From: Kiritimatiellia bacterium
Lineage (GTDB): Bacteria; Verrucomicrobiota; Kiritimatiellia; SLAD01
DNA length: 32,636 nt
Direction: 5' to 3'
NCBI GenBank assembly: GCA_007136425.1
Contig: SLGY01000160.1
Coordinates: 1-32,636, forward strand
Made by a program: the position numbers and the translations under genes. The notes beneath the pieces are model-generated. The model made no database searches, had not been told where the DNA came from, and saw nothing but the letters and a program-made list of their open reading frames with translations. Below are positions 1-32,636 of this stretch, piece by piece. Every line of letters begins with the position of its first letter. The first letter of the stretch is position 1.

Positions 1-121
1 GTGTTGATTTATTCCCGGCGCGTCGCAAGCGACGGCCCTACAGCCCTACGACCAAAGCATTTCGTAGGGCCGCCGCTTGCGGCGTGCCGATTTCGCCACG
101 CGATTTCGAATAAATCAACAC
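1..121. repeat. Palindromic MITE-like repeat element
   Basis: The first 14 bases (gtgttgatttattc) are repeated as a perfect inverted copy at 108-121. Inside these ends, 17-41 and 64-88 form a second inverted repeat of 25 bases with only a few mismatches, both arms containing a tcgcaagcga/ccgcttgcgg-type core and gccctac/gtagggc at the loop side. The element can therefore fold into a long hairpin with a 22-base loop. It carries no credible gene: the short reading frame across it is just translated repeat. It resembles a miniature inverted-repeat element or a REP-type palindrome. Because it begins at base 1, its true left end may lie outside the window. Confidence 0.75.
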
Positions 122-211
122 ACCCTCACGGCGGCGGCTACGAAGAAAACTGCAATGTAGCCGCGCCCGTAAGGGCGTGGACTATGTGGCTATGAGTTTT
201 TCAACGGGCTG
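122..211. repeat. Intergenic hairpin DNA next to vapC stop
   Basis: This stretch holds two more inverted repeats: CGGCTAC at 135-141 paired with GTAGCCG at 157-163, and CGCCC-GTAA-GGGCG at 164-177. It then runs into gagtttttcaacgggctgct just beside the toxin stop codon. There is no coding signal. It probably belongs to the same repeat patch as 1-121. Confidence 0.5.
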
Positions 212-604
212 CTAAACCACTTCCATGCGAGCCTTGTGTCCGCGCGTAGCGGCGAGGCGCCGGTCACGAGTGAGGAGTGGCGCCTGAAGGGCCTCGGCCA
301 GCGCCACGTACGCCGCGTCGTAGGCGGTGAGATTGTCTCGCAACGCCCAAATGCGCGCGAGCAGCAGATCATGCGGATATCGTGTTAACGGCAAGTCAAT
401 GAGGTCTTGCAGTATGAGCGCGCCCCGATCAGCGGTGATCTCGCGGCCACGATGATACCTCCGTATGACCTGCGCCACTTCCAGGTCCAACAGATGAGGC
501 GCGTGGAGCGATTCGCCCTCCGCAAAAAGGCGTTCCGCCAATTGAAGGCCGGCTCGCGTGGGCAACAACAGTTCCACTATTACCGACGCATCGACGACAA
601 TCAC
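212..604 (-). CDS. vapC: PIN-domain toxin, VapC family
   Basis: A 130-residue protein of typical VapC length. PIN-domain toxins are Mg2+-dependent RNases that cut tRNA or rRNA when released from their antitoxin. The N-terminus MIVVDASVIVELLL carries the first acidic residue (D5) in the usual VDASV context. Later acidic positions fit the fold: E42 in LDLEVAQVIRR, D94 in TAYDAAYVALAE, and D113 in LLTRDRRLA. Translation starts at GTG (604-602), overlapping the antitoxin TGA in a four-base GTGA junction, which indicates translational coupling. The gene ends next to a repeat patch. The family call is secure; the RNA target cannot be read from sequence. Confidence 0.92.
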   Translation of the reverse strand: MIVVDASVIVELLLPTRAGLQLAERLFAEGESLHAPHLLDLEVAQVIRRYHRGREITADRGALILQDLIDLPLTRYPHDLLLARIWALRDNLTAYDAAYVALAEALQAPLLTRDRRLAATRGHKARMEVV

Positions 605-831
605 CGCCGGTCCCTCTCCCTGCGGATCAAACGCGCGGGCTTCTCCCGCACGATCACCGGCGTACGGACGGCAAGGCGCTCCTGAAGTTCGTACAGCGAT
701 GGTCGCTGGGCCACCCGCTGCGCCTCCCGCAGCAGAAAGTCCGACAACGTCATCCCATCCTCCGCCGCGCGCGCCTTAAGCTTGCGATGAAGCGGTTCGG
801 GCACATTTCGTATCTGTATCATCTTGGACAT
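601..831 (-). CDS. vapB: Ribbon-helix-helix antitoxin (FitA/VapB type)
   Basis: A 76-residue antitoxin starting MSKMIQIRNVPEPLHRKLK, the usual FitA-like N-terminus: a short beta strand (IQIRNVP) followed by two helices (residues about 13-35, including LHRKLKARAAEDGMTLSDFL) that form the DNA-binding ribbon-helix-helix dimer. The basic C-terminal half should wrap the VapC partner. An upstream in-frame start exists at 861, but it lies inside the likely promoter and operator, so ATG at 831 is preferred, with 822 as an alternative. The predicted transcription start falls at about 831, which would make the message leaderless. It overlaps vapC by four bases and probably represses its own operon. Confidence 0.88.
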   Translation of the reverse strand: MSKMIQIRNVPEPLHRKLKARAAEDGMTLSDFLLREAQRVAQRPSLYELQERLAVRTPVIVREKPARLIRRERDRR

Positions 832-837
832 GCTTAT

Positions 838-866
838 AACATATTCACATGTGTGCCACATGTCAA
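838..866 (-). promoter_or_regulatory. Sigma-70-type promoter of the vapBC operon
   Basis: Read on the minus strand, there is a perfect TTGACA (866-861), a 17-base spacer and TATGTT (843-838). Spacing is ideal and the direction matches the antitoxin gene. The expected transcription start, about seven bases beyond the -10, coincides with the ATG at 831. Confidence 0.65.
847..863. promoter_or_regulatory. Palindromic operator in vapBC promoter
   Basis: ACATGTG-TGC-CACATGT is a perfect 7+7 base inverted repeat. It overlaps the -35 box and fills most of the spacer. This is where an autoregulating ribbon-helix-helix antitoxin would bind to block RNA polymerase. The binding itself is inferred. Confidence 0.65.
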
Positions 867-912
867 AGATCGATCATGCTTCACCGAAGCGCGTCGGATG
901 CAATAATTTAAG

Positions 913-940
913 TTGAACAGAACCCGAAATGCGGCATAGT
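913..940 (+). promoter_or_regulatory. Putative promoter of sdhCAB
   Basis: TTGAAC (913-918), a 16-base spacer and CATAGT (935-940) lie 34 bases before the sdhC start. The same CATAGT -10 with a 16-base spacer recurs at 26432-26459, which raises confidence that it is a real signal in this genome. Confidence 0.45.
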
Positions 941-974
941 GGGGCACGCAACAGCGCAGTGAGGTAATTTCTTT

Positions 975-1694
975 ATGAGTTCGAATCGTATCTGGCAATC
1001 AACGGTGGGCAAGAAGGTGGTGATGGCGATTACGGGCATCGGGTTGATGCTCTTTCTGGTCGTGCACTTGGCCGGGAACCTGTTGCTCTTCGTGCCGGAC
1101 GGCGGCGTGGCCTTCAATAAGTACGGTGCGGCGTTGAAAGACATGGGGGCGCTGCTCTACGTCATACGCGGCGGCTTGCTGGCGTTTTTCCTGTTTCATA
1201 TCGTCGCGGCGATTCAGGTCTATACGAGCAAGAAGCGGGCGCGCGCGGGACGGTATGCGTTGGAGACCTCCAAAGGCGGTCCCAGCAAGTTGAGCGTGTC
1301 GTCCAAGTCCATGATCGTGACGGGCGTCGTGCTGCTGATATTTGTCCCGCTTCATGTCTGGATGTTCGGCATGAACAAAGGCGCTCCGCCGCCCATGGTG
1401 ATGATTGACGGCTCCGAGGTGAAAGACATTTACACAATGGTGGCCACGTCGTTCAATCAACTGGGTATTGTTGTCTTTTATGTCGGCACGATGCTGTTCC
1501 TCGGTTTCCACTTGCGACACGGTTTCTGGAGCGCGCTGCAGTCGCTGGGAGCGATGAACCCCAAATGGACGCCGGCCATCTATGCGGCGGGTTTCGTCTT
1601 TGCCCTGTTGTTGGCGGGCGGGTTTCTGTTGTTGCCCCTGTACTTTTTCTTCTTTGTTGATGTTCCCGTTGCGGGAACGGGAGGTGATATGTGA
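975..1694 (+). CDS. sdhC: Succinate dehydrogenase cytochrome b558 subunit
   Basis: This 239-residue membrane anchor carries heme b and passes electrons from the iron-sulfur subunit to quinone. It is of the single-subunit, five-helix type B seen in Bacteroidetes, Chlamydiae and Wolinella fumarate reductase, so no sdhD is needed and none is present. Hydrophobic helices lie at about 15-40, 60-82, 112-132, 160-182 and 202-228. Candidate axial heme ligands are H31 (VVHLAGN), H75 (FHIVA), H127 (PLHVW) and H179 or H182 (GFHLRHGFW), enough for two hemes. GAGG at 961-964 is the likely ribosome-binding site. The gene overlaps sdhA by four bases. Confidence 0.95.
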
Positions 1695-3619
1695 TTGCGA
1701 AGAGTCCTCTGCTGGACGCCAAGATCCCCGATGGCCCCATACAGGAGAAATGGGCCAATCACAAGGCGTCGATCGGTCTGGTGAATCCGGCGAATAAGCG
1801 TAAGTACACGATTATCGTGGTGGGCACCGGTCTGGCGGGCGGCGCGGCCGCTGCGACCATGGGCGAGCTGGGGTATAACGTGCTCAATTTCTGTATTCAG
1901 GACTCGCCGCGTCGCGCGCACAGCGTGGCGGCGCAGGGCGGTATCAACGCCGCCAAGAATTATCAGAACGACGGTGACAGCGTCTGGCGCCTGTTTTATG
2001 ACACGGTCAAGGGTGGGGATTACCGGGCGCGCGAGGCGAATGTCTATCGGTTGGCGGAATTGAGCGCCAACATCATCGATCAAAGCGTGGCCGCCGGGGT
2101 CCCGTTCGCGCGCGAATACGGCGGAACGCTCGCCAACCGCTCCTTCGGTGGCGCCCAGGTCTCGCGCACGTTTTATGCGCGGGGACAAACCGGACAACAG
2201 TTATTGCTCGGCGCCTACAGTGCCCTGATGCGGCAGGTGGACGCGGGCCGGGTGAAGCTCTTCGCGCGGCGCGAGATGCTCGACGTCGTGCTGGTCGAGG
2301 GCCGCGCGCGCGGGATTGTGTGCCGCAACCTCGCGACCGGCGAGATCGAAACCTACGCCGCTGACGCGGTGTGTATCGCTACCGGCGGCTATTCCACCGT
2401 CTATTTCCTGTCGACCAACGCCGTGAACTGTAACGCCACGGCGGCGTGGCGCTGTTATAAGAAGGGCGCGCTTTTTGCCAATCCGTGTTTCACGCAGATC
2501 CATCCCACCTGCCTCCCGCAAGCGGGCGAAGGCCAGTCCAAGCTCACTCTCATGAGCGAAAGTCTGCGGAACGACGGGCGGGTATGGGTACCGAAGAAGA
2601 AGGGCGACAAACGCCCGCCTCAAGAGATCCCGGAAGACGAGCGCGACTATTTTCTGGAACGCAAATACCCCGCGTTCGGCAATCTGGCGCCGCGCGATAT
2701 ATCGTCCCGCGCGGCGAAAGAGGCGTGCGACGCCGGGTACGGGGTCGGGCCGACCGGGTTTTCCGTTTATCTGGACTTCGCGGAAGCGATCGGCCGGTTG
2801 GGCGAGAGCGTGATCCGCGAACGGTACGGCAACCTGTTTGCCATGTACCATGAGATCACCGACGAGAACCCGTTCAAGCAGCCGATGCGGATTTACCCCG
2901 CGCCGCATTATACCATGGGCGGCATCTGGGTGGACTATAACTTGATGACCACCATCCCGGGCCTGTACGCGTTGGGCGAAGCCAATTTCTCCGATCACGG
3001 TGCGAACCGGCTCGGCGCCAGCGCGCTCATGCAGGGGTTGGCGGACGGTTATTTCGTGATCCCCGCCACGATCAGCGATTTTCTCGCCGAGCATCGCCCG
3101 GACGGATTGACGACGAATCACGACGCCTTTACCGAAAGCGTGAAAGCCGTGCAGGAACAGGTTAAACAACTGCTTGGCGTAAACGGGTCAAAGACGGTGC
3201 GCGAATTCCATGTGGAACTCGGCCGCATCATGTGGGAGAAGGTGGGCATGGCCCGGAACGAGCCAGGGCTCAAGGAAGCGATTTCCGACATACAGGCCCT
3301 GCGCGACGAGTACTGGAAAAACGTCCGGGTCGGCGGCGTGAACGAGGACATGAACAAGAGCCTCGAATTTGCGGGGCGCATGGCGGATTTCCTCGATCTG
3401 GGCGAACTCATGGCGCAGGACGCGTTGGAGCGGGCGGAATCCTGCGGCGGCCATTTCCGCGAGGAATATCAGACGGAGGACGGCGAAGCCTTGCGAGAGG
3501 ACGACAAGTTCTGTCATGTAACCGCCTGGGAATACAAAGGCGAGGGGCAGGCCCCGGAGGCCCACCTCGAGCCGCTTGAATTTGAAAACGTGAAGCTGAC
3601 TCAGCGGAGTTATAAATAG
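1691..3619 (+). CDS. sdhA: Succinate dehydrogenase/fumarate reductase flavoprotein
   Basis: A 642-residue catalytic subunit that interconverts succinate and fumarate at a covalently bound FAD. The Rossmann motif [10 protein letters not shown] sits at about 45-54. H77 in HSVAAQGG is the expected FAD-linked histidine. Substrate-site motifs are HPT at 271-273, R335 in APRDISSRA (equivalent to the catalytic arginine of the family), H406 in HYTMGG and R440 in [10 protein letters not shown]. Length and the stretch following the Rossmann motif match the type-B (non-proteobacterial) branch. It starts with GTG at 1691 inside the sdhC stop (GTGA overlap) and ends one base into sdhB. Direction of catalysis in vivo cannot be told from sequence. 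Confidence 0.97.
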
Positions 3620-4365
3620 TGAAAGTACAAGTCAAAGTCTGGCGCCAGAAAAACGCGGACGATCCGGGCCGCTTCGAGACGTACCCCGTCGAGGGGATCA
3701 TCCCCGAGATGTCGTTTCTTGAGATGCTCGATCTCATGAACGAGCAGTTACTGAAACGGGGCGAAAGTCCGGTGGAATTCGACAGCGATTGTCGCGAGGG
3801 AATCTGCGGAACGTGCGGGTTGGTCATCAATGGTATGGCGCATGGTCCGAAATGTGCCTGTACGACCTGCGAGTTGCGCATGCGCGATTATCAGGACGGG
3901 GAGACCATCACGGTCGAACCTTTTCGGGCGCAGGGTTTCCCGGTGATCAAGGATTTGGTGGTGGACCGCAGCGCTTTCGACCGGATCATTTCGGCCGGCG
4001 GTTATACGTCCGTGAATACCGGATCGGCGCCCGACGCCAATGTGTTGCTGATACCCAAAGACACGGCCGAGAAAGCGATGGATGCCGCCGTGTGCATCGG
4101 TTGTGGCGCCTGTGTGGCGGCCTGTCCCAATGCGTCCGCGTCGCTCTTTGTCGGCGCCAAGATTTCGCAATTCTCGTTATTGCCGCAAGGCGAGGCGGAA
4201 CGCAAGCGCCGGGCGGTGCGGATGGTTGAACAGATGGACCGGGAAGGGTTCGGCAATTGCTCCAATCATGCCGAATGCGAGGCGGCCTGTCCGAAGAGCA
4301 TTTCCATTGAAAACATTGCGCGTATGCGTCGTGAATATATGAAGGGCGCCCTGACGGAAGCCTGA
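3619..4365 (+). CDS. sdhB: Succinate dehydrogenase iron-sulfur subunit
   Basis: A 248-residue electron-transfer subunit linking FAD to the heme/quinone site. The N-terminal ferredoxin fold has a [2Fe-2S] set at C58, C63, C66 and a downstream cysteine among C79, C81 and C84. The C-terminal domain has [12 protein letters not shown] (C159, C162, C165, C169) and the later cysteines C214, C220 and C224, which supply the [4Fe-4S] and [3Fe-4S] centres. All expected ligands appear intact. It starts with GTG, sharing one base with the sdhA TAG, so sdhC, sdhA and sdhB form a tightly coupled operon. Confidence 0.96.
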
Positions 4366-4388
4366 TCCTGAAAAAAGGAGCGTAAGCC

Positions 4389-5366
4389 GTGTGGCGTGGT
4401 TGCATTATTATGCTTGTCGTTGTGCCGCTGTTGTTCTGCGGCACGCCGCTGCCGGCGGACGAGCCGGACGGGCCGGCGGCTGAACCCGCCTTTCGGATCG
4501 GCCTGGAGACCTGGCTCAGTTCGGGCGATAGCAGTTGGGAGATTTCCTTCCGGGAACTGTTCCCCGAAATCGGCGTCCTCGACGGACGCTCTCTGCTCGA
4601 ATGGGAAGATCTCGACAGCCTCATCTATCGGCTTCATGTCGAGTATCGTTTTACGGAATGGTTCCGTCTTTCCGCCGCGTACGGTTTCGGCCGCATCGAT
4701 GACGGGGTAAACACCGACACGGATTGGTTCGCGCAGGAGCGAAGCGAGATCATGTTCGCTAAATCCGTGGCCGAGACGTCGGGGGACGTGACGCTGTTGG
4801 ACCTCAACGCCGCCTTCCGTTTGAACGAGCTGTTAGACTTCTTTACCATTCCGGGCGACTGGGATGCCGTGGTGGGTTTCCGTTATTATGAGGAAGATCT
4901 GCGGGATCGGAACGGACGTATGACGGTGTTTTTGAACGAGCCCGCAGCCATTCCGCTCGACGGTCTGGACTCAACCTATAAGTTTGAGTGGAGCGCCGTT
5001 CGGCTCGGGCTGCGCGGGCAAATCCCGGTAACCGACCGGATACGCGCGCATGGGGAGGCGATGGCGCTGCTCGGTATTCGTTTTGAGGGAGAAGGCTTTT
5101 GGAATCTGCGCGAAGACTTTCGTGACGAATCGCCGAACTTCGAGCAGGAAGCCTCTTCCGGTACGGGCGCCGAATTGAAAGCGTCCCTGGTGTATGACTT
5201 CACGCCGCGTTTCCATGGAGAAATCGGTTATTGGTGGTTTCGTATGCGCGCAAAGAACGGTTCGGACACCATCTTCTTCGCCGACGGCTCGCTGGGCGTC
5301 TCGCAGTTGGACGAGGTGAAGACCGAGCGACACGGTTTCTTTATCGGACTCGGCGGCCGGTTCTGA
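4389..5366 (+). CDS. Outer-membrane beta-barrel protein, unknown function
   Basis: A 325-residue protein with an N-terminal signal peptide (hydrophobic core CIIMLVVVPLLF, probable cleavage after PLPA). Alternating hydrophobic/polar strands with many aromatic residues follow, and the protein ends FFIGLGGRF; a terminal Phe is the usual BamA recognition residue of outer-membrane barrels. I recognise no specific family. GTG start at 4389 is supported by AAGGAG at 4375-4380. It lies 23 bases after sdhB and is probably co-transcribed with the dehydrogenase, although no metabolic link is evident. Its last codons and the bases after the stop are duplicated at 5889-5927. Confidence 0.75.
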   Translation: MWRGCIIMLVVVPLLFCGTPLPADEPDGPAAEPAFRIGLETWLSSGDSSWEISFRELFPEIGVLDGRSLLEWEDLDSLIYRLHVEYRFTEWFRLSAAYGFGRIDDGVNTDTDWFAQERSEIMFAKSVAETSGDVTLLDLNAAFRLNELLDFFTIPGDWDAVVGFRYYEEDLRDRNGRMTVFLNEPAAIPLDGLDSTYKFEWSAVRLGLRGQIPVTDRIRAHGEAMALLGIRFEGEGFWNLREDFRDESPNFEQEASSGTGAELKASLVYDFTPRFHGEIGYWWFRMRAKNGSDTIFFADGSLGVSQLDEVKTERHGFFIGLGGRF

Positions 5367-5378
5367 TTTACGGCATTA
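5340..5378 (+). repeat. Direct repeat, copy 1 (3' end of barrel gene)
   Basis: These 39 bases cover the codons FIGLGGRF, the stop TGA and the following tttacggcatta. A copy with 37 of 39 identical bases lies at 5889-5927, including an unbroken identity of 28 bases across the stop codon. Confidence 0.9.
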
Positions 5379-5888
5379 TGCTTCACCCCCTGAGTCGTCG
5401 GGAATTCATACAAAAAACATCCGTGCAATCGGCGCAATCTGCGGTTTCCTTTCTTGGTTTCGGCGATGACGAGTCCGTCTGTTTCCCGGCACGCTGAAGG
5501 CGTGCAATTCGTGAGCCCGGGGCGAGAAGCCCCGGGGTTCGGTCATGGCTCTGCTCAACGTGCACCCTGAAGGGGTGCAACAAACCAGAAAAAGAAACGA
5601 CTGTCATGTCGAACGAAGTCGAGACATCCCATGACTTCACCAACCACCGCCAACCTTCGCGACAACCCGACTGGGCGCAGAGCGAAGCACGGCAATCCGA
5701 CAGGGCGGGAAGAGCTCCTCAAAGAATACGCGTACCGGCGAAGAAGGAGATTTCTCGACGGCCCCCGCTGCGCGGGAGCCGCTCGAAATGACGGGACTGT
5801 GCACAGAAAAAGGAACGACCGTCATGTCGAGCGTAGCGACCTGTCCGCCGTAGCCGCTTCGGAGTCGAGAGGGACAGAGAATCCGTAC
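5379..5888. repeat. Gene-free patch of small palindromes and repeats
   Basis: About 510 bases with no credible gene lie between two copies of the barrel gene's 3' end. They contain two sister hairpins sharing the loop TGAAG, GCACGC-TGAAG-GCGTGC (5489-5505) and GCACCC-TGAAG-GGGTGC (5562-5578), and between them a CCCGGGG...CCCCGGG stem. A second family begins cagaaaaa(g/a)gaacga(c/t)(t/c)gtcatgtcga and occurs at 5586 and 5804 in direct orientation, with related inverted pieces (tttctcgacg, gctcgaaatgac) between the copies. This looks like a nest of short non-coding repeats of the REP/MITE kind. Open reading frames across it are translated repeat. Confidence 0.75.
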
Positions 5889-5927
5889 TTCATCGGATTC
5901 GGCGGCCGGTTCTGATTTACGGCATTA
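5889..5927 (+). repeat. Direct repeat, copy 2 (orphan 3' end of barrel gene)
   Basis: This second copy of the 39-base segment would encode NPYFIGFGGRF plus a stop, so the amino-acid pattern of an outer-membrane barrel C-terminus is kept, but no barrel gene precedes it. It runs straight into the terminator at 5940-5969. It may be the remnant of a second barrel paralogue, or the original gene end displaced by an inserted repeat patch. Confidence 0.8.
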
Positions 5928-5939
5928 CCGGCAAAAAAG

Positions 5940-5969
5940 AAAACCTCCCCGCGAAGGCGGGGAGGTTTT
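5940..5969. terminator. Bidirectional intrinsic terminator
   Basis: A perfect 13-bp stem, AAAACCTCCCCGC with GCGGGGAGGTTTT, around a GAAG loop. On the minus strand the stem is followed by a long T-rich run (TTTTCTTTTTT), ideal for ending the small barrel gene. On the plus strand the run is TTTTCTGTATCTT, weaker but usable for the sdh-barrel operon. Confidence 0.9.
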
Positions 5970-5993
5970 CTGTATCTTGACAGTGCCTTCGGC

Positions 5994-6506
5994 TCAGAAG
6001 AAGAACCGCATACCCAACTGGATGCTGTGGTCCGTATCATCCCGGTCGCCGTTATCCGCGAAAACGTCCTCATCCGCCCAGAGAAACTGGTAGGAGAGGG
6101 AGACCGCAATATTTTCGGCGATGAAGTACTTCGCACCGGCTTCCGCGCCGAGGAAGAGGGTGTCTTCCGAGCTGCCGACATCGGGGTCCGTGCGCACCAA
6201 ACCGACCGAAGCGCCTACAAACGGAACGATCGGCTCGCCCAGATCCACGTTGTATTCGGCAAACGCGCCGATGCGCCAGTCGGTTGTGAAGTCGTTGTCC
6301 GACACACCGACCAAGCCACCCACTTGAATGCCGTCCATCACGAAGTAGCCCACCTTGGCGTCCAGCGCCAATGCGCTGCCCGCCACGCTCTGGAAGTCAT
6401 AAGCGCCTTCCAGTACGAGCTCTTTCGTGCCTTCCTGGATCATGACGCCGTAGCTCGACGCCGCGATCAGGGTTATACCCGTTATTGTTGCCATTAATTT
6501 CTTCAT
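5994..6506 (-). CDS. Small outer-membrane beta-barrel protein (OmpA/OmpW-like)
   Basis: A 170-residue protein beginning MKKLMATITGITLIAASSYG, a Sec signal peptide. The rest reads as an eight-strand-sized barrel: strand-like segments such as VGYFVMDGIQVGGLVGV, WRIGAFAEYNVDL, LFLGAEAGAKYFI and NIAVSLSYQFLWA separated by short acidic turns, ending in GMRFFF with the terminal Phe typical of BamA substrates. The length fits the general outer-membrane beta-barrel (OMP_b-brl) family. The start at 6506 is chosen because it begins the signal peptide and has AGGAG 11 bases upstream; the longer in-frame extension to 6569 lacks coding character. It converges on the terminator at 5940-5969. Function is unknown; it may be a structural porin-like protein. 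Confidence 0.8.
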   Translation of the reverse strand: MKKLMATITGITLIAASSYGVMIQEGTKELVLEGAYDFQSVAGSALALDAKVGYFVMDGIQVGGLVGVSDNDFTTDWRIGAFAEYNVDLGEPIVPFVGASVGLVRTDPDVGSSEDTLFLGAEAGAKYFIAENIAVSLSYQFLWADEDVFADNGDRDDTDHSIQLGMRFFF

Positions 6507-6799
6507 ATATTCATCCACTCCTGCTTTTGATTCCTCACACCGCAAACACAGTATTCCAACTAGTCTCATTCATCGAACGGCTCGGCGCCGTTCACGCCGT
6601 CATTGTTGTTATGTTGTTCCCCAGCCAATCACCCCCTCTTGTAAAAAAGAGCTTCATTTGCTGGTCCAGCCGATGCCGGCCACCAACCGGAGGTAACGCC
6701 CTCCATGAAGAGCCTGTTAATAACTCCGCATTCGGCCAGAGTCCATATGTTTACGTATCCAACGCGTCAGGATATATAACGTGTATGATTAGTCAAGTG
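6507..6799. other. Intergenic region upstream of small barrel gene
   Basis: I see no gene in these 293 bases. They hold a short inverted repeat (GAACGG, loop, CCGTTC at 6575-6593) and AT-rich DNA near 6770-6799. On the minus strand the AT-rich part contains TTGACT, 16 bases, TATCCT, a possible but weak promoter. Some of this should be the 5' control region of the barrel gene and some the 3' end of the aminotransferase transcript. Confidence 0.4.
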
Positions 6800-7783
6800 T
6801 TAAATTTCGTGAAAGTGCGTTCGCAATAGGTCGTTGGAACGGATATCGTCGGCCAGCAGCGGGGCAAGTTGCGTGTAGAGGCTGCCCGGCGTTCCGTCGC
6901 CCACGGCGGTTTCCTCCACGCGGGTGACGGCGACAAGGTCATGCGAGGTGCCGCAAATCCAAACTTCCCGCGCGCCCATGAGTTCCGCGCGCGCGATGCG
7001 GCGTCGTTCAATCCGGTTCAGCGCGCCCTCCAGCATGAGCGGGTCGAGCAGAGTGATGATTCTGTCGAGCGTGGTGCCGGGCAGGACGTCGGGCGCATCG
7101 GGGGATACCAGGCGTTTATCATGCGTGATGGCGAGGATGTTCTCCGTCGGACCCTCGAGAATATAGTCATCCGGTGCGAGTCCGACCATGAAATCGTATC
7201 CCTGTTCCGTCCCTTCGGCGGCCATCAAGGCGTTGGGAAGATAGTTGCAGGTTTTCAAGGCGGCGAAGGGTGGCGGTTTTGGCAGCAGGCGCGATAGCCC
7301 GATGCGCGCGCCCTGCGGCCGCTGTTCCATGAAGGGCCGGACCGGTTCCCCGATTACGACGTAGAGTTGCGGTTCAGCGCAATCGTTCGGGTTCACGCCG
7401 AGACTGCCCGGACCGCGGGTGAGCAGCACGCGAATCTGTGCGTCCGGCCGACCGCCCGCTTTGGCGGTCGCTACGATAATCCTTTCCAATTCGTCCAGGT
7501 TACAGGGCGTCCGAAGGCGGATTCCTTCCGCCGAGCGCAGCAGCCGTTCAAGATGGCCGCGAAGATTGTAGATGCCGCCGGCGACGCACTTCAACGTTTC
7601 GAACACGCCGTCGCCGCGATGGACGACATGGTCGTCTACCGGCACCATCATGAGGGCGGGATCGGTGACGATGCCGTCCGCGTAACTGGAATACATGGCG
7701 TAATACGCCGCCCGACCCCGGACCGTACGCGTACGGATCCGTTTCAGCCATGTTTCATGACCGATAAGGGGAATGGGTTTCAT
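6800..7783 (-). CDS. Class IV PLP aminotransferase (IlvE/PabC/Dat fold)
   Basis: A 327-residue fold-type IV PLP enzyme, the group that includes branched-chain aminotransferase, D-amino-acid aminotransferase and 4-amino-4-deoxychorismate lyase. Landmarks are HRGDGVFETLK (55-65), where R57 is the usual phosphate/arginine contact, the Schiff-base lysine K177 in ALKTCNYLPNALMA, and E210 in ILEGPTENI, the residue that touches the PLP ring nitrogen. The member cannot be named more precisely: LNYLPN-like sequence after the lysine occurs in several subgroups. The start is ATG at 7783, five bases after the GH13 stop; a longer frame to 7822 would overlap that gene. It is probably the second gene of a transcript with the secreted GH13 enzyme, an odd pairing. 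Confidence 0.85.
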   Translation of the reverse strand: MKPIPLIGHETWLKRIRTRTVRGRAAYYAMYSSYADGIVTDPALMMVPVDDHVVHRGDGVFETLKCVAGGIYNLRGHLERLLRSAEGIRLRTPCNLDELERIIVATAKAGGRPDAQIRVLLTRGPGSLGVNPNDCAEPQLYVVIGEPVRPFMEQRPQGARIGLSRLLPKPPPFAALKTCNYLPNALMAAEGTEQGYDFMVGLAPDDYILEGPTENILAITHDKRLVSPDAPDVLPGTTLDRIITLLDPLMLEGALNRIERRRIARAELMGAREVWICGTSHDLVAVTRVEETAVGDGTPGSLYTQLAPLLADDIRSNDLLRTHFHEI

Positions 7784-7788
7784 GGCCC

Positions 7789-10485
7789 CTATGGCGTTTC
7801 GCCCTCCATGACGGTCGCCCACACGCGCACTTCGCCGGGCTGCAACGTGAGTTCGATTACGCCCGCTTCATGCGGGGTTTCAGCGATGACATCCCGCCAT
7901 GCGGCGTCGTTGTGCAGGTGGACGGAGGCCTCGACGGGGTCCCGCCCGACGTTGGCGGCCACTTGAACCACATGCGGACTGGAATCCCGTTCGTAGATAA
8001 GGAGTCCCGTTTCCCGTTCGGAAACCAGAATGCGCAGGTTTTCTTCCCGCAGGGCGGGGTGGGTGGTCCGCATATGGACCAGCGCCCGGGTTGCGGCGTG
8101 CAGGCGCCGATTATCGTCCCGCGCAAGCAGATGCCAGTTCAAGTGATTCCAGCCCACATATTTCTCTGTGAACTCCCCGAATTCCTGACCCGCATAGATC
8201 ATTGGAACGCCGGGCGTAGTCAACGGCAGGGCGATCGCCATCGTGGCTCGTCGAAATACCTCGTCCTCATCGTAGCCGGCTTCGCGCAACTCGCGTACCA
8301 CGCGTTCCTCGTCGTGGCTTTCCGTGTAGGGCATGCGCTGGAATGAGTTTTCAAAGCCCACATTGCGTCCGTCCATCATCTCCGCAAAGACGTTCGGGTC
8401 GAGGTTCGCGTGGGTGATCATCTCGCGAATACGCCAGCGATAACCCGCATGCCAGCCGGTATCCATTTCCGTGTCCGTGATCAACGGCGGCTCGATCGGA
8501 AGATGTTCGGCGATCTGTATGTTGTCCGGATCGGCGTTGCGCGCCACGTACGCATACCAGCTCGCGCCCCAATCGTTATATCCCTGCCAACCGGTCCAGC
8601 GGGTGGCGTCATAACGGAACCCGTCAATGCGGTATTCCTCGATCCAGAAGCGGATGACGTCCGCCGCATAGCGTTGAACGGCGGGGGATTCCTGATCGAT
8701 TTTCGGGAAACCCCAGTTATGGCCGTGATATTCCCGGAAATAGGGGCTGGCCTCATAGTCTTTGCCGTACAATTGGTAGATCGGCGAGACCCATTCGGCG
8801 TGGTTGAGTACCATGTCAATGATCACGGCCATGCCGCGCTTATGCGCTTCATCGATCAAGCGCTTGAGATCCTCGGGCGGGCCGTACAATTGTTCAACGG
8901 CAAAATGAAAGGTCGGATTGTAGCCCCAACTTTCCTGACCCGGCCAGGGGTGCCACGGCAGCGGCTCGATGGCGTTGAAGCCGAGATCGGCAATGTAATC
9001 CAGCCGCTCAATAACCCCCTCGAACCCTTCCCGGGGGGCCAGATCTTCGATATACAGCTCGTAAATGACCAGCTCTTCCAGAGAGGGGCGTTGATAATCC
9101 TCGGCCGTCCAACGAAAGGGGGCGGCGCCCACGTGCAACACGGTGCGTGCGTCTTCCGGTTTCCAGCCTTTCTGACCCAGTTCGTTGGTCCAGTCCACCT
9201 TCCGCGCATACGGATCCCCAATCAACAGATGACCGTCGACTTCGTATTGGTACAGGTGCCTGCCGTCTTCCATGTCCAGTGTGATCCACCACGAGCCGTC
9301 CGGGGAGCGAATCATGCGGTTCTCGTCGGGATCCCAATCGTTGAAGTCGCCGACAAGGGAAACGAACCGCTTGCCGGGCGCGTACAAGGCGAACGTCACC
9401 GACCCGTCGCCATGATCCGTGGCCCCGTATTGAACGCCATCGGGCATGGACGCCTCCTGCGTAACGGGCACATGCCAGAAAGTGACCTTGTCGAGCCGGG
9501 CTTCGCCATCATCAACCGTGCGCGCAATGAGGTCATAGGGCCCATAATCCCGTTCGGCCATGGAAATCCGGTACTCGAAGGGCGGGTCCTGGAGGGTGAT
9601 CAGCAACTCTTCTTCCATCCACAGTTCCACGTTTTCCGCGGCGGGCGCTTCAACGACGGCCTGCACTTCATCGGTGAAGGTGTCGTTGGCCGCGGGATGC
9701 ACGAGGCGTATCCCGTGCGGATCGTCCGGATCGCGCCATTGAATGGCAAAGGAATAATTGCGTCCGCCGTCCGTATCCCATTCCTCGTCCCAATGGGCCG
9801 CCATATGGAGCGATGTGACCACCTGTTCCCCGCGATTGAACGGCCCCACTTGGATTATTGAGCGACCTTCTTCATCCGGCTCGCCGAGCGGGGAATCCAA
9901 ACCGGTCTTGTCGTCGGCCAGTTCCGAGCCCGGAGGCCGGTGCACGGGATGAACGGGGGTCCAAACCTCAAGATGTTCGTTCACGCCCCAGCGAATGTGG
10001 CCGTCGGGCCGGCTGTCGTGAACGATGACGTTGATGACATCATTGAGGGTTGGCTGTTCAGGTTCAATGGTAATGCGTCCGGCGGTGATGGGGATCATGT
10101 AATCGTCGCCCTTATTGTTGTCCCAGCTCCCGTCGGCCCGGGACACGGCAAACACCACTTCGCTCGGTACCTGGTTGGTGTCGTTGAACGGGCCCAGCAC
10201 GACCTGACCGTAATCCGGATCTTCTTCGTGCGGAACAAAAGGCGTCCTTACGGCGTCGCCGTATCGATAGGACCCTTCCGGCAGGTACGCCTCGATGGGG
10301 CGCACCCAGGAGCGATCATCGATATTAACGCTCCAATGCAGCAGGTCGCCCGGCGTGAAGTCTTCGAGGGCGATCGTTATGGGTTCATGGCGCGCAGGTT
10401 GTTCAGGCGACCAGTTCAAGGGAGATGCAAACGATGAGGCGCAGGTCATCAGGCTCATCAAGAGGGTGCAAACGGATTTTTTCAT
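7789..10485 (-). CDS. Secreted multi-domain GH13 alpha-glucan hydrolase
   Basis: An 898-residue exported enzyme acting on starch or glycogen-like alpha-glucans. A signal peptide (1-21, MKKSVC...SFAS) is followed by two related modules (about 22-133 and 134-248), each with a WSVN/WGVN and a LGPFN/VGPFN motif and ending in a WDNNKGDDY- or WDTDGGRNY-like motif that recalls CBM25/26 starch-binding domains. Next come an Ig-like domain (about 256-340), a CBM48-like domain (about 347-455, SLVGDFNDWDP) and the catalytic barrel (about 470-790). Region I is DMVLNH, the nucleophile is D626 (GFRYDA), the acid/base is E660 (IAEH) and D725 lies in ESHDE; all are present. A beta C-domain ends the protein. 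The start at 10485 begins the signal peptide and follows CCGGAGA. It may be an amylase or a branching-enzyme-like hydrolase. Confidence 0.92.
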   Translation of the reverse strand: MKKSVCTLLMSLMTCASSFASPLNWSPEQPARHEPITIALEDFTPGDLLHWSVNIDDRSWVRPIEAYLPEGSYRYGDAVRTPFVPHEEDPDYGQVVLGPFNDTNQVPSEVVFAVSRADGSWDNNKGDDYMIPITAGRITIEPEQPTLNDVINVIVHDSRPDGHIRWGVNEHLEVWTPVHPVHRPPGSELADDKTGLDSPLGEPDEEGRSIIQVGPFNRGEQVVTSLHMAAHWDEEWDTDGGRNYSFAIQWRDPDDPHGIRLVHPAANDTFTDEVQAVVEAPAAENVELWMEEELLITLQDPPFEYRISMAERDYGPYDLIARTVDDGEARLDKVTFWHVPVTQEASMPDGVQYGATDHGDGSVTFALYAPGKRFVSLVGDFNDWDPDENRMIRSPDGSWWITLDMEDGRHLYQYEVDGHLLIGDPYARKVDWTNELGQKGWKPEDARTVLHVGAAPFRWTAEDYQRPSLEELVIYELYIEDLAPREGFEGVIERLDYIADLGFNAIEPLPWHPWPGQESWGYNPTFHFAVEQLYGPPEDLKRLIDEAHKRGMAVIIDMVLNHAEWVSPIYQLYGKDYEASPYFREYHGHNWGFPKIDQESPAVQRYAADVIRFWIEEYRIDGFRYDATRWTGWQGYNDWGASWYAYVARNADPDNIQIAEHLPIEPPLITDTEMDTGWHAGYRWRIREMITHANLDPNVFAEMMDGRNVGFENSFQRMPYTESHDEERVVRELREAGYDEDEVFRRATMAIALPLTTPGVPMIYAGQEFGEFTEKYVGWNHLNWHLLARDDNRRLHAATRALVHMRTTHPALREENLRILVSERETGLLIYERDSSPHVVQVAANVGRDPVEASVHLHNDAAWRDVIAETPHEAGVIELTLQPGEVRVWATVMEGETP

Positions 10486-10540
10486 GGGTTTTCTCCGGTC
10501 TCTGTGTGTAGGATGGACAGACTTAATCATACGCAATCTG

Positions 10541-11320
10541 ATGACGCAAGACGAAGAGCGCAATAATGACCGTCGAGAACTGACGGAAGAAGAGTGGGCG
10601 GAACGGGAAGAGATCCGGCAGGCGACCTGGGGGCATGTCGCGCCGTTTGTCTTCTGGATCGCCTGCATTTTTCTGGTTGGCCAATTCGCCATTGACGACG
10701 ATGCCGTGGTGCGGGCTTGGGTGTATGCCTTGCAGACGGTCGTTGGTCTGGGCCTGTTTCTGTATTTCCGGCCATGGCGCTGGTATCGCCCGCTTCAATG
10801 GCGGAACGTGCCGCTGGCGTTGTTCGTCGGGGTGGCCGTGTTCGTCGTGTGGATCTTCCCGGAAACGCGTTGGGTGGAAGATCGCGCGCCGGCCTTTCGC
10901 GAGTTTTATCTTACTTACTTTATCTTTCCGCCCTGGAGCGTGGCGGAGGCGCCGGACCGCTCTCCGTTTGATCCCGCCTTGTCCGGCTGGGTGCTGACCT
11001 TGTTCCGCCTGGCGGGTTCGGCGTTTGTTATTGCCATCATTGAAGAGTTCTTCTGGCGCGGCTGGTTGTACCGTTGGCTGTTGGGCCGCAACTTTCTCAA
11101 GGTGGACCTGGGCACTTGGAACACGGGCATGTTCCTGGCGGTCAGCGCCGTCTTCGCCGTCGAACATATGCAGTGGGCGGTGGGCTTTCTGGCCGGCGTA
11201 GCGTATCTCTGGATGATGATTCGTACGCGCGACCTCTGGGCGGTGGCCCTCGCGCATGTGCTCACGAATTTCCTGCTTGGCGTGTACGTCCTGGCCTATG
11301 GCCGCTACGAGTTCTGGTGA
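10541..11320 (+). CDS. CPBP-family intramembrane protease, exosortase-associated type
   Basis: A 259-residue multi-pass membrane protein of the CPBP (CAAX protease/bacteriocin-processing) family, intramembrane glutamic proteases. Motif 1 is EEFFWRG (E168, E169, R173), motif 2 is H209 in AVEHMQW, and motif 3 is HVLTN (H239, N243). The surroundings (RLAGSAFVI before EE, DLGTWNTGMFLAVSAVFAVEH, and the end YGRYEFW) resemble, from memory, the CAAX-protease-related family that accompanies exosortase/PEP-CTERM systems. The acidic, charged N-terminal 30 residues are cytoplasmic-looking. I chose ATG at 10541; longer frames run back into the GH13 gene on the other strand. It is transcribed divergently from the GH13 gene across only 55 bases. 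Confidence 0.88.
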   Translation: MTQDEERNNDRRELTEEEWAEREEIRQATWGHVAPFVFWIACIFLVGQFAIDDDAVVRAWVYALQTVVGLGLFLYFRPWRWYRPLQWRNVPLALFVGVAVFVVWIFPETRWVEDRAPAFREFYLTYFIFPPWSVAEAPDRSPFDPALSGWVLTLFRLAGSAFVIAIIEEFFWRGWLYRWLLGRNFLKVDLGTWNTGMFLAVSAVFAVEHMQWAVGFLAGVAYLWMMIRTRDLWAVALAHVLTNFLLGVYVLAYGRYEFW

Positions 11321-11324
11321 AAAT

Positions 11325-11348
11325 ATCCGCCCCGGTTCGGCGGCGGAT
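11325..11348. terminator. Possible bidirectional hairpin between convergent genes
   Basis: ATCCGCC (11325-11331) pairs with GGCGGAT (11342-11348), forming a GC-rich hairpin in the 43 bases between the stop of the CPBP gene and the stop of mgtE. No T-run follows on either side, so it is at best a weak terminator. Confidence 0.35.
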
Positions 11349-11363
11349 CGAACAGTAGAAAGG

Positions 11364-12740
11364 TCAGCCCTCGATCCCCAGATACCAGGTGGCCAGCGAA
11401 AAATAGATCAATACGCCGCTGATATCCGCAATGGACGTGATCAACGGCGCGCTGGCCGTGGCCGGATCAAGTTTCAGCCGGCTCAGGATGAAAGGCATCG
11501 ACAGCCCGATCAGGCTGCCGACAATGACCACCAGAAGCATGGTCATGGACACCACCACCGCCACGTCCATGCCGCCGCGGTACACGCCCATGACGGACAC
11601 GCCCGCCGCCATGGTCAGCCCCAGCAGGACGGATACGCCCAGTTCTTTCCCCAGCATCGCGAACCAATGCCGCATCTGTACGTCGCCCGTGGCCAACGCG
11701 CGCACAATAAGGGTGGACGCCTGCGAGCCGGCATTTCCGGCACTGTCGATCAGCAGCGGCAGAAAAAATACCAGGGCGACCGTCGCAGCGATGGTGTCCT
11801 CAAAGTACGCAATCCCCGCACCCGAAAAGATGTTAACGACCACCAATGCCAGCAGCCAGATGATGCGTCGCCGGTACAGGAACGTCGTGGACGCTTCGCG
11901 CAAGCTGATATTGATCGGCCCCACGGACGCGGTCTTGTGAAAGTCCTCCGTCGTCTCCGTCTGTGCCACGTCCAGAATATCGTCCACCGTCACGATGCCG
12001 AGCAGCACGTCGTCCTCGTCCACGACCGGCAATACGAATACATCGTAGCGGTCAAAGGCCGATACGGCCACTTCCTGATCCTCCATGGCGCGTAGCCGGG
12101 CCACGGCCGGACTCATGAGGTCGGCCACGCGCTGGTTCGGTTCGGCAATCACCAATTGGCGTAACAGGACGCGTCCAAGTAATACCTCTTCCGGACTGAC
12201 AACGTAGATCGCGTTCAATGTTTCCGTGTCCCGGCCGTGGGCCCGCACGAAGGTCAGCGCCTCCTCCACCGTCCATTCACGGGAAATGGACAGGTAATCG
12301 GGCGTCATCAGCCGGCCCACACTTTCAGCCGGGTAACCGAGCAGATCGCGCGCCTCCTGCAAATCGTCGGGGGGCAAGATGCTGACCAGACGTTGCGTGA
12401 CCTTGCCCGGCAATTCCTCAAGCAGGTGCGTGCGATCATCGGGCGACATGTGTTCGAGCAGGTGACGCGTTTCATCGTCCGTCAGCTCTTTCAGCAGGGA
12501 GTTCTGCTGTTCGGGCGTCAGATAGGAGAAGACAATCGCCGACGGTTTCTTGGCCAGTGCGCGAAAGGTCAGTACGCGCTCCTGCTTGTCGAGGGCGAAC
12601 AACAAGTCGGCAATTTCGGGAGCGGGCCATGAGGTGAGTGCTTCGCGTATCCCGTTCCAGTCGCGGGCCGCGATCAGGTCGAGGATGTCCGGTTTCAGGA
12701 CAGTGCTCAACTGCATCAGGTCGTTGTCTGTGCCGGTCAT
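11364..12740 (-). CDS. mgtE: Magnesium transporter MgtE (paralogue 1)
   Basis: A 458-residue Mg2+-gated Mg2+ channel of the inner membrane. An N-terminal helical MgtE_N superhelix (about 15-140) is followed by two CBS domains (about 145-265, including VGRLMTPDYL and LLGIVTVDDILDV) that sense cytosolic Mg2+. Five transmembrane helices fill the C-terminal part (about 292-455). The pore signature FLPLLIDSAGNAGSQ carries D332, equivalent to the Mg2+-binding aspartate of the family, and D439 lies in SIADISG. The start at 12740 is firm: a near-perfect AAGGAGGAA lies seven bases upstream. It is divergent from rsmI. A second, only distantly similar mgtE is at 27470-28792. Confidence 0.95.
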   Translation of the reverse strand: MTGTDNDLMQLSTVLKPDILDLIAARDWNGIREALTSWPAPEIADLLFALDKQERVLTFRALAKKPSAIVFSYLTPEQQNSLLKELTDDETRHLLEHMSPDDRTHLLEELPGKVTQRLVSILPPDDLQEARDLLGYPAESVGRLMTPDYLSISREWTVEEALTFVRAHGRDTETLNAIYVVSPEEVLLGRVLLRQLVIAEPNQRVADLMSPAVARLRAMEDQEVAVSAFDRYDVFVLPVVDEDDVLLGIVTVDDILDVAQTETTEDFHKTASVGPINISLREASTTFLYRRRIIWLLALVVVNIFSGAGIAYFEDTIAATVALVFFLPLLIDSAGNAGSQASTLIVRALATGDVQMRHWFAMLGKELGVSVLLGLTMAAGVSVMGVYRGGMDVAVVVSMTMLLVVIVGSLIGLSMPFILSRLKLDPATASAPLITSIADISGVLIYFSLATWYLGIEG

Positions 12741-12913
12741 GGGAAATTCCTCCTTGTCTAACGGTATCTTATACGTCTTGTTCGCGGCTCTTGAGCTGAT
12801 TCGCCGCATGTTCAAGGGTATCCTTTCGAAGCGGTGAAAGGCAAATCCTGAACTCGATCGCGGGGTAAGAGAAGGCGCTTCCCGTCCTTGCGCGGTTGTG
12901 GCATCGTGAGGAT

Positions 12914-13639
12914 ATGGAACAAAGCGCGTCAGAGTCGGAAGCCCGCAACGCCGATCTGGTGCCGGGCTTGTATGTCGTCGGCACGCCGATCGGGAACCTG
13001 GACGATATCAGCGCGCGTGCGCTGGATACCTTGCGCCGTGCCGACGCCATCCTGGCCGAGGACACCCGGCACACGCGCAAGCTGTTGACCCGCTTTGATA
13101 TTCATACGCCGCTGATCAGTTGTCACCAATTCAACGAAGCCCGGCGTTCGTCCGATATCTTGCGCCGCCTGACCGCCGGGGCGGCGTTGGCGCTCGTCTC
13201 CGATTCGGGGATGCCCGGGATTTCCGATCCGGGCTCTCGCGTGGTGGCGGCCTGTCGCGAGGGCGGGCATCCGGTCTATGTGGTCCCCGGCCCGGCGGCT
13301 GTTACGGCGGCGGTTTCCTTGAGCGGATTCGGCGGTGCGGGGTTCCTCTTCGACGGATTCCTGCCTGTCAAGTCCGGTGCGCGCCGCCGTCGTTTGACGG
13401 CATTACTCGCGCATGACCGGCCCGTGGTCCTGTACGAATCGCCGCATCGTGCGCTGAAGTTGCTGAACGAATTGCAGGACCTTGCGCCGGACCGCCGCGT
13501 CTTCATCGGTCGGGAACTGACAAAACGTTTTGAGGAATCCGTCCTCGGTACGCCCGCCGAAGTGGCGGCCGCCTTCGCGCAACGCGCGGCGAAAGGCGAA
13601 TGGGTCGTCGTCATCGAGCCCGCATCCGCCAGGAAGTAG
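12914..13639 (+). CDS. rsmI: 16S rRNA (cytidine1402-2'-O)-methyltransferase
   Basis: A 241-residue SAM-dependent enzyme that 2'-O-methylates C1402 in the decoding centre of 16S rRNA. Family motifs are YVVGTPIGNLDDIS (20-33), AEDTRHTRKLL (49-58), SDSGMPGISDPG (96-107), VPGPAAVTAAVSLSG and YESPHR; all are intact and the length is normal for a RsmI lacking long extensions. ATG at 12914 is chosen because GAGG lies just upstream; a TTG six codons earlier is possible. It is divergent from mgtE and is followed by a promoter for the next operon. Confidence 0.95.
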   Translation: MEQSASESEARNADLVPGLYVVGTPIGNLDDISARALDTLRRADAILAEDTRHTRKLLTRFDIHTPLISCHQFNEARRSSDILRRLTAGAALALVSDSGMPGISDPGSRVVAACREGGHPVYVVPGPAAVTAAVSLSGFGGAGFLFDGFLPVKSGARRRRLTALLAHDRPVVLYESPHRALKLLNELQDLAPDRRVFIGRELTKRFEESVLGTPAEVAAAFAQRAAKGEWVVVIEPASARK

Positions 13640-13703
13640 GGACACAGCACCATGACCCTGGGCGGAATGGCCGCAGACGTGCGGCCGCATACGTGAGGAG
13701 GAA
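13640..13703. other. rsmI downstream region with GC hairpin
   Basis: GGCCGCA (13669-13675) pairs with TGCGGCC (13680-13686) around GACG. There is no T-run, so it may slow transcription leaving rsmI but is not a standard intrinsic terminator. No small gene is apparent here. Confidence 0.35.
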
Positions 13704-13732
13704 TTGACACCCTGAGAGTGCGGTGCTAGTTT
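13704..13732 (+). promoter_or_regulatory. Sigma-70-type promoter of partner-switching operon
   Basis: A perfect TTGACA (13704-13709), a 17-base spacer and TAGTTT (13727-13732) lie about 45 bases before the first gene of the operon. It is preceded by GAGGAGGAA at 13695-13703, which has no start codon at a useful distance. Confidence 0.6.
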
Positions 13733-13776
13733 CGATGGTTAGTAGAGCGCTGCAATTTTTCCGGTAATGGTTGTCC

Positions 13777-14232
13777 ATGTCGTATCGCCACATACTATTC
13801 GGTTCGTTGTGCATGTTGGCGATGGCGGCGCCGGCGTCGGTAGCCGAAGCGCAATCGATTATTCGCGTGGAGATTCGCGAAGAGGGCGGCGAGCTGCCGC
13901 CCTTGGCGCGAGGCGCGCGCGAGCGGCGGATGGTCAAGTTCATGGACGAATTGGAACGGCCGGGCGAGATCGTGTATGACGTGCATTGGGAACCGCCCGC
14001 AGGCGGGCTTCGTGAGCCGATTACCGCTTTCTTGGCCTATCGCCAAGCCGGCAGCCGGCGGCCGCGCGGGTTGATGGTATCCTATCCGGCGGGCACGAGC
14101 GGGCGGCAGGTCGCCCGGTTCCGGGTCAGCGAAGAACAGGTATTACGCTGGGGCGAAGTGACCAGTTGGCATATTCAGTTGCGCCGCGATGATACCGTGT
14201 TCGATGAGCGGAGAGAAAGTCGAGAAGAGTAG
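13777..14232 (+). CDS. Secreted protein of unknown function
   Basis: A 151-residue protein beginning with a Sec signal peptide (MSYRHILFGSLCMLAMAAPA, probable cleavage after AEA). The mature part is arginine- and glutamate-rich and reads as a small beta-sandwich: the phrases EIVYDVHWEPP, EPITAFLAYRQ, GLMVSYPAG, QVARFRVSEEQV and TSWHIQLRRDD alternate like strands. I recognise no family. ATG at 13777 is preferred over TTG at 13771. It is the first gene after the 13704 promoter and ends four bases before the STAS gene, so it should be co-transcribed with the stress-signalling genes. A periplasmic sensor or accessory role is possible but unproven. Confidence 0.7.
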   Translation: MSYRHILFGSLCMLAMAAPASVAEAQSIIRVEIREEGGELPPLARGARERRMVKFMDELERPGEIVYDVHWEPPAGGLREPITAFLAYRQAGSRRPRGLMVSYPAGTSGRQVARFRVSEEQVLRWGEVTSWHIQLRRDDTVFDERRESREE

Positions 14233-14235
14233 GGC

Positions 14236-14805
14236 ATGAGCATGCAGAACGGAGATAGATCGGCCGATCAACTCAAGGTGGCCATTCATGACGACGTGGC
14301 CTACGTGCGCCTGCTCAACCGGGGCTCGTTCAAGGTCAGCAAGGCGATGAAACAGTTCGGGTTGTCCGCGATCGAGCGCGGTCTCGATACGATCGTCGTA
14401 GATCTGTCCGATTGCGTGGGCATGGACAGCACTTTCATGGGCGTCATGGCGGGGCTCGCCTTTCGAATGAATAAGGAGAATCAGGGGCGCCTGTACATGG
14501 TCAATCTTTCTCCCCGCACACGGGGTTTGTTGTCCACGCTGGGATTGGACCAGTTGGTCGACACCCATATGGCCGGATCCACCCCGCCTCAGTTCGAAGC
14601 GGTACTTGCGGTCGGCGATAAGCTGCAGGAACTGAACGCCGAGGAAAGCAGCCGCCGCGAAACCGCGGAAATGATGTTGGAAGCGCACGAGGATCTTGTG
14701 GACGTGACTCCGGAGAACCTGCCCCGGTTCAAGGATGTGCTCACCTTTCTGCGCGAGGACATCAAGAAGGCGGACGCCGACCCGGACGGCCAAGCGGGTG
14801 ACTGA
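14236..14805 (+). CDS. STAS-domain anti-sigma factor antagonist, extended
   Basis: A 189-residue protein whose first 110 residues form a STAS domain of the RsbV/SpoIIAA type. The conserved phospho-acceptor region reads IVVDLSDCVGMDSTFMG, putting the expected serine at S65. Such proteins bind the anti-sigma kinase when unphosphorylated and release its sigma factor. Unlike a typical antagonist of about 110 residues, this one has a charged, probably helical tail of about 70 residues (LQELNAEESSRRETAEMM and onward). It ends TGATG, sharing one base with the phosphatase gene, so the two are translationally coupled; the phosphatase is its likely partner. Confidence 0.88.
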   Translation: MSMQNGDRSADQLKVAIHDDVAYVRLLNRGSFKVSKAMKQFGLSAIERGLDTIVVDLSDCVGMDSTFMGVMAGLAFRMNKENQGRLYMVNLSPRTRGLLSTLGLDQLVDTHMAGSTPPQFEAVLAVGDKLQELNAEESSRRETAEMMLEAHEDLVDVTPENLPRFKDVLTFLREDIKKADADPDGQAGD

Positions 14806-16265
14806 TGATGGAGCAACCCGCCAGCGGGGCTTTTCTCGCCACCTTTCTATTCTTTCTTTTGGCGCTCACGTCCGGCGCCCTGTTCTTCGCCGTTAATGTC
14901 ATTCGACGTCTGCGCCGTGAGCGCGACGAATTGAATCATCAGAAAGAGGTGATCTTCGGGTTCATTCACGATGTCGGCGATGTCTTCGTGCACAGCGAGG
15001 ACGTGGACCTTGACCGCATGCTGAGTCGCGTGCTGTTCTATGCGGAGCGCACGACCCACGCCGGCGCCGGGGCCGTCTATCTCTACGACAAGACCGAAGA
15101 CGCTTTCCGCGCGCGCGCCGTTTCGGGCATCTTCCCGCCGCTTACCGGAGAGCCGGATGCCCGGCTCGAAAAGGCCGTCAGCAAATCCCAGCACATCGAG
15201 CGGCTTATTCGCGCCCGGCCGATTCGGCGCGGCGAGGGGTTGGTCGGCGAGGCCGCCGATTTCGGCGTGCCGATTCTCATCGAAGACGCCGAACGCGATC
15301 CGCGTGTGCCGCAGTACGATCACGAATTCCTGCGGATTCGTTCCATCCTGCTGGTGCCCATGCGATTTCTGCAACGTATCCTCGGCGTGCTCGTGGTGGT
15401 CAACCGGGTCGACGGGCGCCCCTTTATCCAGGCCGATCTCAGTCTATTACAGGCGCTGGCCGATCAGGCGTCCGTCTCGATCCATTACGCCGGGTTGCGC
15501 GACAGCCTCGACGAAAAACAACGGATCGATCACGACCTGCATGTGGCGCGCCAGATTCAAACCGCGCTGTTGCCCAAGGCCATTCCGCGGGTCGAAGGCG
15601 TCGAGTTGGCCGCGTTCAATCATCCCGCGCAGGAAATCGGCGGCGACTACTACGATTTCATTCGCATCGACGAAGAGCATCTCGGCATCGCCATCGCCGA
15701 CGTCTCGGGCAAGGGCATCGTGGGCGCCATCATGATGGCTATCAGCCGGAGCGTATTGCGCGCGCAGGCCGCCGTTAATCGAAACCCGTCCGAGGTGTTG
15801 ATGGCCGTAAACCGGGTCATGTTTGAAGACATCGCAGAGGACATGTTTGTCAGCATGTTGTATATGGTCTTGAACGTGCGGACCCGCGAACTGGTGGTGG
15901 CCCGGGCCGGACACGAACGGCCCGCCTGGAGTCGCGCGCACGAAAAAAGCTTTACCATCATCGATTCGCCCGGCCTCGCGCTGGGCATTGCGGATAAGGA
16001 AACGTTCGAAGGCGCCCTGCGCGAGGAAACCGTGCGTCTCAAGCCGGGCGATGTCGTGGTCGCCTACACCGACGGGGTCACCGAGGCCATGGACGAAGGC
16101 GGGGAGGAATGGGGTGTGGACCGTTTTCTGGGCGCCGTCAGCAACGCCGCGCCCGACGGCGCCAACGCCGTGTTGAACAATGTGCAACAGCGGCTGATGC
16201 GGTTTGTGGGCGGCGTGGAGCAGTACGACGACATGACATTGCTAGCCTTGCGCATTTTGGAGTAA
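14805..16265 (+). CDS. Membrane-anchored GAF-PP2C phosphatase (SpoIIE/RsbU type)
   Basis: A 486-residue regulatory phosphatase. A single transmembrane helix (about 9-33) leads into a short coiled segment, a GAF sensor domain (about 65-230, ending VSIHYAGL) and a PP2C/SpoIIE catalytic domain (about 245-485). Metal-binding signatures are GGDYYD (D281), IADVSGKG (D299), YTDGVTEAMD (D423) and QYDDMTLL (D475/D476), so it should be active. In partner-switching systems this enzyme dephosphorylates STAS antagonists in response to a signal. Here the signal would reach the GAF domain or the membrane. It lies between two STAS genes, its probable substrates. Confidence 0.93.
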   Translation: MMEQPASGAFLATFLFFLLALTSGALFFAVNVIRRLRRERDELNHQKEVIFGFIHDVGDVFVHSEDVDLDRMLSRVLFYAERTTHAGAGAVYLYDKTEDAFRARAVSGIFPPLTGEPDARLEKAVSKSQHIERLIRARPIRRGEGLVGEAADFGVPILIEDAERDPRVPQYDHEFLRIRSILLVPMRFLQRILGVLVVVNRVDGRPFIQADLSLLQALADQASVSIHYAGLRDSLDEKQRIDHDLHVARQIQTALLPKAIPRVEGVELAAFNHPAQEIGGDYYDFIRIDEEHLGIAIADVSGKGIVGAIMMAISRSVLRAQAAVNRNPSEVLMAVNRVMFEDIAEDMFVSMLYMVLNVRTRELVVARAGHERPAWSRAHEKSFTIIDSPGLALGIADKETFEGALREETVRLKPGDVVVAYTDGVTEAMDEGGEEWGVDRFLGAVSNAAPDGANAVLNNVQQRLMRFVGGVEQYDDMTLLALRILE

Positions 16266-16302
16266 CGTGCTAGAAGGTACAGAATCAAAAGGAGCTGAAC
16301 TT

Positions 16303-16653
16303 ATGCGGGAATGCATTATCAAAAAGGAAGAGGCCGACGAGTTGGATATCGTGCGTCTGGACGGCGCGCTGGATTCCTACTCGTTCCCGCGACTCGAAAC
16401 GACCCTCAACGGTCTGCGCGACAGCCAGCGTAACCGGGTCATCCTGGATTGCGGCGGGCTTGATTACATCAGTAGCGCCGCGCTGGGCGCTCTGATCGGT
16501 TTCGCGCGCCGCGCGCGAGAAAACGGCGGCGACTTGAAGTTGGTCCGGTTATCGCCGAAGATATATAATATCGTTGAATTGCTGGGTTTTCATAAGATTC
16601 TCGAAATCCACTCCGAATTGGACGAGGCGGCCGCAAAATTCAGAAACGGATAA
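16303..16653 (+). CDS. STAS-domain anti-sigma factor antagonist
   Basis: A 116-residue single-domain STAS protein of the RsbV/SpoIIAA family, the classic length. The core reads VILDCGGLDYISSAALGAL; S57 or S58 is the expected phosphorylation site, followed by the usual LKLVRLSPKIYNIVELLGF. The start at 16303 is fixed by AAAAGGAG eight bases upstream; an extension to 16267 has no support. It ends just four bases before the RsbW-like kinase gene, the usual rsbV-rsbW order. Confidence 0.93.
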   Translation: MRECIIKKEEADELDIVRLDGALDSYSFPRLETTLNGLRDSQRNRVILDCGGLDYISSAALGALIGFARRARENGGDLKLVRLSPKIYNIVELLGFHKILEIHSELDEAAAKFRNG

Positions 16654-16657
16654 GCGC

Positions 16658-17125
16658 ATGACACACACGGAAAATAACAACGACGTTCAGGGGTTTGTGA
16701 CGCTGCATATTCCGTCCCGATACGGATACCTGCGCGTATTGCGACAATCGGTGCTCGACACCTGTGTCCGCGCCGGGTTGTCGGAATTCGACGCCGCCCA
16801 GTTGGAAATGGCGGTGGACGAGTCCTGTGCCAACATTATCGAACACAGTTACGGCGGGGAAACAAAAGACGGGCCGGGCGGACAGGACGCCGGAATTCAC
16901 ATCAATTTGATTCAACAAAACGACCGGGTCGTAGTCGAAATCTATGATCACGGCAAGGGATTTGACTTCGATGAGCAGCAGCAGTTCATGAAGCCGGAGG
17001 AATACCTGGACGGCGAACATGAACGGGGGTTGGGGATGTATATCATCCATAAGTTCGTAGATGAATTGAACTACGAGCGCGGAACCCCGTCGGGGAATTA
17101 TCTCAAGCTTACAAAGCTCCTCTGA
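16658..17125 (+). CDS. Anti-sigma factor serine kinase, RsbW-like
   Basis: A 155-residue GHKL-type ATPase/kinase (HATPase_c_2). The N box MAVDESCANIIEHSYGG places E55 and N59 for Mg-ATP. The G1 box YDHGKGFDF has D97, G99 and G101, and the G2 region ERGLGMYIIHKFVDEL is complete. Such proteins hold a sigma factor inactive and phosphorylate the STAS antagonist. Start at 16658 follows the STAS stop by four bases. No sigma factor gene follows, which is unusual: the partner sigma, or a non-sigma target, must be encoded elsewhere. Confidence 0.92.
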   Translation: MTHTENNNDVQGFVTLHIPSRYGYLRVLRQSVLDTCVRAGLSEFDAAQLEMAVDESCANIIEHSYGGETKDGPGGQDAGIHINLIQQNDRVVVEIYDHGKGFDFDEQQQFMKPEEYLDGEHERGLGMYIIHKFVDELNYERGTPSGNYLKLTKLL

Positions 17126-17197
17126 CTAGATCGACGCTGCGAAGTCGTTCCTGGTGACCGGTTCGTTATCTCCCCTGCATACGGGTAAGGTTTTGGT

Positions 17198-17860
17198 ATG
17201 GAAAAATCGAAAAAGAAAAAACGCAAGAAAGAGGCGGCCGAGCGCGGTAGTGCGGCGGCGGACGACGTCGTGGACGCGGCGCCGGGACAGGAGGACCGTC
17301 CTGATCATGAAGAGCCCTCTGCGCAGGAGCAAACGGGACGCCCCGAAGAGTCCGCTGCGCCGGCATCGAAACAGGAAGACGAGGCGCTGGAAATGCGGTT
17401 ATTGCGTCTGCAGGCCGATTTCGATAACTACCGGAAGCGCATGCAACGCGAACGCGGCGAATGGCAGCGGCAAGCCAAAGAGGCTTTGCTAAAGGATATT
17501 CTGCCGGTGCTGGACCATTACGAGCTCGGCCTGAACACCGCCGTCAGTCAGCACGTGGAACAGTCCGTCATTGACGGGTTCCGCATGGTATATAACCAGT
17601 TCGACGAGGCGCTGCGCAAGAACCAGGTCACCCCCATCGAAGCCGAAGGGGAAACGTTCGATCATAACCTGCACGAGGCGATCACCTTCGTGCCTTCCGA
17701 CGAGCATCCGGCTCAGACCGTGATCGCTCAGACGCGACGGGGCTATCTGTACGGGGACACGTTGTTGCGACCCGCGCAAGTGGTCGTGTCGAGTGGCCCG
17801 GCGGAATCCGAAGCGGCCGAAAGCGGCGCGCCAATGAACGAGGAGGAGCAGGAACGCTGA
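17198..17860 (+). CDS. grpE: Nucleotide exchange factor GrpE
   Basis: A 220-residue co-chaperone that removes ADP from DnaK. A lysine-rich start and a long acidic, low-complexity N-terminus (to about 60) precede the coiled-coil dimerisation helix ([19 protein letters not shown]) and the C-terminal beta domain with the signature [19 protein letters not shown]. An extra acidic tail (about 203-220) follows. It begins 72 bases after the kinase gene with GGTAAGG upstream. No CIRCE element (GCACTC-N9-GAGTGC type) is visible before it, so HrcA control is not indicated. Its stop overlaps the dnaJ start (TGATG). Confidence 0.95.
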
Positions 17861-19056
17861 TGCCCACGACGAAACGAGATTATTATGAAGTGCTCGGTGT
17901 GGGGCGCCAGGCGGATGCGGACGAGATCAAGAAGGCGTACCGCAAGCTGGCCGTCAAGTATCACCCCGACAAGAACGCCGGTAACGTGGAGGCGGAGGAG
18001 AAGTTCAAGGAGATCTCCGAAGCCTACGAAGTCCTCAGCGATCCGCAAAAACGGCAGAAATACGATCAGTTCGGCCATCAGGCCTTCGCCCCCGGTTCGG
18101 GCGGCGGCGCGGGGTTCGGCGGCGGTTTCGAGGGCATCGATCTGGAAGAGGCCTTGCGCACGTTTATGGGGGCTTTCGGCGGTGGCGGCGGTGCCCGCGG
18201 CGGAAGCATCTTCGACGATTTCTTCGGCGGCGGCCGGGCCGAACGCGGCGCCGGGAATCGCGGGTCCGACCTGCGTTTCGATCTGGAAATCGACTTCGAG
18301 GAAGCCGTGTTCGGGTCGGAACGCGATATCACGTTCCCCGTCATGGACGCATGTGGCGATTGTAAAGGGACCGGCTCGAAATCGGGAACGAAACGGCAGT
18401 CCTGTCCCCGGTGTAAAGGGGCCGGCCAGACGGTGTCGTCCAACGGCTTCTTTCATGTCCGGCAGGCCTGCGAGATGTGCGGCGGGGCGGGCGAAGTCGT
18501 TCGTGATCCCTGCCGTTCCTGTCGCGGTACGGGCCGCGCGCGGTCCCGGCGCACCATTACCCTCAAGATCCCGGCGGGCGTTGAGACCGGCTCGCGCTTG
18601 CGCGTGGCCGGCAAAGGCGAACAGGGCGTCCGCGGCGGATCGCCCGGCGATCTTTACGTCGTGCTGCACGTCAAGGAACACGAGATCTTCAAGCGCCGCG
18701 ATGAAGACATCTTCATTCAAGTGCCGGTGCCGTATCCCACCGCGGCGCTCGGCGGCGAGATCGAGGTGCCGACCATCCACGGATACGCCAAACTCAAGAT
18801 CCCGCCCGGCACCGAAAGCGGCAAACGATTTCGCCTGCGCGGGCGCGGGCTGAAAGGCGTCGGCAGTTTCGGCAACGGCGACCAGCACGTCGTCGTCATG
18901 GTCGAGACCCCCGAACGGCTCAGCGGGAAACAGAAGAAGGCGCTGAACGAATTCGCCGCGTTGCTCGATGAATCGAATCATCCCGCGTCCGCTAAACTGC
19001 GGAAGAAAGCCGGCGAATTCTATCGGCGCCGCGACACGTTGCAGGACGCGCAATGA
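17860..19056 (+). CDS. dnaJ: Chaperone protein DnaJ
   Basis: A 398-residue type-I DnaJ. The J domain (5-70) has the HPD motif at 35-37 that stimulates DnaK. A Gly/Phe-rich linker (about 71-135) and the zinc centre follow, with four CxxCxGxG repeats: C165/C168, C182/C185, C204/C207 and C218/C221. Two substrate-binding beta domains end the protein. All parts are intact and the length is slightly above average. The gene overlaps grpE by one base and rsmE by four bases (ATGA). DnaK is not in the window. Confidence 0.97.
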
Positions 19057-19769
19057 GCACGCGGTGCCATGTCGTCGACGGTTGGCGCGACGGCGAAAGC
19101 ATCACCTTGGATCGCGACACCTCCCGCCATCTCGCGCGCGTATTGCGCGTGCGACCCGGTGACGGCGTCGAACTCTTCGACGGTCTCGGCGGTGTGGCGG
19201 ATGCCGAGGTGTGCGAGGTGACCAAAGACGCCGTGCGCGTGAACCCGGCGCGGCGGCGCGAAACGGCGCGACCGAAACCGTTCACGACGCTGGTCCAAGC
19301 GTTGATCCGACCGCAACCGATGGATTATCTACTGCGCAAGGCGACGGAGCTGGGGGTGTCGGCCGTGCAGCCGGTGTTGACCGAGCGATGTGTGGCGCGG
19401 ACTCGCGAACGGCCGGCGCGCTGGCGTAAAACGATTATTTCCGCAGCCGAACAGTGCGGAGCCAATTGGCTGCCCGAGATCCGGCCCGTGCGGTCCTGGA
19501 CGGAGATCCTCGCCGGATGGGCGGAAGATGAGCGCGTGTTATTGTGCGCATTGTCGGAGTCTGCGCGTCCTCTGAAAGAAGTCTTGCGCCGCGAACCGGC
19601 GCCGGCGCGCGTGGCCGTGCTTGTCGGGCCGGAAGGGGACCTGACCCCGGCGGAGCGGGACGCGGCGTTGAATTCGGGCGCGATCCCGGTCTCGCTGGGA
19701 TCATTAACGTTACGCGCGGAAACGGCGTCCTTGTACGCGCTATCCGCTCTGCGCTATGAGTTCGGTTGA
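19053..19769 (+). CDS. rsmE: 16S rRNA (uracil1498-N3)-methyltransferase
   Basis: A 238-residue SPOUT-class enzyme that methylates N3 of U1498 in 16S rRNA. An N-terminal PUA-like domain (1-70, [13 protein letters not shown]) is followed by the knotted methyltransferase domain. Signature elements are [13 protein letters not shown] (96-108), SAAEQCGA (130-137), [11 protein letters not shown] (191-201) and the knot motif [17 protein letters not shown] (214-230). In VGPEGDL an aspartate sits where glycine is more usual. The dnaJ-rsmE order, with ATGA overlap here, recurs in many bacteria. Confidence 0.95.
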
Positions 19770-19791
19770 TGCCGCGCGCGCCGCGTGTGCG

Positions 19792-19820
19792 TTGACTTTC
19801 CGGCCGCGACGGAGTACTTT
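19792..19820 (+). promoter_or_regulatory. Putative promoter before BON lipoprotein gene
   Basis: TTGACT (19792-19797), a 17-base spacer and TACTTT (19815-19820) lie 30 bases before the ATG at 19850. The spacing is ideal and the -10 is weak. Confidence 0.45.
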
Positions 19821-19849
19821 TCGGTCGGACGATCCGGAGAGTTGCTTTA

Positions 19850-20167
19850 ATGAGAATATGGACGCTTAGCGTATGTTTGCTCGCCTTCCTGGCCGTGGGG
19901 GTGGTCGGTTGCGGGACGTTGACGGACGCGTTGAACAGGCGGGCCGCAGCCGATGTATCCGAAGCGGACCTCCGATTGCGCCAGGATGTCTTGAACCGGT
20001 TACGCGATGATGCCGTCACAAGCCTTCACAATATCGGCGTGGAATCCCGTAACGGGATGGTGACGGTGTATGGCTCCGTTCCGGACGACATGACGCGGCG
20101 CCGGGTCTTAAGCGTGGTGCGCGGGACGCCCGGAGTGGCGGGAATCAATGACCGGCTCGCGCGCTGA
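19850..20167 (+). CDS. BON-domain lipoprotein
   Basis: A 105-residue protein with a lipoprotein signal peptide ending VGVVGC (lipidated C21). The mature part is a single BON domain: a helix (DLRLRQDVLNRLRDD) followed by LHNIGVESRNGMVTVYGSVPDDMTRRRVLSVVRGTPGVAGINDRL, quoted here only to name its extent (about 43-103). BON domains occur in OsmY and similar envelope proteins and are thought to bind lipids or peptidoglycan. GGAGA about ten bases upstream is the ribosome-binding site. It is followed within about 13 bases by another lipoprotein gene, so they are likely one operon. Confidence 0.88.
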   Translation: MRIWTLSVCLLAFLAVGVVGCGTLTDALNRRAAADVSEADLRLRQDVLNRLRDDAVTSLHNIGVESRNGMVTVYGSVPDDMTRRRVLSVVRGTPGVAGINDRLAR

Positions 20168-20180
20168 TTGTCCGGACCGC

Positions 20181-21347
20181 ATGCGTAGACGTATTCTTCC
20201 GTCTTGCGTCTTGCTCGTGTTCCTTCTCGGCGCAGCCGGTTGCGCGACCCGCGGGCCGGCGCCCGACTTCCAACGCGCTATTCGCGCGGCGGATGAGGAC
20301 GGCCATTATCTGGCAGACCTGCCCCTTTATCCCGTTTCGGACAGCGAAGGTCATGCGGCGGTGCTCGCCATGGTGACCGACTATTGGGAGCCGCCCGGCC
20401 TGCTTGCGCGCCTGCGGCCGCGCTGGCGCGCGCATCGCGTGGGTGCGATCCGGCCGGACGACGCGTTGGAAACGTATCTCGTTGAGCGCGGATTATGGGG
20501 CTATTGGGGCGTCGGCGAGATGGATACGCTAAAGGAACGATTGCGCGCGGATGCGCCGGTGTTGGTGTCCATGCAGGAACGACCGTTCGACCGTACTGAT
20601 TTGGCGCTGGCATTGGTGGCGGGCTACGACGACGCGCGCGAGCGCATCCTTTTATACGGGCTAGCCGACGAACCGGTTCAAAAGTCGTACGACGATTTTC
20701 TCAGGTCCTGGCGTTATGCGCAGGAGCGATACCTGGTGGTTAGTCCCCCGGAACGCGCGGACTGGCGCTTGACGGTGTCGGAACGGATCAGTCGCGGCAG
20801 ACATCATATGGCGGTGCAACGTTATGCCGATGCAGAACCGGATTTCGTCGCCGCCCTGGAAATGGATCCGGGCGTTGCGCGTCATTACGTGGAGCTGGCC
20901 GACGCGCACGCCTTGCGGGAACAGTACGGGGAAGCCGAGCCGTTGTATCGGGCGGCGTTGCGATTGGACGATACGGACGCGCGCGCGATGAATAATCTGG
21001 CGCATGTGCTCATCTATTCCGACGGTGATTTGGCGGAGGCGAAGCGTTGGGCGCGGCGCGCGACGGCGCTGGAGCCGGATAACCCGCGCCTGCTGCACAC
21101 GTTGGGCGTGGCCTTGTATCGCGCGGACGCGTATCGGGAAGCGGCGCGCATGTTGGAACGCGCACGCACCCGGGCCATGAACATGGACGGCGCTACACAA
21201 GCCGAGATCGCGATGAAACTCGTACAGGTATATCACGATGACGACTTATGGCATCTGGCGCGACAAACCTTGGCGGACGCATTGGCCCACGATCCGGATG
21301 TGGACGTGCCGGAACCGCTGCGCATTCATTTACGCGATGAACCATGA
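20181..21347 (+). CDS. Lipoprotein with inactive C39-like domain and TPRs
   Basis: A 388-residue lipoprotein; the signal peptide ends FLLGAAGC (lipidated C21), which is why I start at 20181 and not at the in-frame ATG at 20148. Residues about 43-190 read like a C39 (papain-like) peptidase domain of the PA2778 kind: LADLPLYPV, then AAVLAMVTDYWEPP, then PVLVSM, ALVAGYDDARERILLYG and a closing RYLVVSPP. The catalytic cysteine expected before AAVLAMV is replaced (SDSEGH), and the histidine expected before VAGYD is missing (DLALALVAGYD), so the domain looks catalytically dead. TPR helices follow (about 200-375). It may be a peptide- or protein-binding envelope scaffold. Confidence 0.75.
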   Translation: MRRRILPSCVLLVFLLGAAGCATRGPAPDFQRAIRAADEDGHYLADLPLYPVSDSEGHAAVLAMVTDYWEPPGLLARLRPRWRAHRVGAIRPDDALETYLVERGLWGYWGVGEMDTLKERLRADAPVLVSMQERPFDRTDLALALVAGYDDARERILLYGLADEPVQKSYDDFLRSWRYAQERYLVVSPPERADWRLTVSERISRGRHHMAVQRYADAEPDFVAALEMDPGVARHYVELADAHALREQYGEAEPLYRAALRLDDTDARAMNNLAHVLIYSDGDLAEAKRWARRATALEPDNPRLLHTLGVALYRADAYREAARMLERARTRAMNMDGATQAEIAMKLVQVYHDDDLWHLARQTLADALAHDPDVDVPEPLRIHLRDEP

Positions 21348-21367
21348 GCGCGATAAAGGGGGGAGTC

Positions 21368-21412
21368 AGTGTTCAGTATTCAGTATTCAGTGTTCAGTTT
21401 TCAGTGTTCAGT
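21368..21412 (+). repeat. Heptamer tandem array, copy A
   Basis: Six consecutive 7-base units read AGTGTTC, AGTATTC, AGTATTC, AGTGTTC, AGTTTTC, AGTGTTC, then AGT. It begins 20 bases after the stop of the TPR lipoprotein. The inverted counterpart lies at 25507-25555, and 22 bases (ggggagtcagtgttcagtattc) are identical between the two. Confidence 0.9.
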
Positions 21413-21517
21413 GAGTGAGAGCTGAGAGCCAAAGCGGTAGGTGCGCGGGGGACTTCATACCGGCTATTTTAGGCGCGCGCTTGACGATAACGAAGCGATA
21501 AACTATGAACGTATCTT

Positions 21518-22747
21518 ATGGCTGGACGTGATGATATTTACAAACAGGAAGGACGCAGGCTGCCTCGCCGGCGCAAGGCGTCCTCGTCCCAATCCGATTC
21601 GCGTCAAAATGCGTCGGGAAGCAACGCCGGCGCGCAGGGATTCTACGGAGCCCGGGAACGGCGCTCGACGATCGGCGATGACTTGAGCGGGCGCGGTAAA
21701 GGCGTATCCGCCCAACCTGCGGGGCGCGCGCCGACACCCCGGCGTCGTCGGCGTTCTGCCCGGTCGAAGGGGGGCAATAAGTGGGTATTGATTCTGCTGG
21801 TCGCGATCCTCGTGGTGTATATGGGCATATTGGGCGCCAGCCTGTATCGTTCCTTTTTCGGAGAAGAGGAAGAGGAACCGACGCCGGTTCTTGCCGAAGA
21901 GGAGCCGGAAGAAACGCCGGAGGCCGCGCCGACAGATCCCGTACCCGACGATCCGGCGGAGATCGCGGCGCAGGACGCGGAACGTACGGGCGAGTATATC
22001 GATGCATGGCGTTCCGCGTTGAATGCCATGTATCGGGCGGAAACGACGCTCGCACGGGGCGGAGAAACCGAACGCGCCATGGAACGCCTGGAAGAGGCGA
22101 TCGACGAGGCGCCGCACGTCGTGGACTTGCAATTGGCGTTGGCGGATATGTATGTGGAACAACAACGCTACGCCGAGGCGCGGGACCTGTATGTGCGCGT
22201 GTTGCAGGCGGATCCGATGCGGGAAGGCGTGCGCCTGAAATGGGCCCGCACCCTGCACGCCCTGCGCCATCATGAGGCGGCGTTGCAGGTGGCGCTGTGG
22301 ATTCTTGACGACGACGGATTTCTGGAGGAACCGAATCAGATCGCCGCGATGGCCTATCTCGCCATGGACCGAATAGAAGCGGCAATCCCACATTTGCGGC
22401 GTCAGGTGGCCGTAGACCGTGACAACATCGTGGCACAGAACAACCTGGCGGTGGCCTACTCCCGACTGGGCGAGTACGGGCGGGCGGTGACACTGTTCCG
22501 GGACGTGCTGGAAGCCGATCCGGGCAACGCCATCACCTACTATAACCTGGCCGTATGCCATGCGCAGCAGGGGGACGCCGACGAAGCGGTGGAAACGCTG
22601 CAGGATGCGGCGGAACGGTTCGGGTTATCGTTCGTCAGGGCTTGGTTCAGGAGCGAGGATTTTGATCCGATTCGCGACTCGACCGTGTTTCAAGAACTGG
22701 AATCGCTGAACCAATTGCCCGGCGATAACGAACGCGCGCAACGCTGA
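21518..22747 (+). CDS. Membrane-anchored TPR protein
   Basis: A 409-residue protein of three parts. A long basic, low-complexity cytoplasmic N-terminus (1-87, rich in Arg, Ser, Gly) comes first. Then one transmembrane helix (about 88-110, KWVLILLVAILVVYMGILGA) is followed by an acidic linker full of E, P and D (115-155). At least five TPR-like helix pairs fill 165-390, for example AIPHLRRQVAVDRDNIVAQ and the GNAITYYNLAVCHAQQGDAD unit. TPRs bind proteins, so a periplasmic scaffold is likely by orientation (positive-inside). The family is not recognised. It is separated from the preceding lipoprotein by a repeat array, so co-transcription is uncertain. Confidence 0.82.
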   Translation: MAGRDDIYKQEGRRLPRRRKASSSQSDSRQNASGSNAGAQGFYGARERRSTIGDDLSGRGKGVSAQPAGRAPTPRRRRRSARSKGGNKWVLILLVAILVVYMGILGASLYRSFFGEEEEEPTPVLAEEEPEETPEAAPTDPVPDDPAEIAAQDAERTGEYIDAWRSALNAMYRAETTLARGGETERAMERLEEAIDEAPHVVDLQLALADMYVEQQRYAEARDLYVRVLQADPMREGVRLKWARTLHALRHHEAALQVALWILDDDGFLEEPNQIAAMAYLAMDRIEAAIPHLRRQVAVDRDNIVAQNNLAVAYSRLGEYGRAVTLFRDVLEADPGNAITYYNLAVCHAQQGDADEAVETLQDAAERFGLSFVRAWFRSEDFDPIRDSTVFQELESLNQLPGDNERAQR

Positions 22748-22787
22748 TTCGAGCCGGTATCACACCTCAACCCCTGAATGGGCGGTA

Positions 22788-23006
22788 TCAGGACTCGGGT
22801 TTTTCGTCTTTCTCTTCACCCGACTCGATTTCGTTTTCCTCGCCGCCTTCGGATTTGCCCTTCTTGAATTCGTTGATGCTCCGCCCGATAGAGCGGGAGA
22901 GTTCGGGCAGGCGTTTTGCGCCGAAGAGCAGGAGAAGGATGACCAGCACGACGATCAGTTCCGCCACGCCGGGTCGCCCCGTAAAGAGAGCCATGTACGC
23001 ATTCAT
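22788..23006 (-). CDS. tatA: Twin-arginine translocase subunit TatA/TatE
   Basis: A 72-residue Tat pore-forming subunit that lets folded proteins cross the inner membrane. A short N-terminus is followed by a transmembrane helix (about 15-28, AELIVVLVILLLLF), the hinge FGAKRLPELSRSIGRSINEF (the amphipathic helix signature) and an acidic tail. Size and motif order are those of TatA. A second ATG four codons inside (22994) is an alternative start. It lies 37 bases after cysK on the same strand and is probably co-transcribed; tatC is not in the window. Confidence 0.92.
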   Translation of the reverse strand: MNAYMALFTGRPGVAELIVVLVILLLLFGAKRLPELSRSIGRSINEFKKGKSEGGEENEIESGEEKDEKPES

Positions 23007-23043
23007 ACGTTTATCGTCTCAGTTCCGTGGGGTCGTGTCAAAA

Positions 23044-23970
23044 TTATTGCTCCGCAAACAGCCATGTCGACAGATACCGCTCGCCGGTGTCACAGCCGAT
23101 GGTGACAATGGTTTTGCCCTTGTTTTCCGGACGATTGGCGATTTGTAGCGCCGCCCAGACGTTGGCGCCGCCGGAAATGCCAAGCAGGATACCATCTTCA
23201 CGTGCCAGCTTGCGCGCGGTTTCAGCGGCATCGTCTTCCTGGACCTGGACCACTTCGTCAACCAGGTCCGTATCCAGCACTTTCGGCACGAATCCGGCGC
23301 CGATGCCCTGAATGCGGTGCGGGCCGGGGGTGCCGCCGGATATGACCGGTGATTTCTTCGGTTCCACGGCGATGGCCTGGAAGTCCGGCTTCCGTTGCTT
23401 GATCACGTCCGCCACGCCGGTAATGGTGCCGCCCGTGCCGACGCCCGCCACAATGATATCTACGGAGCCGTCGGTATCGTTCCAGATTTCCTCCGCGGTC
23501 GTTTCCCGGTGGATTTTGGGATTGGCGGGGTTATTGAACTGTTGCGGCATGAACGCATTGGGCGTGGCGGACAGGATCTCCTCGGCCTTGGCGACCGCCC
23601 CCGTCATGCCCTTTTCAGCAGGTGTCAATACGAGTTCCGCGCCGAGAATGCGCAGGAGATGACGCCGCTCCAAACTCATGCTTTCCGGCATGGTGAGAAT
23701 AAGGCGGTACCCCTTCGCGGAGGCGACAAAGGCCAGAGCGATTCCGGTGTTGCCGCTGGTGGGCTCGACAATAACCGAGTTCGGTTTCAGCAGGCCCTCT
23801 TTCTCGGCCGATTCGATCATGGCCAGCCCGATGCGGTCCTTCACGCTGCCCAGCGGATTGTGCGATTCCATCTTGAGCAGGATATCGGCGTTTTGCTCCG
23901 CGTTGATGCGGTTCAAGCGCACGAGCGGGGTGTTATAGACGGTTTCCGTGATGTTCTCGTAAATCTTCAC
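23044..23970 (-). CDS. cysK: Cysteine synthase (O-acetylserine sulfhydrylase)
   Basis: A 308-residue PLP enzyme that makes L-cysteine from O-acetylserine and sulfide. K44 in [11 protein letters not shown] is the Schiff-base lysine. PTSGNTG (70-76) binds the substrate carboxylate, the phosphate cup is [10 protein letters not shown] (176-185), and [11 protein letters not shown] lies near the C-terminus. The length matches CysK (A type). The start at 23970 has a strong AGGAAGGAGCC upstream. It is the first gene of a two-gene unit with tatA and is divergent from the phosphomutase gene. CysM cannot be fully excluded. Confidence 0.95.
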
Positions 23971-24071
23971 CGATTCGGCTCCTTCCTGATACGTGACTCC
24001 GTAACATCGTAGTACGGGGCGCGGGACGACTTGTCAAGAGTGACGGACGCTCGGTCAATCCTGAATACTGC

Positions 24072-24100
24072 TTGCAGCCACGCGGGCCAATCCGTATCGT
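24072..24100 (+). promoter_or_regulatory. Possible promoter of the phosphomutase gene
   Basis: TTGCAG (24072-24077), a 17-base spacer and TATCGT (24095-24100) lie 41 bases before the start at 24141. The spacing is good and the hexamers are imperfect. Confidence 0.3.
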
Positions 24101-24140
24101 TACACCCTTCATTCAATAATCAGCAAGCGGAGCAGCGATC

Positions 24141-25460
24141 ATGGGTAGTATCTTTAAAGCGTACGATATTAGAGGCGTATATGGCGAGCAATTGACCGAG
24201 GAGCTGGCGTACAAGATCGGCCGCGCGTTCGCTACGTTCTTGAAATGCAAGAAGACCGTGGTGGGCCGCGATATGCGCCCGCATTCCCAGCCCTTGTTCG
24301 ACGCGCTGGCGCGCGGATTGGTGGAGCAGGGCGTGACCGTGATCGATCTGGGACTGTGTTCGACTCCCATGTCCTACTATGCCAACGGCAAATTGGGCGC
24401 CGATTCGGGGGTGATGATCACCGCGTCGCATAATCCCGGCGAATATAACGGGTTCAAGATGTGCCGCGAAAACGCCATCCCCATCAGCGGCGCAACGGGC
24501 ATCAAGGACATCGAAAAGATTGTGCAGGAAGAATCCTTCGACCCGCCGGCATCGTCGCCGGGCCGTATTGAGACCCACAACATCGTGTCGGAATATGTGG
24601 AGCACTTTCGCGCGTTCGCTGAATTTGCGCGGCCGGTGAACGTGGTGATCGATTACGCGAACGGGATGGGCATCTACGAGGGCAAGGTGCTGGACGGGCT
24701 CATGGCGATCGAGCCGCTGTTTGACGAGCTGGACGGGACGTTCCCGAATCATGAAGCCAACCCGCTGCATGCCGAGACGTTCGGCCCCTTGCAGGATCGA
24801 ATCCGTTCCGGCCGATACGATTTCGGCGTGTACTTCGACGGCGACGCCGATCGCGCCGGGTTTACGGATGAACAGGGGAATATCGTTTCCAATGACATGA
24901 TCACCGCGCTGATTGCCGAAGCGATTCTGAGCAAGGAAAAGGGCGTGGTGTTCTACGACCTGCGCAGCAGCCGGGCGGTGAAAGAGGTGATCGAGGAATC
25001 CGGCGGCGAAGCGCGCATGTCGCGCGTGGGCCATGCCTTTATCAAGGAGCAAATGCGGGAGGCGAACGCCGTGTTCGCCGGCGAATTGTCGGGACACTAC
25101 TATTTCCGCGAAAACTTCTTCACGGAAAGCGCGGCCCTGGCGGCGATCTTTATCGGCAACCTGGTCAGCCAGACCGGAAAATCGTTGTCGGAACTCGTGA
25201 AGCCCATTCTGCGATATCACGCGAGCGGCGAGATCAATTCGACGGTCGAGGATGTGCCTGCGGTGTTCAAGCGCCTGCGCGAAAAATATCACGACGGTCG
25301 GGTAACCGAACTCGACGGGTTGAGTATCGATTTCGACGATTGGTGGTTCAATGTGCGCGCCTCCAATACCGAGCCGCTGGTGCGGCTGAACCTGGAGGCA
25401 AGCACGCGCGAGGACATGGAACGGCATCGCGACGACGTCCTCGCGTTGATTCGCGGGTGA
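24141..25460 (+). CDS. Phosphomannomutase/phosphoglucomutase
   Basis: A 439-residue alpha-D-phosphohexomutase that interconverts the 1- and 6-phosphates of mannose or glucose, feeding GDP-mannose, UDP-glucose and envelope polysaccharides. The N-terminus IFKAYDIRGVYG is diagnostic. The phospho-serine is S96 in TASHNPGEYNG. The metal loop is DGDADR (233-238), the sugar-specificity loop is GELSGHYYF (314-322, GEMSGH in AlgC) and the phosphate-binding loop is RASNTEPLVR (406-415). All four are intact, and the length fits the ManB/AlgC bifunctional group. GGAG upstream supports the start. Confidence 0.94.
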   Translation: MGSIFKAYDIRGVYGEQLTEELAYKIGRAFATFLKCKKTVVGRDMRPHSQPLFDALARGLVEQGVTVIDLGLCSTPMSYYANGKLGADSGVMITASHNPGEYNGFKMCRENAIPISGATGIKDIEKIVQEESFDPPASSPGRIETHNIVSEYVEHFRAFAEFARPVNVVIDYANGMGIYEGKVLDGLMAIEPLFDELDGTFPNHEANPLHAETFGPLQDRIRSGRYDFGVYFDGDADRAGFTDEQGNIVSNDMITALIAEAILSKEKGVVFYDLRSSRAVKEVIEESGGEARMSRVGHAFIKEQMREANAVFAGELSGHYYFRENFFTESAALAAIFIGNLVSQTGKSLSELVKPILRYHASGEINSTVEDVPAVFKRLREKYHDGRVTELDGLSIDFDDWWFNVRASNTEPLVRLNLEASTREDMERHRDDVLALIRG

Positions 25461-25506
25461 GGCAGCGGATAGGCGCCCCGCGCACATCTGCAACCTCCAG
25501 CTTTCA

Positions 25507-25555
25507 GATCACTGATCACTGATCACTGAACACTGAATACCGAATACTGAACACT
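25507..25555 (-). repeat. Heptamer tandem array, copy B
   Basis: Seven units on the plus strand read GATCACT three times, GAACACT, GAATACC, GAATACT and GAACACT; the last two are exact complements of the AGTATTC and AGTGTTC units of copy A. It fills the gap between the convergent phosphomutase and FGE-fold genes. Confidence 0.9.
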
Positions 25556-25564
25556 GACTCCCCC

Positions 25565-26305
25565 TCACCGTTCCATAATCAATCGAAACCCGACATCCGC
25601 GTCGCGATATATTTTGGGGAAGGCGGTTCGGTGAAAGACGCGCAGCAGGGCCGGGCTGCGTTCGGCCCAACTGCCGCCCAGCGCATAGGCTCGCTCCGCT
25701 TCATCGTCTTGAGATAGGCACCATTCCGCGACGTTCCCGGCCATGTCGTAGAGACCGAATGCGTTGGGCTCGTATTGGGCAACCCGCGCGGGACCGCGCG
25801 CCGCGAATTGTGCGCGGCCGTGCGGGGCGGCGCGACCCCAGGGATAGCGGATCCCGTGGACTCCGCCGCGCGCGGCGATTTCCCATTCATCGGGTGTGGG
25901 CAAACGAATGCGGGCCCGTCGCCGGCCGTCCAGCCAATGCGCATACGCGATGGCCTGTTTGTAAGAGATGAACGCCGCCGGTTTGCGCCGGTCAACCAAA
26001 GAGCGGTGTCGCCCGCCGCGATAAACGATTTGGGGTGAGTCGAACGGCGGATCGGGCCGCGTGGCGTTCAAGAAGCGAATGAATTGGCCTACGGTGACTT
26101 CCGTGCGTTGTACGCGAAATCCGTCGGTATGCACCTCGCGCGGAGGGTCGCCCTCCGCACTTTCCAGGCTGCCCACGGTATAGGACCCCGCGGGTACGGG
26201 CGCCCAGGGCCCATGCACCGGGGCGCGCAGGTATGCATAGACGCCCATCGCAAGAAGGGCCAAAAGTAGTAGCCCCGTAGCAGTGCGTTTGCGTAGGCTG
26301 ATCAT
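25565..26305 (-). CDS. FGE-fold (SUMF1-like) membrane-anchored protein
   Basis: A 246-residue protein with an N-terminal membrane anchor (about 10-27, ATGLLLLALLAMGVYAYL) and a periplasmic formylglycine-generating-enzyme fold: PVPAGSYTVGS, TEVTVGQFIRFLNA, ISYKQAIAYAHWL, RLPTPDEWEIAARGG, PWGR, NAFGLYDMAGNVAEW and a final GFRLI. These are the standard landmarks of the family. Active FGE enzymes have a C-terminal cysteine pair; here the corresponding GGSWAERSPALLRVFHRTAF has none, so sulfatase activation is unlikely. It may be a structural or ligand-binding member. The start at 26305 begins the anchor; no good ribosome-binding site is visible. Confidence 0.85.
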   Translation of the reverse strand: MISLRKRTATGLLLLALLAMGVYAYLRAPVHGPWAPVPAGSYTVGSLESAEGDPPREVHTDGFRVQRTEVTVGQFIRFLNATRPDPPFDSPQIVYRGGRHRSLVDRRKPAAFISYKQAIAYAHWLDGRRRARIRLPTPDEWEIAARGGVHGIRYPWGRAAPHGRAQFAARGPARVAQYEPNAFGLYDMAGNVAEWCLSQDDEAERAYALGGSWAERSPALLRVFHRTAFPKIYRDADVGFRLIMER

Positions 26306-26431
26306 AATCGTTGGTCCGGCTGCGTCGGGCTGCAAACCGTGGTTCTTGCTACCCCGATGACGGTTGCTCCGCGCCGTGATATCCCGCAAAAATCGGGGTT
26401 TGCGAACCATAAAATCACTTAAGAGTTCCCT

Positions 26432-26459
26432 TTGACACCGATCCCTCAACTGTCATAGT
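26432..26459 (+). promoter_or_regulatory. Sigma-70-type promoter of coiled-coil gene
   Basis: A perfect TTGACA (26432-26437), a 16-base spacer and CATAGT (26454-26459) give a start near 26466 and a leader of about 50 bases. This is the same -10 and spacer as before sdhC. Confidence 0.6.
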
Positions 26460-26517
26460 ATCCCCTACTACTTGTAAATCGGGGGAATGTCATCTCTTTA
26501 TTGCGGACAGGTGTATT

Positions 26518-27399
26518 ATGGATCCTATTCACATAACAGGCGCGCTGGGAGTGGCCACGCTATTGGTGCTTGTGTTGGCGCTATGGAAGATCATTGCGCT
26601 GGGCAAATTGGTTAATCAGCTCGCGGAAAAGATTCCCGGCACGGATATGACCGCCAAGGAACTGGCCGGCGAATTGGGCGGATCCATCGACCAGGCTTTC
26701 AGCAATTATGTCCCCAAACCGGAACAGCTTGCCTCCGCCTTGAAAGAGGCCGTGGAAACGGCCGGCAACGCGCAACGCGCAGAAGCGGAAAAGCTGAGTA
26801 AGGCGATTGCCGAATCGGCGAGTGCACTGAAAGAAGCCGTGGAAGCCGCGGGCAAGACCCAGCGGGACGAGGCGGAAAAACTGAATCAAGCCTTTGCCGA
26901 ATCCGCCGCAGGCGTGAAAGACGGGCTCGCGGCGGCGGGCCAATCCGCGGCCGAACCGTTGCAGAAAGCCAACACGGCGCTCAAGGAAGCCGCCGAATCG
27001 GTCTCCGGCAGTATCGGCGCCGCGGCCGAAAAACTGCAGGCGGTGCTCGGCGGACACGCGCAGGAAGTGCAGAACGCCTTGCAGGGCGTCGGCGGCGCCT
27101 GGCGCGACGAGATCAGCGGTGCATTGTCGGAGCATGCCCAAAAATTGTCGGAAGCAAACAACCAATTGGCGGCCCAATTGGAACAGATTGCCACCCTCGA
27201 AAAGGAGATCGTCAAGATCTTGCACGTGCAGGAAACGGTGGAGGGCGCCATGAAAGAAGTCGCCGCCAGCGAAGAGTTCAAGGCCACGCTGGAAGCGTTG
27301 CGCACGCATGTGCAGGAATCCGACAAGCTGCTGCGTGAAGTGGCCAAGCCGCGCACCATTCGTCTCGTCGAATCAGACGGCGAAATCGCGCAGACCTGA
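26518..27399 (+). CDS. Membrane-anchored coiled-coil protein with 29-residue repeats
   Basis: A 293-residue protein, unrecognised. One N-terminal transmembrane helix (about 8-30) precedes a long alanine/glutamate-rich helical region. Residues 73-101 and 102-130 are near-identical 29-residue repeats, both of the form SALKEAVE(T/A)AG..QR.EAEKL..A.AESA, and 131-159 is a degenerate third unit (GVKDGLAAAGQSAAEPLQKA). The rest, to about 280, is predicted coiled coil with LEQIATLEKEIVKIL as a clear heptad. A basic stretch PRTIRL and an acidic tail end it. It has its own promoter. A spacer, tether or scaffold role in the envelope is a guess. Confidence 0.75.
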   Translation: MDPIHITGALGVATLLVLVLALWKIIALGKLVNQLAEKIPGTDMTAKELAGELGGSIDQAFSNYVPKPEQLASALKEAVETAGNAQRAEAEKLSKAIAESASALKEAVEAAGKTQRDEAEKLNQAFAESAAGVKDGLAAAGQSAAEPLQKANTALKEAAESVSGSIGAAAEKLQAVLGGHAQEVQNALQGVGGAWRDEISGALSEHAQKLSEANNQLAAQLEQIATLEKEIVKILHVQETVEGAMKEVAASEEFKATLEALRTHVQESDKLLREVAKPRTIRLVESDGEIAQT

Positions 27400-27433
27400 C
27401 GCCCGCCGGGGCATGCCCTTACTCTTCTGCTTC

Positions 27434-27451
27434 GTCACCCTGACCGGTGAC
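27434..27451. terminator. Hairpin between convergent genes
   Basis: GTCACC-CTGACC-GGTGAC is a short perfect stem-loop in the 70-base gap between the coiled-coil gene and mgtE paralogue 2. No T-run follows, so a terminator role is uncertain. Confidence 0.3.
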
Positions 27452-27469
27452 CGAATCCGCCTGTTCGCA

Positions 27470-28792
27470 TCAAAGATGTTCCAGGAACATCGTTGCCATG
27501 CCGAGGAAGAGGAAGAACCCGCACAAGTCCGTGATCGTGGTTACGATGGACCCGGACATCATGGCGGGGTCCAGTCCCATCTTCTTCATGCAGAACGGGA
27601 ACAGCGCCCCGATGACCGTAGCCAGCAGGGTATTCAGCCACAGGGAAACCATGGCGATGAGCCCGAGATAAATGTTCCCGCGCCAGATATACGTGATGAT
27701 GCTTAACTGCAGACCGAGCAGGGCGCCGTTCATGAAGCCCACCATGAACTCTTTCCTCAAGACCTCGAACAGTTGATTCCACATCACCTGCCCGGTCGCC
27801 ATGCCCCGAATGGCTACGGCCATGGATTGCATGGCGACGTTGCCGCCCATGTCGGAAACGATCGGCATCAGCACGGCAAGAAAAGCCACCGTGGCGATGG
27901 ATTCCTCGAAAACCGCCACCCCGATCACGGCGATGAGATTAAAGAAAATATTGGCCGCCATCCAGGGCCACCGTTTCTTGAGCGAGGACGTCGGCGTTTC
28001 CAGCGGATGCTCTTCGCCGCTGGGAATACCGCTCATGCGCAGAAAGTCTTCCGTGGTTTCTTCGCGCATCTGATCGATGACATCGTCCACGGTGACAATC
28101 CCCAGTAAGTGAGAGCCGTCGTCCACGACGGGCAGCGCCAGATAATTGTATTTGTCGAAGAGTTTCATGACTTCCTCGGCATCCAGCTCCGCGGGTAGAG
28201 CGACGAAGTCTTTCTGGGCGATAAGTCGAATGGTCTCATCCGGTTTTGCCAGGACAAGATCGCGTAAGGCCAGCACGCCGATCAGCACGTTTTCTTCGTC
28301 GACCACATAGGCGTAATACAGGGTTTCCGCTTCCTCCGCCTGTTTGCGAAGAATTTCGATCGCTTCCTGTACGGTGTTATCGGCGTGTAGCGAAACGACG
28401 TCGGGCGACATCAGACCCGCGGCCGTGTCCGGCTCGTAGGTCATCAGGTCGGAAAGTTCCTCGGAAGCTTCGCGCTCCAGACGGGACAGGACGTCCCGCA
28501 CCATCTCGTGCGGCAGCTCTTCCAGCAGGTCCACGGCGTCGTCCGGCGCCATGCGCGTCAGAATCTGCGTTTTTTCGTCGCGCGACAATTCGGAGAAGTA
28601 ATGCGCGGCGACTTCCGGATCCATCTCCCCGAGCGCATCGGCGGCCTTGCGTTCCTGAAACAGGCGGTGCAGCAGGTCGATGGCTTCCTCGTCGTGCAGC
28701 GCCTCAATGATCTCCGCCACTTCGGCGGGATGCTGTTTGATCAGTTCCGCGATCCGTATCGGCTGTTCCTGTGTTTCCGCATTCTGGCTCAT
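27470..28792 (-). CDS. mgtE: Magnesium transporter MgtE (paralogue 2)
   Basis: A 440-residue Mg2+ channel with the same plan as paralogue 1. The N-domain (about 10-125, RMAPDDAVDLLEELP) precedes CBS domains (about 127-250, AAGLMSPDVVSL and LLGIVTVDDVIDQM) and five transmembrane helices (about 275-438). The pore signature is MPIVSDMGGNVAMQS with D314, and D422 lies in TTITDLCG. The GGNVAMQS variant differs from the GGNAGSQ type, marking a separate subfamily. No strong ribosome-binding site precedes the start. It lies 75 bases downstream of rsmB, so the two are probably one transcript. Confidence 0.95.
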   Translation of the reverse strand: MSQNAETQEQPIRIAELIKQHPAEVAEIIEALHDEEAIDLLHRLFQERKAADALGEMDPEVAAHYFSELSRDEKTQILTRMAPDDAVDLLEELPHEMVRDVLSRLEREASEELSDLMTYEPDTAAGLMSPDVVSLHADNTVQEAIEILRKQAEEAETLYYAYVVDEENVLIGVLALRDLVLAKPDETIRLIAQKDFVALPAELDAEEVMKLFDKYNYLALPVVDDGSHLLGIVTVDDVIDQMREETTEDFLRMSGIPSGEEHPLETPTSSLKKRWPWMAANIFFNLIAVIGVAVFEESIATVAFLAVLMPIVSDMGGNVAMQSMAVAIRGMATGQVMWNQLFEVLRKEFMVGFMNGALLGLQLSIITYIWRGNIYLGLIAMVSLWLNTLLATVIGALFPFCMKKMGLDPAMMSGSIVTTITDLCGFFLFLGMATMFLEHL

Positions 28793-28867
28793 GCCCTGAA
28801 GGGTAACCGGAGCACACGGAGAAAATCAAATCCCAATCGCAGCGGAAAGAATTTGCACTGAAGATGT

Positions 28868-30145
28868 TCAGGCTTTTGCGGTCAAGCGTGCGGCATAGAC
28901 GCCGTCCATGTGGTCGTGCGGCGGGAAAGTCCGGGCTTCGTCCGTGAGCTGAAAGTCCGGGTGTCGTTCCAGCCAGGCGGCGACCTGCTCTTCGTTCTCT
29001 TCCGGTTCCAAGCTGCACGTGCTGTACACCATGCACCCGCCGGGCCGCACCAGGCCGGCGGCGCTGTCAAGGATGCGGGTCTGTAACGTCTGCAGTTGGG
29101 CTAGATGCTCTTTCGTAACCCGGCGCCGCGCTTCCGGCCGGCGTCGTATTACGCCGGTGTTGGAACAGGGGACGTCGAGCAGAATGCCGTCAAAGGGAGC
29201 TTCGTCAAAACTCTCCGCCGTCAATTCCAGCGCGTTGAGAATATGCGTTCGGACCTCGTTCAGTCCGCAACGCTTCAGGTTTTCCGTAAGCCGATGCATG
29301 CGCTGCGCATTGATGTCGGACGCGATCAAGGCGCCCTGCTTCATCATCCGGTCGGCGATGGCCACCGTCTTGCCGCCCGGCGCGGCGCAGGTGTCCAGGA
29401 TCCGTTCGCCCGGTTGTGGGTCGAGCAGGTCCACGGCCGTCAGCGTGGCCGGATCCTGTACGGTGAACCAGCCTTCGGCGAAGCCGGGACAGTCTTCAAT
29501 GTGTGTGCCCGGCGGAAACATGAGAAAATTCTCTTGCGCGACGGGTGCGGCCTGTATGCCGGCCGATGTCAGAGCCGTCAGAAACCCCTCAACGGATATC
29601 ACGGGCCGGACGCGTACAAGCAGGTCGGGGCGTTGATTGTTCCATTCGCATAATGCGCGGGCTTCACGCCGCCCGTACCGGCGCGTCCACCGTTGTACCA
29701 GGTCCCGCGGATGACTGTACCGCACGTGCGGCGGCTGTTTCTTCAATTGCTTGAGTAATTCGTCCTTGCTGCGAAGGGCGCCCCGCAACATGGCGTTGAC
29801 AAATCCCGCCTTGTCCCGACCGCACAAGGTCTTCGCAGCCTCGACGGTCTCATGGACCGCCGCATAGGGTTCCACGTGATCGAGAATCAACAATTGATAG
29901 AGCCCGACGAGCAGGACCGGCATCAATTCGTCAGAGGGTTTCCGTTTGGCGGTCTTGCGTATGACCCATTCGAGGCTGTCTTGATGACGTACCACGCCCA
30001 GGACCATTTCCTTGACGAAGGCGCGATGATCCAACACCTCATCAAGTTGACGCGTCGGCATATCGCCGTGTTCCTGCCATTGATACAATAGGCGCGCCGC
30101 GATTTCGCGGCTGTTTGATGCGGGCGTGTCCGGGATCGACTCCAT
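28868..30145 (-). CDS. rsmB: 16S rRNA (cytosine967-C5)-methyltransferase
   Basis: A 425-residue Fmu/RsmB enzyme that methylates C5 of C967 in 16S rRNA. A NusB-like RNA-binding domain (about 12-135) is followed by the catalytic domain. The SAM motif is DTCAAPGGKT (251-260). DVPCSNTGVIRRRPE holds C327 and YSTCSLEPEENE holds C377, the two cysteines of the family, the second being the nucleophile in RsmB/RsmF-type enzymes. ATG at 30145 is preferred; the frame extends upstream to TTG at 30160. It is the first gene before mgtE on this strand, just downstream of a strong terminator. Confidence 0.95.
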   Translation of the reverse strand: MESIPDTPASNSREIAARLLYQWQEHGDMPTRQLDEVLDHRAFVKEMVLGVVRHQDSLEWVIRKTAKRKPSDELMPVLLVGLYQLLILDHVEPYAAVHETVEAAKTLCGRDKAGFVNAMLRGALRSKDELLKQLKKQPPHVRYSHPRDLVQRWTRRYGRREARALCEWNNQRPDLLVRVRPVISVEGFLTALTSAGIQAAPVAQENFLMFPPGTHIEDCPGFAEGWFTVQDPATLTAVDLLDPQPGERILDTCAAPGGKTVAIADRMMKQGALIASDINAQRMHRLTENLKRCGLNEVRTHILNALELTAESFDEAPFDGILLDVPCSNTGVIRRRPEARRRVTKEHLAQLQTLQTRILDSAAGLVRPGGCMVYSTCSLEPEENEEQVAAWLERHPDFQLTDEARTFPPHDHMDGVYAARLTAKA

Positions 30146-30211
30146 ACCGCATGCTTGCAAAAGCGCCCGCGACGATCAACCTTAACTCGTTAACCCGGCG
30201 ACGCGCCCCGC

Positions 30212-30249
30212 AAAAAAAGCCGCCCGGCCTTGAGGGGTAAGGCCGGGCG
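30212..30249 (-). terminator. Intrinsic terminator after small gene
   Basis: On the minus strand an 11-bp stem (CGCCCGGCCTT with AAGGCCGGGCG, positions 30249-30221) with a seven-base loop is followed by GC and then seven T. This is a textbook rho-independent terminator, separating the small gene from rsmB. Confidence 0.92.
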
Positions 30250-30256
30250 ACAGGTT

Positions 30257-30296
30257 GCCCATTGCGAGGGGAGCAATGGGCGAAGTACACTTCGCC
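30257..30296 (-). other. Two hairpins between small gene stop and terminator
   Basis: GCCCATTGC (30257-30265) pairs with GCAATGGGC (30273-30281), a perfect 9-bp stem. Its loop (gagggga on the plus strand) nearly repeats the terminator loop (gaggggt). An adjoining palindrome, GGCGAAGT-AC-ACTTCGCC (30279-30296), shares its left-hand bases with that stem, so the two structures are mutually exclusive. This is structured RNA in the 3' tail of the small gene. Confidence 0.6.
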
Positions 30297-30304
30297 ATAT
30301 ATTC

Positions 30305-30496
30305 TTAACGTGACGGGCGCGGACGCTGGGGTACGCCCGGACGCGGGGTGTTGTATATATCCGTACCGACATCGGCGGGCGGCATTTCGCGCCCCACCGT
30401 TTTGCCCGGAATATTCCAGGTCGCCTTCAGGACATCCACCCCGTCAATGGTTTCACTTTCGGAGCTCTCTTCGTTCGTATGAAATAAGCTGCGCAC
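30305..30496 (-). CDS. Small hypothetical protein, 63 residues
   Basis: A 63-residue protein not assigned to a family. It starts with GTG at 30496, supported by a perfect AGGAGG seven bases upstream, one of the best ribosome-binding sites in the window. It reads MRSLFHTNEESSESETIDGV, then a segment with DVLKATWNIPGKTVGREMPP, and ends proline/arginine-rich (NTPRPGVPQRPRPSR). There is no signal peptide or membrane segment. The C-terminal tail is positively charged and looks disordered. Strong translation signals plus a dedicated terminator argue that it is real. Its transcription unit is monocistronic. Confidence 0.6.
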   Translation of the reverse strand: MRSLFHTNEESSESETIDGVDVLKATWNIPGKTVGREMPPADVGTDIYNTPRPGVPQRPRPSR

Positions 30497-30629
30497 TCCC
30501 TATCCTCCTCATCAAATTGGCATGGACGCGAGACCCTGCTTCGCGTACGTTGCGGGAGTGAAAATACCCGGCCACGACCAATGCGTAAAATGCATTCCCT
30601 CTAATGACAAAATACAATATACGTAAACC
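30497..30629. other. Divergent intergenic region
   Basis: This 133-base gap separates the divergent small gene and 3D lipoprotein gene. It becomes AT-rich toward 30629. TACAAT at 30613-30618 is a good -10 candidate for the lipoprotein, but no convincing -35 accompanies it. A minus-strand TTGTCA-17-TACGCA is also only weak. Confidence 0.3.
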
Positions 30630-31106
30630 ATGAAGTTAATCGCAAGCCCTATTTCGCCGGGGACGATAATAACATTGGTTTCCCTTATGCTGGTATCGGG
30701 GTGTTATGCGCCGGATGTGCCCAGGCGGCCGCCGCGTCCGGTGGCGGAGCGCGATGCGCGAGCCTATGTGCTTGAGGTGACGGGATACTGTCATTGCGGG
30801 CCTTGCTGCGGGTGGAAACGCAATTGGCGCGGCCAACCCGTATATGCCTACGGACCGCACAAAGGGCAGCGAAAAGACGTCGGCATCACGGCCAGCGGGA
30901 CGCGGGTCAGGCCCGGGACCATCGCCGCCGATACGGATATCTTCCCGTTCGGCACCGTCATGTACGTGCCCGGCTATGGTTATGGCGTTGTGGAGGACCG
31001 CGGTGGGGCCATCAAAGGCCATAAGATCGATCTCTACTTTCGGTCACACCAGCGGGCGTTGGAATGGGGCCGCCAACGAAAACAGGTCAACGTCTGGCTG
31101 CCGTAA
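30630..31106 (+). CDS. 3D-domain lipoprotein (MltA/YuiC-like)
   Basis: A 158-residue lipoprotein; the signal peptide ends MLVSGC (lipidated C25). The mature part is a double-psi-barrel 3D domain, named for three conserved aspartates: D101 or D103 in AADTDIFPFGT, D123 in VVEDRGGAIKG and D134 in HKIDLYF. It resembles the catalytic core of lytic transglycosylase MltA and of YuiC/Sps2-type resuscitation factors, so a peptidoglycan-cleaving role is likely. A cysteine-rich TGYCHCGPCCGWK (C54, C56, C59, C60) precedes the core. It is monocistronic by position. No strong ribosome-binding site is visible before ATG. Confidence 0.85.
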   Translation: MKLIASPISPGTIITLVSLMLVSGCYAPDVPRRPPRPVAERDARAYVLEVTGYCHCGPCCGWKRNWRGQPVYAYGPHKGQRKDVGITASGTRVRPGTIAADTDIFPFGTVMYVPGYGYGVVEDRGGAIKGHKIDLYFRSHQRALEWGRQRKQVNVWLP

Positions 31107-31190
31107 GAAAAGGTCCGATCCATGCCCGCCTTTCCATGGTATGCAAGATCCGTGACCGATATAATTTCATCAATGAACTTCAGCCTTTCC

Positions 31191-31220
31191 TTGACGCATC
31201 CATAAGGGGCCGCCTATAGT
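31191..31220 (+). promoter_or_regulatory. Promoter of AGXT2-like aminotransferase gene
   Basis: TTGACG (31191-31196), an 18-base spacer and TATAGT (31215-31220) lie 27 bases before the start at 31247. Confidence 0.6.
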
Positions 31221-31246
31221 GGATCATTGCACTAATAGGGGAACAT

Positions 31247-32590
31247 ATGATGAAGATACCTGACCTGCCTCCGTTTGACCATCAACCGCGGCCCTACGAC
31301 GGGCCCTCCTTTGATCAGGTGATGGCGATGCGTAAAGAACACCTGACGCCCGCCCTGATCACCTATTACAAAAAGCCGATCATGATCGTCGAGGGATCGA
31401 TGCAATATCTCTACGACGAGCAGGGGACGCGTTATCTCGACATGTTCGCGGGGATTGTGACCGTCAGCGTCGGGCACAGTCATCCGGACGTGATGGACGC
31501 GGCGCGGAAACAGTACGAGGTGCTGCAGCATACGACCACGATCTATTTGCATCCGGGTATAGCGGAATATGGCAAGGCGTTGGCCGCCAAGCTGCCCGGC
31601 GACTTGAACGTATGCTATTTCGTCAATTCCGGTTCGGAAGCAAACGACCTCGCGATGCTGATGGCGCGGGCGTACACGGGGAACTATGACATTGTTGCGT
31701 TGCGCAACGCGTATCACGGCGGTATCTCGTCGACGATGGGACTGACCTCGCATCATACCTGGAAGTACAATGTGCCGCACTCGTTCGGTATTGAACACGC
31801 CCTGATGCCCGACACGTATCGCGGGCCGTGGGGTCGGGACGACCAGGACGCCGGACGTAAATACGCCGATGACGTCCTCGACGTCATCCGTTTCGGTACG
31901 TCGGGCCAGGTGGCCGCTTTCATCGCCGAATCGATCCAAGGCGTGGGAGGCAGCGTCGTGTTTCCGGACGGCTACCTTAAACGGGTCTACGAACACGTGC
32001 GCGCGCACGGCGGCCTGTGTATCGCCGACGAAGTGCAGGCGGGCTTCGGCCGGACGGGTACCCACTTTTGGGGTTTCGAAACCCAGGACGCGGTGCCGGA
32101 CATCGTCACCATGGCCAAGGGCATCGGAAATGGCGCGCCGCTGGCGGCGGTTGTGACCACGCCGGAAATTGCCGGGACACTGGCGAGCCGCATCCATTTC
32201 AACACCTATGGCGGCAACCCCGTCTCGTGCGCCATGGGCCGAGCCGTGCTCGAGGTCATTGAAAAAGAAGGCCTGCAGAAACATTCGCTCGAGTTGGGCG
32301 GCTATTTCATCGAAGGCTTGAACAAGCTGGCCGGGAAGTATGATGTCATTGGCGACGTACGCGGCAAGGGCCTGATGCTCGGGGTGGAACTCGTCAAGGA
32401 CCGCCAAACCAAGGAACCGGCTACCGCCGAATGTGCGCAGGTGTTTGAACGCGCCAAGGAGATGCAACTCTTGATAGGAAAAGGCGGACTTTTCGGCAAC
32501 GTGCTGCGTATCAAACCGCCGATGTGCATCCAGAAAGCCGACGTCGACTTCGCCCTCGAAGTCCTCGACATCGCCTTCTCCGAGCTGTAA
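31247..32590 (+). CDS. Class III aminotransferase, AGXT2-like
   Basis: A 447-residue fold-type I PLP enzyme. The Schiff-base lysine is K291 in [10 protein letters not shown]261 in [13 protein letters not shown] contacts the PLP nitrogen, and NSGSEAND (127-134) is the phosphate loop. The N-terminal [19 protein letters not shown] and [14 protein letters not shown] are close to what I recall of alanine-glyoxylate aminotransferase 2 (AGXT2), so glyoxylate or beta-amino acids are plausible acceptors and donors; other class III substrates cannot be excluded. AGGGGAAC precedes the start; ATGATG leaves either of the two codons possible. It has its own promoter, and a heptamer array follows eight bases after the stop. 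Confidence 0.9.
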
Positions 32591-32598
32591 TCCATCCC

Positions 32599-32636
32599 GC
32601 ACACTGCACACTGCACACTGAATACTGAACACTGAA
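32599..32636 (-). repeat. Heptamer tandem array, copy C (runs off the window)
   Basis: GCACACT three times, GAATACT, GAACACT, then GAA at the last base. The last two full units match copy B and the complement of copy A. The array is cut by the window end. Confidence 0.9.

Follow-up and report, generated by a model that had tools for sequence, protein, structure and literature searches.

The window analysed here, the whole 32,636-nucleotide stretch of contig SLGY01000160.1 from a Kiritimatiellia bacterium, carries the gene for a lipoprotein in which a degenerate C39-like peptidase domain, missing both catalytic residues, is followed by tetratricopeptide repeats (TPRs) and which is encoded directly after a BON-domain lipoprotein. 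Our main reading, to which we give a probability of roughly 55%, is that the product serves as a scaffold in the cell envelope of Kiritimatiellae, a pseudopeptidase held by a lipid anchor and acting jointly with the BON lipoprotein. The invariant pairing with BON suggests that a peptide cutter has been given a new role in the envelope, either structural or in binding. Inactive C39 domains are already known from HlyB-type transporters, where they serve substrate recognition. If the reading is true, a free-standing, lipid-anchored, TPR-fused inactive C39 domain would represent a second route from the C39 peptidase fold to a binding module, and a lineage-specific protein would thereby be paired with BON lipoproteins, whose outer-membrane partners are of current interest.

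The gene and its surroundings

The relevant features of the window are as follows.

19053..19769, + strand: rsmE-type RNA methyltransferase; a neighbour only in the window's GTDB family (loci L002-L004, L065) and outside the module
19850..20167, + strand: BON-domain lipoprotein, 105 aa (PF04972, E 4e-10; lipobox; adjacent in 35/35 genomes)
20181..21347, + strand: C39-like pseudopeptidase and TPR lipoprotein, 388 aa (sequence, profile matches, alignment, Foldseek)
20181..20243, + strand: signal peptide and lipobox LLGAAG-C21 (sequence; a lipobox-type Cys in most homologues)
20265..20771, + strand: degenerate C39 domain, residues about 29-197 (NF033920 on the domain alone, HHalign, Foldseek, class-wide profile A5)
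20349..20351, + strand: codon of G57, at the catalytic Cys position of intact C39 (alignment A4; C in 0/24)
20604..20606, + strand: codon of A142, at the catalytic His position of intact C39 (alignment A4; H in 0/24, Arg in 11)
20766..21308, + strand: TPR region, residues about 196-376 (Pfam TPR matches; helical hairpins in the AlphaFold2 model)
21518..22747, + strand: TPR protein with one predicted transmembrane segment (residues about 90-110), a basic N-terminal tail and a DDIY motif; a frequent third gene

An in-frame upstream ATG at 20148 is a possible alternative start for the 388-residue frame. The protein consists of an N-terminal domain of about 170 residues ahead of the C-terminal TPRs and contains no ABC or transmembrane region. 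Both the lipid anchor and the TPRs of the preliminary description hold, given the lipobox and a Pfam match to TPR_2 with an E value of 4.9e-13. The source genome (2.6 Mb in 226 contigs) is 89% complete, and the publicly named close relatives are Kiritimatiellae MAGs, chiefly CSSed assemblies (sediment, by their label).

A C39 fold

The preliminary description placed a C39-like domain ahead of the TPRs and named the Pfam profile Peptidase_C39_2 (PF13529) as a way to check it. That profile has no match whatever in the window protein, but the more specific NCBIfam profile NF033920 (PA2778 family cysteine peptidase) does match, with 71 bits for the whole protein. The N-terminal part without the TPRs still matches by itself (31.4 bits, E 1.2e-7), and thus, the TPRs are not the source of the match. 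In a profile-profile comparison with HHalign, one profile built on 18 domains of the window's clade and another built on six intact C39 domains align over 152 columns with a probability of 99.2% (E 1.9e-19); a second clade (see below) matches the intact profile with 97.0% (E 8.9e-11). Since twenty column-shuffled controls give at most 0.5%, the resemblance to C39 is not due to chance.

AlphaFold2 models the whole mature protein with a pLDDT of 87.6, the TPR region forming helical hairpins with block pLDDT values mostly of 90-98. Foldseek with this full-length model found TPR proteins only, and the C39-like domain was therefore modelled alone (pLDDT 76). The top PDB matches of the domain model are the C39 domains of PCAT1 (7n87, E 7.8e-6) and ComA (3k8u, 5.2e-5). 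Lower down come further papain-like enzymes and C39 structures, with 3erv, 6mpz, and the C39-like domain (CLD) of HlyB (3zua, E 3.8e-3) among them. PCAT1 and ComA are active C39 peptidases that form the catalytic domains of ABC transporters and cleave double-Gly leaders, whereas the window protein has neither the catalytic residues nor a transporter. A phmmer search of the domain against PDB sequences yielded nothing useful, and an alignment-profile search returned TPR matches only. NF033920 on the domain alone, HHalign, and Foldseek all agree, and together profiles and predicted structure establish that the N-terminal domain has the C39 tertiary fold, as the preliminary description had supposed.

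Missing catalytic residues

The domain was also described as catalytically dead, and the alignment with intact relatives bears this out. The Cys column is occupied in the window protein by G57 (...SDSEGHAAVLAM...) and the His column by A142 (...LALALVAGYD...). Among 24 aligned C39-like/TPR homologues, which were gathered because they resemble the window protein or match NF033920 and not because they lack these residues, none has Cys in the first column or His in the second; Arg, present in 11, is the commonest substitute for His. All six intact relatives in the same alignment have both residues, as does a seventh (L163). In the distant members L138-L142, both residues are absent at the two motifs by inspection. 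Judged from sequence, loss of the catalytic Cys and His is systematic across the class.

It is highly improbable that the protein is still an active enzyme whose residues lie outside the classical C39 site. In the second clade, a His and a Cys stand four residues apart near the end of the domain (HAALC, 5/6 each), and 10 of 18 domains in the window's clade have a Cys before a PP motif, features that could be taken for a relocated site. However, the window protein has Ser at the latter position, the outlying second-clade members L138, L141, and L142 lack the His/Cys pair, and the spacing of that pair does not match C39 geometry. Moreover, the window's clade contains no His column conserved in at least 70% of its members, no Cys, Ser, or Thr column that gives a consistent substitute nucleophile, and no conserved replacement pair elsewhere in the fold. 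The Cys of L008 (SCGEQAP) might be taken for a nucleophile that has survived, but it was rejected: it is one column off, the sister locus L049 has His there, and L008 has no catalytic His.

Distribution and conservation

Of the 288 genomes sampled from the class, 35 carry the dead C39-like/TPR form, which falls into two clades, with support in the domain tree of 96/99 and 100/100. Clade I, which includes the window, was found with profile A5 in 19 genomes from GTDB families f1, f10, f12, f21, and f36; clade II accounts for 16, all in f26. The architecture, C39 followed by C-terminal TPRs, is kept across at least six GTDB families. AU tests of one versus two catalytic losses in the two clades give p values of 0.065 (domain) and 0.47 (TPRs). 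In one clade II genome (G111), the gene is duplicated in tandem (L074, 2409-3614 and 3878-5137), and both copies are dead. At E values of 1e-16 to 5e-7, the weaker A5 matches come from shorter frames that carry no fused TPR region, and all five such relatives that were read (L035, L036, L037, L039, L057) have intact motifs. A search of viral contigs found no relatives of the window protein. Four Thiobacillus loci (L069-L072) were set aside: they matched through the TPRs only, and the two that were read are PrsT-like rather than C39.

Could the C39-like domain be just a decaying remnant, a spacer or fold scaffold, with the lipid anchor and TPRs doing the work? The former active site is variable in clade I, and the dead domain changes faster than the TPRs: in the comparison of the window with L002, dN is 0.30 and dS 1.12 for the domain, versus 0.18 and 1.46 for the TPRs, with dS near saturation. 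Both observations are equally compatible with relaxed constraint and with a new ligand. On the other hand, the full length of the fold is preserved in 24/24 homologues, and the window copy models confidently. W, LW, P, W, and P positions are invariant in 18/18 clade I domains, and the clade II domain has acquired strongly conserved new residues (RADRA, MDRNAFR). The dN/dS ratio is well below 1, which places the dead domain, by this sequence measure, under purifying selection. We consider the relic unlikely, although the faster change of the domain leaves it a minor share of the probability.

Relation to PA2778 and intact C39 proteins

PA2778-type proteins (NF033920) share with the window protein the lipoprotein nature, the N-terminal C39 domain, and the C-terminal TPRs. 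The window protein differs in having no catalytic Cys (QCGP motif), no His before the VxGYD strand, 71 bits against a curated cut-off of 150, and a BON neighbour instead of PA2779. Because the score lies below the cut-off, the Cys and His are missing, and PA2779 is not alongside, classifying the protein among the PA2778 peptidases would be wrong; rather, its sequence points to a C39-fold homologue derived from a PA2778-like kind of protein. None of the 288 class genomes has an NF033920 score above 150 bits. PA2779 (NF033919) occurs in six of them, all outside the set of 35 that carry the dead form; it lies beside the intact PA2778-type enzymes of Eleftheria (L097) and of G006 (L036).

Derivation from a protease, also part of the preliminary description, gains support from intact C39-TPR lipoproteins with the same architecture, both in the phylum (L163) and elsewhere (L097). 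Among 388 genomes sampled from the phylum, L163 is the only relative to come from outside the class (in G294, E 8.9e-25); it has intact motifs (QCGPA...GGHYHVVHG) and scores 113 bits to NF033920. The intact C39-TPR architecture is the likely ancestral form. Overall, loss of catalysis goes with the absence of PA2779 and the presence of BON. However, a profile search detected no recognisable PA2779 alongside L163, and the short intact C39 proteins that neighbour FGE-like genes have no PA2779 beside them either, so an intact site does not always imply PA2779.

At L036 in G006 (1064-2455, - strand), three consecutive genes encode PA2779, an intact C39 protein, and, separately, a TPR lipoprotein, and thus the fused PA2778 architecture is split there. 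The PA2779 protein at this locus has GG ahead of its hydrophobic tail, and for this reason PA2779 may be a substrate of PA2778. The contrast between the dead form and intact PA2778/PA2779 makes this idea easy to test; a literature search found no paper on the function of PA2778-type peptidases. At L035, L037, L039, and L057, an intact C39 gene without TPRs directly follows an FGE-like gene (SUMF1-like, by eye), a second recurrent pairing that is seen in several Kiritimatiellae.

Pseudoenzymes often regulate active paralogues, and the dead protein could in principle regulate or titrate an active C39 peptidase of the same cell, an arrangement for which dead and intact forms coexist in three genomes (G111, G116, G089). 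We nevertheless judge it improbable. The window's own genome, at its 89% completeness, contains no PF13529 match, profile A5 finds only the window gene in it, and most of the 35 genomes lack an intact-type C39 match in the A5 search.

The BON partner and a proposed envelope complex

The BON lipoprotein that had been noted beside the window gene is indeed there, with both a BON domain and a lipobox. By coordinates, a BON gene lies directly upstream of the dead C39-like/TPR gene in 35/35 genomes, the two domain matches lying 76-322 nt apart (median 125), and nearly all of the 25 BON partner proteins that were read and aligned have the lipobox Cys. This constant pairing and the lack of PA2779, which go beyond the preliminary description, make up the strongest part of the picture. 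The outer neighbours differ by family: rsmE in f1, sodA in f12, a PLD-like gene in f21, and RNase HIII in f26. Since the BON partner is constant while these outer genes change, the pair moves as a unit. The PLD-like gene, upstream of the pair in L081, L082, and L086 (f21), appears by eye to encode a secreted protein. A further 19 genomes have the BON lipoprotein with no detected C39-like gene, indicating that BON does not depend on the C39-like gene. Gene adjacency alone does not mean that the products interact.

Two known systems bear on what such a pair might do. The C39-like domain of HlyB (PDB 3ZUA) is likewise an inactive C39 fold; it has no peptidase activity, yet binds unfolded HlyA (PMC11026475). 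The HlyB domain lies in the cytoplasm, joined to an ABC transporter, whereas the window domain belongs to a secreted lipoprotein in which TPRs follow it, and its link is with BON. Lipoproteins with BON domains, DolP among them, act at the outer membrane; phospholipid binding and support of BamA folding have been reported (PMC7806268, PMC8081527). The partner here is, like DolP and BonA (PMC7806268, PMC8081527, PMC8406262), a BON-domain lipoprotein. DolP is described as a dual-BON protein, whereas the present partner has one BON domain in about 105 residues and is coupled to a pseudo-C39/TPR lipoprotein.

In the scaffold reading, the window protein would descend from a PA2778-like C39-TPR lipoprotein peptidase that lost both cleavage and its PA2779 partner on the way to a pseudopeptidase. 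By analogy with HlyB, the C39 fold may now act as a non-cleaving binder of a peptide or tail, or of the BON lipoprotein, and the TPRs may hold further partners. The lipid would anchor the protein to a membrane, probably the outer one, where it may join its BON partner, and often also the TPR membrane protein, in an envelope complex that probably lies on the periplasmic side. These statements on what the protein binds, where it sits, and what it does are inferences, whereas the loss of the catalytic residues and the pairing of the genes are shown. A fuller version is tentative and somewhat doubtful: that a secreted C39-TPR peptidase lost catalysis, took on a BON lipoprotein in place of PA2779, and turned into an obligate binding subunit of this Kiritimatiellae envelope complex (BON lipoprotein, pseudo-C39/TPR lipoprotein, and often TPR membrane protein), linking outer-membrane lipid or BON sites to periplasmic TPR partners.

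The TPR membrane protein

Downstream of the pseudo-C39 gene, at many loci as in the window, lies a gene for a TPR transmembrane protein, in keeping with the earlier mention of another TPR membrane protein nearby. The same gene order is found at L002, L004, L005, L007, L008, L010, L011, L044, and L073. In the window, the two genes are separated in part by short tandem repeats of the type CAGTGTT/CAGTATT (21366-21421). The single hydrophobic segment follows the basic N-terminal tail, a sequence arrangement that probably gives a cytosolic tail and periplasmic TPRs.

In 4 of 7 BON-only loci that were read, the BON gene is followed directly by the TPR membrane gene, with no C39-like gene in between (L147, L148, L157, and L158, in GTDB families f15, f7, f17, and f5, respectively). 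The module therefore exists in two- and three-gene forms. Within the basic tail, before the transmembrane segment, 10 of the 14 homologues examined have a short IY motif (DIY, NIY, SIY, or GIY): the window protein (21518-22747) and those of L002, L004, L008, L010, L044, L073, L147, L157, and L158. Its position in the sequence would possibly suit a cytosolic docking motif.
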